NCBI GenBank assembly: GCA_019695175.1 | Contig: JAIBAM010000001.1 | Location: 213,689 to 277,688 of the forward strand | Source of the DNA: Bdellovibrionales bacterium | Lineage (GTDB): Bacteria > Bdellovibrionota > Bdellovibrionia > Bdellovibrionales > UBA1609 | Reading direction: 5' to 3' | DNA length: 64,000 bases | Shown: piece after piece, positions 1-64,000 of the stretch | Numbering within the stretch: the stretch's first letter is position 1 | Layout: the number at the start of each line of letters is the position of its first letter | The notes under the pieces: model-generated | Told to the model about the DNA's origin: nothing | The model's input: only the letters and a program-made list of their open reading frames with translations | Databases searched by the model: none | Translations under genes and position numbers: made by a program

Positions 1-2069
1 TTGGAAAGAAACGTCACCGAAATCTAGATAAAAAAGTAGAAAAAAGCTCTCTCCAACATAAAGCTCTCAGTTTTAATGACCTGATCCCGGGAGATCTCAT
101 TGTTCACATCCACCATGGAATTGGACTTTATGAAGGACTTAAGGTCATGTCCATACAAGGAGTTGATTCCGAATTTATACAACTCAAGTACAAAGATAAT
201 GATCGTTTATACCTACCCGTGTTTCGTATTCATCAAATAAACAAATTTTCAGGACCATCTCTCAGTCAACCTCTGAATAAATTGGGGGGTCCTAATTGGG
301 ACAAAGTAAAAACAAAAGTTAAAAATCATTTGCGTGATGTGGCGGCTGAACTCTTAGAGCTTTATGCTCAAAGATCAAAAATGTCTCGTCCCCCATTTTC
401 TAAAACTGACAATGATTTTTATGCATTTGAAGCCGCGTTTCCCTATGATGAAACCGAAGATCAACTTAAGTGTATCCAAGAGATTCTTAAAGATTTAACC
501 AACGATAAACCGATGGATCGACTGATTTGCGGCGATGTCGGTTTTGGCAAAACAGAAATGGCATTACGAGCTGCTTTCAAAGTGGTCCAAGAACAAAAGC
601 AAGTAGCCCTCATTGCACCCACAACGGTTTTAACTTTTCAACACACCGAAACTTTTAAAAAGCGGTTTAAAGACTGGCCAATCAATATAAAAACTTTAAA
701 CCGATTTGTCCCAAATAATGAAATCAAAGATACTATTAACAATATTAAAAAAGGTACTGTGGATATAGTTATTGGCACCCATAGATTATTAAGTCGAGAT
801 ATAGAATTTAAAAATTTAGGTCTTTTGATCATTGATGAAGAACAAAAGTTTGGCGTTCTTCATAAAGAAAAAATTAGAAAATTAAAGCTAGGTATAGATA
901 CACTCACCATGACCGCAACTCCTATTCCAAGAACACTCAACCAATCCTTGATGGGGCTCAGAGATTTAAGTCTTATTAACACTCCACCTGCGGATAGACT
1001 TCCCACAAGAACCTTTGTAAGTAAGTTTGATGACGATATAATTAGAAAAGCGGTTTCAAATGAAGTGGCAAGGGGAGGGCAAGTATTTTTTATTCATAAC
1101 AGAATCGAAAGTATCTATGGCTTAGCTGATGATCTCCGCCGACTTTTACCACAGATTAAAATGGCCGTCGCCCATGGACAAATGGAAGAGCATGAGCTCG
1201 AAAAAGTCATGATAGGTTTTTTTAATCATGAAATCGACATGCTCATATGCACCACTATTGTGGAATCGGGGATGGACATCCCTAGGGCTAACACTATGTT
1301 TATTGATAATGCCCACCAATTAGGCCTTAGCCAACTTTATCAATTGCGTGGACGTGTCGGTCGCGCTAAAGAAAGGGCCTATTGTTACCTTTTAGTTCCA
1401 TCCCATAAGCAAATCGAAAAAGACGCCCAAGAAAGACTTAAAGTTCTACAAGAAAACACAGCTCTAGGAAGCGGAATTAGAATCGCCCAATATGATTTAG
1501 AGCTAAGAGGTGCCGGGGATTTACTCGGCGAAGAACAATCCGGTCATATTAATTCTATTGGTTACGAAATGTACCTTGAGTTATTAGAAGATGCGATCAA
1601 GGAAAGTAAAAATGAAGAAATTATAGACGTCAATATAGAGCCTGAAATCAATGTGCCCATTTCAGCCCTCATCCCAGATCAGTATATTTCAGATTTAAGA
1701 TTGCGACTCTCCTACTACAGAATTATGTCCGACATAAAGTCTTCAGAGGATATCGATCGAATTGAAATGGATTTAAATGATCAATTTGGACGCCCCCCCG
1801 AACCTGTTCTTAATCTCATGGGGTTGATGCTCATAAGACATCTTTGCAAACAGTTATTTATCAAAGATTTGACTCGTGGAAAAAATGGAATTCTACTCCT
1901 GTTTTCTGAAAAAACTCCCTTAAGCACAGAGATTGTTTTAAATCTCGTGCGCCGGGAAAATAAAAAATACTCGCTCAACCCCGACAGTCGAATTTTTATA
2001 CGAATGAATGAAATATCTTGGCTTAGACTTCATGAAGAGCTCACGTACCTTATAAGTTTAATCAAGTAA
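1..2069 (+). CDS. mfd: Transcription-repair coupling factor Mfd, 3' part (5' end outside window)
   Basis: Mfd is an ATP-driven translocase that removes stalled RNA polymerase from DNA lesions and recruits the UvrABC repair proteins. The frame is open from base 3, so the gene is cut by the window edge; about 688 residues of a usual ~1150 are present. The fragment begins in the RNA-polymerase-interacting (CarD-like) domain, with GDLIVHIHHGIGLYEG. The two RecA-like motor domains follow: Walker A GDVGFGKTE, Walker B box DEEQKFGV, motif III TATPIPRT, and motifs V/VI TTIVESGMDIPRA and QLRGRVGR. The C-terminal TRCF domain starts near ELRGAGDLLGEEQSG. The internal ATG at 147 is not the start, because the conserved domain continues upstream. 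Identification is secure. Confidence 0.96.
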   Translation, partial: GKKRHRNLDKKVEKSSLQHKALSFNDLIPGDLIVHIHHGIGLYEGLKVMSIQGVDSEFIQLKYKDNDRLYLPVFRIHQINKFSGPSLSQPLNKLGGPNWDKVKTKVKNHLRDVAAELLELYAQRSKMSRPPFSKTDNDFYAFEAAFPYDETEDQLKCIQEILKDLTNDKPMDRLICGDVGFGKTEMALRAAFKVVQEQKQVALIAPTTVLTFQHTETFKKRFKDWPINIKTLNRFVPNNEIKDTINNIKKGTVDIVIGTHRLLSRDIEFKNLGLLIIDEEQKFGVLHKEKIRKLKLGIDTLTMTATPIPRTLNQSLMGLRDLSLINTPPADRLPTRTFVSKFDDDIIRKAVSNEVARGGQVFFIHNRIESIYGLADDLRRLLPQIKMAVAHGQMEEHELEKVMIGFFNHEIDMLICTTIVESGMDIPRANTMFIDNAHQLGLSQLYQLRGRVGRAKERAYCYLLVPSHKQIEKDAQERLKVLQENTALGSGIRIAQYDLELRGAGDLLGEEQSGHINSIGYEMYLELLEDAIKESKNEEIIDVNIEPEINVPISALIPDQYISDLRLRLSYYRIMSDIKSSEDIDRIEMDLNDQFGRPPEPVLNLMGLMLIRHLCKQLFIKDLTRGKNGILLLFSEKTPLSTEIVLNLVRRENKKYSLNPDSRIFIRMNEISWLRLHEELTYLISLIK

Positions 2070-2205
2070 ATCATCGTTCTCATAAAAGCCTAAGTAAACT
2101 CTTAAATGGGTAAATCCATTTTTCTAAAGTAATTCTATTTGCCCTTAATATATTTTCAATTTCATAATTATCCAATTGAATACAGAAAAGGATTTTCTTT
2201 TGCTT

Positions 2206-3858
2206 ATGAAACAATCAACTGTATCCACAACATCAAATAATAATTCTCCAAATGACTTAAGTAAAATTTTTTGGGATGTAATCGTCATTGGAACAGGTAT
2301 CAGTGGTGGAACTATTGGCTATTCGCTCGCTAAATCAGGAAAACTAGTTCTCTTTTTAGAAAAGGGACTGGCAGATCTGACACCTCAACCAGACCTTATA
2401 AGAGGTTCATTTCCTGAGTCGCATTTTAAAAATAACCTCGTTGTAGGAAGTGAAGAGAAAGAAATTCTTACTAAAAGTTTAAGATGCACCGAAGTGATCT
2501 CAGATTTAAGTCTCAATAAAAATATAGACTTTATTCCTTTCTTAGGCCAAGGCGCGGGTGGTTCCTCTTCAATTTACGGTGCCGCCATGGAAAGATTTTT
2601 TCCTGCAGATTTTGAGGTTTTAAATCACATATCAGATGTACCCAACAGCACTGTGGTCAATTGGCCAATTAATTATTTTGATTTAGAACCTTACTACACT
2701 CAAGCAGAGGCTCTCTATAATGTGTTCGGATCTCCTGATCCCCTTCGTTTACCATTTCAATCTGCATCTCTAGCCAAAGCTCCTTTAAGTCCTGCTGGCA
2801 ACGTTCTATTTAATCATTGGACACAAAAAGGCTATCATCCCTATAGACTGCCAGTGGCCCACAAACCGCATCACATTTCCCAATGTGCAGGATGCCAAGG
2901 TACGCTCTGCAAAACTATGGAAAAAATAGGTTCCTATGAAGCTTGTGTTCAACCAGCACTAAAGCTCTTTAATGCTAAAATCATAGACCAATGTGAGGTT
3001 TTAGGGTTCATAGCAAATTCACATCACATAGATGAAGTTCTTTGTTTAAAAAATAAAGAACAGCTTAAATTTAAAGGAAAAAAAATTATTCTTGCTGCAG
3101 GAGCAATATTCACTCCAGCCCTTCTTTTAAAATCCAAATCATCGATTTGGCCCCAAGGATTAGCCAATCGCTCAGGTCTTGTGGGAAAAAATTTATGCCG
3201 TCATTTCTTAGATTTGTTTATAATCAATCTCAACCCATTAAAAAATAAAGGTTATTTTGAAAAAGAGTTGGCAATAAATGATTTTTATTTTTCAAATGGA
3301 ACGAAACTTGGAACCATTCAATCTTTAGGAAATCCACCAGAGTTTAAACCTGTTATTCATGAAATGCATTACGAAATCCCTTATCACAATTACATGCATA
3401 GACTACAATTTAATTTCATCCGATTTTTTGGAAAAAGGATCTATGAAAACATAATGAAAACATCTTTATGTTTAGCTGGAATTATGGAAGATTTTTCTTA
3501 TGCTGAAAATCAAGTGGGTCTTACTTCTTCAGAGAAAATATTTATAAAATATCAGCTCACCAATGAAGCAAGAAACAGGTTAAAACTCTTCCGTGCTCTT
3601 GCAAAGAAAAGTCTTAAACCTTACAAGGTGAAAATTCACCCTCAAGGTGAAAACAACCAAAGACTGGCTCATGCCAGCGGGACATGCCGCATGGGTATAA
3701 ACCCTGAAAAAAGTGTTGTTGATTCAACCAATAGAGCCCATGACCTCGATAATCTTTATATTGTAGATGCTTCTTTTTTTCCATCCAGCAGCGGAATCAA
3801 CCCAAGTTTGACTTTGGCCGCTAACGCCTTGCGCGTTGCAAAGTATATAAGTTCTTAA
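2206..3858 (+). CDS. GMC-family FAD-dependent oxidoreductase
   Basis: Glucose-methanol-choline family flavoenzymes oxidise alcohols with FAD. The Rossmann dinucleotide-binding motif GTGISGG lies at residues 29-35. The C-terminal signature includes HASGTCRMG, then VDASFFPSSSGINPSLT, whose His and Asn would be the active-site pair. A cysteine-rich stretch (CAGCQGTLC) in the middle resembles long-chain alcohol oxidase/gluconate dehydrogenase relatives. No signal peptide is seen. I chose ATG 2206; an in-frame TTG at 2200 has a better-spaced AAAAGGA (2186-2192) and could be the true start. A TTG further up at 2176 has no ribosome site. The substrate cannot be told from sequence. It follows mfd by about 130 bases and is probably transcribed separately. 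Confidence 0.85.
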   Translation: MKQSTVSTTSNNNSPNDLSKIFWDVIVIGTGISGGTIGYSLAKSGKLVLFLEKGLADLTPQPDLIRGSFPESHFKNNLVVGSEEKEILTKSLRCTEVISDLSLNKNIDFIPFLGQGAGGSSSIYGAAMERFFPADFEVLNHISDVPNSTVVNWPINYFDLEPYYTQAEALYNVFGSPDPLRLPFQSASLAKAPLSPAGNVLFNHWTQKGYHPYRLPVAHKPHHISQCAGCQGTLCKTMEKIGSYEACVQPALKLFNAKIIDQCEVLGFIANSHHIDEVLCLKNKEQLKFKGKKIILAAGAIFTPALLLKSKSSIWPQGLANRSGLVGKNLCRHFLDLFIINLNPLKNKGYFEKELAINDFYFSNGTKLGTIQSLGNPPEFKPVIHEMHYEIPYHNYMHRLQFNFIRFFGKRIYENIMKTSLCLAGIMEDFSYAENQVGLTSSEKIFIKYQLTNEARNRLKLFRALAKKSLKPYKVKIHPQGENNQRLAHASGTCRMGINPEKSVVDSTNRAHDLDNLYIVDASFFPSSSGINPSLTLAANALRVAKYISS

Positions 3859-3930
3859 AAACACTTGATCATTATCCATTTAAAATTAAAGGTTTGAATA
3901 GGACAGTATCAATTGTACTGAATTAAATTT

Positions 3931-5046
3931 ATGACCTATGAAACTATCCAAACGAAAATAATTCGAACGATTCGAGGACAACAAAGCCAAGTATACTTGA
4001 GTAAAATGCTTGGTTTTAAATCAAATCGAGTCCACAAATGGGAAAATTGTCAAAGACAGATTAAATGGAGAGATTTTGTAAATTTGTGCGAAAGACAAAA
4101 TTATCCCATAGAAAAAATTATTAGATTTTGTTTAAAATTTGTTTACGAAAAATTTGATCCCTATTCAGCAGCTCAAATTCTATCTAAGTTTTTGTCACTT
4201 TATGGACTAAAAAACACAAAGGTGTTAGCAAGAAGACTTCATGTCCATCCTTCTGTAGTACAACGCTGGCTCTCTGGTAAGGTCGATCCGGATCTTCAAA
4301 GTATGCTTCGAATATTTGATTTGGCAAACAATTTTCTAGATCTCTTTGTAACCAAAATTATTTCTAGTGACTCCCTTGATCAAAAACAATTTGAAAATCT
4401 TTCCTTAGATGAATTTCAACTTCATTTTTTTTCTTATTTTCCTTGGGCCTTAGCTATTAATTCAGCTTTGCAAACAAAAGAATTTTTTAATTTTTCTGAC
4501 AAAAAAATTCCACATCTTTCTAAATTCTTAGAAGTAGACGAAAACCTTATCAAATTGACGATCCGTTTAATGTTAGAAGCTAAAATTTTAAAAAAAACAC
4601 ACGGCGTTTGTTACGAAGTCACTCATAATAACTATAATTTCAGTAATTTAGCCACAATGGACACCGTACGACCGATTCAATACTGGAGTGAGAAAATACA
4701 AAAAAAAATAAAATTAAACCTTGCAAATGAAGTTAATGAATCTCAAAAAAAATGCTATTTTTCTGATTTTCGAGTGCTCGCACTCTCACCAGTCGAATTC
4801 GATAAATTAAATCAAATTATTGTCGACTTTGTAGGAAAGTTAAGTTCATTAAATTCTGAGAAAACCATAAAAGAAGATGTTTCCTGTATAGTTTTGCACC
4901 ATTTTCACCCTGGAATTGTCTCAAGTAAGATAAAATTTGAAGAATTTTGGCTGGACCATTATTGTCAGACCCTACCAGAATTTTTAAAGAAGTGGATCCA
5001 TTTAACCAATTTAAAATTCGACCCTCATTCCAGCTCCCCAGTTTAA
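3931..5046 (+). CDS. Helix-turn-helix regulator, TIGR02147/DUF4423-like
   Basis: A 371-residue protein with two apparent HTH modules. Residues ~1-60 look XRE-like (QVYLSKMLGFKSNRVHKWEN). Residues ~90-140 carry a second (LARRLHVHPSVVQRWLSG). The middle contains a winged-helix-like stretch (FLEVDENLIKLTIRLMLEA, then KILKKTHG), followed by PIQYWSEKIQ. This arrangement resembles the TIGR02147/DUF4423 regulators that are abundant in Bdellovibrionota; that assignment rests on pattern recognition. No ligand or target can be inferred. The start ATG has no clear Shine-Dalgarno. The 3' end overlaps the convergent outer-membrane-like gene by 36 bases (5011-5046), so the two transcripts are antisense to each other there. 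Confidence 0.6.
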   Translation: MTYETIQTKIIRTIRGQQSQVYLSKMLGFKSNRVHKWENCQRQIKWRDFVNLCERQNYPIEKIIRFCLKFVYEKFDPYSAAQILSKFLSLYGLKNTKVLARRLHVHPSVVQRWLSGKVDPDLQSMLRIFDLANNFLDLFVTKIISSDSLDQKQFENLSLDEFQLHFFSYFPWALAINSALQTKEFFNFSDKKIPHLSKFLEVDENLIKLTIRLMLEAKILKKTHGVCYEVTHNNYNFSNLATMDTVRPIQYWSEKIQKKIKLNLANEVNESQKKCYFSDFRVLALSPVEFDKLNQIIVDFVGKLSSLNSEKTIKEDVSCIVLHHFHPGIVSSKIKFEEFWLDHYCQTLPEFLKKWIHLTNLKFDPHSSSPV

Positions 5047-5820
5047 TCCGGTAGAAAAATCAGGATCACTGGCATTTTGTGAAACCATAAACATTCTACC
5101 CTCGATATAAAGAAAAGTATTTTCCATTCCTGAGTCCATATAAGAAACCCTCGCAGCTTCTCGATCTAACCAATTTAATTGCAGCGCCACTCCGACACTA
5201 AAGTAAGGTGCCACCTGGGTATTCCCACCATGGGATACCGAAGATGTGTTTTCTTTAAAAATCATTGTATAGACACCACCGGAGGCATAGGGAACCAAGT
5301 AAGGTTCAAAAAATAAATTATCAAAATTCACGTTGATTCCAAATCTTACCGGAATCAATTCTATCCTAGAATCAACGGCATCATTGACAGAAGTCTTATT
5401 ATATAGACCGGCACCCAGTTCCGCTCCAATGGAACCTAAGATAAAATTTCGTTTCAGAACAAATTGTAATTCCATTAAAGAGGGGAAACTCGTTGAGTAA
5501 ACATCCTTAAAGTCAGAAGCCAAAAAATTGGGTTCATAGTTTAATGGATTAAAATTACTCAGACCCAGACTAATTGTTTTTCCCCATTTAAGTCGTCTAT
5601 TTCTATAGGGGACCAAATAATAAATACCCGTAATATCAGCAGAAAGAATATTAGAATGCTCCACCTCAACTAAAGTAGTTTTAGAGAGATCTTGGGTTCG
5701 ACTCAGTAAATGAACTTGAGTGGTGTATTCTTGGACTTCTGGATCTACTGCAAATACAGAGGATCCGATAATACAAGTACATATGAAAGCAATCTTCATC
5801 AATTGGATCAAAAATCTCAT
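5011..5820 (-). CDS. Predicted outer-membrane beta-barrel protein, unknown function
   Basis: A 269-residue protein with an N-terminal signal peptide (hydrophobic run after MRFLIQLMK, likely cleavage after SSVFA). The mature part has alternating hydrophobic/aromatic strands and ends in GAGMRVEF with a C-terminal Phe, typical of substrates of the Bam machinery. I do not recognise a named family. It is divergent from the secreted glycosidase at 5877, with only 56 bases between the two starts, so they may share a control region. Its 3' end overlaps the regulator gene on the opposite strand. Confidence is good for a secreted barrel-like protein and low for any function. Confidence 0.6.
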   Translation of the reverse strand: MRFLIQLMKIAFICTCIIGSSVFAVDPEVQEYTTQVHLLSRTQDLSKTTLVEVEHSNILSADITGIYYLVPYRNRRLKWGKTISLGLSNFNPLNYEPNFLASDFKDVYSTSFPSLMELQFVLKRNFILGSIGAELGAGLYNKTSVNDAVDSRIELIPVRFGINVNFDNLFFEPYLVPYASGGVYTMIFKENTSSVSHGGNTQVAPYFSVGVALQLNWLDREAARVSYMDSGMENTFLYIEGRMFMVSQNASDPDFSTGLNWGAGMRVEF

Positions 5821-5876
5821 AATTCATCATACTAAATTTATTGCTTTTATCAGAGTCCAAATTAAAGGATTTCACT

Positions 5877-7568
5877 TTGGTAGGTATTAAACATTTTTTA
5901 TTTTTATTTATTATAGGACTCAACTTTGTTCCAGAAATAACATTTTCCGTTCCTGAAATTGAAAATTCGTCCTCAAAAATTCAAAAGAAACTGACTGAGG
6001 ACCAAATAAAAAATATAGATCAACTTTTAGAGACTCTCACTGTGGAACAGAAGGTGGGTCAATTACTCATCTATGGTTACTCTGGAACTCTCAACTCTGC
6101 AAAAAAAGTTATTACTTCTTATCAACCCGGCGGGCTCATCACATTCCGTAGAAATATCAAAAGTTTACACCAAATTTCTGATTGGAACCGTGAAATTCAA
6201 AAGGCAGGATTTCACCTGAACGATCTGCCCGTTCTTTCCATGATTGATCAAGAGGGAGGATCTGTCATACGAGTTAACAGTACTCCACCAATGCCCAGTG
6301 CACTAGCTCTCGGGACTGTAAATGATCTAAACCTTACTAAAAACATAGGAAAAGCAACAGGTGAATTCCTTGCCGTGTTGGGTTTTAATATGAACTTAGC
6401 TCCCGTGCTGGATGTAAGTGACCCCCTAAAAAAAAATTTTATTGGAAATCGTAGCTACGGAAATAACCCAGAACAAGTCTGGCTTCATGCACAAGCATTT
6501 TCACAAGGACTTTTCTCAGCCGGAATTATCCCAACCGCCAAACACTATCCAGGACATGGTGGAGTCACTTCGGATAGCCATAAAATAGCACTGATAAAAT
6601 TATATTCTCAAAAAGAGCTCGAGAATCATGATCTGGTTCCATTTATAAATTTCTTTAAAGTCCCTTTACAAACAGCTGTAATGGTTGGGCATATTGTTTT
6701 ACCAAAAATAGATCGTACAAACGTACCGGCAGGATTTTCCAATGTTCTTTTAGTCGAACTGTTGAGAAAAAAATACCAATATGATGGCCTGGTCATTACA
6801 GATGACCTGGAAATGTTGGGAGCTGCAGGTGTGGGTGAAATTGGACAACGAGCTGTCAAAGCCATTCAGGCTGGATGCGATATGATCATGGTGGCTTGGA
6901 GTGGAACTAAGCAAAAAAAAGTTTTTACCAGCTTGTTAAATGCAGTTAAAAATCAGGAAATTAGTATTGAGAGATTGAATCAAAGTGTTTTCCGTATCCT
7001 TTCCGCTAAATACAAAATAATAAATAATAAAAGTTTAAAAAATAAGGTTCCATCTAAAAAAATTGAATCTGAATTCAAAAAATTAGCAGCTATTTACCAT
7101 GAATTCCATCGTCAAAATTTTATAAAAGCTCAGAATGAATCCCTCCAAGAAATGAACAAAATTAAATTTAATTTGCTGTCCCAAAAATATATTGTTTTTA
7201 GTGCTGAAACAGACTTCTTTCGTAATTTTAAAAAAGCATCCCCTCAGGAGCTCGTCAATTTCATACAAATAAATAAAAACAACCTGAACATTGTCCGAAC
7301 AACGCTCCTAGAAAAACCAGAGTACTCGGGAGTTTTTTATGTGACAGGATCTATCACGGCAAATTTCTTAAACACACTTCCTTCATCTCTTAAGCAAAGA
7401 ATAATTGTAGTAAATGGGTTTTATCCAGGCTCCATTGGGGGACAAAGTACTTATAGGGCTGTGCTAAATTTAAATTCACTTAACTCCCGTTCCGGGTTCT
7501 GGTTAAGTCAAATTATTTTCTCAAGCAAAAAAATTGCACAGAAAAGTTTTTCAGAAAATTACCAGTGA
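5877..7568 (+). CDS. Secreted glycoside hydrolase family 3 (NagZ-like beta-N-acetylhexosaminidase) with C-terminal extension
   Basis: Family-3 N-acetylhexosaminidases release GlcNAc from muropeptides or chitin fragments. KHYPGHG is at ~222-228, the NagZ-type Asp-His acid/base dyad at SDSH (D233/H235), and the nucleophile in TDDLEM (D309). I prefer TTG 5877: AAAGGA (5864-5869) sits 7 bases upstream and the product then starts with a clean signal peptide (MVGIKHFLFLFIIGLNF). A TTG at 5841 would add 12 residues without a ribosome site. At 563 residues it is much longer than cytoplasmic NagZ (~340); the last ~200 residues look like a second alpha/beta domain, as in Gram-positive two-domain NagZ. 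The export signal argues for a periplasmic or secreted enzyme rather than cytoplasmic recycling. Confidence 0.85.
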   Translation: MVGIKHFLFLFIIGLNFVPEITFSVPEIENSSSKIQKKLTEDQIKNIDQLLETLTVEQKVGQLLIYGYSGTLNSAKKVITSYQPGGLITFRRNIKSLHQISDWNREIQKAGFHLNDLPVLSMIDQEGGSVIRVNSTPPMPSALALGTVNDLNLTKNIGKATGEFLAVLGFNMNLAPVLDVSDPLKKNFIGNRSYGNNPEQVWLHAQAFSQGLFSAGIIPTAKHYPGHGGVTSDSHKIALIKLYSQKELENHDLVPFINFFKVPLQTAVMVGHIVLPKIDRTNVPAGFSNVLLVELLRKKYQYDGLVITDDLEMLGAAGVGEIGQRAVKAIQAGCDMIMVAWSGTKQKKVFTSLLNAVKNQEISIERLNQSVFRILSAKYKIINNKSLKNKVPSKKIESEFKKLAAIYHEFHRQNFIKAQNESLQEMNKIKFNLLSQKYIVFSAETDFFRNFKKASPQELVNFIQINKNNLNIVRTTLLEKPEYSGVFYVTGSITANFLNTLPSSLKQRIIVVNGFYPGSIGGQSTYRAVLNLNSLNSRSGFWLSQIIFSSKKIAQKSFSENYQ

Positions 7569-7585
7569 TGTAAAAATAAATTTAT

Positions 7586-7993
7586 TTATACGTTTTTAGA
7601 GGCTTCAATCCTCGCCAAAGCTTTTTGTAACTTTCTCTGATACTTCATAATTTGATTAGGCTCAAGGTTGGGCTCCGTCAGCTTTTTTTGCATCATTCGT
7701 GCATCATTTTCAGCTCTCTCGCGATCAATTTCTTCTAAAGACTCTGCAGTTTCTGCCAAAATATTTACACCCGTAGGGTTGACTTCACAGTATCCCCAAC
7801 TTACGAGCGAAGTTATTTCTTCACTTTTCCCTTTGGGACGATATTTAATCAAACCTACGCCTAGAGTTGAGATCAATGGAGCATGTCCAGGCAAGAGCGT
7901 CAATTGACCGCGATAAGCCGGGACAGTGACCTGATCAACTTCTAAATCACTAACTACCTTTTTTTCTGGAGTAACATAAGTTAATAGGAACAT
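7586..7993 (-). CDS. atpC: ATP synthase F1 subunit epsilon
   Basis: Epsilon couples the central stalk to the c-ring and inhibits ATP hydrolysis. The 135-residue product has the N-terminal beta-sandwich (LTYVTPEKKVVSDLEVDQV, and GQLTLLPGHAPLISTLGVG) and a C-terminal helical hairpin (RERAENDARMMQKK). It is the last gene of the F1 cluster, but unlike the tightly packed genes before it, it sits 237 bases after atpD. The gap contains a predicted transcription terminator. Its 3' end converges on the family-3 glycosidase. Confidence 0.93.
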   Translation of the reverse strand: MFLLTYVTPEKKVVSDLEVDQVTVPAYRGQLTLLPGHAPLISTLGVGLIKYRPKGKSEEITSLVSWGYCEVNPTGVNILAETAESLEEIDRERAENDARMMQKKLTEPNLEPNQIMKYQRKLQKALARIEASKNV

Positions 7994-8095
7994 TCGTTTT
8001 ATCCCATGATTTTAGGTTCTTTATCACTCATTGAACATATTTTATAAAAAAATCGAAGTTTTAATTATTTTGTTCAAAAATTAACTTTCTATTTC

Positions 8096-8128
8096 AAAAA
8101 ACAAGCTACCGAATACTGATTCGATAGC
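8096..8128 (-). terminator. Rho-independent terminator/attenuator between atpD and atpC
   Basis: Read on the minus strand, GCTATCGAAT (8128-8119), loop CAGT, and ATTCGGTAGC (8114-8105) form a 10-base-pair stem with one G-U pair. It is followed by TTGTTTTTTG (to about 8095). There is no T-run on the plus-strand side, so it points toward atpC. It would end or thin out transcription between the beta and epsilon genes. Confidence 0.65.
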
Positions 8129-8230
8129 CCAAATTAATTTATCTACATATCTAGGTTTCTATTACCAATTTATCTAGAAAAATTCAGATAAAATTTCATA
8201 AAAAGGCATCAGAATGCAGATCAAAAAAAG

Positions 8231-9643
<1,413 letters not shown>

Positions 9644-10528
9644 CTATCCTTTTAAAGCTTCTGCTCCACTCGTAATTTCAATAAGTTCCGTAGTAATCGA
9701 CGCCTGTCTTAATTTGTTGTAAGTCAGCGTCAGAGATCGAATCATTTCTGCAGCATTTTTTGTCGCATTTTCCATGGCCGACATACGTGCACCATGCTCA
9801 GCAGCCACACTCTCACTTAAACACCTATAAACCTGAATAGCGAAATGTTGTTTTAATAGTCCATCCAACATAAATTCGGGCTGGGGTTCAAAAATAAGCT
9901 CTTCCGAGAACCGGCTGTTGTTGCCAGTTTCGCTAAAGGAAGTTCTGCTTAGATCTATAGGGAAAATTTGCTCACATACAATTTCTTGAGCAATGGCTGA
10001 TTTAAATTCATTGTAAATAAACTTAACTGAATCATATCCACCTTCAGAAAAATCCTCCATCAATCGCTGAGCAATTTTAGCAGCGTAGTCATAGGAAACT
10101 TCTTTAGCCAAATTGAACACTGCTTCTTTGCAATTTACCTTTCTGGCTTTAAAGTAATCAAAACTTTTTCTTCCAATTAAAATAAGATCGACTTTGTCTG
10201 AAACATTTGCTTTTTCTAAATAAATTTTATGAGCAAACTTGTTTATATTACTATTAAATCCACCACAAAGACCTCGATCACTAGACAAAACTACAAGAAG
10301 TTCTTTTTTACTATCTACAGAGGACGATAAAAGAGGATGATGAATATGTTTTGAAAGCGCTATATCTGCAATCACTTCAAGAAGTTTTTTAGCGTAAGGC
10401 CTCAAACTCACAATATTGTGCTGGGCCTTTCGTAATTTGGCAGCAGACACCATCTTCATGGCTCTGGTGATTTGTTGTGTACTTTTAACACTGCCTATTC
10501 TAAGTCTTATATCTTTTAAATTAGCCAT
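9644..10528 (-). CDS. atpG: ATP synthase F1 subunit gamma
   Basis: Gamma forms the rotating central shaft. The start is the ATG at 10528 (MANLKDIRLRIGSVKSTQQI); the conserved N-terminal helix begins here, and an upstream in-frame extension would run into atpA. GGAGG at the end of atpA serves as a somewhat distant ribosome site. Length is 294 residues. The C-terminal helix MENATKNAAEMIRSLTLTYN with RQASITTELIEI is the family signature. Seven bases separate it from atpA, consistent with translational coupling. Confidence 0.96.
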   Translation of the reverse strand: MANLKDIRLRIGSVKSTQQITRAMKMVSAAKLRKAQHNIVSLRPYAKKLLEVIADIALSKHIHHPLLSSSVDSKKELLVVLSSDRGLCGGFNSNINKFAHKIYLEKANVSDKVDLILIGRKSFDYFKARKVNCKEAVFNLAKEVSYDYAAKIAQRLMEDFSEGGYDSVKFIYNEFKSAIAQEIVCEQIFPIDLSRTSFSETGNNSRFSEELIFEPQPEFMLDGLLKQHFAIQVYRCLSESVAAEHGARMSAMENATKNAAEMIRSLTLTYNKLRQASITTELIEITSGAEALKG

Positions 10529-10535
10529 GGAATAG

Positions 10536-12062
10536 TTACTCGGCCTCCGTTGGTTTAAATACAGCTTTAAATTCATCCAGCGCTGCTTTTAATCCAACTT
10601 TACTCTCTTCTTTAATCGCCTTGTCATTCCGAATTTGAGCCACAATAGCGTTATGGCGCATTCCCATGAATTCCAATAGCTCTTTTTCATATCTACTGGA
10701 ATCACTCTCTTTAAAGGAATCAAGGTAGCCATTTGTTGCAGCAAAAATGATGATCACTTGATTTTCAAACGAAAGGGGACTGTATAATCCCTGTTTTAAA
10801 GTTTCAACCAGTCTACGACCGCGAGCCAACTGATTTTGGGTTGTTTTATCCAAATCAGAAGCAAATGCAGAGAAAGCTTCAAGTTCTCGGAATTGAGCCA
10901 AATCTAGTTTAAGGGTTCCGGCCACTTGTTTCATTGCTTTGGTTTGCGCGTTTCCACCAACACGAGAAACTGATTTCCCCACATTAATAGCGGGTCGAAT
11001 CCCTTTATAAAACAAATCACTCTCTAAAAAGATTTGTCCGTCTGTAATAGAAATTACATTTGTTGGAATATAAGCTGAAATATCTCCCGCTTGAGTTTCT
11101 ATAATAGGCAATGCCGTTAAAGAACCACCGCCCACACTGTCATTCATTTTGGCTGCTCTCTCTAATAAACGCGAGTGTAAATAAAACACATCACCAGGGT
11201 AAGCTTCCCGTCCAGGGGGTCTTCTTAAAAGTAAGGAAAGTTGTCTGTAAGCCTGAGCTTGCTTAGTCAAATCGTCATAAATAATAAGTGCGTGTTGACC
11301 AGAATCTCGAAAATACTCCGCCATTGCACAACCTGCATAGGGAGCCAGAAATTGCAGGGGAGCTGGATCAGAAGCCGAAGCAGTGATTACAGTGGTGTAC
11401 TCCAAGGCACCAGCAGCTCTTAACTTTTCAACCACCTGTGCTACGGTTGAGTTTTTTTGTCCAATGGCAACATAAAAACAAAATACGTTTTGGCCCTTTT
11501 GATTGATAATGGTATCTATCGCAATAGCCGTTTTACCGGTTTGTCGATCACCAATAATCAATTCCCTTTGTCCACGGCCAATGGGTATCATCGAGTCAAT
11601 AGCCTTAATCCCAGTTTGTAAAGGCTCCATAACAGGTTTCCTAGCAAGAATCCCAGGCGCTTTAGTTTCAATCATTCTATAGTGGGAAGCATTAATAGAG
11701 CCTTTTCCATCAACAGGTTGACCGAGAACATTAACAACCCTTCCTAAAAGAGCTTCTCCCACAGGAACCTGAACAATCTTTTTAGTTCGAGTTACCGTGT
11801 CGCCTTCTTTAATATCCTTGTCCTCACCAAATATCACAACACCAACTGAATCCTTTTCAAGGTTTAAAACCATTCCGGAAATATCACCTGGAAAAACAAC
11901 AAGTTCTCCAGCCATCGCATTTTGCAGACCATAAATTCTGGCCACTCCGTCACCAACAGAAAGCACAGTTCCAGTTTCAGTAATTTCAACTGTCTTATTA
12001 TAATTTTTAATCTGTTCTTTTAAAATCTGACTGATCTCATCCGCGCGTATTGTAGTTTCCAT
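10536..12062 (-). CDS. atpA: ATP synthase F1 subunit alpha
   Basis: Alpha subunits alternate with beta in the F1 hexamer and hold non-catalytic nucleotide sites. The protein is 508 residues, the usual length. Visible motifs are the N-terminal beta-barrel ([16 protein letters not shown]), Walker [10 protein letters not shown], and the alpha/beta signature around [14 protein letters not shown]. It lies two bases from atpH and seven from atpG, in one operon. Confidence 0.98.
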
Positions 12063-12064
12063 AT

Positions 12065-12613
12065 TTATTGAAATCTCCTCATGGTTTCATCTTTAAGTCT
12101 TTTTAAATGGGAAGTGAGCGTGTCATCAAAAATATAACTTCCAACTTCAGCAACAAGCCCTCCAATGACAGAAGGATCTTCCTTATAACTAAATATAACT
12201 TGTTTTCCAGTATATCGACTGACTGTTTCTTCAATTTTAATTCGCTCTGCCGGGGACAAAGCGACAGCCGAGCGAACAGTTCCTCTTTGAACTCCGTGGG
12301 TAAAGTCATTTTGATTTTTGTAGGCCTCAATAATTTGACTTAAAAAACCAACTCTTCCATTTTTTGTCAATAGTAGAAAAAATGAATAGGTCGTTGAATC
12401 TAATTTTGCATCTTTTAAAGTCCTAGAAATTAACTCTGTTTTTTGAGAATCACTCACTAGAGGAGAATTAAAGAAAAATGAAATGTCCTTATCACTTTTT
12501 AAAATATTATCGATCAAATTCAGTTCTACAAAAACCAAATCTTGTTTTCCTTCTTGTAGAGCCAATTCAAATAATGCTTTTGCATAGCGTTTTGCAAGTT
12601 CAGATTGTTGCAT
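12065..12613 (-). CDS. atpH: ATP synthase subunit delta
   Basis: Delta joins the peripheral stalk to the top of F1 (OSCP family). The 182-residue protein has the N-terminal helical domain ([15 protein letters not shown]) and the C-terminal segment [20 protein letters not shown], with the conserved glycines before the terminal helix. It is six bases downstream of atpF and two upstream of atpA. Confidence 0.95.
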
Positions 12614-12619
12614 ATCTTT

Positions 12620-13195
12620 TTAAACCACCTGTATTTTTTCAACAAATTCTGTTTGTAGTTGCTTTTGCTCTGAATTACCAACTCTTGCTTTCAAGTCTTT
12701 TCTTGCGCCATCCACTGCCAAACTCAACAAATCGAGCTTTAATTGTCGCTGCATTTTTTCATGCTCCACTTTAAGTAGATTTTCCACATCTTGTTCCATT
12801 TTCTTTGCATTTTCTCGAGCACTCTGAATCAGTTGTTGTTTCAACTGATCTGATTCACGATGAGCTTGTTGCAAAGACCTCTCTGTATCATTTTCAAAAC
12901 TTTTAAGTTTTAAAAGAATTTCCTGCTTACTTTTTTCAGAGAGATTTCGTGCTTTTTCAGCCTCTTTTATTTGTTCCAAGTAGTTCTGTCGACGTTGAGA
13001 AAAAAAAGTTCCTGCTCTTTTTTTGAGAATAAATATGAAAAATACCAACAAACCAAATAAATTTACAAACTGTACGAACACAAGTTTTGTCGGAACATCT
13101 CCATGGGATCCAGCACCATGATCAGAGGCAATAGCATTCACTACAGTCAAGGCGAGTCCACTTAAAATAAGAAGTCTTTTAGTTACCATCCTCAT
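12620..13195 (-). CDS. atpF: ATP synthase subunit b (peripheral stalk)
   Basis: This is one of two b-type stalk proteins encoded here. The 191-residue product starts with a signal-peptide-like run (VTKRLLILSGLALTVVNAIA). The true membrane helix follows (LVFVQFVNLFGLLVFFIFIL), then a long charged coiled coil that would reach up to F1. The cleavable-looking leader ahead of the anchor is unusual for E. coli-type b but is seen in some other phyla. The start ATG overlaps the stop of the preceding b' gene (ATGA), with AAAGGAG 7 bases upstream. Confidence 0.88.
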   Translation of the reverse strand: MRMVTKRLLILSGLALTVVNAIASDHGAGSHGDVPTKLVFVQFVNLFGLLVFFIFILKKRAGTFFSQRRQNYLEQIKEAEKARNLSEKSKQEILLKLKSFENDTERSLQQAHRESDQLKQQLIQSARENAKKMEQDVENLLKVEHEKMQRQLKLDLLSLAVDGARKDLKARVGNSEQKQLQTEFVEKIQVV

Positions 13196-13644
13196 TGGGC
13201 AACTCCTTTTTTTAAAAGTTGCTGAGTGATGGATTCGGAAAGCCCAGAAGCGGCAACCTGAAGCTCTTTTCTAATTTTATCTTCTTCGATCTTCATTCTA
13301 CTTTGATTCTGGGATAGAAGGTCCTTTGCTTTTTGACGAGCTTCCATCATAATTTCTTCGCTCATCTTGTTGGCTTGAGCCCGCGATTGAGTGAAAATAT
13401 TTTTAAATTGCTGATTCAACTCTTGAGCTTTTTCCTCGTACTGACGCTGAAAAACTTTGGCCTCTTCTATATATTTTTCAGCCAATTCGGCTTGACCAAA
13501 TGTTCTGTTAACTCTTTCGGTGTAGGCTTCAAAAAAAGGCCTGAACAACAAAAAGTAAAGAACCAAATATGTGAATGCAAACCCGACCATTTGCCAAAGT
13601 ACGGTCTGATTGACACCCAGACCATGTAAAAGATCCATTAACAT
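13192..13644 (-). CDS. atpF': ATP synthase subunit b' (second peripheral stalk protein)
   Basis: A 150-residue b-type protein: one N-terminal membrane helix (VLWQMVGFAFTYLVLYFLLF) followed by a coiled coil rich in Gln, Glu and Lys. With the adjacent b protein it would form a b/b' heterodimer, as in cyanobacteria, alphaproteobacteria and many deltaproteobacterial lineages. It is the first gene of the F1/stator operon. The start is ATG 13644 with AAGGA about 10 bases upstream; an ATG two codons later is also possible. A candidate promoter lies 56-84 bases upstream. Confidence 0.88.
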   Translation of the reverse strand: MLMDLLHGLGVNQTVLWQMVGFAFTYLVLYFLLFRPFFEAYTERVNRTFGQAELAEKYIEEAKVFQRQYEEKAQELNQQFKNIFTQSRAQANKMSEEIMMEARQKAKDLLSQNQSRMKIEEDKIRKELQVAASGLSESITQQLLKKGVAQ

Positions 13645-13699
13645 CGCGTTGATTTCCTTTTATAGGCTTACTTAAAAGAGAGAAGGAATTTGTGAAAGG

Positions 13700-13728
13700 C
13701 AAATAACCCGTTTGAATGTTAAGGTCAA
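13700..13728 (-). promoter_or_regulatory. Candidate sigma-70 promoter of the F1/stator operon
   Basis: Minus strand: -35 TTGACC (13728-13723), 17-base spacer, -10 TATTTG (13705-13700). The -35 matches five of six consensus bases and the -10 only three. Its position 56 bases before the first start codon suits an operon promoter. The same -35 hexamer and spacer length recur before rpmH and grpE. Confidence 0.4.
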
Positions 13729-13850
13729 GCGCACAAATTATCAGGCAGATTGAGCTCAGGAATGGCGCGTCTAACTAAGATAAGCTAAAAACAAGTTCGA
13801 TAAAAACCTATGGGCCCATATTGCAGAGACTGATCCCAATTAAGACAAAG

Positions 13851-13907
13851 CAAAAGATATTTAAGTCCAAACACAAAAGATAAATTATTTATGTCGATGC
13901 AAAAGAT
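13851..13907. repeat. Three direct copies of CAAAAGAT in the atp/bactofilin intergenic region
   Basis: CAAAAGAT occurs at 13851-13858, 13874-13881 and 13900-13907, spaced 23 and 26 bases start to start. They lie in the 304-base gap (13645-13948) between the atp operon and the bactofilin gene, upstream of the candidate atp promoter. They may be a protein-binding site or simply AT-rich sequence. No gene is seen in this gap. Confidence 0.35.
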
Positions 13908-13948
13908 GAAACAGTGGGCTTCGTTGTGAGAACTTTAAATATTTTGTA

Positions 13949-14335
13949 CTACGGGTTAGAAGGACTTCCGCGCGACATGTAAGAAGCCCCCTCAAAAACA
14001 ACACCTTCATCAATTCTTAGGCTTGGGGTCGTTACTGTTCCTCTAAAAACTGCAGGAGGATGCATAACGACCCGTTGCCGAGCAAAAATATTTCCTTTAA
14101 CTTTTCCACTAATAATCACGATATTGGCTTCGACCTGGGCATCAATTTCAGCACTTGGACCTATCACAAGGGTGTCATTGGTAAATATCTCGCCTTTGAA
14201 TTTCCCACTGATACGGACTGTACCTTCAAAGGTTAGTCGACCTTCAAAATTCGCACCCTGCTCAAGTAGGGCTGTTATTTTACCATTATCTTTAAATTCA
14301 CTGACTTGTTTTTCGATTTGGTTTATTGACCCCAT
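13949..14335 (-). CDS. Bactofilin (polymer-forming cytoskeletal protein)
   Basis: Bactofilins (DUF583) assemble without nucleotide into beta-helical filaments that act as scaffolds for cell-shape or chromosome-segregation factors. The 128-residue product has the typical core of short repeated strands: NFEGRLTFEGTVRISGKFKG, then TNDTLVIGPSAEIDAQVEAN, then SGKVKGNIFARQRVV, flanked by short disordered tails. Its start codon lies inside the end of parB (13-base overlap), so it is translated with parAB. In Myxococcus, bactofilins BacNOP scaffold ParABS; the operon here suggests a similar link, which is inference. Confidence 0.92.
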   Translation of the reverse strand: MGSINQIEKQVSEFKDNGKITALLEQGANFEGRLTFEGTVRISGKFKGEIFTNDTLVIGPSAEIDAQVEANIVIISGKVKGNIFARQRVVMHPPAVFRGTVTTPSLRIDEGVVFEGASYMSRGSPSNP

Positions 14336-15360
14336 GACTCTCTTATTCTTTCAACAATTCCGTTGAGTTCACTCTCTGAGAAAAAATGAATGTTAATTTG
14401 TCCCTTACCATGAAGATAGTCTATAACGACCTTAGTTCCCATGATTTTTTGCAATTCCTCACCAATCTGCTCAACAGCCTTACTTTCTTCATGAGCTTTG
14501 TTACTAATTAAGTCCTTTCCCCGCGACCTTTCTGCCAACGCCTTGGCCACAAGACGCTCTAATTCCCTTACGCTCATTTTTTTTAAAACAACTTGCTGAG
14601 CTAGTTTTTGTTGCTGCAATGGATCAGCCACTGCGAGCAATACCTTTGCGTGTCCCATAGAAATTTTCTGATCAGATAAAAGCTGACGGACTTCTTTGTT
14701 TAAACCAAGAAGCCTTAATGTATTTGCAATTGTTGCCCGATCTTTACCCAGTTTATCCGCAAGAGATTGTTGCGTAAGAGAATATTGCTGGAGAAGATAC
14801 TGATAAGCTTCAGCTTCTTCAATAGGATTTAAGTTTTCTCTCTGGATATTTTCTATCAAAGCCAATTCTAGAGCTTCTTGGTCTTGAGTTTTTTTAATAA
14901 TTACAGGTACATAATGCAATCCGGCAAGCTGTGCCGCTCTCCATCTTCTTTCCCCAGCAATAATTTCGAATGTGTCCAAAGCAGTTGTTTCCTTGCCTTC
15001 AACTTTTCGAACGACTATTGGTTGAAGTATCCCTTTTTCTTTAATCGAATTGGCCAGATCCTTAAGCGCTTCAGGGGCAAAGATCTTCCTGGGCTGTTTT
15101 TTATTAGGTGCAATTTTTTCAATGTCTAGTTGCCAAATTTTGCTTTGATCTTGATAGGTTAAGTCGCCAGTGGAATGTACCTTGTTTAAGGAATCATTAT
15201 GAAACTCTACCTTTGGGGCAAGTTCTGTTTCATTCAATTCAATAGGAATTGTAACTTCATGGCTGGATTCACCAAGCAAACTTCCTAGACCACGACCAAG
15301 GGCTGGTTTTTTGCTTACTTTTCTTTGCTGTGGTTCATGCATATCAAGAGATTCAGACAT
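14323..15360 (-). CDS. parB: Chromosome partitioning protein ParB (Spo0J)
   Basis: ParB is a CTP-dependent clamp that loads at parS and spreads to form the partition complex. From ATG 15360 the product has 345 residues; AAGGG lies a few bases upstream, and the parA stop overlaps the start by 8 bases. The N-terminus is a short basic ParA-stimulating peptide region (KKPALGRGLGSLLGE). The ParB nuclease-fold/CTP-binding domain follows, with NKKQPRKIF and GERRWRAAQLAG. The HTH domain is around SLTQQSLADKLGKDRATIAN, and a C-terminal dimerisation domain ends the protein. Two perfect parS sites lie just beyond parA. Confidence 0.96.
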   Translation of the reverse strand: MSESLDMHEPQQRKVSKKPALGRGLGSLLGESSHEVTIPIELNETELAPKVEFHNDSLNKVHSTGDLTYQDQSKIWQLDIEKIAPNKKQPRKIFAPEALKDLANSIKEKGILQPIVVRKVEGKETTALDTFEIIAGERRWRAAQLAGLHYVPVIIKKTQDQEALELALIENIQRENLNPIEEAEAYQYLLQQYSLTQQSLADKLGKDRATIANTLRLLGLNKEVRQLLSDQKISMGHAKVLLAVADPLQQQKLAQQVVLKKMSVRELERLVAKALAERSRGKDLISNKAHEESKAVEQIGEELQKIMGTKVVIDYLHGKGQINIHFFSESELNGIVERIRESWGQ

Positions 15361-16201
15361 AAATATCCCTTTCAAGTCCTACTTCACTATGGGACTTCTC
15401 CACCTTTAAACTGGTTTGTGACACATTAAGATCAGGGTAAACTCTAGAATCTAACTCTTGAGCTAAATCTCGATACTTTTTTGCACCAATAGATTTAGAA
15501 TCATATTGTAAAATAGACTGCCCATGGCTCGGAGCCTCGCTCAATCTCACATTCCTTGGAATAACTGCTGAAAATACTTTTTCCCCAAAATGCGATTGAA
15601 TTTCTGAGACTACCTGATGACTTAGATTGTTTCTGGTATCAAACATTGTCAAAAGTATCCCTTCAATTCTTAAATTTGGATTTAAATTCTTTTTAATAAT
15701 TCCAGCTGTGTTTAGTAGCTGACTTAAACCTTCTAGAGCGTAGTACTCACATTGCAAAGGAACTAAAAAGGTATCCGCCGCAGAAAATGCATTGATTGTG
15801 AGAAGCCCTAAAGAGGGTGGACAATCAATAATTATATAATGATACTTATCTTGAACCCCTTGCAACGCTTCTTTTAACTTAAACTCTCGACGAGGCATAT
15901 CAACCAATTCAATTTCAGCCCCAACCAGATCAGGATTCGCAGTTATAATGTCTAAACAAGGTCTTCCGGAGTTTTGAATAGCTCGATCCATCTTCATCTC
16001 ACCTATTAGTACCTGATAAATACTTTTCGATTGGCTTTCATAACGTTTTAAGCCCAATCCACTTGAAGCATTCCCCTGCGGATCCATGTCAAGCAATAAA
16101 ACCTTGCGGCCCAATTCAGCCAGTGCTGAGGATAGATTTACAGATGAAGTAGTTTTTCCAACTCCACCTTTTTGATTAGCAATGCATATTGTCCTAGCCA
16201 T
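15353..16201 (-). CDS. parA: Chromosome partitioning ATPase ParA (Soj)
   Basis: ParA binds DNA non-specifically as an ATP dimer and is released by ParB, driving segregation of the origin region. The 282-residue protein opens with a deviant Walker A box, KGGVGKTTSSVNL; the signature Asp region LLLDMDPQGNASSGLG and Walker B IIIDCPPSLG follow. ATG 16201 has GAGGTG six bases upstream. The C-terminal ~25 residues after the conserved domain are poorly conserved. It is the first gene of parA-parB-bactofilin, directly beside the parS sites. Confidence 0.97.
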   Translation of the reverse strand: MARTICIANQKGGVGKTTSSVNLSSALAELGRKVLLLDMDPQGNASSGLGLKRYESQSKSIYQVLIGEMKMDRAIQNSGRPCLDIITANPDLVGAEIELVDMPRREFKLKEALQGVQDKYHYIIIDCPPSLGLLTINAFSAADTFLVPLQCEYYALEGLSQLLNTAGIIKKNLNPNLRIEGILLTMFDTRNNLSHQVVSEIQSHFGEKVFSAVIPRNVRLSEAPSHGQSILQYDSKSIGAKKYRDLAQELDSRVYPDLNVSQTSLKVEKSHSEVGLERDIYV

Positions 16202-16293
16202 AAAAGCACCTCGACAACTGAGTATTCAGATTGGATATCTAAAAAATTATAATGTCTTTTTGACGAGTCAGTTCTGGTCTCCACTTGAAATGA

Positions 16294-16491
16294 CTACTCT
16301 CCGATTGTTCCACGTGGAACAATCGGAGTCCAGAAAAATACTGAGAGCTTATCCAGGGATGTTGCACCTATGCGAAAAAACCAAAAACTCTTACCGAGTG
16401 AATCGAAAGATGAAACTGTGGACAAAGCAATAAAAAAAACGACAGCAAAAAATGATAACATAAGAATTTTGGTGCGAGGAACAGTCGACAT
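16294..16491 (-). CDS. Possible small membrane protein upstream of parA (doubtful)
   Basis: A 65-codon frame begins with a plausible membrane segment (ILMLSFFAVVFFIALSTVSS). It contains SLDKLSVFFW, faintly like the start of VanZ-type proteins. It has no clear ribosome-binding site, ends inside the parS palindrome, and has no room for the rest of a VanZ domain before parA. It may be a small membrane protein, a remnant, or chance. It occupies most of the 339-base gap between parA and the next lipoprotein gene. Confidence 0.2.
   Translation of the reverse strand: MSTVPRTKILMLSFFAVVFFIALSTVSSFDSLGKSFWFFRIGATSLDKLSVFFWTPIVPRGTIGE
16299..16328. promoter_or_regulatory. parS: parS site 1 in a 30-bp perfect palindrome
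   Basis: The 16-base core TGTTCCACGTGGAACA lies at 16306-16321 and matches the bacterial parS consensus (the GTTCCACGTGGAAC form). The symmetry continues for seven more bases on each side, so 16299-16328 is a perfect palindrome. It is about 100 bases upstream of parA and is the expected ParB loading site. Confidence 0.93.
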
Positions 16492-16540
16492 AGAGAACTT
16501 AAACTCATTCTGAAGAACTAGAGATCGGGAATATTACAAA

Positions 16541-17158
16541 ATGATGGTCAATTTTAGAGCTAAAAAGGTATTGCAAAAAAATAGTTTTCATCCTAATCGG
16601 TTTTTTAATATCAATCGATATGAGGTGAAAGCTACAATCTCTTTTATACTCCTCTTAATCCTCTTAATTTCCGTGTCCGGATGTAAAAGTGAAGATCCAA
16701 ATCCGGAGCTCTCTGACCCCATATATAAGAAACTTTTGGAGCAAGTGGGGCTATTAAAAACCCAATATGAAAGTGAACAAAAAAAAATAGAAGACTTGGA
16801 AAGGGACTTGGAAAAATCAAAAGTAATCTCAGCTGAAAGAATTAAAATAAAGAAAGATTTGATGAGTTCAAGAAAAAAGATGGAGATTCTTGCTCAACAA
16901 AGGCAATTTTTTGAGATTCGCAGTGAACACAGAAGAGTTGAAGCACGAAAAAAATATAAAATAGCTTTCTCCAAGGGTATCCCTTGGCCTGATCCTAAAG
17001 AGATTGAATATTTTCTGACTAATCAAAACCTGCAGTTGAGTAGCCGTAATTGGAACACAAGAGTACCCAAGCTGCACGATCGCCTCCTTAGTCAAAATGG
17101 ATCTCACAAAGAGAAGAAAAAACCTTCAGAAGGTAAAGAGACCGAAAAAAAACATTAA
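16541..17158 (+). CDS. Predicted coiled-coil lipoprotein between the two parS sites
   Basis: A 205-residue frame with a lipoprotein signal: a hydrophobic run ending in the lipobox SVSGC. A long charged coiled coil follows (Glu, Lys and Arg rich, ~70-135), then a short segment with IPWPDPKEIEYFL and a Lys/Glu-rich tail. An internal GTG at 16625 would give a more usual 20-residue lipoprotein signal and may be the true start; ATG 16541 is the upstream limit. I recognise no family. It is the only plus-strand gene in the minus-strand block left of oriC, and is flanked by parS1 upstream and by parS2, which overlaps its stop codon. Confidence 0.6.
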   Translation: MMVNFRAKKVLQKNSFHPNRFFNINRYEVKATISFILLLILLISVSGCKSEDPNPELSDPIYKKLLEQVGLLKTQYESEQKKIEDLERDLEKSKVISAERIKIKKDLMSSRKKMEILAQQRQFFEIRSEHRRVEARKKYKIAFSKGIPWPDPKEIEYFLTNQNLQLSSRNWNTRVPKLHDRLLSQNGSHKEKKKPSEGKETEKKH

Positions 17159-17180
17159 TTTGTTCCACGTGGAACAAATT
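17157..17180. promoter_or_regulatory. parS: parS site 2 in a 24-bp perfect palindrome
   Basis: The core TGTTCCACGTGGAACA is at 17161-17176, identical to site 1, with four further symmetric bases each side. It fills the 24-base gap between the convergent lipoprotein and rsmG stop codons. It could also fold as a weak hairpin in either transcript. Confidence 0.93.
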
Positions 17181-17182
17181 GG

Positions 17183-17863
17183 TCACTGTATGGGCCTACT
17201 CGGACACTTTCTAGCTACAGTAATTGTTCTTAATGGTATAAGTGGGGGATATTCATAATCTTGGACTTTTTCGAACATCCAATTAAATTTTTGTCCTTTA
17301 CAAAGAGTTAATCCTTCGAAGATCTCGTTCTCCCAATTTTTGCCCTTAAAATGAAAATAACTCCCTTGATTAAGAAAGGCCCCATCCCCAATACTCACAG
17401 CATGAGCCATACTAGAAAAAGCTCTGGAAACTGCACATTGTATGTTTTTCTGATTTTCCAAAGGGCCTCTAATAATCAGTGCATTTTTCAACTTTAATCG
17501 GGAAACAACTGTCTTAAGAAACTCCACCTTTCTTTCATCCACATCGACAAGTCTAAATTGCCGCTCTGGAGCCATAATTGCCATGATAATGCCTGGTAGG
17601 CCATTGCCAGAACCTATATCGTGTATTGTTTCTGAGTATGATGCAGAAAGAATAATCTTAATTCCTAAAATACAATCATAGATCTGAGTGATATCGCCAT
17701 CCTGTACAGCATGTTTAGATATCAAATTAATCTTTCTATTAAATTGAGTGATCAGAAGATAGTACTGCCTTATACACTCAATAGCACTTTCAGTTAGATC
17801 CCCTTGCAATAACTCTTGCAGACGCCAGTTTACATCCCCGGCAATCGGGCTAGATTTTGACAT
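17183..17863 (-). CDS. rsmG: 16S rRNA (guanine527-N7)-methyltransferase RsmG
   Basis: RsmG (GidB) methylates G527 of 16S rRNA using S-adenosylmethionine. The 226-residue protein shows the SAM-binding loop [11 protein letters not shown], an acidic strand end ([15 protein letters not shown]), and the AVSRAFSSM motif. It overlaps mnmG by 14 bases, the classical gidA-gidB arrangement. Its stop codon lies next to parS site 2. Loss of this enzyme in other bacteria gives low-level streptomycin resistance. Confidence 0.93.
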
Positions 17864-19751
17864 AATTATGTTCTTTAGCTATAGGTGCCAGTTTTGCTTT
17901 ATTCCGTATATGGATCATAAGTGCTTGAATAGCCGATGGATTCACCCCACTAATCCTTCCCGCTTGACCCAACGTTATAGGCCTGACTTTATTTAATTTT
18001 TCCACCTCTTCTTTTGAAAGTCCGGACACATCGAAATACACAATTTCTTTGGGCAACTTTAGGTTTTCTAACTTTAAAGCTTGTTCGATCATATCATGCT
18101 GACGACTAATATAACCGCTGTATTTAATTTCGATCTCAACAGGCTCTAGAACGTCAAATTCATCTCCATTGAGGGGAACACCTAAATCCCTCAAAGTAGA
18201 ACAGGTAACTTCTGACCTCCTTAGTAACTCTGCAGCAGTACAAGGTTTTTGTAAAACTGGACTACCGGCTTCACTCAATTTTTTTTGTGTCTCCACATTA
18301 GGAACAAATTGAAAATGCTGTAATGTTTGTCGAGTTTCTTCCCGTTGCGCCAGCAAATCCTGGTAACGCTTCGAATCTGGGCCAGAAACTAAACCAAGGT
18401 CACAACCTATCTTAGCTAACCTCTCAAGAGTATTATCCTCTCTTAAAACAAGTCTATGTTCCGCCCGTGATGTCATGACCCGGTAAGGTTCGTTTGTTCC
18501 TTTTGTAATTAAATCATCAACCAAAACTCCCATATAAGCCTGATCTCTTCGTAAAATAAAAGCATCCTTCTGCAAAACTTTTAATGCAGCATTAGTTCCA
18601 GCCCATAAACCTTGCGCGGCGGCCTCTTCATAACCACTAGTTCCATTAATTTGCCCAGCAAGATAAAGTCGTTCAATTTGCTTTGTCTCTAGAGTCGGTA
18701 ATAACTGTGTTGGTTCAACAAAGTCATATTCCACAGCATAACCTGGCCTTATCATTTCAACCTCTTCCAAGCCCTCAATAGTTTTTAGAAATTCATATTG
18801 AATAACTTCGGGCAAACTTGTTGAAATACCCTGTAGATATATTGAATCTGTATTTAATCCTTCTGGTTCTAAAAATGTTTGATGCCTTTCTTTATCAGAA
18901 AATCTAACAATTTTATCCTCAATACTGGGACAATACCTGGGACCCAACCCTTTAATTTCGCCGCAATACATTGGCGATTTGTTCAGGTTTTTTCTAATAA
19001 TTTCATGGGTTTGTTCGTTAGTATAACTCAAAAAACAGGGGATTTGTTCCAGTTTAAGTTCTTTGGAGCTTCTTAAACTAAAGGGGATGAAATGGGAATC
19101 GCCCCACTGCGGGGTGAGTTTTTTCCAATTAATAGACTTTCCTTTCAACCTAGGGGGTGTCCCGGTCTTTAAACGTCCAACGACAAATCCTGTTTCACGT
19201 AGTTGATCAGATAATCCTATTGAAGATTTATCACCAACTCGACCACCGGGAATTTTGATCGACCCTATATGCATGATTCCATGTAAAAAAGTACCCGTAG
19301 TTAAAATCACTGATTTAGCTGAAATTTTTACCCCTTGATCCGTAATGACTCCCTTACAAATATATCGTTCCAAGATGAGAGACTGTACTTCAGCTTCCAT
19401 GACCTTAAGATTTTTTTGGACAGCCATTCGACTTTTCATATATTCGCAGTAAGCATCCTTATCACACTGGGACCTGGACCCTCGCACTGCTGGTCCTTTT
19501 CTCGCATTAAGTCTTTTGAACTGAATCGTAGTTGCATCCGCAGCAAGCCCCATCTCTCCGCCCAAAATATCTATCTCACGAACCAAGTGACCTTTTCCTA
19601 AACCACCTATTGATGGGTTACAACTCATGTATCCGATTCGACTGGCATTAGACGAAACAAGTAAAGTATTTAAACCAAGTCTCGAGCTCGATAAACAGGC
19701 CTCAATTCCAGCATGTCCGCCACCAACTACTATAACGTCAAAAATCTCCAT
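17850..19751 (-). CDS. mnmG: tRNA uridine-5-carboxymethylaminomethyl modification enzyme MnmG (GidA)
   Basis: MnmG acts with MnmE to install the cmnm5 group on wobble uridine 34 of tRNAs, using FAD, methylene-THF and glycine. The 633-residue protein begins with the FAD site [19 protein letters not shown]. It contains the family blocks [19 protein letters not shown] and [15 protein letters not shown]. The helical C-terminal domain ends near [18 protein letters not shown]. It is full length, follows mnmE by 7 bases and overlaps rsmG. Confidence 0.97.
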
Positions 19752-19758
19752 AAACTTC

Positions 19759-21201
19759 CTATTTTCCTAAACAAAACTCTTTAAACACCCTATCCATCAC
19801 TTGATCATCAAAGCGTTTTCCTAAAACTGTATGAATGGAAAGAACTGCATCCTTAAGCTCAAAAGAAACAAATTCCGGACTTGCTTGCGACTTTAATAAG
19901 TCCACTGCTCTTTCAATTGACTTAAGCGCTAGACTCAAAAGTTCAAAATGACGCATCGAAATAACAACTTCAGAATTATCTACTAGACCCTCTTGAATCC
20001 GCTTTGCAATCAAATAGTTAAAATTCTCTAGTCCCCATCTGGTCGTTGCACTTACAAATAAAAATTTATCCGGGTCAGTTTCGATAAAAAAGTCGTTACT
20101 ATGCTTGAATCCATTTTTTTTGCTTAAAGCTAAAATATTATCGAGGTAATCTGACTCCATAAACCCCGGATATAGATCTAATTTATTAAAGATAACGGCA
20201 ATTTTTGTTCTCTTTGGTTTTAAAACTAAAATTTTATCAAGCTCTTCTAACGATCTGACCTGATTATCAAAATCGAAAACATAAAAAATAAAATCAACCA
20301 GAGGAATTTGTTTAAAGGATCGTTCCACTCCCATTTTTTCTACAAGATCTTCGGTTTCACGAAGTCCCGCTGTATCTGTTATAGAAACTTCAACACCTTC
20401 AACTAAAGTAAGTCCCTCTACTAAATCACGAGTTGTCCCTGGCTGATCATTCACAATGGCTTTATCTTCACCCAACAGTGCATTTAACAAACTACTTTTC
20501 CCAGTGTTCGGCAATCCCAGAAGCACGACCCTAAAGCCCTCCTTATACCAACGGCCTTGAGCTTCTGTTCTTAACAAGCTTTTTATAATTTCAGATGCCT
20601 GTTGGAGCCTTTCCAATAGATCCGCTTGGGAAGCCACTTCGATATCTTCCTGGGCAAAATCAATATTGGCCTCCAAATGAGCCGCTGACCAAACCACAAG
20701 ATCTTCAATCTTTTCAATGGATTTAGACAACCCCCCTTTGAGCTGCCGAAAAGCAACCATCGCTGCCTGTTCAGACTGACTTTCAATCAAGTTCAAAACA
20801 GCTTCCGCCTGGACCAGATCTAACTTTCCATTACAAAAAGCACGATAAGTAAATTCACCTTTCTCGGCAAGTCGAGCTCCAGCACCCATCAAAAGCTTTA
20901 AAATAGTTTTTGCAACGAAGTCACTTCCGTGACATGACAATTCCACTGTTTGCTCGCCGGTATAGGATTTTCCATTTGCAAAATAAGTCAATAAAACTTC
21001 ATCGAGGCCTTGGGGATATTCTGAGTTTCTCAGCACTCCAAAATAGACGCGATGTGATTCAATTCTCTCTGGCAAAAACGGCGCTATCTGTTGAACAATT
21101 TTTAGAGATTGAGCTCCACTCACTCGAATAACAGCAATACCCCCGCGACCTAAAGGAGTTGAAATTGCTGCAATTGTATCTGTATCACCTGGTAGGTACA
21201 T
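19759..21201 (-). CDS. mnmE: tRNA modification GTPase MnmE (TrmE)
   Basis: MnmE is the GTPase partner of MnmG. The 480-residue protein has the folate-binding N-domain ([20 protein letters not shown]). An embedded G domain carries P-loop [25 protein letters not shown] and NKLD. The C-terminal catalytic motif FCLGK retains the conserved Cys. It sits seven bases after the Jag-type gene in the rpmH-rsmG operon. Confidence 0.96.
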
Positions 21202-21207
21202 AAAGTA

Positions 21208-21744
21208 CTACGGTTGGTCCGAAGCGGCCTCGGCTATTTCTTTTGTTGGTATAATCTTTATTTTTTTGAAATGACCTTCGCCAACAGATCTGCTTCTTAC
21301 TCTTCCATCTTCAGCTAGATACTGATGAATAAACTTGCGGTCCTTTGGTGCTAAGGCTCTGATATAAACTGAACGTCCTTTATTCACAGCCATTTCTTTT
21401 AACTTATCCGCCATATCAATTAAATCTTGGTTGGCCTGCTTTCGGAAATCAGCACAATCCACATCTACACTGACTTTCTCATCAGGAAACTGGTGTTGAA
21501 CAACTCTTTTTAAAAAAAGTTGAAAGGCATCTAATAACTGCCCCTCTTTATTAGTTAGATATTCCTCATCTTTACCAAAAAAATCCACCAGTAAGGCCTC
21601 GCTTTCACTGCGTTGAATTTCAAATGAGAGTTCCAATCCCGAGTGCTTCAATAAATTAATCACAAGTTCATTTAGAAGTCCTTGCGGTGATGAGCTCAAA
21701 TCATTTTTCTTTTTACCGCCAAATAATTTTCCAAAAAAAGACAT
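21208..21744 (-). CDS. Jag/KhpB-like KH and R3H domain RNA-binding protein
   Basis: A 178-residue homologue of the protein usually encoded beside yidC (Jag, SpoIIIJ-associated, KhpB). A short amphipathic start (MSFFGKLFGGKKK) precedes a KH-type region around VSVDVDCADFRKQANQDLI. The C-terminal R3H domain contains APKDRKFIHQYLAED and GRVRSRSVGEGHFKKI. These proteins bind RNA and influence cell-wall synthesis in Gram-positive bacteria; the role in this group is not known. It lies 20 bases downstream of yidC. Confidence 0.88.
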   Translation of the reverse strand: MSFFGKLFGGKKKNDLSSSPQGLLNELVINLLKHSGLELSFEIQRSESEALLVDFFGKDEEYLTNKEGQLLDAFQLFLKRVVQHQFPDEKVSVDVDCADFRKQANQDLIDMADKLKEMAVNKGRSVYIRALAPKDRKFIHQYLAEDGRVRSRSVGEGHFKKIKIIPTKEIAEAASDQP

Positions 21745-21764
21745 AAATACTCCTCTTATTTTTT

Positions 21765-23393
21765 TCAGTTTTTCAAACTTTTTTCGGGCTGTGACCCTTG
21801 CATTAAATAAAGCTGCTGACCTATACCAAATAGGGTACTGATAAATATGTAGAGAGTCAGTCCACTTGGTAGAGTTAACATAAATATTGAAAATATGATT
21901 GGCATAAACATTAATATTTTAGCTTGGGCAGGATCCATTGTTGTCGGGGTGAGTTTTTGCTGTAAAAACATTGTGACCCCCATGAACACAGGCAAAACAA
22001 AATAAGGGTCCTTAGCACTCAAATCGTGAATCCAAAACATAAAAGGTGCTTTATAGAGTTCAATGCTGTGACCTAACACTTGGTACAACGCAAAGAAAAT
22101 AGGTATTTGTAGTAGTACAGGCAAACACCCTCCTAGCGGGTTAATTTTATTCTCTCTAAATAACACCATCATCTCATGATTTTGCTTTTCTTTGCTATCC
22201 TTAAACTTCTCTCGAATAGCCTGCATCTGAGGTTGCACTTTTTGCATTGCCTTCATTGAGCGAAATGACATCACATTAAATGGCAGAACCAAAAACCGAA
22301 CGAGGACAGTCAATAAAATAATCGCCACTCCCCAATTCCCCACGAGCGCAAAAAACCATTTGAGCATTTTTAATATGGGCCGTCCCAGGACTGCGAAAAA
22401 CCCAAAATCTACAAGACCCATTAAGTCCTCACTAATTTCCTTTAACAAGGTCAAATCTTTAGGTCCAAAGACAGCTATGTGTTTGAGGTTCAGTGATTTT
22501 TGACCTGGAATAAAATTAAAATTCATGGTTCCAACAATGGTTCCTTCTTTTGGGGATACTTTAACGCTAACATCAGGCAAAACTTCGGAAGAATCCAAAA
22601 CAGCTTGTGTAAAATACTGGCTACCAATGGCAACAACCTTGATCTTATTAGCAGCATACACTTCTTCACTTTCACTTTTTGGATGTTTTCTCTCTGTAGA
22701 ATCCTGTGAAAGGAAGTAAACCTCTTGATGCTCTGCCGGGGGCGACAAAAATCCTGAGCTTGCTATTTTATGAAGTGGCTCTACCAAATAGGTGGATATG
22801 CCGCGATAAATATCAAACTGCCCACTTAGAGAAATCTGAGTATCAATGCGGTACTCCCTGGAATTTAGTTCTATTGTTTTAATTATTTTAATTCCTTGAA
22901 GTTGTGCTGAGCCTACAAAACGCGTTTCCGTGATTTTTTGAATATCAAAAAATAGTTCGTCGGTTTGTCCAATAAACTTTGTTTCTAGAGGAAAAAATCC
23001 AGCACCATCCATACCAATTTTAATCGGTTGACTTTCCCTATCTGTAAATTTTTTTAACTCTAAAGATTTCAGACTCATACCAACAGAACTCAATGAAAAT
23101 TTCCAATTTTCATCTTCGACAGGAAACAAAGTTTCTGCTCTTTTTTCAATTTCAGCTGGAGTTTTAATTTCATCTTTGTTTTCAATGGTAATAACTTTAT
23201 TTTTTTGATCTTGAGCCAACGGATCCTTTATGGGTGAACTTTCAGTCTTAGCTTCGACAGCTTTTTCTTTATTCATTTGAGGATATTTTTTTTGCAAATG
23301 CCACTGCCAGCCAATCCAGGCCAAAAATGTAATAGAAAGAGCTATTAAAGTTTTTGTATCAAAAAATGACCCAGGACCATTTTGATTATTCAT
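21765..23393 (-). CDS. yidC: Membrane protein insertase YidC
   Basis: YidC inserts and folds inner-membrane proteins, including the Fo c subunit, alone or with SecYEG. The 542-residue protein has the Gram-negative layout. An N-terminal anchor (TLIALSITFLAWIGWQWHL) is followed by a large periplasmic beta-domain (~60-330). The conserved five-helix C-terminal core includes the groove Arg in LLTVLVRFLVLPF. A cytoplasmic hairpin carries MKAMQKVQPQMQAIREKFK. Its first codons overlap yidD by 8 bases. Confidence 0.96.
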   Translation of the reverse strand: MNNQNGPGSFFDTKTLIALSITFLAWIGWQWHLQKKYPQMNKEKAVEAKTESSPIKDPLAQDQKNKVITIENKDEIKTPAEIEKRAETLFPVEDENWKFSLSSVGMSLKSLELKKFTDRESQPIKIGMDGAGFFPLETKFIGQTDELFFDIQKITETRFVGSAQLQGIKIIKTIELNSREYRIDTQISLSGQFDIYRGISTYLVEPLHKIASSGFLSPPAEHQEVYFLSQDSTERKHPKSESEEVYAANKIKVVAIGSQYFTQAVLDSSEVLPDVSVKVSPKEGTIVGTMNFNFIPGQKSLNLKHIAVFGPKDLTLLKEISEDLMGLVDFGFFAVLGRPILKMLKWFFALVGNWGVAIILLTVLVRFLVLPFNVMSFRSMKAMQKVQPQMQAIREKFKDSKEKQNHEMMVLFRENKINPLGGCLPVLLQIPIFFALYQVLGHSIELYKAPFMFWIHDLSAKDPYFVLPVFMGVTMFLQQKLTPTTMDPAQAKILMFMPIIFSIFMLTLPSGLTLYIFISTLFGIGQQLYLMQGSQPEKSLKN

Positions 23394-23625
23394 TTGGACG
23401 CTCCTTCAACTTTGAAATGGGAACTGGGTCAAAACCATAGGTTCCCCAGGGATGACAGCGACAAACTCTATTGAAAATCAGTACAAGTGCACGCAAAGGT
23501 GGATGCCTTTGAGAGGCTTGCAATGCATACAACGAACAAGAAGGCTGATGGCGACAAACTCCAACAAGCCAAGAAGAAAAAAACACCCTATATATGTTCA
23601 ATATCAAAACCATGAACCAGTTCAT
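23386..23625 (-). CDS. yidD: Membrane protein insertion efficiency factor YidD
   Basis: YidD is a small membrane-associated protein that assists YidC-dependent insertion. The 79-residue product has the invariant three-Cys core: CRHQPSCSLYALQA, then the RCHPWGTYGFDPVP block. It lies between rnpA (2-base gap) and yidC (8-base overlap), as in most bacteria. Confidence 0.94.
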   Translation of the reverse strand: MNWFMVLILNIYRVFFSSWLVGVCRHQPSCSLYALQASQRHPPLRALVLIFNRVCRCHPWGTYGFDPVPISKLKERPNE

Positions 23626-23627
23626 TT

Positions 23628-23978
23628 TTACCTATCTAGCCACCATGTAAGCCCTTTGGATAACACAGCATTCAAATCCCTATGGGACAACTTTTTATAA
23701 AATAAGAAATCTTTGGGTTTAAAAACCAAGTTAATATCAACACAGTTTTTATCATTTTCTTGTTCCAAAAGATTTCGGAAATATTCCCTACACCATCGTT
23801 TTATTCTATTACGGACTACCGCCGGACCGATATATTTCGGCAAAGTACACCCCCAACGAAACTCGTTAACATCATTTTTTTTCCAAATTATTATCAACCA
23901 GGGGGAAGGGTAAACTTTTCGTCCCTTTTGGCGTAGTAACAAAAAATCAGAATTTCTTTTCAGCGTTGACAGCTTCAA
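23628..23978 (-). CDS. rnpA: Ribonuclease P protein component
   Basis: RnpA is the protein subunit of RNase P, which matures tRNA 5' ends. The 116-residue product has LKRNSDFLLLRQKGRKV at its N-terminus and the RNR signature block VVRNRIKRWCREYFRN. The frame begins at TTG 23978, 14 bases after rpmH. No nearby ATG fits better, so a rare start codon, which limits expression in other bacteria, is likely. Confidence 0.93.
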   Translation of the reverse strand: MKLSTLKRNSDFLLLRQKGRKVYPSPWLIIIWKKNDVNEFRWGCTLPKYIGPAVVRNRIKRWCREYFRNLLEQENDKNCVDINLVFKPKDFLFYKKLSHRDLNAVLSKGLTWWLDR

Positions 23979-23992
23979 GACTCTCAGGGTTT

Positions 23993-24142
23993 TTATTTTC
24001 CACTGATATCTACAGCGATTCTTTTTCTTCCTTTACTTCGTCGTCGGGAAAGCACCTCACGACCCTCTTTTGTTGCCATTCTGGCTCGAAATCCATGAGT
24101 ACTTTTTCGTCTTTTTCTACTTGGCTGTAACGTTCTTTTCAT
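23993..24142 (-). CDS. rpmH: 50S ribosomal protein L34
   Basis: The 49-codon gene translates to [19 protein letters not shown], followed by [20 protein letters not shown] and a short tail ending DISGK. This is unmistakably L34, a basic protein of the large ribosomal subunit. It is the promoter-proximal gene of the minus-strand cluster running to rsmG, and is divergent from dnaA with 259 bases between their start codons. AGGAG lies upstream of the ATG. Confidence 0.97.
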
Positions 24143-24261
24143 AACAAATGCTCCTAATCATTTCGTTGCTTACAAAGTATTGCTTACCAAAATTAAAATT
24201 TCCCATTTTCAAATTAATTTTCTACCTAGTGATGCAGTTCACAATTTTTGGGCTTTGCGCA

Positions 24262-24290
24262 ATTAAGCACAACCTTAGCCTCTGGGTCAA
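24262..24290 (-). promoter_or_regulatory. Candidate promoter of the rpmH operon
   Basis: Minus strand: -35 TTGACC (24290-24285), 17-base spacer, -10 CTTAAT (24267-24262), 120 bases before the rpmH start. The match is five and four of six consensus bases. The rest of the rpmH-dnaA gap (24143-24401) shows no convincing gene or DnaA box. Confidence 0.45.
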
Positions 24291-24401
24291 GACACCGAGT
24301 GGAGTCCATATTGAAAGTTTTGTTTTGCCATGATACTTGCCCTCATTACCCTTACCTAATTAAAAGATTCAAAGGATTTTACAGCTAGGAGAGCGTTGGC
24401 A

Positions 24402-25859
24402 ATGAATCATGATGAGTTCTGGTCTCAAATCAAAGACAATTTGAAATCAAAAAATCAAAACAACAGGCCTTTACACATGTGGTTTGACCCCACGATTTTA
24501 TTAGGAGTTGAAAATCGTCCCAGTGGAACCTGCTTTCGTTTGGGAGTGCCTACAGAACTTCATAAATACTGGATTTCACAAAACTTACTCGATCGCATAT
24601 GTTCTGAAATTTCTGCGCTTTACCCACAAGCATTTACAGTGGAAGTGGCTGTTTTTGGGCAAGAACAAGTTCAAAACCAAGAAATCAACAGGAATTCAAC
24701 CCATACTGAGTCGTCAACAAATCCTTCTCCAGAAAATATTAAACCTCTCACCGGAAGCTTGCTCCTTGAAAACGAAAAAAGCTCCTCTTGGTCACCAAAT
24801 CTACAACCGACAACTTCCCCGTATCCAAGGGACGGAATCAACTTTGACTATACTTTTTCTACTTTTGTAGTCGGCAGAAACAATGAGTTTGCCCATGCTG
24901 CCTGCTTTAACGTGGCTGAAAACCCAGGCGGAAAAATAAACAATCCCCTATTTATCTGTGGCCCAACCGGTATGGGTAAAACTCATTTATTGAATGCCGT
25001 TGGTAACCATATTAGAGAAAAATACCCTGAAACCAAAATTAGCTACGTGTCTGCAGAAAGATTTTTGAATGAGTGTGTTTCTAGTATTCGAAGAAATGAA
25101 ATGGACAAGTTTCGTCAGCGCTACCGGGAAAACTCAGATATTATTTTGATGGATGATATTCAAATTTTAGGCCGCGGTGAGGCCGTTCAAGAAGAGTTTT
25201 TTCACACACTCAACTATTCATTTGAAAAACATAAACAAGTCGTAGTCGCCAGTGATCGCATGCCTAAAGACATTAAAAGTTTAGAAGATCGGATTAGAAC
25301 ACGACTAGAATGGGGACTCATTGCCGACATTCAAATGCCAGATATTGAAACTCGAGTGGCCATTTTAAAATATAAGGCGGAACGTCGCTCCATTCCCCTG
25401 TCCAATGAAGTTGTCAGTTACATAGCTCGAGTTTCAAAAAGATCCATTCGTGAACTTGAAGGAAATTTAAATAAACTAAAAATGTATTCAGAATTGCAAG
25501 GGCTGCCCATTTCCCTAGACTTAGCAAGGAGAGTTCTAACCCACCACGATGATGTGGGAACTATCTCAATTGAAGAAATCCAAAAAATAGTTTCTGAACA
25601 CTACCAAGTCCGTATGGTGGATCTAAAATCAAAAATTAGGACCAAACCACTAGTTACGGCGCGTCAGGTAGCCATGTATTTAATAAAAAAACATCTTGAT
25701 CGTCCTCTGGTTGATATCGGCAAGGCCTTTGGAGGAAAAGATCATACAACAGTTATTAATGCTCTGCGCCGCGTAGATTATCAACAATCAAAAAATCTTG
25801 AAATCAAAAGTGATATCGAAGAGTTGGACATTCGAATCCACAATATCACAGGAGTGTGA
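24402..25859 (+). CDS. dnaA: Chromosomal replication initiator DnaA
   Basis: DnaA binds TTATCCACA boxes and opens the origin. The start is ATG 24402 with AGGAGAG (24387-24393) 8 bases upstream; a TTG at 24396 is too close to that site. The 485-residue protein has domain I (1-~85) and a variable polar linker (~90-145). The AAA+ domain has Walker A GPTGMGKT (~187-194) and Walker B ILMDDIQ. The C-terminal HTH has the box-recognition loop GGKDHTTVINALRRV. The origin lies immediately downstream. Confidence 0.98.
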   Translation: MNHDEFWSQIKDNLKSKNQNNRPLHMWFDPTILLGVENRPSGTCFRLGVPTELHKYWISQNLLDRICSEISALYPQAFTVEVAVFGQEQVQNQEINRNSTHTESSTNPSPENIKPLTGSLLLENEKSSSWSPNLQPTTSPYPRDGINFDYTFSTFVVGRNNEFAHAACFNVAENPGGKINNPLFICGPTGMGKTHLLNAVGNHIREKYPETKISYVSAERFLNECVSSIRRNEMDKFRQRYRENSDIILMDDIQILGRGEAVQEEFFHTLNYSFEKHKQVVVASDRMPKDIKSLEDRIRTRLEWGLIADIQMPDIETRVAILKYKAERRSIPLSNEVVSYIARVSKRSIRELEGNLNKLKMYSELQGLPISLDLARRVLTHHDDVGTISIEEIQKIVSEHYQVRMVDLKSKIRTKPLVTARQVAMYLIKKHLDRPLVDIGKAFGGKDHTTVINALRRVDYQQSKNLEIKSDIEELDIRIHNITGV

Positions 25860-26229
25860 ATAACTCCTGTGGATAAGTATGTGGATATCCTGTGGATAAG
25901 CATGTGGATAAGTAAAAAATGTGGATAAGTCCTCTTTTTTCCACAGAGTTATACAGTAGTTATCCACATTTAAAATATTATTTTTTTTAATGATTTTAGT
26001 TGGTTACAAAGTTATCCACTTATCCACAGCCCCTACTACTACTACTAGTATATATATTAATATAATAGAAGAGGGTTTAGGAGCTGAATAAATTGGTTTA
26101 TTTTTTACCAAGACTTTCCTTTTTTTAATTCTTATGATGCTTTTTGTTTTTTTGATAAGGGTATAACTTTATTCCTCTTGATCTAATTTTTAATTCCAAT
26201 AGGATTTTGCAGTACGGGAGAAGCTGGGT
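25860..26229. other. oriC: Origin of replication oriC between dnaA and dnaN
   Basis: The 370-base gap has perfect DnaA boxes TGTGGATAA at 25868, 25891, 25903 and 25920 on the plus strand. A one-mismatch box lies at 25880. In the opposite orientation, TTATCCACA is at 25960 and 26020, and TTATCCACT at 26012. Four of the forward boxes are 11-12 bases apart, about one helical turn. The final pair is followed by a short GC patch, a CTA repeat and an AT-rich stretch (to ~26068), the layout of an unwinding region. In Bdellovibrio bacteriovorus oriC is also reported between dnaA and dnaN. The remainder up to dnaN is AT-rich with no gene. Confidence 0.95.
26033..26068. promoter_or_regulatory. DnaA-trio and DNA unwinding element
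   Basis: Five CTA triplets in a row (26033-26047) give 3'-GAT-5' repeats on the bottom strand, the DnaA-trio pattern that guides DnaA onto single-stranded DNA. They lie four bases after a double DnaA box (26012-26028). They run straight into alternating A/T sequence (26049-26066), the likely site of first melting. Confidence 0.8.
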
Positions 26230-27357
26230 ATGGATGTTACAATTCAAAAAGATTTTTTAGTTAATTTGGTCGCAAAAACACAAAGTGTCGTAGAAAAAAG
26301 AAATACAATGCAAGTTTTGTCACACATACTTCTTGAGGCTGAAGATAATAAGCTACGAGTTTTTGCTACGGATTTATCTGTAAGTTTTAACGATGAAAAG
26401 GAGGCTTCTGTCAAAGTAGCGGGTAAGGCCGCTGTAAACGCCAGAAATTTATTTGAAATTATAAAGGATTTACCAAACGAACCCATTCGTCTGGTAAAAC
26501 AAGAAAATAATTGGTTAAAAATTTCACAAGAGAAGGCCTTATTCAATATTGTGGGAATCAACCCTGACGAATATCCTGTTTTTTCCAAATATGCCACGAA
26601 AGATTTTTTAGTAATTGAATCTAAATTACTAAAAGAAATGATTGAAAAAACGATTTACAGCGTGGCCACCGATGAAACCCGCTACCATTTGAACGGCATT
26701 TACTTTGAGAAACAAATTCAAGGCGAAGAAGTTTCTTATCGAATGGTAGCAACGGACGGTTATAGACTCAGCTTAATTGATCGTAAAGCGACCGCTGTGG
26801 GGCCTTATTTAACCAACGGGACTCAAAGTATAATTATTCCCAAAAAGGGCCTCCATGAGTTGGGTAAGCTCTTAGAAAGTGCGGATGAACGTGTTGAAAT
26901 TGCTGTTGAAGGCTCCCAGTTTGTAGTTCGTTTAGGCTCTGCTATACTTATGATCCGCTTAATTGAGGGAAAGTACCCGAATTATCAAAAATTAATTCCA
27001 AAAAATTTAAAAAAGAAGATTTTGGTGAACAGGGAAAATTTACTCAACTCTATAAAAAGAGTCTCCCTCTTATCCAACAGCGAATCTAAGGGAGTTAATT
27101 TGGTTTTTTCCAATGGAAAAATGCAAATTTCTTCACAAAGTCCAGAGCTTGGAGATGCTAATGAAGAAATTGAAGTGGCGTATGATGGGGAACATTTAAA
27201 CTTTCTTTTTAACGCCCGATTTGTTTTAGAAGCTTTGGCTAGTATGAATGATGAGATGGTACAAATAGAGGTCAATGACCAGCAAGGAACTCCTGGTCTG
27301 GTGCACCCTTATAAAGATAGTCTTCATACATGTGTTGTTATGCCCATGAGAGATTGA
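26230..27357 (+). CDS. dnaN: DNA polymerase III subunit beta (sliding clamp)
   Basis: The beta clamp encircles DNA and tethers polymerase III and repair enzymes. The 375-residue protein has the three-domain clamp pattern: DFLVNLVAKTQSVVEKRNTM at the N-terminus, then MVATDGYRLSLIDRK, and the terminal VVMPMRD that forms part of the ligand-binding pocket. ATG 26230 is preceded by GGGAGAAG. It is the first gene after oriC and begins a long co-directional series. Confidence 0.97.
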   Translation: MDVTIQKDFLVNLVAKTQSVVEKRNTMQVLSHILLEAEDNKLRVFATDLSVSFNDEKEASVKVAGKAAVNARNLFEIIKDLPNEPIRLVKQENNWLKISQEKALFNIVGINPDEYPVFSKYATKDFLVIESKLLKEMIEKTIYSVATDETRYHLNGIYFEKQIQGEEVSYRMVATDGYRLSLIDRKATAVGPYLTNGTQSIIIPKKGLHELGKLLESADERVEIAVEGSQFVVRLGSAILMIRLIEGKYPNYQKLIPKNLKKKILVNRENLLNSIKRVSLLSNSESKGVNLVFSNGKMQISSQSPELGDANEEIEVAYDGEHLNFLFNARFVLEALASMNDEMVQIEVNDQQGTPGLVHPYKDSLHTCVVMPMRD

Positions 27358-27385
27358 AGGCTAAAAGCTATAAAGAATGTAATGA

Positions 27386-28531
27386 ATGTATCTGACCCAT
27401 ATTTCACTAAAAAACTTCAGAAATTTTTCAAAGTTAGAGTTGCCATTGCATTCTGGTGTGAATCTTTTTGTAGGAAAAAATGGTCAAGGAAAAACCAATT
27501 TATTGGAATCCATTTATTTGATTCTAAGAGGAACCTCCTTTCGGGAGGGAAAAGCTGAAGTTTGGCTGAAAAAATTTGGAGATGAAATCAGCCTTAACGC
27601 AAAAATATCGGCTCAAATAAGTAAAAATAATTTACGCAGTGATTTAGTAATGGAAATTCAACCCCATAAAAGAAAGCTTTTACTTGATAACAAACAAGTT
27701 CCCGCCAAAAATGTCTCTATAAAGTATCCTTCAATTCTTTTTAGTCCAGAAAGTTTAAGTGCGTTAAAAGAAGGGCCTGAAGTTCGTCGCCAATTGATAG
27801 ATGAGTTTTTATTGGTCCATCATTTTGAAAATATAAAAGCCGTGACCGAATTTAAAAAAGCGCTACAAATGCGAAATGGTCTTCTTAGGGATTACAAAAG
27901 GGGAATATATGAAGAATATCAGATCCAACTTCTTTTAGATGCGCTAGACGAAATATATCTCAAAACTGCAGTGGTGTTGTCCCACAAAAGAATCAATGCC
28001 ATTAACAACTTAATACCCTTTTGGAAAATGGCTGTTTCCAACATTGCTCCACAAGAATTTGTGGATATCTCAGTGGATTACTCTATTTCCTCATTCATCG
28101 CTAATAACTGGTCCTATGATAATCTTTATGAAAAAATGTATAACAGACTGAAAATACTTAGAAAAAATGAGCTTTCTTTTGGATCATCGCTTGTCGGACC
28201 CCACAAGCATGAGATAAAGTTCCGATGCAATGGTAATGACGCGCGATATTTCTGCTCACAAGGACAACAGAGAACGCTCATTTTAGGTTTCAAGATGGCT
28301 CAAATCATGTATCATTACCACACATTCCAGGTTCATCCTTTATTACTATTAGATGATGTGCTTTCTGAATTAGATTCAGTAAAATGTGCTAACTTTTTAA
28401 GGTTCATAGAAACGATTCGTTCGCAGATTATTTTAACTTCTACGGACATTAGTTTCCCTTTTGATTTTAGTAGTAAAGGGCGAACTATTTTTCGTATTTA
28501 TGAAGGGCAGGCAGAAACTTTAGCGTCCTAG
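27386..28531 (+). CDS. recF: DNA replication and repair protein RecF
   Basis: RecF is an SMC-like ATPase that helps load RecA at gaps with RecO and RecR. The 381-residue protein has Walker A GKNGQGKTNL (30-39), an ABC-type signature (CSQGQQRTLILGFKMA), and Walker B LLLLDDVLSELD. The start ATG 27386 is 28 bases after dnaN and its ribosome site is weak, suggesting low translation, common for recF. Confidence 0.95.
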   Translation: MYLTHISLKNFRNFSKLELPLHSGVNLFVGKNGQGKTNLLESIYLILRGTSFREGKAEVWLKKFGDEISLNAKISAQISKNNLRSDLVMEIQPHKRKLLLDNKQVPAKNVSIKYPSILFSPESLSALKEGPEVRRQLIDEFLLVHHFENIKAVTEFKKALQMRNGLLRDYKRGIYEEYQIQLLLDALDEIYLKTAVVLSHKRINAINNLIPFWKMAVSNIAPQEFVDISVDYSISSFIANNWSYDNLYEKMYNRLKILRKNELSFGSSLVGPHKHEIKFRCNGNDARYFCSQGQQRTLILGFKMAQIMYHYHTFQVHPLLLLDDVLSELDSVKCANFLRFIETIRSQIILTSTDISFPFDFSSKGRTIFRIYEGQAETLAS

Positions 28532-31051
<2,520 letters not shown>

Positions 31052-31066
31052 ACGGAGAATTTTTTA

Positions 31067-33517
31067 ATGGAAAACTCACAAAATTTTGGCATTTCAAATG
31101 TAGACATAAATAGGGAAATGCGTGAGGCCTACTTACAGTATTCTATGAGTGTTATTGTGGGGAGAGCATTGCCAGATGTTAGGGATGGACTTAAACCTGT
31201 CCATCGACGTTGTTTGTTTGCAATGCATGAGCTCAGTAACACCCACGATAAACCTTATAAGAAATCTGCGCGTATCGTTGGGGATGTTATCGGTAAATAC
31301 CATCCCCATGGTGACATGGCTGTTTATGACACTATTGTGCGTATGGCTCAGGATTTTTCATTGCGTTACCCACTTGTAGATGGACAAGGGAATTTTGGCT
31401 CCATAGATGGTGATGCGCCAGCAGCTCCTCGTTATACCGAAGTGAGAATGACCCATTTAGCCGAAGAACTGCTGGAAGATATTGAAAGGGAAACTGTTTC
31501 CTATACTTGGAATTATGATGATACTTTACTCATTCCCCAGGTCCTTCCGGCAAAATTTCCAAACCTTTTAGTCAATGGAAGCTCTGGGATTGCTGTGGGG
31601 ATGGCGACTAACATACCTCCTCATAATTTGGGTGAGGTGATTGATGGTTGTATTGCAATTATTAAAAATCCTCAAATTAGTATTGATGATTTGATACGTT
31701 TGATTCCCGCTCCTGACTTCCCCACCGCAGGAATTATTGCTGGAACTCAAGGAATTCTTTCCGCTTATAAAACAGGTCGTGGAATTATAAACATAAAGGC
31801 TGTAACGGAAATTGAAAATAGAAAGGATAGGGAAGATATTGTTGTTAATGAAATTCCCTATCAAGTAAATAAAGCGAAATTGATTGAGAGTATTGCAGAT
31901 TTAGTTAAAGAGAAGAAGATAGAGGGCATTTCAGATATTCGTGATGAATCCAGCCGCGAAGGAATGAGAATTGTCATTCAGCTCAAGCGTGGTGAAAATG
32001 CTCAGGTTATTTTGAATCGATTATATAAATACACCCAAATGCAAACCAGCTACGGAATTATAATGCTTGCTTTGGATGCTAAAAACCAACCCTTTACTTT
32101 CAATTTAAAACAAATGCTGGAAGCATTTTTAACCCATCGAAAAGATGTGGTTACAAGAAGATGTATTTTTGATCTTAAAAAGGCTGAAGCACGGGCTCAC
32201 ATATTAGAAGGATTAAAAAGGGCTTTAGATCAAATTGACGCTATTATTACAACAATAAGAAGTGCCAAAGAATCAGAAACAGCTAAGGTAAGCTTAATAG
32301 AAAAATTCCAGTTTTCTGATAAACAAGCGCAGGCCATTTTGGAAATGCGTTTGCAACGATTGACTGGGTTGGAAAGACAAAAAATTATAGATGAGTTACT
32401 TGATATAAATAAAAACATTACTTGGTTGAAAAATGCGCTGAGCGATGTAAATGAAATTTATAAAATAATTATTGGAGAACTTGAGGAAATTAAGAAGAAT
32501 TATTCCAATCCCCGCAGAACTAAAATAGAAATTAACAATGATGAATTACAAGATGAAGATCTTATAGCCCATGAAGAGATGGTCGTAACCATGACCTATT
32601 CAGGGTATATCAAACGAATTCCCATTGATGAATATCGCCTACAAAAAAGAGGAGGAAAGGGTCTTAAAGGTGCAGAATCTCGAGAAGAAGATTTTGTAAA
32701 CCGTGTGTTTGTCGAAGACACTTTGACGACTTTCTTATCATTCTCTGATCGTGGAAAACTTTATTGGTTGAAGGTTTATAAAATCCCTCTGGGAACCAGA
32801 GTTTCAAAAGGAAGAGCGATTAATAATTTAATTCAACTTTCTTCTGGAGAGTCTATAAAAGCTATATTACCAGTTGCAACTTTTAAACCTGAGCAGTTCA
32901 TAGTTATGCTTACAGAAAAGGGAATTATTAAAAAAACTTCATTAGATTCATTTTCGAGACCACGTCCTTCAGGACTTATAGCGTTGACGATTGAGCTGGA
33001 TGACAATCTTGCTGATGCAAAAATAAGTTCAGGAAATGATGATGTTTTTATTGTCACTAAAGAAGGAATGTCCATTCGTTTTGATGAGAGTGAAGTTCGT
33101 GCTATGGGACGATCGGCTCGAGGAGTTAAAGGTATTTCGCTCACAAAAAATGATCAGGTTATTGGAATGGAAATTGTTGCAAAGGATAGTAAAGAAACAG
33201 TTCTTATGGTGACCAAGAATGGATATGGAAAAAGAACTTCGATGGATGAGTATCGAACACAAAGTCGTGGTGGAATGGGATTAATCACTCAAAAAACTAC
33301 AGATAAAGTGGGGGACTTAGTTTATGCAGGTCTTGTGAATGATCAAAAGCAAGTTTTAGTAATGACCAATAAAGGTCAAACCATTCGAACTCGTTGTAAA
33401 GAGGTTTCAATTCTGGGACGAAATACTCAAGGAGTTCGATTGATGCACCTCAAGGATGATGAGTTTGTAACGAGTGTGGCAATTTTGGAAAATGAGGACG
33501 ATGGCAAAGAAGAATGA
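31067..33517 (+). CDS. gyrA: DNA gyrase subunit A
   Basis: GyrA cuts and passes DNA strands. The 816-residue protein has the breakage-reunion domain with catalytic Tyr123 (APRYTEVRM). The GyrA-box follows (QRGGKGLKG) in the C-terminal beta-pinwheel. In the quinolone-determining region the motif reads [10 protein letters not shown]: Met84 occupies the position of E. coli Ser83, while Asp88 (E. coli Asp87) is conserved. It is 15 bases after gyrB and overlaps the following lipoprotein gene by 4 bases (ATGA). Confidence 0.98.
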
Positions 33518-34347
33518 GTGCGAGAAAGATAAACACAAAACAAATAATTGTTTTATTTAGTTTATCTTTTCTGTTTTTGGCGGTCTCGAGCGGCTGTAAC
33601 ATGTCCTTTCAAAGTATGCAGTACTCTGCGGCTCAAAAGGCCTTAGAACGTCGTAATTACCGAGAGGCTCTGGAAATATTATTTCGTGTGATGAAAAAGG
33701 ATCCAGGTAAACCGTTGGCTCTTGAGTCAGCTCGCAAAGCGGCAAGAATTGCCCAGTTTGAGATCAAGGACTACTTAAAAGCTATTGAGTGTTATCGATA
33801 TATAGTTTTATATTCTCCCAATGCAAGTGAGAGAATTTCCGCCCAAAAAAGCATAGGAAATTTGTACTTTGAAAAGCTCCTAGACTATGCCCAGGCTATT
33901 ATTGAAATCAATCGATTTTTACCCTTACTCCCTTCAAAAGAAAGGTCTCCTTATAGACTTTTATTAGCAAAGGCCGAATCAAATTTAAATAATTTTGATC
34001 AAGCGCTCATTGAAATAGAAGGAATCATTAAGGAAAATCCGTCCCAAGAAGTATTATTTGAAACCCTACTATTTAAGGGACATATCTTACAGTCAGAAAA
34101 AAAATTAGAAGGGGCCATTTCAGTTTTTAATTTACTTATAAAAAAGTACCCCCATAGGGCAAAAAAAGAAAATGTCGGATTAAGTCTCGCGATATGTTTG
34201 GAAGAAAAAGGCGAATTTTCTAAAGCCATAAATATATTGGAAACGATAAAAAATTTTTATCCTACTCCAGATTTTGTCCAAACTAGAATTAATAGATTAA
34301 AAGATAGAATGGAGAATCTGCCTGGAGCCCAAGGATTTAAAAGATAA
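33514..34347 (+). CDS. TPR-repeat lipoprotein
   Basis: A 277-residue protein with a lipoprotein signal (hydrophobic run ending in VSSGC, Cys near 28). At least five tetratricopeptide-like helical pairs follow, for example AQKALERRNYREALEILFRV, IKDYLKAIECYRYIVLYSP, and KGEFSKAINILETIKNFYP. Such proteins are usually envelope assembly scaffolds (compare BamD or YbgF types), but I cannot assign a partner. It overlaps gyrA by four bases and the next ATP-synthase accessory gene by one, so it is translated as part of the same operon. Confidence 0.75.
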   Translation: MSARKINTKQIIVLFSLSFLFLAVSSGCNMSFQSMQYSAAQKALERRNYREALEILFRVMKKDPGKPLALESARKAARIAQFEIKDYLKAIECYRYIVLYSPNASERISAQKSIGNLYFEKLLDYAQAIIEINRFLPLLPSKERSPYRLLLAKAESNLNNFDQALIEIEGIIKENPSQEVLFETLLFKGHILQSEKKLEGAISVFNLLIKKYPHRAKKENVGLSLAICLEEKGEFSKAINILETIKNFYPTPDFVQTRINRLKDRMENLPGAQGFKR

Positions 34348-34610
34348 TGATGTCGGTGAAAGATTTTATGAATCATTCGGAAAATGGAAATGAAAAAAAC
34401 CAAAGCAAAAAAAAATATGGCATAGCCTTTATTGGCATAGGTTCGGAAATTATTGCTTTCTTGTTGCTTGGGGTCTGGTTTGGAAAGCACTTAGATGAAA
34501 AGTTTCAACTTAGAGGTCTTGCCACCGCTTTGTCGGTTTTATCAGGTCTTACTTTATGGATAATTCATTTGGTGTATTTATTAAAAAAGATGAACCGACC
34601 CTCAGAATAA
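34347..34610 (+). CDS. AtpZ/AtpI-type small membrane protein of ATP synthase
   Basis: An 87-residue protein with two predicted membrane helices (IAFIGIGSEIIAFLLLGVWF and ATALSVLSGLTLWIIHLVYL), separated by GKHLDEKF. This is the pattern of the F0F1-ATPase gene-1 family (AtpZ/AtpQ). These proteins help assemble the c-ring or carry Mg2+. A polar head of ~22 residues precedes the helices. It is the first of four Fo-related genes downstream of gyrA. Confidence 0.75.
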   Translation: MMSVKDFMNHSENGNEKNQSKKKYGIAFIGIGSEIIAFLLLGVWFGKHLDEKFQLRGLATALSVLSGLTLWIIHLVYLLKKMNRPSE

Positions 34611-34638
34611 TTCAAAAAAGGGAAATGTAGGCTCACAA

Positions 34639-34992
34639 ATGAACCGAATTTCAAATCTAATTAAGATTCATCTTATCCTAATCTTAATTCTACTGCCTTT
34701 TGTCAGTTATTTTTTTGGGGTAAATAGTGGGAAGACCTTTGCTTTAGGGGCATTTGTGGTTTGGTTGAACTGGTGGCTACTTATTTTTACTTGGAGTTGG
34801 GTTTTAGGAAAAAAATCGATTGCTCTTGCAGCAAGTGTCATTGTAATGAAATACGCGCTTTTAGCTTTTTTTAGTATTTGTATAATCCGTCAGCCTTGGC
34901 TTGTTCCAAGTTGGGTCGTTGGTGGTGTTTTTACCATTGTTCCAGCAGTTTTATTTTTGGCCTGGTATGAAAGATTGGAAAAGCAAAAATAA
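34639..34992 (+). CDS. atpI: ATP synthase protein I-like membrane protein
   Basis: A 117-residue protein made almost wholly of four membrane helices (IKIHLILILILLPFVSYFFG, then GKTFALGAFVVWLNWWLL, and so on), ending in a short basic tail. Size, topology and position directly before atpB match the ATP synthase I family, which aids c-ring assembly. Sequence conservation in this family is weak, so the call leans on context. Confidence 0.65.
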   Translation: MNRISNLIKIHLILILILLPFVSYFFGVNSGKTFALGAFVVWLNWWLLIFTWSWVLGKKSIALAASVIVMKYALLAFFSICIIRQPWLVPSWVVGGVFTIVPAVLFLAWYERLEKQK

Positions 34993-35021
34993 TTTAACCT
35001 TTAGACAAATATGGATTTATT

Positions 35022-35711
35022 GTGACTCATTTTAATTGGACACAACTTATACCTGGAATTTCACACGAACATATTCATGTGGCCACTGCAGCTGTTAGCT
35101 TTGCTATTCTTGGGTGCTTAGCAATTTTAGGTCGCGTAGCTTTGGGAAACGGTGATGAGGCTGTCACTCCAGCGGGGAAGTTTTCGCTCAAAGGATTTTT
35201 TGAGCTTGTAACCGAGTTTATTGTGGGCTTGGTAGACATGGTCATTGGCGAACATGGCAGAAAATTTGTTCCGATGTTTGCATCCATTTTTTTCTATGTT
35301 TGGATGAGCAACTTAATCGGACTTTTACCTGGAATGACTCCTTCAACAGATAATATCAATACGACGCTCGCATTGGGTTTGTTTTCGTTCCTTATGTACA
35401 ATTACTATGGACTTAAAGAGCATGGTATCGCTTATTTGAAGCATTTTTTAGGACCGGTATGGTGGTTGTCTTGGTTGATGTTGATTATTGAGTTGATCTC
35501 ACACTTTATAAGACCTTTAACACTCGGTCTAAGGTTGTCTGGAAACATTACCGCTGACCACACCGTACTATCTATTTTCTTGGATCTGGTACCTTGGGGA
35601 GTTCCCGCAATTTTTTACGGTATGGGAATTTTTGTGGCTTCTATTCAGGCATTCGTTTTTACAATTTTGTCTATGATCTATGTTTCAATGGCAATTGCGC
35701 ATGATCATTAA
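35022..35711 (+). CDS. atpB: ATP synthase Fo subunit a
   Basis: Subunit a provides the two half-channels for ion passage to the c-ring. The 229-residue protein has five to six membrane helices and the invariant Arg171 in PLTLGLRLSGN, with IIELISHFIRP before it. It starts at GTG 35022. The gene lies 31 bases before atpE, and both are about 21 kb away from the F1 genes, on the other side of oriC. Confidence 0.95.
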   Translation: MTHFNWTQLIPGISHEHIHVATAAVSFAILGCLAILGRVALGNGDEAVTPAGKFSLKGFFELVTEFIVGLVDMVIGEHGRKFVPMFASIFFYVWMSNLIGLLPGMTPSTDNINTTLALGLFSFLMYNYYGLKEHGIAYLKHFLGPVWWLSWLMLIIELISHFIRPLTLGLRLSGNITADHTVLSIFLDLVPWGVPAIFYGMGIFVASIQAFVFTILSMIYVSMAIAHDH

Positions 35712-35742
35712 AGATAATCAACACCACTAACAGGAGAAAAAA

Positions 35743-36066
35743 ATGAAAAAAATATGCGTACTTCTTGCTACATTGGTAGCAATTCCATCATGGGCTCAAG
35801 AAGTTGTTAATGCTGCAGCAACAACAGGCCATGGTTTAGGCGACAAAGCTTTTTATGCTTTAGGTGCGAGTTTGTTACTAGGTTTGGCGGCATTGGGTGG
35901 AACTTTAGCTCAAGGCAAAATTGGATCAGCTGCAATGGATGGTATCGCTCGCAATCCTCAAGCTGGAAAAGAAATGTTTACTCCTATGATCGTTGCCCTT
36001 GCCTTAATTGAGTCTCTAGTTATTCTTTCTTGGCTTATGGCAAACTTCTTCCAAGGAAAGTTCTAG
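35743..36066 (+). CDS. atpE: ATP synthase Fo subunit c
   Basis: Subunit c forms the rotor ring. The 107-residue product is longer than the usual ~75-90 because of a signal-like leader (MKKICVLLATLVAIPSWA). The hairpin follows: helix 1 with Gln57 in TLAQGKIG, the loop ARNP, and helix 2 with the ion-carrying Glu90-Ser91 (ALIESLVIL). Gln plus Glu-Ser corresponds to ligands of Na+-type rings, though proton rings can share it. A strong ribosome site (CAGGAG) precedes the ATG, as expected for the most abundant subunit, and a terminator follows. Confidence 0.95.
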   Translation: MKKICVLLATLVAIPSWAQEVVNAAATTGHGLGDKAFYALGASLLLGLAALGGTLAQGKIGSAAMDGIARNPQAGKEMFTPMIVALALIESLVILSWLMANFFQGKF

Positions 36067-36100
36067 TACATAAAGAGAAAAATTCTAGAAGCGACTTCGT

Positions 36101-36140
36101 AAAAGGCAGTTGAGTTAAAAACTGCCTTTTATATTTTTTT
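36101..36140 (+). terminator. Rho-independent terminator after atpE
   Basis: AAAAGGCAGTT (36101-36111) pairs with AACTGCCTTTT (36120-36130) around an eight-base loop. It is followed by ATATTTTTTT. It closes the dnaN-to-atpE co-directional series. Confidence 0.85.
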
Positions 36141-36197
36141 ATCTATGCAACCCACTCCAATCAATACTCCATAAAAGTATTAACTTAAAAAATTAAG

Positions 36198-37568
36198 TTA
36201 AAGTTCAGAGTTTACAATACGATCAAACCTATCTTTTATTTGGTCTAAATAAGTCTGTGACTCAGCTTCAAAACGCATAACCAGAACAGGTTGTGTGTTG
36301 GAGGCTCGAGCTAAAGCCCATCCCTGGGGAAAACTGATTCTAATTCCATCAATCAGATTGATTTTGTATTCTGGTGAAGGGGTAAAATGTTGGATAAGTT
36401 TTTTCACGATGGTTTTCTTTTTTTCTTCTGTAGTATCGATACGAATTTCTGGAGTGCTAAACGTCGGCGGAAGGCTAGACAGGAGTTCACTTATTTTCTT
36501 TCCTGATAGATTGAGAATTTCAAGGATTCTAAGTCCGGCATAAAGGGCATCATCAAAGCCATAGTTACGATCAGAAAAGAAAATATGTCCACTGAGTTCA
36601 CCCCCAAAAGCCGCTTTTTCCTGTTTTATTTTTTCCTTGATCAGACTATGACCTGATTTCCACATGATAGAATGTCCACCCATCTGATCAATCGCCTTAA
36701 AAATTTTATCAGAGCATTTAACGTCTCCAATAATTTTACTTCCAGGGTTCTTTTGTAAGATAAATTGGCTGTACAGAAAAATCAGTTCATCCCCAAGGAT
36801 CATTCTGCCGTTTTCATCAACGAGTCCAATCCGATCAGCATCTCCATCAAAGCCAATTCCAACGAGCGATTGGGTCTTTTTGACCGTATTCATTAAATCA
36901 GAAAGGTTTTTTTCAACAGTAGGATCAGGATGATGATTGGGAAATTTTCCGTCAGGCTCTTCAAATAAAATTTTTGGACGTAAACCAACAGACTCATAAA
37001 GTTTTCGTGCGACACACCCTGCGGCACCGTTGCCACAATCAAGAACAAAAGGAATTGGATTTAATTTACCGAACTCTTTTTGATACCTTTCTATATAAAG
37101 AGGAAAAATATCAAACTTCTTTTCATGTCCACCACTTGTAGAAGTAAACTCTGAATTTTTGATAATTTTTTCTAACGCTTTAATATCGTCACCAAAAATC
37201 GTGGATTTTCCGACGGATATTTTAAACCCATTGTATTCTGGTGGATTGTGGCTTCCTGTGACCATAATTGCACCATGAATATTTTCTAAAGCAAAAGTAG
37301 AAAAATATGTAATTGGTGACGTAACAAGTCCCAGATTTAAAACTTTAGCTCCACATTTTTTCATACCAGAGCTTAAGGCATCAACTAGAGTCTGGCTTGA
37401 TAATCTGGCATCTTGGCCAAGGGCCACGGTGGGATTTTTTTCGCCATATTTTTTATTTAAAATTGTAATATAGGCTTGTCCAAGATGGAAAGCAAAGTCA
37501 GCATCAAAATCTTCGTTGAAACGGCCACGGACGTCGTACTCACGGAAGATTTCTGGAGACATTTTCAT
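36198..37568 (-). CDS. Phosphomannomutase/phosphoglucomutase
   Basis: Alpha-D-phosphohexomutase that interconverts hexose 1- and 6-phosphates for glycan and lipopolysaccharide precursors. The 456-residue protein has the four expected blocks: catalytic phosphoserine loop TGSHNPPEYNGFKI, metal loop GFDGDADRIG, sugar-binding loop GGELSGHIFF, and phosphate-binding loop RASNTQPVLVMRFEA. Its size and motifs fit bifunctional ManB/AlgC-type enzymes; mannose or glucose preference cannot be fixed by eye. ATG 37568 has TAGGGG six or seven bases upstream. Confidence 0.9.
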   Translation of the reverse strand: MKMSPEIFREYDVRGRFNEDFDADFAFHLGQAYITILNKKYGEKNPTVALGQDARLSSQTLVDALSSGMKKCGAKVLNLGLVTSPITYFSTFALENIHGAIMVTGSHNPPEYNGFKISVGKSTIFGDDIKALEKIIKNSEFTSTSGGHEKKFDIFPLYIERYQKEFGKLNPIPFVLDCGNGAAGCVARKLYESVGLRPKILFEEPDGKFPNHHPDPTVEKNLSDLMNTVKKTQSLVGIGFDGDADRIGLVDENGRMILGDELIFLYSQFILQKNPGSKIIGDVKCSDKIFKAIDQMGGHSIMWKSGHSLIKEKIKQEKAAFGGELSGHIFFSDRNYGFDDALYAGLRILEILNLSGKKISELLSSLPPTFSTPEIRIDTTEEKKKTIVKKLIQHFTPSPEYKINLIDGIRISFPQGWALARASNTQPVLVMRFEAESQTYLDQIKDRFDRIVNSEL

Positions 37569-37631
37569 TTTAAACCCCTACTTTTTGATGCTAAAGTTTT
37601 AAAAAAAGAGATGAGGTATTGTTATCGAGTT

Positions 37632-38594
37632 TTATTGTGAATTCAATAATTTTACCGTTAATAGGATGGCCTCCTTCATGGAGCCAAACTTTGCCTTATT
37701 CTTACCAAAGAGCTCTTTTGCTGTGCCATGATCAACACTGGTTCTTAAAAATGGGAGTCCTAAGGTGAGATGAACTCCTTCATTAAAACCGTGGGACATT
37801 TTAAATGGAACAAGTCCTTGATCATGGTAAAGGCATAAAAAAAAGGAATATTTTTTTCTTATTTCAGGAATAAAAGCAGCATCTGGAACTAAAGGTCCTT
37901 CAATTGGATAGCCCTTATTCTGTAATTTTTTGATCAGAGGAATTAATAAGGAACATTCTTCTGATCCTAAAATTCCATTTTCACCGGCGTGAGGATTTAG
38001 TCCTAAAACTCCAATAGGTTTGGAGTTTTTTGATCTTAGGATCGGCTCAAGTAACTCTTTGAGCCTTAGTGTGCTAAAAAAGGCATTTTCAACCAAACTT
38101 GCAGATAATGTCTCACTTACTTTTGCGAAAGGGATGTGCCCTGTAGCAAGAACCACATTAAATTTTTTACCGATAAAAGCCATAAATAAAGGTTTGTATT
38201 GAGAAAGTCTTTCCAACAACTCAGTATGGCCTAAATCGGCCCAGCCCTGCTCTTTCATGGTGGTTTTACTTAAAGGACCAGTGACCATGGCGTTTAATTT
38301 TTTTTCTAAACATAAAGTTATGGTTTCTTCAACCCAACTTACGGGAGATAAAGTGCTGGCGATTTCAATCAGAGTTTTAGAATTTTGAGGAAGTAAATCT
38401 ATTTCCTTCAATGTGTTGACCGTGATTAATTTAAATTTATGGTTTAAGATTTTCAATTGCTTTTGTGGGGCTTTTGCGGATCGCCACAAAATGAATTGAA
38501 CATTTTTTACGGGTCCGATGGCGTGAAGAGCCTTGGTGGCTACTTCAAGACCAATTCCATCTTCATCGCCTGTGGTTATCGATACCCTTAACAA
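37632..38594 (-). CDS. pdxA: 4-hydroxythreonine-4-phosphate dehydrogenase PdxA
   Basis: PdxA oxidises 4-phosphohydroxy-L-threonine in pyridoxal phosphate synthesis. The 320-residue protein has GPLSKTTMKEQGW and the metal-binding histidines in LGHTELL and YHDQGLVPFK. Also present are LNPHAGENGILGSEE and LRTSVDHGTA. The N-terminal motif reads TTGDEDGIGLE instead of the usual TxGDPxGIGPE, a mild departure. The start is TTG 38594, three bases after the surA stop, so it is probably translationally coupled to surA, as in E. coli surA-pdxA. Confidence 0.9.
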   Translation of the reverse strand: MLRVSITTGDEDGIGLEVATKALHAIGPVKNVQFILWRSAKAPQKQLKILNHKFKLITVNTLKEIDLLPQNSKTLIEIASTLSPVSWVEETITLCLEKKLNAMVTGPLSKTTMKEQGWADLGHTELLERLSQYKPLFMAFIGKKFNVVLATGHIPFAKVSETLSASLVENAFFSTLRLKELLEPILRSKNSKPIGVLGLNPHAGENGILGSEECSLLIPLIKKLQNKGYPIEGPLVPDAAFIPEIRKKYSFFLCLYHDQGLVPFKMSHGFNEGVHLTLGLPFLRTSVDHGTAKELFGKNKAKFGSMKEAILLTVKLLNSQ

Positions 38595-38596
38595 AA

Positions 38597-39589
38597 TTAA
38601 CTATCCTTGAACTCATTGATACGAATAAAGGCATCAGACCTTTTTTGAATCAGCCAATTATTGAATTGTCTGCGAAAGGCTTCAGTAAAAAGTTTGGATC
38701 TGTATTCTTCTTTTTTTTGCTCAAGAAGAGGATCAATAGAAGCCGTTTTTTTTAAAACTTTGAAAATTTGAAAACCTATAGACGATTTTACGAGAGCGGA
38801 TGTTTGTCCTGGATCAAGAGAAGAAATGGCATTCTCAATTTCTTTTCGCATTTCACCGGTGCGAAAATTACCTAACAGTCCACCTTGTGAAAAATTTGGA
38901 TCTTCACTGTATTGTTCTGCTACTTTGTCAAAGGATTGTCCTTCCTTAATTTTGAGCAGACCTTTTTCTGCTCGATTGCGGGCTTCCCCCTCGCCACCAT
39001 TTGATGAAAGAAACAAAATATGGGAGACCTGATACTCATAAATTTGGTTTTTTTGTGGACCCTTTTGACTTAGAAAATATGCTGCCACATCTTCGTCTGA
39101 AATTTTTATTTTTGAGGTCACTTCCTTTTCTATAAGACTTTGTCTTTCAAGGGAGGACTTTATAAAAGCCTGATAATCACTTAGACTGGCCCCCTTCTCT
39201 TTTAATAGGTCTTTGAGTTGGGCGTAATTCATGCGTTTGTTACGCAATATATTTCGTATTTCTAGTTCAACTCTTTCGATGGTTACATCCAAACTTTGCT
39301 TTTTTATTTCATTATCCAGAATTTTTTCATCAATTAAATAATTAATTTGAACTGAAGAGTCAGTGGATAAATTTTGCTTGTCATAGATTTGTAAAAGAGT
39401 GTCGTCGATCAAGCCCTCATTAGTAATCTTCTTTTCCAGTCTTATTTTATCGGAAAGTAACACCGGCTGGCTATTTACAATGGATAACACACGTTCAATA
39501 ATTTTTCCCTGGGAGTTTATTGGTAAGAATAAAATGACTCCTAAAAGGATCTTAGCAACGTTGATTGAAACATTTTTGCAAGAGTTCAT
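38597..39589 (-). CDS. surA: SurA-like periplasmic peptidyl-prolyl isomerase/chaperone
   Basis: SurA chaperones outer-membrane proteins to the Bam complex. From ATG 39589 (AGGGTG six bases upstream) the product has 330 residues. A signal peptide (KILLGVILFLPINSQG) precedes the SurA N-domain pattern ERVLSIVNSQPVLLSDKIRL. One parvulin domain follows (~190-290) with YQVSHILFLSS, SEDPNFSQGGLLGNF and SSIGFQIFKVL. Only one PPIase domain is present, versus two in E. coli. It is followed directly by pdxA. Confidence 0.82.
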   Translation of the reverse strand: MNSCKNVSINVAKILLGVILFLPINSQGKIIERVLSIVNSQPVLLSDKIRLEKKITNEGLIDDTLLQIYDKQNLSTDSSVQINYLIDEKILDNEIKKQSLDVTIERVELEIRNILRNKRMNYAQLKDLLKEKGASLSDYQAFIKSSLERQSLIEKEVTSKIKISDEDVAAYFLSQKGPQKNQIYEYQVSHILFLSSNGGEGEARNRAEKGLLKIKEGQSFDKVAEQYSEDPNFSQGGLLGNFRTGEMRKEIENAISSLDPGQTSALVKSSIGFQIFKVLKKTASIDPLLEQKKEEYRSKLFTEAFRRQFNNWLIQKRSDAFIRINEFKDS

Positions 39590-39590
39590 A

Positions 39591-40601
39591 TTAGTCACCC
39601 TGGGTTTCTACTTTAATGAGGTTTAAAAGTTGTTCATCTTTGAGCACTCTCACTTTCCTTAATTCTCCTTCGAGCCATGAGGTATAAGCAATTTGTTCAT
39701 TTCTTGCTAATAAAAGTTGAGATATCTTTGTTCTAACCTGTTCAAAAGGTTTAATTTGAGCCGGTCTTTTTCCCATCACTTCAAAAATATGATAACCATA
39801 GGCGCTTTTAATAATAGGGCTTCTGGATCCAACAGACATTTGAAAAGCCTGATCAAAACCATCCATAACCCCTTTTTCAACCCACCCCAATTCCCCTTTC
39901 GCAGTCTTTGCTTCGGGTGTGATAGAATACTTTACTGCCAACTCAGAGAGCGGTTTACCTTTTTTTAACTGATCTTCCACTAATTTGGCATCTGCTTCTG
40001 TTGAAAGCACAATTTGTTTTAGTTTTACCTGTTCCGGTCTTTCAAAAGACTCTTTATTTGTTTTGTAGTAGGATTTTAATTCTTCTTCTTGGGGTTCTTT
40101 AAAGTTTGCATGCAGTGCAAGGATGACTTTTTTTTGTAACAAATTATTTTTCACCTGATTTTTCCATTCAGATAAATTTAGATTTTGTTCCGCAAGCATT
40201 TTGTTAAATGTGTTCACATCTGGATATCTGCTGCGCAAAAGAGAGGTTTCTTTTTCCAATTCTTCTACTTTTACCAAAATGCTATGATTTCTGGCCCAGT
40301 TTTCTGTGATCATCAAAATAATAAAATCCCGAACAATGTTTTCCTTAGCTTTTTGCAAAATAACAGGATCTTTGGTTCGAAGAGCGTCTAAATGTTTAAG
40401 CTGATTCGCCAATTGGTCGGCAAAATCAGAGGCCTTGAGTTCCTTCCCATCGACACTGACAACAGTTTTTTGTCCCAAATCTACTTTTTTGGTGCAGGCA
40501 GACAGAATAAGTATGGCAATGATCCTAGAAGAAGTACGAAAAAAAAATTTAAAATAAAATGAGAAAGTTTTTTTTGTGAATAATGATTTAAAAATCGTCA
40601 T
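39591..40601 (-). CDS. PpiC-type peptidyl-prolyl isomerase lipoprotein
   Basis: A 336-residue foldase of the PrsA/PpiC type. The N-terminal hydrophobic stretch ends in a lipobox (LILSAC), implying an anchored lipoprotein; the ~20 residues before it are unusually Phe- and Lys-rich, so the true start may be further in. The chaperone helices (~60-180) are followed by a parvulin domain with VKLKQIVLSTEADA, KGELGWVEKGVM and SAYGYHIFEVM. Its stop lies just upstream of the surA start, so the two are probably co-translated. Likely role: folding of exported proteins in the periplasm. Confidence 0.8.
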   Translation of the reverse strand: MTIFKSLFTKKTFSFYFKFFFRTSSRIIAILILSACTKKVDLGQKTVVSVDGKELKASDFADQLANQLKHLDALRTKDPVILQKAKENIVRDFIILMITENWARNHSILVKVEELEKETSLLRSRYPDVNTFNKMLAEQNLNLSEWKNQVKNNLLQKKVILALHANFKEPQEEELKSYYKTNKESFERPEQVKLKQIVLSTEADAKLVEDQLKKGKPLSELAVKYSITPEAKTAKGELGWVEKGVMDGFDQAFQMSVGSRSPIIKSAYGYHIFEVMGKRPAQIKPFEQVRTKISQLLLARNEQIAYTSWLEGELRKVRVLKDEQLLNLIKVETQGD

Positions 40602-40640
40602 TGAAATGATCTATCAAACTAAAAGATAAACTCAAGAATT

Positions 40641-41492
40641 TTACCCATCTTTTAGCCCTTTAAGTAAGGCTTGGTTGATCTCAATTTTATATTTTGACTT
40701 TAAACTTTTGAAGTAGGCATTAAAGATGTCTTTCCGTTTTTCATCAAAAACGCCGGTGCGAATGTATTTTTTATTAGTAACCTCATTGTAGGTTCTTCGA
40801 CCTGTAACTTTGATAATATGAAAGCCAAGCTTAGTTTCCACAGGTCCAACAATATCCCCTACCCGTGCTTTTACAATAGCGTCATAATAGAAAGGTACCA
40901 TGATGGTGACGCGATTTTGATAATCGAGGTCACCTCCTCTATTTTTGCTTAGTACATCGTCACTATATAGTTTTGCTTGTTCTGCAAAATCTCTTTTAGA
41001 CTTTTTGATCTCCTGCAAAATTTCTAAAGCTCTTTTATGAGCAATTTGCTTTTCATGCGGATTTGCCTCTGGCTTCACTTCGATCAATATATGGGAACTC
41101 TTAATGTCCGGAAATTGGGTATAATATTTTTTCATTTCATCTTCAGAAACTTTAATAGAATTAACTTTTTCACCAATAGATTTTTCCACAAGGGCTTTGT
41201 AAAGTTCCTGTCGGACTCTTTCTTTTACAATGGGGTCATTTTGCATCCCAACTTTCTCGGCTTCTTGGATTCCAATTTCATAACGAATAAGATCTTCTAG
41301 AAAAAGTTGAGGTGGGGGGGGATTAATAGCATTTTTTTTTACCTCATCCAATTTTGTTTTGAATTCGTCAATGGTAATGGCTTTTGATCCAGCAATGGCA
41401 AGAATCTGATATTTATTATTAGTTGCAAAAGTTTGTGATGAGTGGATTGTAGTTATTAAAAAACAAAAAGAGATTAGGGCCACTAGATGCAT
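40641..41492 (-). CDS. PpiC-type periplasmic peptidyl-prolyl isomerase
   Basis: The third parvulin-type foldase in a row: 283 residues, signal peptide (LVALISFCFLITTIHSSQTFA), an N-terminal chaperone-like region with a Pro-rich NPPPPQLFLED, and a parvulin core. The core has IKSSHILIEVKP, SDDVLSKNRGGDLDYQNR and TKLGFHIIKVTGRR. It lies 39 bases upstream of the lipoprotein foldase and is preceded by AAAGAGG. Being soluble, it may serve different clients from its anchored neighbour; this is inference. Confidence 0.8.
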   Translation of the reverse strand: MHLVALISFCFLITTIHSSQTFATNNKYQILAIAGSKAITIDEFKTKLDEVKKNAINPPPPQLFLEDLIRYEIGIQEAEKVGMQNDPIVKERVRQELYKALVEKSIGEKVNSIKVSEDEMKKYYTQFPDIKSSHILIEVKPEANPHEKQIAHKRALEILQEIKKSKRDFAEQAKLYSDDVLSKNRGGDLDYQNRVTIMVPFYYDAIVKARVGDIVGPVETKLGFHIIKVTGRRTYNEVTNKKYIRTGVFDEKRKDIFNAYFKSLKSKYKIEINQALLKGLKDG

Positions 41493-41542
41493 AAAAAACC
41501 TCTTTGCCGCAATTAGTCTAAAATAAAGGTTAGCATCTGGAT

Positions 41543-42190
41543 TTAATTTAGAGCAATGAGTTTGGCGGACTGATGGTTAGCGTCAAAAATTTTTTGTTTT
41601 AGATTTTCAAGAAGTTCAGGAGATCTAATATCAATTCCTTTTGATATGGGATCAATGGGTTCTGCAAAAGTGACAATAACTTTTGCAAAAGGTTTTGGCA
41701 GTCGAGCTTGGTTCCATGATTTCTTAAATACAATAGGATTTTTAGAGCTTACACCCACAGGAAGTATATAGGCTCGACCCAATCTAGAAAGTTCAAATAC
41801 ACCTGGTTTAACTTGGTAGATGGGGCCTTTCGGTCCATCCACTGCTATTGAGGCGCGATAGCCTTGTCCCAGTAATTTTACGAGACCTTTCAGAGCGCCG
41901 ACGCCCCCTCTTGTGGAGGAACCTCGTGAGGTAGCTCCTCCGAGTCTTCTGATGACAAAATCGACAAGACTGCCGTCGCTACTAGTTGAGGTCATTGTTG
42001 CAATTCGGTAGTGCGAAACTAAGTTAATGATTCCAAGTTCATCACCGTGCCAATGGGCAAAAATTATAGGTTTTCCATCTGCCAACAGTGATTTTATTTT
42101 GGCAGATTCATGAAGTTGGACTCGCCACGTTCCAGTCCACAAGCGATATAAAATCCAGACTAGAAATGGGAGTACATATTTTTTCCACAT
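41543..42190 (-). CDS. DUF374 lysophospholipid acyltransferase-like protein
   Basis: A 215-residue protein with the DUF374 signature of the LPLAT superfamily. The hydrophobic start (VLPFLVWILYRLWTGTW) is followed by IIFAHWHGDELGII, which carries the HxxxD/E-like catalytic region. Then come TSTSSDGSLV, TRGGVGALKGL and the acceptor-loop AVDGPKGPIYQVKPGV. This family probably acylates a lipid or lipid A precursor at the inner membrane; the substrate is not established. It sits between the PPIase group and etfAB, with short gaps, and has no obvious ribosome site. Confidence 0.82.
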   Translation of the reverse strand: MWKKYVLPFLVWILYRLWTGTWRVQLHESAKIKSLLADGKPIIFAHWHGDELGIINLVSHYRIATMTSTSSDGSLVDFVIRRLGGATSRGSSTRGGVGALKGLVKLLGQGYRASIAVDGPKGPIYQVKPGVFELSRLGRAYILPVGVSSKNPIVFKKSWNQARLPKPFAKVIVTFAEPIDPISKGIDIRSPELLENLKQKIFDANHQSAKLIALN

Positions 42191-42205
42191 AAACTATTAT
42201 TGGGA

Positions 42206-43180
42206 TTAGGTCAGAATTCTGCGGAACTCTTCTGTAAGCAGGGGAACTACTTCAAATAAGTCCCCAACAATTCCGTAGGTCGCTTTTTTAAAAATGGGTG
42301 CTTCGGGATCTTTGTTGATGGCGACAATAACTTTACTTCCACTCATTCCTGCCAAGTGCTGGATGGCTCCAGATATTCCACATGCAATGTATAAAGTAGG
42401 AGATACTGTTTTACCAGTTTGACCAACCTGGAGAGAGTGGGGAACCCACCCGGCATCAGCCACAGCACGAGAAGCACCTACAGCTCCACCAAGGACGCTG
42501 GCCAGATCTTCAAGTAACTTAAAGTTTTGGGGACCCCCCAGACCTCGTCCACCGGAAACAATAATATTGGCTTCGGTCAAATCCACTTTACCCACTGTAC
42601 CTTGAACGATACTTTTGACGGTCGTTTTTAGATCTAAAGGTGGAAGCGAAAGAGTATTTACTTTGGGAGAGGAAGGAGTTTGCGCTTTCTCAATGGGAAG
42701 TTGATTGGCTCGCATTAAAACAACCTTAATAGGGCTGTTTAGAAAGTCCACTTGTGCGGTGCACTTACCTGAATAAAGCGGCCTTGTAACAACGACTTTT
42801 TCTGTTGTTATTTCCAGACTATTGCAGTCGCTGACAACACCCGTTTTAATTTTGGCCGCAAGACGAGGGAATAAATCCTTTGCCATCATACTTGAACTGG
42901 CTAAAATAAGTTCGGGTTTACAAGACTCCACAGTTAGGTTCAGCGCTTGGGTAAAGCTTTCAGGGTTGTAATACTTGAGTATCTCGTTTTGGCAAACAAA
43001 CACATTTTTGACTCCAAAAGTGCCTAGTTGCTCAATGAGCGGGGCAAAATTAAATCCATTATTTCCAAGTAAAAGTGCAAAGGAATCAATGTGGATTTTT
43101 TGGACAAGAGTTAGCAACTCTTGAGTACCCTTTTTGATTCCAAGATTGTCGTATTCACAGAATACCAGCGTGCGGGGCAT
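42206..43180 (-). CDS. etfA: Electron transfer flavoprotein subunit alpha
   Basis: ETF alpha holds FAD and passes electrons from acyl-CoA and other dehydrogenases to the quinone pool. The 324-residue protein shows the C-terminal FAD domain: [49 protein letters not shown] and [23 protein letters not shown] 43180 has GAGGAG upstream. It follows etfB by 23 bases. Confidence 0.95.
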
Positions 43181-43203
43181 AAGGACTCCTCATTTAAAAC
43201 AAA

Positions 43204-43980
43204 TTAAAAAACTTTAGCTTCTTCTTTAAGGAGGCGACACAATTCTTTGGCTTGTTGTGCAGAGTCGCCTTGAATTAATTTGACCGGTGGTTTTTCCGCG
43301 GGAAGTTGAAAATGCGAATATTTAATTTTAAGAAATGTATCCCCGCCCAATTCAGAACCAGTACACTCTTTTATCGGTTTCTTTTTAGCCTTCATAATTC
43401 CAGGAAGACTCGCGTATCGAGGAGTATTAAGTCCTTTATTTACCGCGATTAAACAGGGAAGTCTGAGCTCCACAATTTCTCTAGAGCCGCCTTCCACTTC
43501 GCGCTCAGCTAAAGCTCCTGACTCTTGGAGGGTTAATTTGGAAACCACAGAAGTATGTGGAATCCCCAAGTACTCAGCCAAAGCCTGACCTGTACTGGAG
43601 CAGTTATCATCGATGGCTAATTTGCCGGTTAGTATAAGATCCACAGAAGTCTCTTTTTTAAGAGCCGCGTGAATTAAATGGGCTGTTGCAAAGGGGTCAA
43701 TCTCATAGGCTGTGTCTATGGCAATTCCATCATCAGCGCCCATAGCGAGAGCGGATCGGATACAATCTGTGATTCTACTTTTTGGTCCGACAGAGACAAC
43801 AGTAACGTTTGCGGCTCCACCTTTAGCCTCTTTTATCCTAAGAGCTTCTTCCACAGCAATTTCATCATAAGGATTCATGATCCACTTAATCCCAGCGACA
43901 TCAATTCCAGTGGAGTCCTCTTTAAGTTTCAGTTTGGTTTCTGTATCTGGTACTTGTTTGACACAAACATATATTCTCAT
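43204..43980 (-). CDS. etfB: Electron transfer flavoprotein subunit beta
   Basis: ETF beta partners EtfA and binds AMP. The 258-residue protein begins MRIYVCVKQVPDTETKLKL and has the characteristic blocks MNPYDEIAVEEALRIKE, GADDGIAID and TGKLAIDDNCSSTGQALAEYLG. The C-terminal recognition region contains LPCLIAVNKGLNTPRYASLP. It is divergent from sdhCAB, another quinone-reducing system, across a 347-base gap. Confidence 0.95.
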   Translation of the reverse strand: MRIYVCVKQVPDTETKLKLKEDSTGIDVAGIKWIMNPYDEIAVEEALRIKEAKGGAANVTVVSVGPKSRITDCIRSALAMGADDGIAIDTAYEIDPFATAHLIHAALKKETSVDLILTGKLAIDDNCSSTGQALAEYLGIPHTSVVSKLTLQESGALAEREVEGGSREIVELRLPCLIAVNKGLNTPRYASLPGIMKAKKKPIKECTGSELGGDTFLKIKYSHFQLPAEKPPVKLIQGDSAQQAKELCRLLKEEAKVF

Positions 43981-44327
43981 CTTAGTTACCCTTACTTAAA
44001 CGGACCTTCTTTTTTTTCTACAAAAAGAGGTCTTTGTTTCAAATAGACTCTGGGAAAGTGACCCCATCATTTCTATCAATGTTAGCGTTATCTAGAACTA
44101 GAACGATGGGGGACTTATTGTGCGTATAATTGGTAGTGACCGAAAAAAAAATGAATGTCACGACATAGTGATGTGCGGCAGCAATGTATTGGCTGCTTGA
44201 GTCCATTCCTGGACGACTTTATGGTTTTTGTTATAGGGTGGAGTTTTATTGACAGACCAATCCATTGAATTCTTAAGGAAATATTACTGCGCAAGTGTTA
44301 TTGCGCGGGATTGTTAAAGGGTTTTTC
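43981..44327. promoter_or_regulatory. Divergent control region between etfBA and sdhCAB
   Basis: No gene is seen in these 347 bases. On the plus strand a TTGACA at 44249-44254 lies 17 bases before CTTAAG (44272-44277), a candidate sdh promoter with a weak -10. In the leader, GCGCAA (44289-44294) and TTGCGC (44301-44306) form a six-base hairpin just before the AAAGGG ribosome site. TATAAT occurs alone at 44125-44130. A dyad, TCAC and GTGA around six bases, lies near 44158-44171. Confidence 0.35.
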
Positions 44328-44999
44328 ATGTTGCAAAAATATTGTTTTTTTAAATCCACTATTGGCCGAAAACAGCTGGTGGCGTTAACTGGCTTGATTC
44401 TCAGTCTTTTCGTACTTACTCATATGGCTGGAAATTTGCTTATTTTAGTGAGCCCCCAGAAATACAATGAATATGCCCATAGTTTGGTCTCAAATCCATT
44501 CCTGGAGCTTATTGAATGGGTGTTATTATTTGCGTTGGTAAGTCATTTTATTATTGCGATGAAGCTTCAGATCAACAATTTCAAAGCAAAGCCTCAAGCC
44601 TACGCCAGGTCTGGACAAGGAAAAAAAGGTACAGATCCAGTGAGCCAAACTATGGCCATACAAGGATTATTAATTCTTGTATTTATTGTGCTTCATCTCA
44701 TAACTTTTAAATATGGAACTAGTTATGAAGTTAATTACGGTACTGGACCCATGCGCGATCTTCATAGACTGGTGGTTGAAGTGTTTCACAATCCAATCTA
44801 TGTCGGCTGGTATCTGGTAGCCCTAGTTGTTCTGGGGCTTCATCTGAAACATGGGGTGAAGTCTTTATTTCAAACATTAGGGTTTAATCACCCTAAGTAT
44901 CAGTGTGCTTTGCAGGTCTTTGCTCTTCTTTATGCAATCGTAGTTTCCTGTGGTTTTATTATTCAGCCTATTTACGTGTATTTTATTTTTCAGAATTAA
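44328..44999 (+). CDS. sdhC: Succinate dehydrogenase/fumarate reductase cytochrome b558 subunit
   Basis: The membrane anchor that carries two b hemes and the quinone site. I place the start at ATG 44328, with AAAGGG six bases upstream, giving 223 residues; an earlier in-frame codon at 44295 lies in the hairpin leader. It has five predicted membrane helices, starting KQLVALTGLILSLFVLTHMA, with His residues in THMAGN, VSHFIIAMK, VLHLITFK and GLHLKHGVK as likely heme ligands. The pattern is the single-anchor b558 family (B. subtilis, Bacteroidetes and deltaproteobacterial types), not the E. coli SdhC/SdhD pair. Confidence 0.9.
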   Translation: MLQKYCFFKSTIGRKQLVALTGLILSLFVLTHMAGNLLILVSPQKYNEYAHSLVSNPFLELIEWVLLFALVSHFIIAMKLQINNFKAKPQAYARSGQGKKGTDPVSQTMAIQGLLILVFIVLHLITFKYGTSYEVNYGTGPMRDLHRLVVEVFHNPIYVGWYLVALVVLGLHLKHGVKSLFQTLGFNHPKYQCALQVFALLYAIVVSCGFIIQPIYVYFIFQN

Positions 45000-45021
45000 T
45001 AGATTCTAAAATGGAGAAGTC

Positions 45022-46944
45022 GTGGTGAAATTAGATTCCAAAGTTCCATCTGGAAATATTCAGGATAAGTGGGAACGTCACAAGTTCGAAATGAAACTGG
45101 TGAACCCAGCGAACAAACGAAAACACACTGTTCTTGTTGTTGGGACTGGCTTGGCTGGAGCTTCAGCAGCGGCTTCACTTGCTGAATTGGGTTATAAAGT
45201 AAAAGTTTTTTGTATCCAAGACTCTCCACGAAGAGCTCACTCGATTGCAGCTCAAGGCGGGATCAACGCAGCTAAGAACTACCCCAACGATGGTGATTCC
45301 GTGTGGCGGTTGTTTTATGACACGGTTAAAGGTGGTGATTTTCGAGCTCGCGAAGCTAACGTTTATAGATTGGCTCAAGTATCAGTTAATATTATCGATC
45401 AGTGTGTAGCGCAGGGTGTTCCTTTTGCCAGAGAATATGGCGGTCTCTTGGACAATCGGTCTTTTGGGGGAGCGCAGGTTTCAAGGACTTTTTATGCTAG
45501 AGGACAAACTGGTCAGCAGCTACTACTCGGGGCCTATCAGGCGCTCATGAGACAAGTGGGAAAGGGTGCCGTTCAGTTGTTCTCCCGTCGCGAAATGCTC
45601 GATTTGGTTTTAGTAGATGGTAAAGCCAGGGGGATCACTGCTAGGAATTTGGTTTCTGGTGAAATTGAGAGTTATTCAGGGGATGCTGTCTTATTGGCCA
45701 CCGGTGGTTACGGAAACGTTTATTATTTGTCGACCAACGCTAAGAATTCAAACGTGACGGCCTCATGGAGATGTCATAAAAAGGGAGCCCTTTTTGGAAA
45801 CCCGTGTTTCACTCAAATTCATCCTACATGTATACCCCGCTCAGGCGATTATCAATCCAAGCTGACTTTGATGTCGGAGTCGTTACGCAATGACGGTAGA
45901 GTTTGGGTTCCCAAAGCTAAAGATGACAAGCGTCATCCAGCGGAGATTCCAGAAAGTGAAAGGGATTTTTACTTAGAAAGAATTTATCCTAGTTTTGGAA
46001 ATCTAGTGCCGCGTGACGTGGCTTCTCGGCAGGCAAAGTTTCGTGTGGATGAAGGTCGAGGGGTTGGCCATACCGCGGAAGCCGTTTACTTAGATTTTGG
46101 TGATGCCATTAAGCGCTTAGGGCAAGAGGCTATTTCGGAAAAATATGGCAACTTGTTCCAAATGTATGAAAAAATAACGGGAGAAAATCCCTACAAGCAG
46201 CCCATGAGAATTTTTCCTGCAGTTCACTATACTATGGGAGGGTTGTGGGTCGATTACAATTTGATGAGTTCAATTCCTGGATTGCATGTCTTAGGAGAGG
46301 CCAATTTTTCAGATCATGGTGCCAACAGATTGGGTGCTAGTGCTTTGATGCAGGGATTGGCTGACGGGTATTTTATTATCCCTTACACTTTAGGGAACTA
46401 TTTATCCTCAAATAAATTTGAGAGTTTAAATGAAACTCATCCTGCTTTTATTGAAAGTAAAAAACAAGTTTCACAAAAATTAATGCAGCTACTTTCTGTC
46501 AAAGGGAAGCGAACTTCGGATGAAATCCATCGTCAGTTGGGACAACTGATGTGGGAGTACGTTGGAATGTCACGCACCAAACAGGGGTTACAAAAAGTGG
46601 CTAAGGACATTGCTGGCCTAAGGGAAGAGTTTTGGAAAAATGTTTGCGTTCCTGGTGATGCAAACTTTAAAAACTCATCTTTAGAGCACGCTTGTAGGTT
46701 GGCCGACTTTTTAGAGTTGGGTGAGCTTATGGCAAGGGATGGCTTGGAGCGCGAAGAGTCCTGTGGCGGACACTTCCGAGAAGAATTCCAAACAGCTGAT
46801 AATGAAGCTTTAAGGAATGATGAAAAGTTTTGTCATGTATCTGCTTGGGAATATAAAGGTGTGGAGAACTCACCTTTGTGGCAAATGCACCAGGAACCGC
46901 TGATTTTCGAAAATGTTAAACTGTCACAACGAAGTTATAAGTGA
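45022..46944 (+). CDS. sdhA: Succinate dehydrogenase/fumarate reductase flavoprotein subunit
   Basis: The 640-residue catalytic subunit interconverts succinate and fumarate with covalently bound FAD. Visible: the Rossmann motif [19 protein letters not shown], the flavinylation site [16 protein letters not shown] (His), the active-site block [10 protein letters not shown], and [14 protein letters not shown] 45022 has GGAG five bases upstream. It is close in length to the long (~640) non-classical type found with single b558 anchors. Confidence 0.96.
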
Positions 46945-46955
46945 GGACGCTTTAA

Positions 46956-47741
46956 ATGAAAACAATCAACCTGAAACTTAAAATTTGGCGTCAAAGTGGC
47001 CCTGAGGATAAAGGTCACTTTATGGACTTTAATGCAACTAACATATCCACTGACATGTCTTTTTTAGAAATGCTGGATGTCGTGAATTCTGATTTGATTA
47101 AACAGAATAAAGAACCCATAGAATTCGACCACGATTGTCGCGAGGGTATTTGCGGAACATGTTCTCTGGTTATTAATGGTTCAGCTCATGGGCCTGAACT
47201 AGGAACAACCACTTGCCAACTTCATATGAGAAAATTTAATGACAATGATACGGTTTATATTGAGCCATTTCGAGCTAAGGCCTTTCCTGTGATCAAAGAT
47301 TTAGTTGTGGATCGGTCTGCCTTTGACCGAATTATTGCTGCAGGTGGTTTTATTTCGGTTAACACTGGGAGTGCTCAAGATGCCAATGCAATTCCCGTTG
47401 CAAAAGAGAAAGCGGATCTATCCTTTGCTGCTGCGACTTGTATTGGCTGCGGGGCTTGTGTAGCCAGTTGTAAAAATGCTTCAGCGAGTTTGTTTGTTGC
47501 CGCCAAAATGGCCCATCTCAATTTGTTACCTCAAGGGCAACCTGAAAAAGAGAATCGGGCGCTGGCAATGGTGGCACAGATGGATCAGGAAGGGTTTGGG
47601 AGTTGCACCAATACTGGGGTATGTTCCGCAGCATGTCCTAAAGAAATCAGTTTGGAAACTATCGCGCAAATGAATCGAACCTTTCTTCAGGCTTCCCTGG
47701 GCAACAGGCCTCCAACAAAGTTATCAGAGGGTGGATTTTAA
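46956..47741 (+). CDS. sdhB: Succinate dehydrogenase/fumarate reductase iron-sulfur subunit
   Basis: The electron-wire subunit. The 261-residue protein carries three cluster motifs: [2Fe-2S] [16 protein letters not shown] with the distal Cys in TTCQLHM; [4Fe-4S] [13 protein letters not shown]; and a third set [15 protein letters not shown], the [3Fe-4S]/[4Fe-4S] site. It is 11 bases after sdhA. Direction (succinate oxidation or fumarate reduction) cannot be read from the sequence. Confidence 0.95.
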
Positions 47742-47812
47742 CATAATAAAATCCATTTAATTTTGATCTAGATTTAGGGCTAGGTTCCAAGGAATACCCA
47801 TAAGTAGCGTAG

Positions 47813-47843
47813 TTATGCACCTATATCCACATAGTTATCCACA
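47813..47843. promoter_or_regulatory. Cluster of three phased DnaA-box-like sites downstream of sdhB
   Basis: TTATGCACC (47813-47821, two mismatches), ATATCCACA (47823-47831, one mismatch) and TTATCCACA (47835-47843, perfect) stand in tandem, spaced 10 and 12 bases. This resembles the helical phasing in oriC. The cluster lies about 22 kb from the origin in a 261-base non-coding gap. Confidence 0.55.
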
Positions 47844-47854
47844 AATTTAGCAGT

Positions 47855-47877
47855 ATATGCTCAATTTTTGAGCATAT
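47855..47877. repeat. Perfect inverted repeat after the DnaA-box cluster
   Basis: ATATGCTCAA and TTGAGCATAT (10 bases each) flank TTT. No T-run follows, so it is a weak candidate for the sdh terminator and may instead be an operator or structural dyad. Confidence 0.5.
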
Positions 47878-48002
47878 TAGTAAAGTTAAGGTGGTTTAAA
47901 GTTTCAGGAGATGTGGAAACCAGAAAAATCCTCTTGTTAAAGTATTGACACCAGTACAATCAAGATGTAGCCGTCCAGTAAATAAAACTAGGCGGAGTTA
48001 TT

Positions 48003-48266
48003 ATGAGAGCTAAGGGCTGCATGTTTTTGGCGATGGGTGTTGTTTGGATTTTTACTATTTTTGCCAGTGCAAAAGAAGACGCTGCAGAGATTCGTTGCTT
48101 CCAACAGAGCTTTCAAGTAAATCTCAGAGAAAATTTGTCTGGTCAATTAGATCAGGCGATAAATAAAACTTGTGATGTCAATAAGCCTTTCTCTTCCCAG
48201 CTTCTTAAGCTGTCCCCTGGGGGAGATTACCCATGGACTGCACTCATCTGCTGTCATAAAAAATAA
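48003..48266 (+). CDS. Small secreted protein, unknown
   Basis: An 87-residue frame with GGCGGAG six bases before the ATG and a signal peptide (hydrophobic MFLAMGVVWIFTIFASA, cleavage likely after ASA). The mature ~64 residues contain four Cys (one at RCFQQ, one at KTCDV and a CC pair at the end), which could form two disulfides. I do not recognise a family. A TTGACA lies at 47945-47950 but the matching -10 is poor. The ribosome site and export signal argue for a real gene. Confidence 0.55.
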   Translation: MRAKGCMFLAMGVVWIFTIFASAKEDAAEIRCFQQSFQVNLRENLSGQLDQAINKTCDVNKPFSSQLLKLSPGGDYPWTALICCHKK

Positions 48267-48450
48267 GAATATTTTTAACCTATCTTTTTAATTATAAATT
48301 TTAATGAAATTTATAGAGATGTTGTTATTACGATAGATCTCAACCTCGACTAAAACCTAAATTTAGTACAGTTTTACACGAAGAATATCGCCAAATTTTA
48401 AAAAGTCGTTACCCTAAGTGGGTCCATCAACCCACAAAAAGGAGACAGTA

Positions 48451-48819
48451 ATGACGAATAAAACCTATGAATTTGCAGGTTATACTTTCAAAACGTATTT
48501 CAAGAAAGCCGGACAAGGATATGAAATTGGATTAACCAGTGGTGGTAAAACCTATTTTTTTAGTAACTTTACTTCCTCAAAAGAGGCCAACAAATGGTGG
48601 AGTCAATTCAATAAGTTAATTACGGGATTTTACAAAAAGTTTAAATACACAGACGAAAATCCAAGACAGTTTTATGGCGAATTTATGGCCACCTATTTAT
48701 ACAAAGCTTACTATACATTTTTGACCGATTTGTTTAGAGGCTATGACCGTTTTTACAACAAAGAATTTGGACAAAAGTATCAAAAGTATGAGCGTATGAT
48801 GAAAGATATGGCTGCATAA
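48451..48819 (+). CDS. Small aromatic-rich cytoplasmic protein, unknown
   Basis: A 122-residue product from ATG 48451, preceded by AAAGGAG; an in-frame GTG at 48418 lies in a small hairpin and has no ribosome site. The sequence is very rich in Tyr, Phe, Trp and Lys (TYEFAGYTFKTYFKKAG, ANKWWSQFNKLITGFYKKF, YLYKAYYTFLTDLFRGYDRF). It appears to have a beta-strand start followed by long amphipathic helices, with no signal or membrane segment. No family recognised. The strong ribosome site suggests it is well expressed. A six-base hairpin (48418-48423/48430-48435) lies just upstream. Confidence 0.6.
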   Translation: MTNKTYEFAGYTFKTYFKKAGQGYEIGLTSGGKTYFFSNFTSSKEANKWWSQFNKLITGFYKKFKYTDENPRQFYGEFMATYLYKAYYTFLTDLFRGYDRFYNKEFGQKYQKYERMMKDMAA

Positions 48820-48936
48820 TATATTCTAAATTCGAAAGAGCATTCAAAGTGTAAATGGGGGTTGTGGGAAGATCATAGTTTGCAGAAAGTAATCTGATAT
48901 CTGACTGCAACGCCCATGGTTTTGGAAGGTTACAGC

Positions 48937-50562
48937 TTGAAAATTCTTATCAAGAAATTCCAGATAAAGATGTTTTTGTTTATTTATGTTTTAGTTATTT
49001 TTTATCCGCTCCTTATGCAAAAGGTGTGTGCAGAACCTTGGCTTTCTGTGCGCTATGCTCAAAACTGTGCCGCTTGCCATGCACCAGGTCGAATTAACAA
49101 ACCTGCGATCGGTAGAAGATGCACCCTTTCTTGTCAAGGTTGTCATGTAAATCCCCAGGGGGGAGGTCTTCGTAACCAATATGGAAAATGGAACCAAGAG
49201 AGGTGGTTACGGTCTTTTAGAACGCAATTTTTTAAGGATAAACCAACGCCGGCGCCACTCCAAAGACAGCCCTACTATGAACGAGTGAAGCAATTGGCCT
49301 CTCAAGCTAAGGAATTTTATGGAAATTGGCATCCTACTGAAGACATTAAAAAAGAAGGTGAAACTAATAACAGTGAATTTAGAAATGGACCTCGAGCCTC
49401 TAAAAAAGAAAAAGGTTTCAATCGGCAAACAGCAGCAAGTTCTTCAGGCTTGGGAGTCACTAAATCGGCTCTTAGTAAGGAAGCTCCTTCTATAAAGTGG
49501 ATTAAGGAAGTAGCAGTTCCTAATCGATACTTCGATAAAGACTCTTACTCTGAATGGCGTGCCGTCGTAGCCAGTGAAAGTGATTTTGTATCGACTCTAC
49601 CTAAGGATGATCCCTATCGATTAGAACGATCAGAAAGTATTACAGCTGGCGGTGATTTTAGATACTTTGTTATGAAGGCGGATGATTCGGAACTTTTAGG
49701 TGGAAAAAGTACTCGTACATGGTTTATGGGGGCTGATTTGGGTGCGAGGCTTCGTCCCACACGATATCACCAATTTTCGACCGTGGTGGAAGCACGGTTC
49801 TTAAATGCACCTTCGAATCAAGACCCTGAAGATGGATTTACTTCGGGCGCATTTGCCAAATCAGCTTATTTGCTAATGGATGACTTAGCCTACAACTCCT
49901 TCATTCAGGTGGGCCTTTATAGACCCATGTTTGGCTTGTATGATGTTGACCATGATACCATAGCCAATAGAGTGAGTGGGCTCACTCAACGAGCCGTATT
50001 TAAAGGGGTTGCGGTCGGAACTGCACCCAATGTTCCGTTTTTGGTATTAAATTATCTTCAACCCACTAAGTTAGTGGGGACAGAAAATGAGGCTTCAAAA
50101 GGGTTGGTGGCTACAACCGGATTAAGATTTGTGACCTTAGGAGCTTCTGCAGCACTTTCTTATTGGGATACTGAATATAACTCTTCATCTACGGTGAGTC
50201 GCAAAAGAAAAATGTATTCCTTGACGGGTGGACTGACTTACAAAGATTTTTTAGTGAATTTGGAACTTTTACGTGCACAGATATCCATTTCAGATGGTTC
50301 ACTTAATGCTGGAACCGTAGTCACACTACAAAGTAAATATCGAATTTGGCGTGAGAATTACATCGTGGCAAATACAGCTTATTCCAATGTTGCTACAGAT
50401 TTAACTCAAGGCAAAGGGAGCGAGTACTCTGTGGGAGTAAAGTCATTTTTGATGTCGAACTTAGAGGTTGAAGGGCTTTTTGTAGTTCGAAAACGTGATG
50501 AAAGCCCCATTGTTAAAACCGATTACAATCTCATTCAATTGCAAGCCCACACCTTTTTTTAA
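48937..50562 (+). CDS. Di-heme cytochrome c domain fused to a predicted outer-membrane beta-barrel
   Basis: From TTG 48937 (GGAAGG 7 bases upstream) the product has 541 residues; ATG 48916 is an alternative without a ribosome site. A signal peptide (to ~VCA, residue 32) leads to a compact heme region with two CxxCH motifs, CAACH (44-48) and CQGCH (66-70), plus Cys62. NPQGGGLRNQYGKW and a charged linker (~100-190) follow. The remaining ~340 residues read as alternating amphipathic strands (for example FLVLNYLQPTKLVG, GLRFVTLGASAALSYWD) and end in HTFF with a terminal Phe. This is the layout of Cyc2-type cytochrome-porin fusions, which carry electrons across the outer membrane, but with two hemes. 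Sequence homology to Cyc2 is not established. Confidence 0.7.
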   Translation: MKILIKKFQIKMFLFIYVLVIFYPLLMQKVCAEPWLSVRYAQNCAACHAPGRINKPAIGRRCTLSCQGCHVNPQGGGLRNQYGKWNQERWLRSFRTQFFKDKPTPAPLQRQPYYERVKQLASQAKEFYGNWHPTEDIKKEGETNNSEFRNGPRASKKEKGFNRQTAASSSGLGVTKSALSKEAPSIKWIKEVAVPNRYFDKDSYSEWRAVVASESDFVSTLPKDDPYRLERSESITAGGDFRYFVMKADDSELLGGKSTRTWFMGADLGARLRPTRYHQFSTVVEARFLNAPSNQDPEDGFTSGAFAKSAYLLMDDLAYNSFIQVGLYRPMFGLYDVDHDTIANRVSGLTQRAVFKGVAVGTAPNVPFLVLNYLQPTKLVGTENEASKGLVATTGLRFVTLGASAALSYWDTEYNSSSTVSRKRKMYSLTGGLTYKDFLVNLELLRAQISISDGSLNAGTVVTLQSKYRIWRENYIVANTAYSNVATDLTQGKGSEYSVGVKSFLMSNLEVEGLFVVRKRDESPIVKTDYNLIQLQAHTFF

Positions 50563-50572
50563 AAAGGTGTGG
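50547..50572. terminator. Bidirectional terminator containing both convergent stop codons
   Basis: CCACACCTTTTT (50547-50558) pairs perfectly with AAAAAGGTGTGG (50561-50572). The stop of the cytochrome gene (50560-50562) and that of the M16 protease gene (50559-50561) overlap at the hairpin tip. A/T tracts inside the stem can act as the U-run for each direction. Confidence 0.65.
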
Positions 50573-53183
50573 TGGGGCCAACGGCGGAGATGATTTCAGG
50601 TTGGGAAAATATTTTTTGTGCTAGAGACTGGATGTTATCACTGCTTACAGCTTGAATTCTGTGGGCAAACTTGTGAGTCTCTATTTCATCCAAACCGTAG
50701 ATTTCATCAAATAAAATCAAACTATTGATGCTTGAGTTTTTTTGTAAATCGATGTCGTGCCTTCCAATAAGATATTTTTTTGAACGTTCTATTTCATGGG
50801 AACTGACACGTTCATTTTTTAATTTTTCAAACTGTTCTTTTAGCATCGCTATGGCTTTTTTTCCCTTGTCTGGACTGCACCCGATATAGGCTCCAAAATA
50901 TCCGGTCTCTAGACCTTCAAGTCTTAGAGGTGCCACAGAGTATGCCAGAGAGGCTTTGTCACGTAACTCTAAAAAGAGTCGACCCCCTTGGCCTGACAAT
51001 AATGATTCTAAAACATACAAGGTATATTTATCTGGAGAGGAAAGTGTTAAACCACGGTACCCAATAACAATATGGGTTTGCTCTTTTTGTGTAAAAGAAA
51101 AATGTTCTAATTTTTGTTTAATAACTTCTGGAGGTATGGTTTTAAGTAATTTTTCGCCATGGGGAAGTTTTTGGAGGAGTTCTTCAAGATAGTTTTTTGT
51201 CTCTTCTAAATTAAAATGGCCTGTAATAGAGAGCACCAAGTTTTGAGAGGTTCTTATTTGATGATGATATTTTTCTAGGTGTGTGGGGGAAATCTGAGTC
51301 AAGGTCTCTTTGCTGCCTAAAGGATCTCGTCCATAGGGGTGATCTCCAAATATTTTGGCATTAAAATTTAAAATGGCTTTTTGAACGGGATTGTCATCAC
51401 GAAGTTGAATTTGTTCAAGCATCTGAACTTTTTCCCGTTCAACGATATCTTTTTGAAAAATATTATGGAGTAGGACTTCACTAAAAATATCTAGAATTGG
51501 TTTCAGATAAGGGTTTAGAGTGGTGAGAGAAAGTCCTAAAGAGTTTTTTCCGCTGAAAGAGGATAAAGAACTGGCAATTCGGTCCAAACCATCCATAATT
51601 TCGTTTTCTTTATGAAATTGGGTTGCTGAAACCCAAGTGCGACTCAAAAGCTCTGAAATCCCAAGGGAAGGTTTATTTTCAAGTCGAGAACCACCTAAGA
51701 GGGCCAATTTAAGATTGACCACAGGGGTATCATAATTTGGCCTTAAAAGAAGAGTGGCTCCATTTTTCAGTAAAAAACGATGGGTCATGTTTTCATCCGA
51801 GGACTTTACCTCAGAGGGTTTCGAAAAACCCTTTTGCTTTGATTTTTTATTTTTGGCTACGAACAGTGATTTTCTTATTTTTGCAGATTGAGAATAATTT
51901 GGCTTAAAATGATAAGCCCAACTTCGGATGTCTTTTATTGAAGAGGGGTTACAAGACTCTCCCATGAGAGCGCATACAATCATTCTATCTTTTTTAAAAT
52001 ATTTTTTAAAAACGGAGAGCAAATCACTTTGTTTTATTTTATTAACTTGCTTGAGGTATTTTTCAAAATACTGATAATCCCCAAATAAAAACTCAAAATG
52101 TCCAAAGACTCTGGTTTGTCCTTCTACCGTTTCTAAACTGTAAAACTGTTCACTTTGCAAATTGGTGAGAGCTTTACTTAATTCCTCTTCATCGGGGGGT
52201 TGCTTTATGAAACGATCCAATTCCAGTTCTATTTCTTTAAGGGCAACGCTAAAGTCTTGGTTAGAAAGTGTCATTGCAATTGAAATAAACCCCGGATCTT
52301 GAGCTGCGAAAAGGCTGCTTCCAATTTGATGAACCAAGGCCTTTTCAAGATGTAATTTTTGGTTAAGACGGGAACTTTCACCTTGTCCTAAAATAATATT
52401 TAAAACATCCAGAGCGACAATATCACGATGACTTACTTTTGGTGTGGGCCAAGATAAGAACAGGAAGTTTTCTTTAAAGGGGGATTCTTTGATAACAACT
52501 TTTTGACGTTGAAGGAGTTGTTCTTTAATGCGTTTTTTGTTGTTTTTGGGACCCTTTTTAAAGGTTGAAAATTTTGTAGCTATTAATGGTTTGATTTCTG
52601 CAACTTCAATGTCGCCTACAATGAATAGAGTCATGTTTTGGGCATTGTATTTTTTATGAAAGTAATTTCGAATTGTTTCCACGCCAACATTTCGAATGAT
52701 TTCTTCGTAGCCGATCACGGGTTTACCGTAGGGGTGACTTTTAAAAATAGAAGAAAACAATAACTGATGGGCCTGTCGATGGGAACTGTCCAATCCCCTT
52801 TTTATTTCTTCAAGAACGACTTCTCTTTCTCGATTCACTTCTTCGGGATCAAAAGTAGGATTTCCCATCATTTCAGCTATAATGTCTAAACCAGTAGATA
52901 AATATTGTTTTGATAAAGTGACATAAAAAACGGTTTGGTCAAATGAGGTGTAGGCGTTAATTTCTCCACCGGAGGCTTCAATAGTTTTAGCAATTTCACC
53001 AACCTTATATTTTTGAGTTCCTTTAAAAACCAAATGCTCAATAAAATGACTTATTCCACGCACTTTTTCTGGTTCATCGGCGCTTCCGGTTCTGACCCAC
53101 ATTTGAATAGTGACAACAGGTGATTTATGACTTTCTGAAAGGAGCACTGTGAGTCCATTTTTTAATTTATATTTTTTATTCAT
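50559..53183 (-). CDS. M16-family zinc metalloprotease (two-domain, pitrilysin/PqqL-like)
   Basis: The 874-residue protein has two M16 units. The first has the inverted zinc motif HFIEH (46-50) with the third ligand expected in REVVLEEIKRG (~125), so it is catalytic. The second half (from ~470) lacks HxxEH and has ELLSRTW at that place, as expected for the inactive partner domain. No signal peptide is evident, so the location is probably cytoplasmic unless exported by another route. Length and fused halves resemble long M16B/pitrilysin-type peptidases, which cut peptides. It is convergent with the cytochrome fusion and divergent from hemW. Confidence 0.9.
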   Translation of the reverse strand: MNKKYKLKNGLTVLLSESHKSPVVTIQMWVRTGSADEPEKVRGISHFIEHLVFKGTQKYKVGEIAKTIEASGGEINAYTSFDQTVFYVTLSKQYLSTGLDIIAEMMGNPTFDPEEVNREREVVLEEIKRGLDSSHRQAHQLLFSSIFKSHPYGKPVIGYEEIIRNVGVETIRNYFHKKYNAQNMTLFIVGDIEVAEIKPLIATKFSTFKKGPKNNKKRIKEQLLQRQKVVIKESPFKENFLFLSWPTPKVSHRDIVALDVLNIILGQGESSRLNQKLHLEKALVHQIGSSLFAAQDPGFISIAMTLSNQDFSVALKEIELELDRFIKQPPDEEELSKALTNLQSEQFYSLETVEGQTRVFGHFEFLFGDYQYFEKYLKQVNKIKQSDLLSVFKKYFKKDRMIVCALMGESCNPSSIKDIRSWAYHFKPNYSQSAKIRKSLFVAKNKKSKQKGFSKPSEVKSSDENMTHRFLLKNGATLLLRPNYDTPVVNLKLALLGGSRLENKPSLGISELLSRTWVSATQFHKENEIMDGLDRIASSLSSFSGKNSLGLSLTTLNPYLKPILDIFSEVLLHNIFQKDIVEREKVQMLEQIQLRDDNPVQKAILNFNAKIFGDHPYGRDPLGSKETLTQISPTHLEKYHHQIRTSQNLVLSITGHFNLEETKNYLEELLQKLPHGEKLLKTIPPEVIKQKLEHFSFTQKEQTHIVIGYRGLTLSSPDKYTLYVLESLLSGQGGRLFLELRDKASLAYSVAPLRLEGLETGYFGAYIGCSPDKGKKAIAMLKEQFEKLKNERVSSHEIERSKKYLIGRHDIDLQKNSSINSLILFDEIYGLDEIETHKFAHRIQAVSSDNIQSLAQKIFSQPEIISAVGPTTPF

Positions 53184-53304
53184 GATTCCCTCGAGATAAT
53201 TTGAAAGAACTTTATAATTTAAAAGAACTTTGGTTCGGTACTGGAAAATTTTCCTGAGACGTAGTACAGAGGTTCAATGATAATATTAAAGCTCGAGCTG
53301 TGAA

Positions 53305-54495
53305 ATGAGTCTAGCCATTTATATCCATATTCCTTATTGTCTCCAACGTTGTCGGTATTGTGATTTTACCACATTTGAACAAGACCAAATAATGCCATTT
53401 GAGAAATACATTAAACTCCTGTGTCGAGAAATTCGCTCTCGGCACTTTGTTGTTCCCAGTCACAAAGTAAAATCGATTTATTTTGGCGGGGGGACGCCGA
53501 GTATATTACCGGCGAGCGCTCTAAAGACTTTATTAAGAGAACTTAGAGATGTGGGGTTTCAATGGAGTTCCGCTGCAGAAATCACTGTTGAAATAAATCC
53601 GGCCACAGTCACACCAGATAAGATGATGCAATATTTGGAAGATGGAGTGAATCGGTTCAGTGTGGGGGCACAAACTTTTTCTGATGAGTTACTAAAAATT
53701 TGTGGTCGACGCCATACGGCCCAAGACACTAGAAATACTTTAAAACTGTTGCATGAAAATAGGGTTAATTACTCCTTTGATCTGCTTTTTGCTCTTCCAG
53801 GTCAAACCTTAAAAGACTTGGAGGATGATTTATTAGAAGTTCAAGAGTACTCACCAAATCACTTAAGTGCGTATTGTTTGACCGTCCCAGAAACTCACCC
53901 CATGGCCTTTGGTCGAGCTCCTGAGGATGAACAAGTGGAGATGTTTCGCCTCATTGAGCAGCAGTTGCTATTTACCGGACTTCATAAGTATGAAATTTCC
54001 AACTTTGCTAAACCTGGTTATGAGTCCCAGCACAATTTAACCTATTGGAATGATCAACCTTATTGGGGAATTGGCTTAAGTTCTCACTCTTATTTTTTAA
54101 GTCCACCTTTTGGGGTTCGTTTTTGGAATCCTAAGGACTTTGTTAACTATGAACAGCAGTTAAACTTTTATGATGAATTTAATTCTGCTCTCAACGAGAA
54201 AAGACCTTTCTTTTTTCAAGAAAACCAAATTCCTAAGGATCAGCAAGAATGGTTAAATCAATGGGAATCAGCCACTGACTTTTGTCACATGTTTATGCGC
54301 ACCAAAAAGGGATTAAATTTAGAGGATTTTCAAAAAAAATTTGGTCAGGCATTGACCTGTATGCTTAATGAAAGAGTCGGCAAACTTGAACAGTTGTCTT
54401 TGGTAGAAAAAAAGGATCATTTGGTAAGTTTGACTCCTGAGGGAGAGCTACTAAGTAATCAGGTTTTCGCAAAATTACACTTCTTTGAATCTTGA
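53305..54495 (+). CDS. hemW: Radical SAM heme chaperone HemW
   Basis: HemW binds heme and inserts it into target proteins such as respiratory enzymes; it was long annotated as coproporphyrinogen oxidase. The 396-residue protein starts directly with the radical SAM site CLQRCRYCDF (Cys12, 16, 19), followed by Phe, not the extra Cys of true HemN, and lacks HemN's N-terminal extension. FGGGTPSILP and SVGAQTFSDELLKICGR are further family blocks. Heme delivery fits a genome region with Sdh cytochrome b and a di-heme protein, but a direct link is inference. Confidence 0.9.
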   Translation: MSLAIYIHIPYCLQRCRYCDFTTFEQDQIMPFEKYIKLLCREIRSRHFVVPSHKVKSIYFGGGTPSILPASALKTLLRELRDVGFQWSSAAEITVEINPATVTPDKMMQYLEDGVNRFSVGAQTFSDELLKICGRRHTAQDTRNTLKLLHENRVNYSFDLLFALPGQTLKDLEDDLLEVQEYSPNHLSAYCLTVPETHPMAFGRAPEDEQVEMFRLIEQQLLFTGLHKYEISNFAKPGYESQHNLTYWNDQPYWGIGLSSHSYFLSPPFGVRFWNPKDFVNYEQQLNFYDEFNSALNEKRPFFFQENQIPKDQQEWLNQWESATDFCHMFMRTKKGLNLEDFQKKFGQALTCMLNERVGKLEQLSLVEKKDHLVSLTPEGELLSNQVFAKLHFFES

Positions 54496-54524
54496 CCCGC
54501 CCTCATATTGAACACAATATGAGG
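54492..54524 (+). promoter_or_regulatory. Candidate grpE-dnaJ promoter overlapped by a perfect inverted repeat
   Basis: -35 TTGACC (54492-54497), 17-base spacer, -10 CAATAT (54515-54520). The arms CCTCATATTG (54501-54510) and CAATATGAGG (54515-54524) around AACA cover the spacer and the -10. That is where a repressor would sit. It differs from the CIRCE element of HrcA. It could alternatively be a hemW terminator, but no T-run follows. Confidence 0.5.
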
Positions 54525-54564
54525 CAAAATTCTCATAAATAATGCTGATCTGTTAGGAGATACA

Positions 54565-55209
54565 ATGAACGATAATAAAAATGGTAAAACAAATCACGAG
54601 GACAACACGGACCAGGATGGATCTTATTTACATACTGATTTGAAAAGTGAAGAAAATGAGGGCTATAATAAGGAGACAGAAATAAGTTCGGCAAAAAATG
54701 AATCAAAACAAGAAGATGATTTCATGGTCGCAAAAGCAAAAAAAGACAGTGCTGAAGAAGTGAATAAGCTGAAGAACGATTTGCTTTATTTAGGGGCAGA
54801 GTTTGAGAACTATAAAAGACATGCGATCCGGGAACGATCTGAAATGATTAAATACGCCGGTGAAAAGCTCATTAGAGAACTGTTAGATATTACAGATAAC
54901 TTTGAAAGGGCTTTGTCCATGAAAGTGACTGAAGAAAATTGGCAGTCCTTTTGTGAAGGAGTGAATTTAATTAACAAGGAGTTCAAAACTCTGCTCACTA
55001 AGTTTGGAGTTGTTGAATTAAACCCCTTAGGTCAAGCTTTTGATCCTTCTTCTCACGAAGCTCTCACAAGTGAGGAAACCGATAAAGTGGCTCCTGGAGC
55101 GGTGAGTCGGGTATTCAAAAAGGCCTATAAATATCACGATAGATTGTTGCGTCCGGCCCAAGTGGTTGTAGCAAAAGCTCCTTCATCAAAGGCTGAGTTG
55201 GAGGAATAA
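54565..55209 (+). CDS. grpE: Nucleotide exchange factor GrpE
   Basis: GrpE releases ADP from DnaK. The 214-residue protein has an acidic, low-complexity head (~1-65), a long coiled coil (EVNKLKNDLLYLGAEFENYK then RHAIRERSEMIKYAGEKLIR), and a C-terminal beta-wing. The wing has GVVELNPLGQAFDPSSHEAL and APGAVSRVFKKAYKYHDRLL. AGGAG precedes ATG 54565. It is followed three bases later by a DnaJ-type gene; no dnaK is in the window. Confidence 0.95.
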   Translation: MNDNKNGKTNHEDNTDQDGSYLHTDLKSEENEGYNKETEISSAKNESKQEDDFMVAKAKKDSAEEVNKLKNDLLYLGAEFENYKRHAIRERSEMIKYAGEKLIRELLDITDNFERALSMKVTEENWQSFCEGVNLINKEFKTLLTKFGVVELNPLGQAFDPSSHEALTSEETDKVAPGAVSRVFKKAYKYHDRLLRPAQVVVAKAPSSKAELEE

Positions 55210-55212
55210 ATC

Positions 55213-56232
55213 GTGGCAAAAAAAGACCTCTATGTGGTTTTAGGACTGAACCGATCCGCCACTGAGGACGAGATAAAAAAGGCCTATCGTAAATTAGCAA
55301 TGAAATTCCATCCTGATAAAAATCCTGGGGATAAATTAGCTGAAGATCGATTTAAAGAAATTACAGAAGCTTATGAAGTACTAAAGGATGCCAAGCGACG
55401 TCAGGCCTATGATCAATTTGGCTTTTCAGGTGGTCAGTCCCCGTTCCAAGGGCCTTTTGACTCTGGAGCATCTGGAGCCAAAAGAGGTTCGTCCTCTAAT
55501 CCCTTTGAAGGTTTCGGGGGTTATGGGGGAAGTTATGGTGATTACAACCCTCAAGAGGAATTTCAGGATATTTTCTCTGATTTTTTTGGTGATGCATTTA
55601 CATCTTCAGGGATGAAAAAGAAATCCAATTCCCGGAATCAAAAAGGTGCAGATCTACGTTATGCATTGCAAATTACCCTAGAGGAAGCGGCGGTTGGATG
55701 TGTTAGGGTTGTTACGTTTGTGCGTCAGAGAGGAAATAAAGAAGACGTAGCAAAACTTTCTATTAATGTTCCTGCGGGTGTTAAATCAGGGCAAAGGCTT
55801 AAATTGAAAGGGGAAGGAGATTTTCCTGAAGGATTCCGATCTCCTGGCGATCTCTATGTCATTGTTAATTTCCAAGAGCACAGTTTATTTCGAAGACAAG
55901 AAAATGATGTTTATTTAGAGGTGCCCCTCTCATTTGTGGACGCTATTTTGGGGACTACTGTTGAGATTCCAACTTTGACCGGGAAAGCTTCACTCGTTAT
56001 CCCTCAAGGAACACACCCGGGACAAATTTTTCGTTTGAAAAATAAAGGTTTTCCAGATGTGGCAAATCGATCCCATGGAGACATGCTGGCAAGAGTTATA
56101 ATTGATATACCTAAAGAGTTAACTGAGGATGAAAAGAGACAGATTCAAAAGTTGGGATACATGAATGAGAAGACACCATTAGTGATAGAATTTAAAGAAA
56201 AAGTGCGACGCCTTATGAGGTCAAAATCATGA
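55213..56232 (+). CDS. DnaJ/CbpA-type co-chaperone (no zinc finger)
   Basis: A J-domain protein that stimulates DnaK. The 339-residue product has the J-domain with HPD ([12 protein letters not shown], ~residues 31-42) and a Gly/Phe-rich linker (~75-135: [13 protein letters not shown]). Two beta-sandwich substrate-binding domains follow ([14 protein letters not shown] and [15 protein letters not shown]). There are no CxxCxGxG repeats, so this is the class-B (CbpA/DnaJ2) form. Start is GTG 55213 with GGAGG 9 bases upstream. It overlaps the next lipoprotein gene by 4 bases. Confidence 0.92.
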
Positions 56233-58211
56233 CAAAAAAAAACCTAATGCTCGTGTGGGCTCTTGGCCTTATTGCTGCCATCATAAGTGGTTGTTCTTCT
56301 GTGGTAACTCGTAAAGTGAACGTGCAACCGGCAAGCACAAAAGCCCGTGAAGAATGGAACCAATTGCAGGTTTTAGTTGCCTCAGGCAACGAGCGTCACA
56401 CGCTCTCTCGATTAAAGAAATTTGTTGGTACTTATCCAGGAACAGACTTGGCTTATGATGCTCAAATGACTCTAGGGAAGATCTATTATAAAAACAAAGA
56501 TTATTTGTCTGCCTACAATTCCTTTAGGGAGCTTTTTAATGCGAGATCATTAAACGCCTCTGAAAGTGACCCCTTGCTCTGGGGTGCAAAGTCTTTGTAT
56601 CGATTAGGTCGGCTCGATGAATCTTTAATTTTAACCACAAAAATACTGCAATCTTCTGGGCTTTCAGATCCGATGAGGTTGGAATGCTATAAGGTAAGGT
56701 ATACAATCTTGAATGATTTGTCAGATCGATTGGAGGCCTTACGAACTTTAGTTTACTTGGGAGAAAAAGATCCTGAAACAAAATCCAGAGAAAGTTACCG
56801 TGTTCGAGCATTTGATTTTGTTGAGTCAAAATTATCAGATAAAGAGTTGGAAACTGTCGCTGGACAGGATGAATTTAGTTTTGTCCGGAAGATGGCTTTA
56901 TACAAATTGGGAGTTCATCTCTTCGAACAAAGAGATTTTGTTAGAGCTAGGGAAGTTTTGTCGCAATTAACTGAATCTGATTTGAATGCTGATCTGAGCC
57001 AACAAGTTAAAAATTATTTAACTCAAATTGACTCCCGTAGGGAGGTGGATTCCAAAACTATTGGTGTGGTTTTACCACTCACTGGGAAATACTCAGTTAT
57101 TGCACAAAAAACATTAAGAGGCTTGCAGTTAGGATTGGGAATCTATGGCCCCCGTCCCTCAGATTTAAAATTAGCTGTCGCCGATAGTGAAGGGACTCCT
57201 GATGGGGCTCGACGAGCTGTGGAAAGACTGGTTACTGAAGATCATGTTATTGGAATTGTGGGAAGTCTGTTAAGCAAGACTGCAGCGGTCGTTGCCACCA
57301 AAGCAGATGAACTAGGTGTTCCATCTATCGGACTATCACAAAAAGCAGGATTGACAGAGGTGGGTGAAACAGTTTTCCGAAATTCATTAACTAGTGAAGA
57401 TCAGGTTCGGCATATCGTAAAGGTGGCCATGGAAGAAATGGGAATGAAAAGTTTTGCGATTCTGTTTCCAAATGATTCCTATGGAGTTGAGTACACAAAT
57501 TTATTCTGGAACGAAGTCGTATCGCGAGGGGGGGTTATTACTGCGGCCCAACCCTACAATCCCAATGAAAATGATTACAGCGGACCGATTCAGCGTCTCG
57601 TAGGAAAGTATTATGTGGAAGATAGGGTTAGAGAATATAAAACGAGATTAACGGAATGGTACAAGCAACAAAAAAAATTGAATGCCCGCCACAAACCGCC
57701 AGATGATTTGTTGCCACCCATCGTAAATTTTGAAGGAATTTTTATCCCAGATGGTTTGAAGGCATTAAACCAAATTGCACCTACACTAGCTTTTTACGAT
57801 GTCAAAAATGTAAAATTATTAGGTACTAGTTTGTGGAATAGTGAAGAGTTGGCTCAGAGATGCGATCGTCATGTAGATGGCGCCATTTTTATGGACAGTT
57901 TTTTAAATGAAGACTCAAAATTCACTACATCTGTTTTTTATAAGGAGTTTCAAACTTCCTTTGGTGAAATGCCGGGCCCTTTCGAAGTGCAGTCCTATGA
58001 CACTGGACTTATTTTAAGACAAATTTTAGTTTCTGGAACAAAAACCCGGACTGACTTACTGGAAAAACTTCGTCAAGTTAAAGATTTTCCAGGCGCGCTA
58101 AATAAATTAAATTTATCAAATGAAAGAGAGTTTTCTCGACCTCGAGTGACCCTTACCATCAATAAAGGTAAAATTCTTCGTTATGAGGACGCAAAATCAA
58201 CTAATCTTTAA
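56229..58211 (+). CDS. LpoA/LppC-like lipoprotein: TPR plus type-1 periplasmic-binding domain
   Basis: A 660-residue protein with a lipoprotein signal ([17 protein letters not shown]). TPR-like helices follow ([20 protein letters not shown], ~80-270). From ~277 ([20 protein letters not shown]) it has a branched-chain-amino-acid-type periplasmic-binding fold. This layout matches LpoA/penicillin-binding-protein activators, outer-membrane lipoproteins that stimulate peptidoglycan synthases; an ABC-transporter-like ligand sensor is the alternative. The overlap with dnaJ suggests co-translation in a grpE-dnaJ-lipoprotein operon, an uncommon grouping. A terminator follows. Confidence 0.8.
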
Positions 58212-58214
58212 AAG

Positions 58215-58270
58215 AAGATTAAAAAACTAAAGCCATTTTTAAAATTGGTTTTTTAATCTTATTTTCTCTT
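58215..58270 (+). terminator. Terminator after the LpoA-like gene
   Basis: AAGATTAAAAAAC (58215-58227) pairs with GTTTTTTAATCTT (58248-58260). It is followed by ATTTTCT. It begins three bases after the stop codon. Confidence 0.65.
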
Positions 58271-58543
58271 GAATTGGCTTAGGGAGGTGCTGTCTTACTG
58301 AGAGGCACTCCTTTTAAACAAGCCCTTTGAGTCAGTGGAGCTAGTCCATTGTCCGGACTTTTCAAATAGATATATTAAAAATTAACTTAATTCCGGACTT
58401 TTGCGTCTTTAAACTCTTAAAGACTCTTTTTATTAAGTCCGACAAGATTTTAAGAGCATGATGCAAAGTTGCTGGAAGAGAATCAAACTTTTGCACATTG
58501 TCTTTGTGGATTATTTGTATTGATTTGTTCTTGGAGGCTTTAA
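58261..58543. promoter_or_regulatory. lon upstream region with 40-bp-spaced repeats and a hairpin
   Basis: Direct repeats TCCGGACTTTT occur at 58352-58362 and 58392-58402, exactly 40 bases apart (about four helical turns). Next, GTCTTTAA (58405-58412), loop ACTC and TTAAAGAC (58417-58424) form a hairpin followed by TCTTTTTATT. The stretch from 58212 to lon is 332 bases with no gene. I see no convincing sigma-32-type promoter. Confidence 0.4.
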
Positions 58544-60955
58544 ATGAGTTTTGACGATAAGGCTATTGAAATTCCGAATTCTATGCCCATGCTTCCTGTG
58601 CGTGATATAGTAGTCTTTCCGTACATGATATTGCCTTTGTATGTTGGGAGAGAATCGTCGATTCGCGCTGTTGAAGAGGCTTTGGCGAAAAATCGACTTT
58701 TGTTTCTAGCGAGTCAAAAAGATATTGCTGAGGAAAATCCTACTGAAAGTTCTATTTATAAAGTGGGAACTATCGCAATGATCATGCGGATGCGAAAGCT
58801 TTCTGATGGACGAGTTAAAATTTTAATTCAAGGTGTGGCTAAGGGTAAAATTAATAAATTTAACCAGTCAGAACCCTGTTTTGAAGTGAGTGTGGAGAAA
58901 ATTTCCGAATCTACATTCTCAACGACTCCTGTGGAATCAGAGGCGATCATTCGAAATGCCAAAGAGCAGTTAGAAAAAATAATTGCTTTAGGACGGATGT
59001 TATCACCAGATATTTTATTAGTTCTTGATGATGTTACTGACCCGGGAAGACTCGCAGATCTGATTGCGAGCAATTTAGGATTGAAAGTCTCCGATGCTCA
59101 AAGAGTTTTAGAAACCCAAGATCCAAAAGTGAGATTGCAATTTGTAAATGAAATTTTGGCCAATGAATTAGAAGTTTTACAAATGCAGGCGCGGATTCGA
59201 AATACAGCTAAAGACGAAATGTCAAAAAGCCAAAGAGAGTATTTTTTAAGAGAACAAATGCGAGCTATTAAAAGTGAATTGGGTGAGAACGATACTAAAT
59301 CTGAAGAAGTTGAAGAACTGCGTGAGAAAATCAAAAATGCAGAAATGCCTGAGAAGGTACAAGAAGAGGCCCTTAAACAATTGGGGCGTTTGGAAAGAAT
59401 GCATCCAGATGCTTCAGAGGCTTCCATGGTGCGAACCTATTTAGATTGGTTGGTGGAATTACCGTGGGCTAAATCAACGACAGATAATTTGGATCTTTTC
59501 CATGCACAAAAAATTTTGGATGAGGACCATTTTGATTTGGGGAAAGTAAAAGACAGAATTTTAGAGTTTTTAGCAGTTCGAAAGTTAAAAGAGAAAAACC
59601 TTAAGGGACCTATATTATGTTTTCTGGGTCCTCCAGGAGTGGGAAAAACCTCGCTGGGCAAGAGCATTGCTCGCGCTATGGGTAGGGAATATTTTAGAAT
59701 TGCTCTGGGCGGAGTAAAAGATGAAGCTGAAATTAGGGGTCACAGGCGAACTTATGTAGGAGCCATGCCGGGTAAAATCATTCAAACCCTGAAACAAGTG
59801 AAAACAAATAATCCGGTTATTGTGTTGGATGAAATAGACAAATTGGGCTCAGATTTTAGAGGAGATCCCAGTGCGGCAATGTTGGAAGTTCTAGATCCAG
59901 AACAAAATGCGACTTTTCGTGATAATTATCTGAATGTTGATTTTGATTTAAGTAAAGTTTTGTTTATTGCTACAGCGAATGTTTTTGAGAACATCCCTGC
60001 GGCCCTGCGGGATCGTATGGAAACCATTTCAATTAGTGGTTACACCGAAACCGACAAACTCATGATTGCTAAAAAGCATTTAGTGCCGAGGCAAATAGAA
60101 GCCAATGGGATTAACGAATCTCAAATTGAATTCACCGATGAAGGGCTCAGGAGTTTAATCTCAAGTTTCACTCGGGAGGCTGGGTTAAGAAATTTAGAAC
60201 GTGAAGTGGGCTCTGTTTGTCGAAAGGTGGCAAAAAGATTTGTATTTGGGGAAACAGGGAAAGTTATTGTGACTCCTGAGTCTGTCACAGACTTATTGGG
60301 TGCGCCTCGATTTTTACGTGAAGAGAAATTGAAAGAGAATCACGTGGGTATTGCTACTGGGTTGGCTTGGACTCAAGCTGGAGGCGAAGTTCTTTTTGTT
60401 GAAGTTTTAAGAATGAAAGGCAAAGGGGGACTGATTTTAACCGGTCAGTTAGGCGACGTTATGAAAGAATCAGCGCGGGCGGCTATGTCTTACGCCAGGG
60501 CTCATTCAGATGAATTGGGTATTGAGTCAGATTGGTTTGAAAATAATGAATTGCACATTCATCTTCCTGCAGGAGCTATTCCAAAGGATGGTCCTTCGGC
60601 AGGAGTGACTATGGCAACCGCTTTAACCAGTTTAGTTACAGGAGTTCCGGTAAGATGTGATGTGGCGATGACGGGGGAAATTACTCTGGCCGGGAGGGTT
60701 TTACCAGTAGGTGGTATTAAAGAAAAAGCTTTGGCTGCCTTAAACTTTGGTATTTCCACAGTGATTGTTCCCCTACAAAACAAGAAGGATGTACTTGAAA
60801 TTCCTAAAGAATATAAAGAAAAGATCAATTTTATGTTTGTGGAAAATTTGGATGAGGTCTTTTCTTTAGTCTTCGATCACAAAGATGCAAAAAAAAGGTT
60901 GCCGGCTACAAAGATGGGTAAAAAACCAAAACATCCCTCAGCCTCAGCCGCTTAA
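58544..60955 (+). CDS. lon: ATP-dependent protease Lon
   Basis: Lon degrades misfolded and regulatory proteins in the cytoplasm. The 803-residue protein has the LAN substrate domain (MLPVRDIVVFPYMILPLYVG) and AAA+ module with Walker A GPPGVGKTSLGKS and VIVLDEIDKLG. The protease domain has the catalytic Ser in PKDGPSAGVTMATAL and Lys in GGIKEKALAALNFG. GGAGG precedes ATG 58544. Full length; only the Lys/Ala-rich C-terminal tail (KKRLPATKMGKKPKH) is unusual. Confidence 0.98.
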   Translation: MSFDDKAIEIPNSMPMLPVRDIVVFPYMILPLYVGRESSIRAVEEALAKNRLLFLASQKDIAEENPTESSIYKVGTIAMIMRMRKLSDGRVKILIQGVAKGKINKFNQSEPCFEVSVEKISESTFSTTPVESEAIIRNAKEQLEKIIALGRMLSPDILLVLDDVTDPGRLADLIASNLGLKVSDAQRVLETQDPKVRLQFVNEILANELEVLQMQARIRNTAKDEMSKSQREYFLREQMRAIKSELGENDTKSEEVEELREKIKNAEMPEKVQEEALKQLGRLERMHPDASEASMVRTYLDWLVELPWAKSTTDNLDLFHAQKILDEDHFDLGKVKDRILEFLAVRKLKEKNLKGPILCFLGPPGVGKTSLGKSIARAMGREYFRIALGGVKDEAEIRGHRRTYVGAMPGKIIQTLKQVKTNNPVIVLDEIDKLGSDFRGDPSAAMLEVLDPEQNATFRDNYLNVDFDLSKVLFIATANVFENIPAALRDRMETISISGYTETDKLMIAKKHLVPRQIEANGINESQIEFTDEGLRSLISSFTREAGLRNLEREVGSVCRKVAKRFVFGETGKVIVTPESVTDLLGAPRFLREEKLKENHVGIATGLAWTQAGGEVLFVEVLRMKGKGGLILTGQLGDVMKESARAAMSYARAHSDELGIESDWFENNELHIHLPAGAIPKDGPSAGVTMATALTSLVTGVPVRCDVAMTGEITLAGRVLPVGGIKEKALAALNFGISTVIVPLQNKKDVLEIPKEYKEKINFMFVENLDEVFSLVFDHKDAKKRLPATKMGKKPKHPSASAA

Positions 60956-60962
60956 TTTCCGT

Positions 60963-60999
60963 GTCCTGAAAACAAAAACCGTGCTTTTTTTTTCAGGAC
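60963..60999. terminator. Inverted repeat after lon, likely terminator
   Basis: GTCCTGAAAA (60963-60972) and TTTTCAGGAC (60990-60999) form a perfect ten-base stem that can extend through A and T tracts with one mismatch. A T-run is inside the 3' arm, not after it, so termination efficiency is uncertain. Confidence 0.5.
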
Positions 61000-61061
61000 T
61001 TAGGTGATGTTCTAAACAAAAATCTAATCAAAACCTGATTTTTTACTGGCTCAGTGAAAGA

Positions 61062-61243
61062 ACCCATTGGTACCATTTTGGAACCAATGGGTGAACTGTT
61101 GAAGGATTCAACAAAGATTAATTACCGTAGGATTGAGGGTAATAAATAGATCTCCCAATCTTACGGAAAATGATTCCTTAGAGGCCATGGAAGGAGAAAT
61201 CGCCCACAATAAATATCCAATGGATGGATATAGGGGGAAATGA
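61062..61243 (+). promoter_or_regulatory. Structured leader and possible leader ORF before the subtilase gene
   Basis: Three hairpins follow one another. ACCCATTGGT (61062-61071) pairs with ACCAATGGGT (61083-61092), extended inside by CCA/TGG. GTTGAA (61097-61102) pairs with TTCAAC (61106-61111). 61125-61139 pairs with 61154-61166 (14 pairs, one wobble, one bulged A). An 18-codon frame (ATG 61187, MEGEIAHNKYPMDGYRGK) ends with TGA touching the protease ATG. Whether it is translated is unknown. Confidence 0.4.
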
Positions 61244-62911
61244 ATGAATCAGGGAAGAATGAGACCTATTTTATTAAGTATGGTTTTGATGACTTGTAAT
61301 GGAGCGTTGGCTAAGTCCAAAATGCCGAATCGACCCTCGGCAGTTCCCGGCGAGTATGTTGTTAAACTTAAAAATAACAATATGGCAGTTTTAAGTAATG
61401 TTTATTTAGAGTCTGTCTTAAAAGCTCAAGTTGTTGAAAGATTATCCCCTGCTTCAAATGCCATTTTAGTTCGTCGACCCTTGGTAGAAAAAACAAGTTC
61501 AGGAATTAAAGCACTTCTTAGTAATAAATTGGTGGAACGAGCTGAGCCAAACTATCTTTACTATGTTGTTGGAGGAACGTCAGAACTGCCCAATGATCCT
61601 GAGTTGGGAAAACTTTGGGGGCTGATTAATACAGGCCAAAAGAGTGTCGGCGACATGGGTGAAATCGAAAGTAAGCCAGGTATAGACATTGATGTCCAAA
61701 GAGCTTGGCAATTAGAGACAGGAAATCGTGATGTGGTTGTTGCCAGTATTGATACGGGTGTTGATTACAGTTTGCCGGATTTAGCAGAAAACATGTGGGT
61801 TAATGAAGTAGAAAAAAATGGTCTGCCCAATGTAGATGATGATGGTAACGGAGTTTTAGATGATGTTTATGGCTTCAATGCTATAAAAAATAATGGGGAC
61901 ACTAAAGATGATCACGGTCACGGATCCCACACCTCAGGTACCATTGCGGCCCGAGGAAATGATGGTTTGGGTCTTGTGGGAGTGGCGTGGAACACAAGAG
62001 TCATGAGTGTCAAATTTTTATCAGCTTCGGGTAGTGGAACATTGGCCGATGCTATAAAAGCCATTGATTACACAACCCAGATGAAAGTGACTATGACTAC
62101 CAACTCTTGGAGTGGCGGAAACTTTAGCCAGGAGCTCTATGATTCGATTAAAAGAGCTCGTGATGCAGGAATTTTATTTGTAGCTGCAGCAGGAAATGAT
62201 AGTGCCGACAATGATTCAACTCCTGGTTACCCGGCGAGCTATGATTTGGATAACATTATTTCTGTAGCTGCAATAGACAGTCGAGGTGAGTTGGCTGAGT
62301 TCAGTTCTTACGGAAAAACTTCGGTGGATGTTGCTGCACCAGGAGTAAACGTACTAAGTACTACTCCGAATGGTTTGGTCAGTTGGTCTGGAACTTCAAT
62401 GGCGACTCCCCATGTAACTGGTGTGGCTGTACTTTTAAAATCAGCTTTTCCAGAAATGACTTACTCTGATATCAAAGCCAGAATCATTAAAACGGCAAGA
62501 CCTTTGAGCTCCTTGCGAGGTAAAATGGTTAGCAGTGGATTAGTAAATGCTTATTATGCTTTAACAGACACTCCGGCTCCATTGGATCCAGAAGATCCTA
62601 TTAACTGGCAAAAAGTAACTGCAGAGGCTTCCACTCCACATCCCTATGCGAATCTGTATAAGAATTCTTGGACTCTCCATGTAGATGGTGCAGTCAAGCT
62701 TTCGTTACATTTTAGTAAATTCCGCACAGAAGCTAGTTATGACCGAGTGACCTTTAAAGATGCAAATGGAAAGGTATTTGGTTCCTGGAGTGGTAAAAAG
62801 GATGACTCCTTTTCACCCGTAGTGGTCGGAGATACGGTCGTAGTTGAGTTTTTATCCGATGACACAGTGAATGAGTATGGCTTTGATGTGGACGCCATAG
62901 CTTACCAATAA
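61244..62911 (+). CDS. Secreted subtilisin-like serine protease (S8)
   Basis: A 555-residue exported protease. After a signal (ILLSMVLMTCNGALA), an inhibitor-like propeptide region (~35-110: GEYVVKLKNNNMAVL to VERAEPNYLYY) precedes the catalytic domain. The triad is Asp170 (VVASIDTGVDYS), His226 (HGHGSHTSGT) and Ser385 (SGTSMATPH), with oxyanion Asn318 (AAAGNDS). The last ~100 residues form a beta-rich domain of CUB type (YDRVTFKDANGKVFGSWSG). GGGGGAA lies upstream of ATG 61244; an ATG at 61259 is also possible. Roles in nutrient or prey protein degradation are plausible but unproven. A terminator follows. Confidence 0.93.
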   Translation: MNQGRMRPILLSMVLMTCNGALAKSKMPNRPSAVPGEYVVKLKNNNMAVLSNVYLESVLKAQVVERLSPASNAILVRRPLVEKTSSGIKALLSNKLVERAEPNYLYYVVGGTSELPNDPELGKLWGLINTGQKSVGDMGEIESKPGIDIDVQRAWQLETGNRDVVVASIDTGVDYSLPDLAENMWVNEVEKNGLPNVDDDGNGVLDDVYGFNAIKNNGDTKDDHGHGSHTSGTIAARGNDGLGLVGVAWNTRVMSVKFLSASGSGTLADAIKAIDYTTQMKVTMTTNSWSGGNFSQELYDSIKRARDAGILFVAAAGNDSADNDSTPGYPASYDLDNIISVAAIDSRGELAEFSSYGKTSVDVAAPGVNVLSTTPNGLVSWSGTSMATPHVTGVAVLLKSAFPEMTYSDIKARIIKTARPLSSLRGKMVSSGLVNAYYALTDTPAPLDPEDPINWQKVTAEASTPHPYANLYKNSWTLHVDGAVKLSLHFSKFRTEASYDRVTFKDANGKVFGSWSGKKDDSFSPVVVGDTVVVEFLSDDTVNEYGFDVDAIAYQ

Positions 62912-62947
62912 AGAACTAAAAAAATAAATTAAAAATTAATTCTACTT

Positions 62948-62990
62948 CAAACCCACGGTCTACTTTCGTAGGCAGTGGGTTTGATTTTTT
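62948..62990 (+). terminator. Rho-independent terminator after the subtilase gene
   Basis: CAAACCCAC (62948-62956) pairs with GTGGGTTTG (62975-62983), and inner CTAC/GTAG pairs extend the stem around TTTC. It is followed by ATTTTTT. It lies between convergent genes, and the T-run serves only the plus strand. Confidence 0.85.
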
Positions 62991-63000
62991 AAACAAGAAC

Positions 63001-63876
63001 TTAGAATGGAAGTGAGCTTAAAAATTGCTCAATTTTGAGATTGACCAAATCTGGCATATCTAACTGGGTGCAATGGGAGCCATAAGGAACCATAAGGAGT
63101 TGACTGGAACGGATCCGTCTATGGAGTTCTTCTTGGACCGCTTGCGGAGTGACGGAATCTTTTTTTCCACCAATGATGAGTGTAGGGACATGGATTCGAT
63201 CTAAAACGGGTTTCCCATCATAGGACATCATATTGTCAAAAAGTGTGAGAAAAGAATTGAGGTCCATAGAGGCAATCCCGCGTGCATATACCTCGATATC
63301 TTTAAAGCTGGTCAAGTGAAGGTTAAATCCCCCTGCTAGGGCACTTAACTGGATAGCAATGGGATTATTAATGGATGCCTTCCATAAAAAAGAAAAGGTT
63401 TCAGGAAGATATCGATAGCCCTCTTTGAACAATCGAAAAAAGGAACTTGCTATTTCATTGCCAAACATTCCTTGCATTGGGTTGGACACAAAACCATTGA
63501 TCAAAACCAAATTGTGAATACGATCCGGGTACATATCAAAGACTCTGACTGCCACTTGAACCCCAAAACTATGACCCCATAAACTGACTTTTTCCAAGCT
63601 TAAATGATCAAGTAGGGACTTAACATCTTGAGCGAGGGAGTCGATGTTTAGATTTTCTCGACTCGCAGGCATTTCAGATTTGTGGTGCGCTCGATAATCG
63701 AAGACAATGGTGGTGTATTTTTGAGAAAAGTAACGAATCTGTTGGGTCCAATGATTCGTAAGGCAGCCGATACCGTAAGCCATAATTAGAGGGGGGCCAT
63801 CTCCTCTAACTTCATAGTAAATATTTGTTCCATCAAAACTACTAAAGGTGCCTGTTGCTTTCGCTGTCATGCTCAT
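63001..63876 (-). CDS. Alpha/beta-fold hydrolase
   Basis: A 291-residue hydrolase of the esterase/peptidase-like alpha/beta superfamily. The nucleophile elbow is GHSFG (Ser103), after an oxyanion-type segment around YGIGCLTNHW. The acid is likely Asp in GGKKDSVTP, and the His in PYGSHCTQLD. No signal peptide. The substrate is unknown. The start ATG overlaps the stop of the FHA-domain gene (ATGA), indicating coupled translation. Confidence 0.85.
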   Translation of the reverse strand: MSMTAKATGTFSSFDGTNIYYEVRGDGPPLIMAYGIGCLTNHWTQQIRYFSQKYTTIVFDYRAHHKSEMPASRENLNIDSLAQDVKSLLDHLSLEKVSLWGHSFGVQVAVRVFDMYPDRIHNLVLINGFVSNPMQGMFGNEIASSFFRLFKEGYRYLPETFSFLWKASINNPIAIQLSALAGGFNLHLTSFKDIEVYARGIASMDLNSFLTLFDNMMSYDGKPVLDRIHVPTLIIGGKKDSVTPQAVQEELHRRIRSSQLLMVPYGSHCTQLDMPDLVNLKIEQFLSSLPF

Positions 63877-64000
63877 TTAATTATTTCCACTTCAATTCTA
63901 GTTTCACCAAAAGAAATTATATCACCATGTTCTAATAATCTATGTGGCAAAGAATTGCCATTAATCAAAACTAAATCAGGAGAATCCGTTTGGAAATCAA
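63873..64000 (-). CDS. FHA-domain protein, C-terminal end (gene continues outside window)
   Basis: The last 42 codons of a minus-strand gene are visible. The translation includes SPDLVLINGNSLPHRLLEHG then DIISFGETRIEVEIIK and a stop. The N-G pair, the L..GD.I.FG pattern and the terminal strand are those of a forkhead-associated (phosphothreonine-binding) domain. The domain ends at the C-terminus of the protein. Its stop overlaps the start of the hydrolase gene by four bases. Confidence 0.65.
   Translation of the reverse strand, partial: DFQTDSPDLVLINGNSLPHRLLEHGDIISFGETRIEVEIIK

Follow-up and report, generated by a model that had tools for sequence, protein, structure and literature searches.

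A gene in the 64,000-nucleotide stretch of Bdellovibrionales DNA analysed here (the window) probably encodes a single-chain outer-membrane electron conduit with two hemes, a reading to which we assign a probability of about 0.64. The protein belongs to a family of heme-porins without a name, which turns out to be widespread in Bdellovibrionota, a phylum with a reputation for predation rather than for extracellular electron transfer. To our knowledge, a heme and a porin in one chain are otherwise known from the Cyc2-type proteins. On the basis of the predicted structure, the diheme protein would probably act as a wire, made of a single chain, that carries electrons across the outer membrane, and we propose, by analogy, that it works like Cyc2 from a different barrel family and with a second heme.

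The reading frame of the gene is intact, and its longest form, starting at ATG 48916, comprises 548 aa. This codon, the TTG at 48937 taken as the start in the sequence-only reading, and ATG 48970 lie in one frame and differ only in the length ahead of the signal peptide; the TTG is plausible as a start because GGAAGG sits just upstream. The signal peptide, charged linker and C-terminal Phe that the sequence-only reading had described were all found in the ORF, whose C-terminal end reads HTFF. The window genome holds a single copy of the gene. Scanning for promoters and terminators yielded nothing informative. The coordinates of the gene's features are given in Table 1, where residues, as in the text, are counted with Cys 38 of the 548-aa ORF as position 1.

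Table 1. Features of the diheme heme-porin gene and its upstream neighbours (window positions)
Feature	Position	Strand	Basis or remarks
sdhC, sdhA, sdhB	44295..47741	+	upstream neighbours of the diheme gene; linkage not conserved
Two small ORFs	48003-48266 and 48418-48819	+	between sdhB and the diheme gene; no Pfam match
Diheme heme-porin CDS	48937..50562	+	TTG start; ATG 48916 and ATG 48970 also in frame
Signal peptide core	48970..49029	+	sequence reading; cleavage expected at ...KVCA/EPW, ~49029; xA/EPW common to homologues
Heme 1 motif CAACH (C14, C17, H18)	49066..49080	+	100% conserved, 38 sequences
Extra Cys C32 in RRC-TLS-CQGCH	49120..49122	+	invariant; diheme subfamily only, missing in monoheme relatives
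Heme 2 motif CQGCH (C36, C39, H40), then VNPxGGGxRNxYG	49132..49146	+	100% conserved, 38 sequences
Charged linker	49282..49560	+	length varies among homologues; mid-part of low AF2 confidence; low-complexity ~49330-49500
Predicted 16-stranded outer-membrane beta barrel, C-terminal Phe	49639..50559	+	AF2 pLDDT mostly >85; general porins by Foldseek
Invariant Met M234, barrel strand 2	49726..49728	+	alignment; invariant Met also in the matching region of monoheme relatives
Loop L3, strands 5-6	49921..49998	+	AF2 position; porin fold by Foldseek
Invariant His H309 (xDH motif, L3), candidate distal heme ligand	49951..49953	+	aligned across families
Invariant His H508, last strand, candidate second distal ligand	50548..50550	+	alignment; predicted pore-facing by strand alternation

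Matches to the diheme gene were obtained in 26 of 59 genomes of relatives, with identities mostly of 50-66% in the heme part and 35-45% in the barrel. When 84,980 species genomes were scanned, 50 loci emerged. Almost all are from MAGs of Bdellovibrionota, Oligoflexales and Pseudobacteriovorax included; four come from Myxococcota/deltaproteobacteria and show the same diheme layout at ~21% identity, and three come from Ignavibacteriota and have one heme. Within the phylum, strong diheme matches occur in about 25 of 291 genomes, together with a fringe of weak matches focused on heme 2. Around 40 homologues, again nearly all from Bdellovibrionota MAGs, retain both hemes and the extra Cys C32. Among 38 aligned diheme proteins the invariant Cys, His and Met residues are C14, C17, H18, C32, C36, C39, H40, M234, H309 and H508, so that the two CxxCH motifs and the extra Cys first noticed in the single sequence are 100% conserved, a pattern beyond chance. 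Full-length homologues end in a barrel-like segment, and the plainly soluble homologues that would have spoken against the sequence-only reading did not appear. The diheme Bdellovibrionota group forms one side of a branch with support 100; a tree test of a single versus a repeated origin of the diheme form in Bdellovibrionota and Myxococcota gave a p-AU of 0.39, with long branches. Sequence searches of Pfam, NCBIfam and the PDB with the diheme protein yielded no match above cut-off. In the open-access literature we found neither a description of the diheme or monoheme heme-porin family nor a biochemical study of any member. Two loci, titled Streptomyces griseus and Zetaproteobacteria (L051 and L067), match the Bdellovibrionota-type diheme gene and are probably mislabelled or misbinned MAG contigs.

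The AF2 model of the diheme protein, built from 38 sequences, has a mean pLDDT of 84.5 and a pTM of 0.83, and displays a closed barrel of 16 strands over residues ~205-511, in agreement with the barrel claimed earlier, for which structure prediction had been named as the check. The blocks just after heme 2 (41-90) reach pLDDT values mostly of 88-94; residues 33-36 are low and the linker is poorly predicted. Foldseek with this model gave 220 matches at E <= 0.001, the top 50 being all porins or other outer-membrane barrels, among them the solved general 16-strand porins Omp32, OmpT (V. cholerae), PorB and OprP, with TM-scores by target of up to 0.74. These porins share the barrel fold and an L3 between strands 5 and 6; they differ in having no heme, and their identity to the diheme protein is only ~10-12%. 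L3 of general porins is the constriction loop, folded into the pore, and H309 falls in its place, between predicted strands 5 (291-298) and 6 (325-332). Strand alternation counted from the C-terminal Phe suggests that the side chain of H508 faces the lumen.

The protein was also compared with Cyc2. Cyc2 proteins carry one heme, AXPXFAR[QK][TY] ahead of CXXCH, PXL four residues after CXXCH, and 16 strands (PMC8406198). Like Cyc2, Cyc2PV-1 and Cyt572 (PMC8406198, PMC5566968), the diheme protein combines a signal peptide, a short N-terminal c-type heme segment and a predicted 16-strand barrel (AF2, Foldseek) in one chain; its 548-aa ORF, with a hydrophobic leader read from the sequence, exceeds the 365-aa minimum, with signal peptide, expected of Cyc2, and in both proteins an A-x-P starts 12 residues before the first heme Cys. 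Unlike Cyc2, it has two hemes, with both CxxCH motifs invariant in the 38 homologues, an invariant extra Cys, and a GGG motif after heme 2. AXPXFAR[QK][TY] was not found in the protein, which reads AEPWLSVRYAQN (homologue consensus AEPWxSNRxAQN), and neither was PXL, the residues being CHAPGRIN after heme 1 and CHVNPQGGG after heme 2. Profile comparison by hhalign with six Cyc2-type proteins gave probabilities of 23-26 over the full length and 0.1 for the barrel; these six are plasmid-borne, were found with a probe written to fit the published motif, from which two deviate at one position, and are Cyc2-type by sequence and not by assay. The invariant L3 His of the heme-porins is missing from this set. 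Barrel dissimilarity alone would not exclude Cyc2 membership, because accepted Cyc2 proteins show mutual homology only at the N-terminus (PMC5566968), but together with the missing motifs it does. As judged from sequence, then, the diheme heme-porin is built like Cyc2 and is not a member of its family: the earlier description as Cyc2-like, with a heme module departing from the Cyc2 consensus, holds for the layout and for the module. In MtrAB, MtoAB and PioAB, a 26-stranded porin is joined by a multiheme cytochrome that is a protein of its own (PMC8406198, PMC10654088); the diheme protein shares with them a passage of electrons through an outer-membrane barrel, which in its case is predicted, and differs in being one chain with two hemes and 16 strands.

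The weak matches around heme 2 proved to be proteins with one heme, 350-460 aa long and laid out in the same way. By profile similarity, heme 2 and the barrel of the diheme protein belong to this unnamed family of monoheme heme-porins, characterized by CxxCH-xxPxGGG and found in Bdellovibrionota and Ignavibacteriota: the heme module with GGG/YG is present, as is a homologous barrel with the L3 His and the Met near strand 2. Against the monoheme profile A4, hhalign gave a probability of 99.6 over the full length, with the entire barrel aligned; the heme-2 module alone reached 98.3-98.5 against monoheme modules (shuffled control <1), and the barrel alone 97.1-98.4 against A4 and the Ignavibacteriota type. 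Barrel-only values of 97.6-98.4 against monoheme heme-porins compare with 0.1 for shuffled columns and 0.1 for the Cyc2-type barrel. All shuffled-column controls stayed below 1 apart from one value of 2.6; these comparisons are pairwise and their E-values are not database-calibrated. A further monoheme type, A5, resembles the diheme profile chiefly in the heme module (barrel alone 1-18) and matches A4 over 300 columns. Every subfamily examined keeps the L3 His without exception. Profile A4 matches 100 of 144 Bdellovibrionota genomes; the lowest-scoring of these, the window genome included, match just through the heme segment of a diheme protein or another heme-porin. The monoheme relatives tested gave nothing above cut-off in Pfam, NCBIfam and PDB searches, and no Pfam or NCBIfam model covers them. 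The first-heme leader of the diheme protein shows hhalign probabilities of 88 to the Cyc2 leader and 77 to the A4 leader, and the simplest reading would be a CxxCH inserted or duplicated between the leader and the heme of a monoheme ancestor. The AF2 model of an Ignavibacteriota monoheme protein also has 16 strands and a His in L3; it supports the idea of a heme plug weakly, since its pLDDT is only 63, and <50 in the heme segment.

The monoheme proteins also differ in being shorter and in their genomic setting. In 20 of 24 scored monoheme loci, some of which overlap in genome, the gene of a secreted c-type cytochrome is no more than two genes away, often together with that of a YceI protein. 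The window genome holds one cluster of monoheme heme-porin and cytochrome genes of this kind. A recurrent Bdellovibrionota cluster (L092, L094, L095, L097, L098, L099 and L116) consists of a lipoprotein cytochrome c, a YceI-like protein and the monoheme heme-porin, and no description of such a cluster was found in the open-access literature. Near the diheme gene, no cluster common to more than 5 of 32 loci was detected; only 9 of the 32 encode a secreted CxxCH protein no more than two genes away. Such proteins are mildly enriched at this distance (10 of 113 ORFs, against 8 of 245 at greater distances, p 0.035). The sequence-only reading had placed the gene beside sdhCAB and etfAB: these identities are correct, and the adjacency is uninformative, with two small ORFs intervening after sdhB. 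We consider it incidental because it is not conserved at homologous loci. The window genome encodes a cytochrome c assembly gene and both a caa3-type and a cbb3-type oxidase.

Beyond the motifs, their conservation, the predicted barrel and the family relations described above, we infer a heme plug, His ligands and an inward electron flow. The N-terminal heme module would plug the periplasmic side and the lumen of the barrel. Heme 2, common to the monoheme relatives, would be held in the pore by H309 of L3, and heme 1 would lie towards the periplasm, with H508 as its likely partner; these positions and axial ligands are putative, as AF2 places no heme. The strand-2 Met, conserved across families, is an alternative candidate distal ligand, and the invariant C32 could serve as a ligand, form a disulphide or determine heme attachment. 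Electrons from a soluble donor at the pore mouth may then pass to heme 2, heme 1 and a periplasmic cytochrome c, and from there to the caa3 or cbb3 oxidase. The electron conduit originally suggested appears plausible. It agrees with the invariant heme motifs, the predicted barrel, the cytochrome genes beside monoheme relatives and the cytochrome c assembly gene and oxidases of the window genome; the lack of conserved neighbours of the diheme gene counts against it. We are less sure of the inward direction than of the conduit itself; given a conduit, we hold inward flow to be somewhat favoured.

The same architecture would serve either direction, and electrons might instead be exported to an external acceptor under oxygen limitation. 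Bis-His hemes typically have low potential, which counts for such an outward conduit. Against it stand the two heme-copper oxidases of the window genome and the layout analogue, Cyc2, shown biochemically to oxidize external Fe(II) (PMC8406198), and we regard export as unlikely. It is also rather improbable that the protein is an outer-membrane redox enzyme or sensor, acting, for example, in peroxide or NO detoxification or in redox gating of the pore, and not a wire to the respiratory chain. Three points would fit this role: in Pfam the first heme resembles cbb3 subunit III and CCP/MauG, though very weakly and short of the curated cut-offs; the invariant extra Cys has no obvious part in wiring; and the diheme form lacks a conserved partner gene. 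However, the protein has no catalytic domain, its monoheme relatives regularly adjoin cytochrome c genes, and there is one invariant candidate distal His per heme, a count that speaks against an open catalytic site.

A divergent Cyc2 in the strict sense, that is, an Fe(II) oxidase of the Cyc2 family, would account for the layout, the 16 strands, the 12-residue spacing from the A-x-P Ala to the first heme Cys and the weak likeness of the first-heme leader (88); the missing signature motifs, the two hemes and the hhalign values for barrel and full length make it very improbable. Finally, a periplasmic cytochrome, soluble or attached to the membrane, with no barrel in its C-terminal part is scarcely credible: no point in its support was found, and it conflicts with the 16-strand model obtained at good confidence, with the Foldseek matches and with the conserved aromatic C-terminus.

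If the single-chain diheme conduit is correct, it would represent a second barrel lineage with the same heme-porin solution, using one or two hemes, in most Bdellovibrionota genomes. More tentatively, single-chain heme-porins may form a phylum-wide class serving as a respiratory outer-membrane link in Bdellovibrionota and in some Myxococcota and Ignavibacteriota, in which the diheme form would be a minimal two-step wire with hemes ligated by the pore-loop His of the barrel, making the porin part of the cofactor site; we hold this broader view to be possible rather than probable. The conserved L3 His provides a specific structural prediction. Closed single-contig genomes, possibly of cultured strains, carry monoheme members, whose function is therefore testable by gene deletion.

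Several loci show further features. In the window genome, a monoheme heme-porin on contig C34 (L108:8233-11198) has a c553-like cytochrome on one side and a divergent triheme lipoprotein cytochrome on the other. In three Ignavibacteriota MAGs (L078, L079 and L080) a 218-aa monoheme lipoprotein is encoded directly downstream of the monoheme heme-porin. Four distant loci (L040, L049, L058 and L059) have a common cluster beside the diheme gene that includes an exported protein with an RR leader, and the cluster of L049 holds FG-GAP and PSD2-type proteins. In the window itself, a gene for a double-domain M16-type-like peptidase (50559-53183, strand -) converges on the heme-porin gene with a 4-base end overlap.
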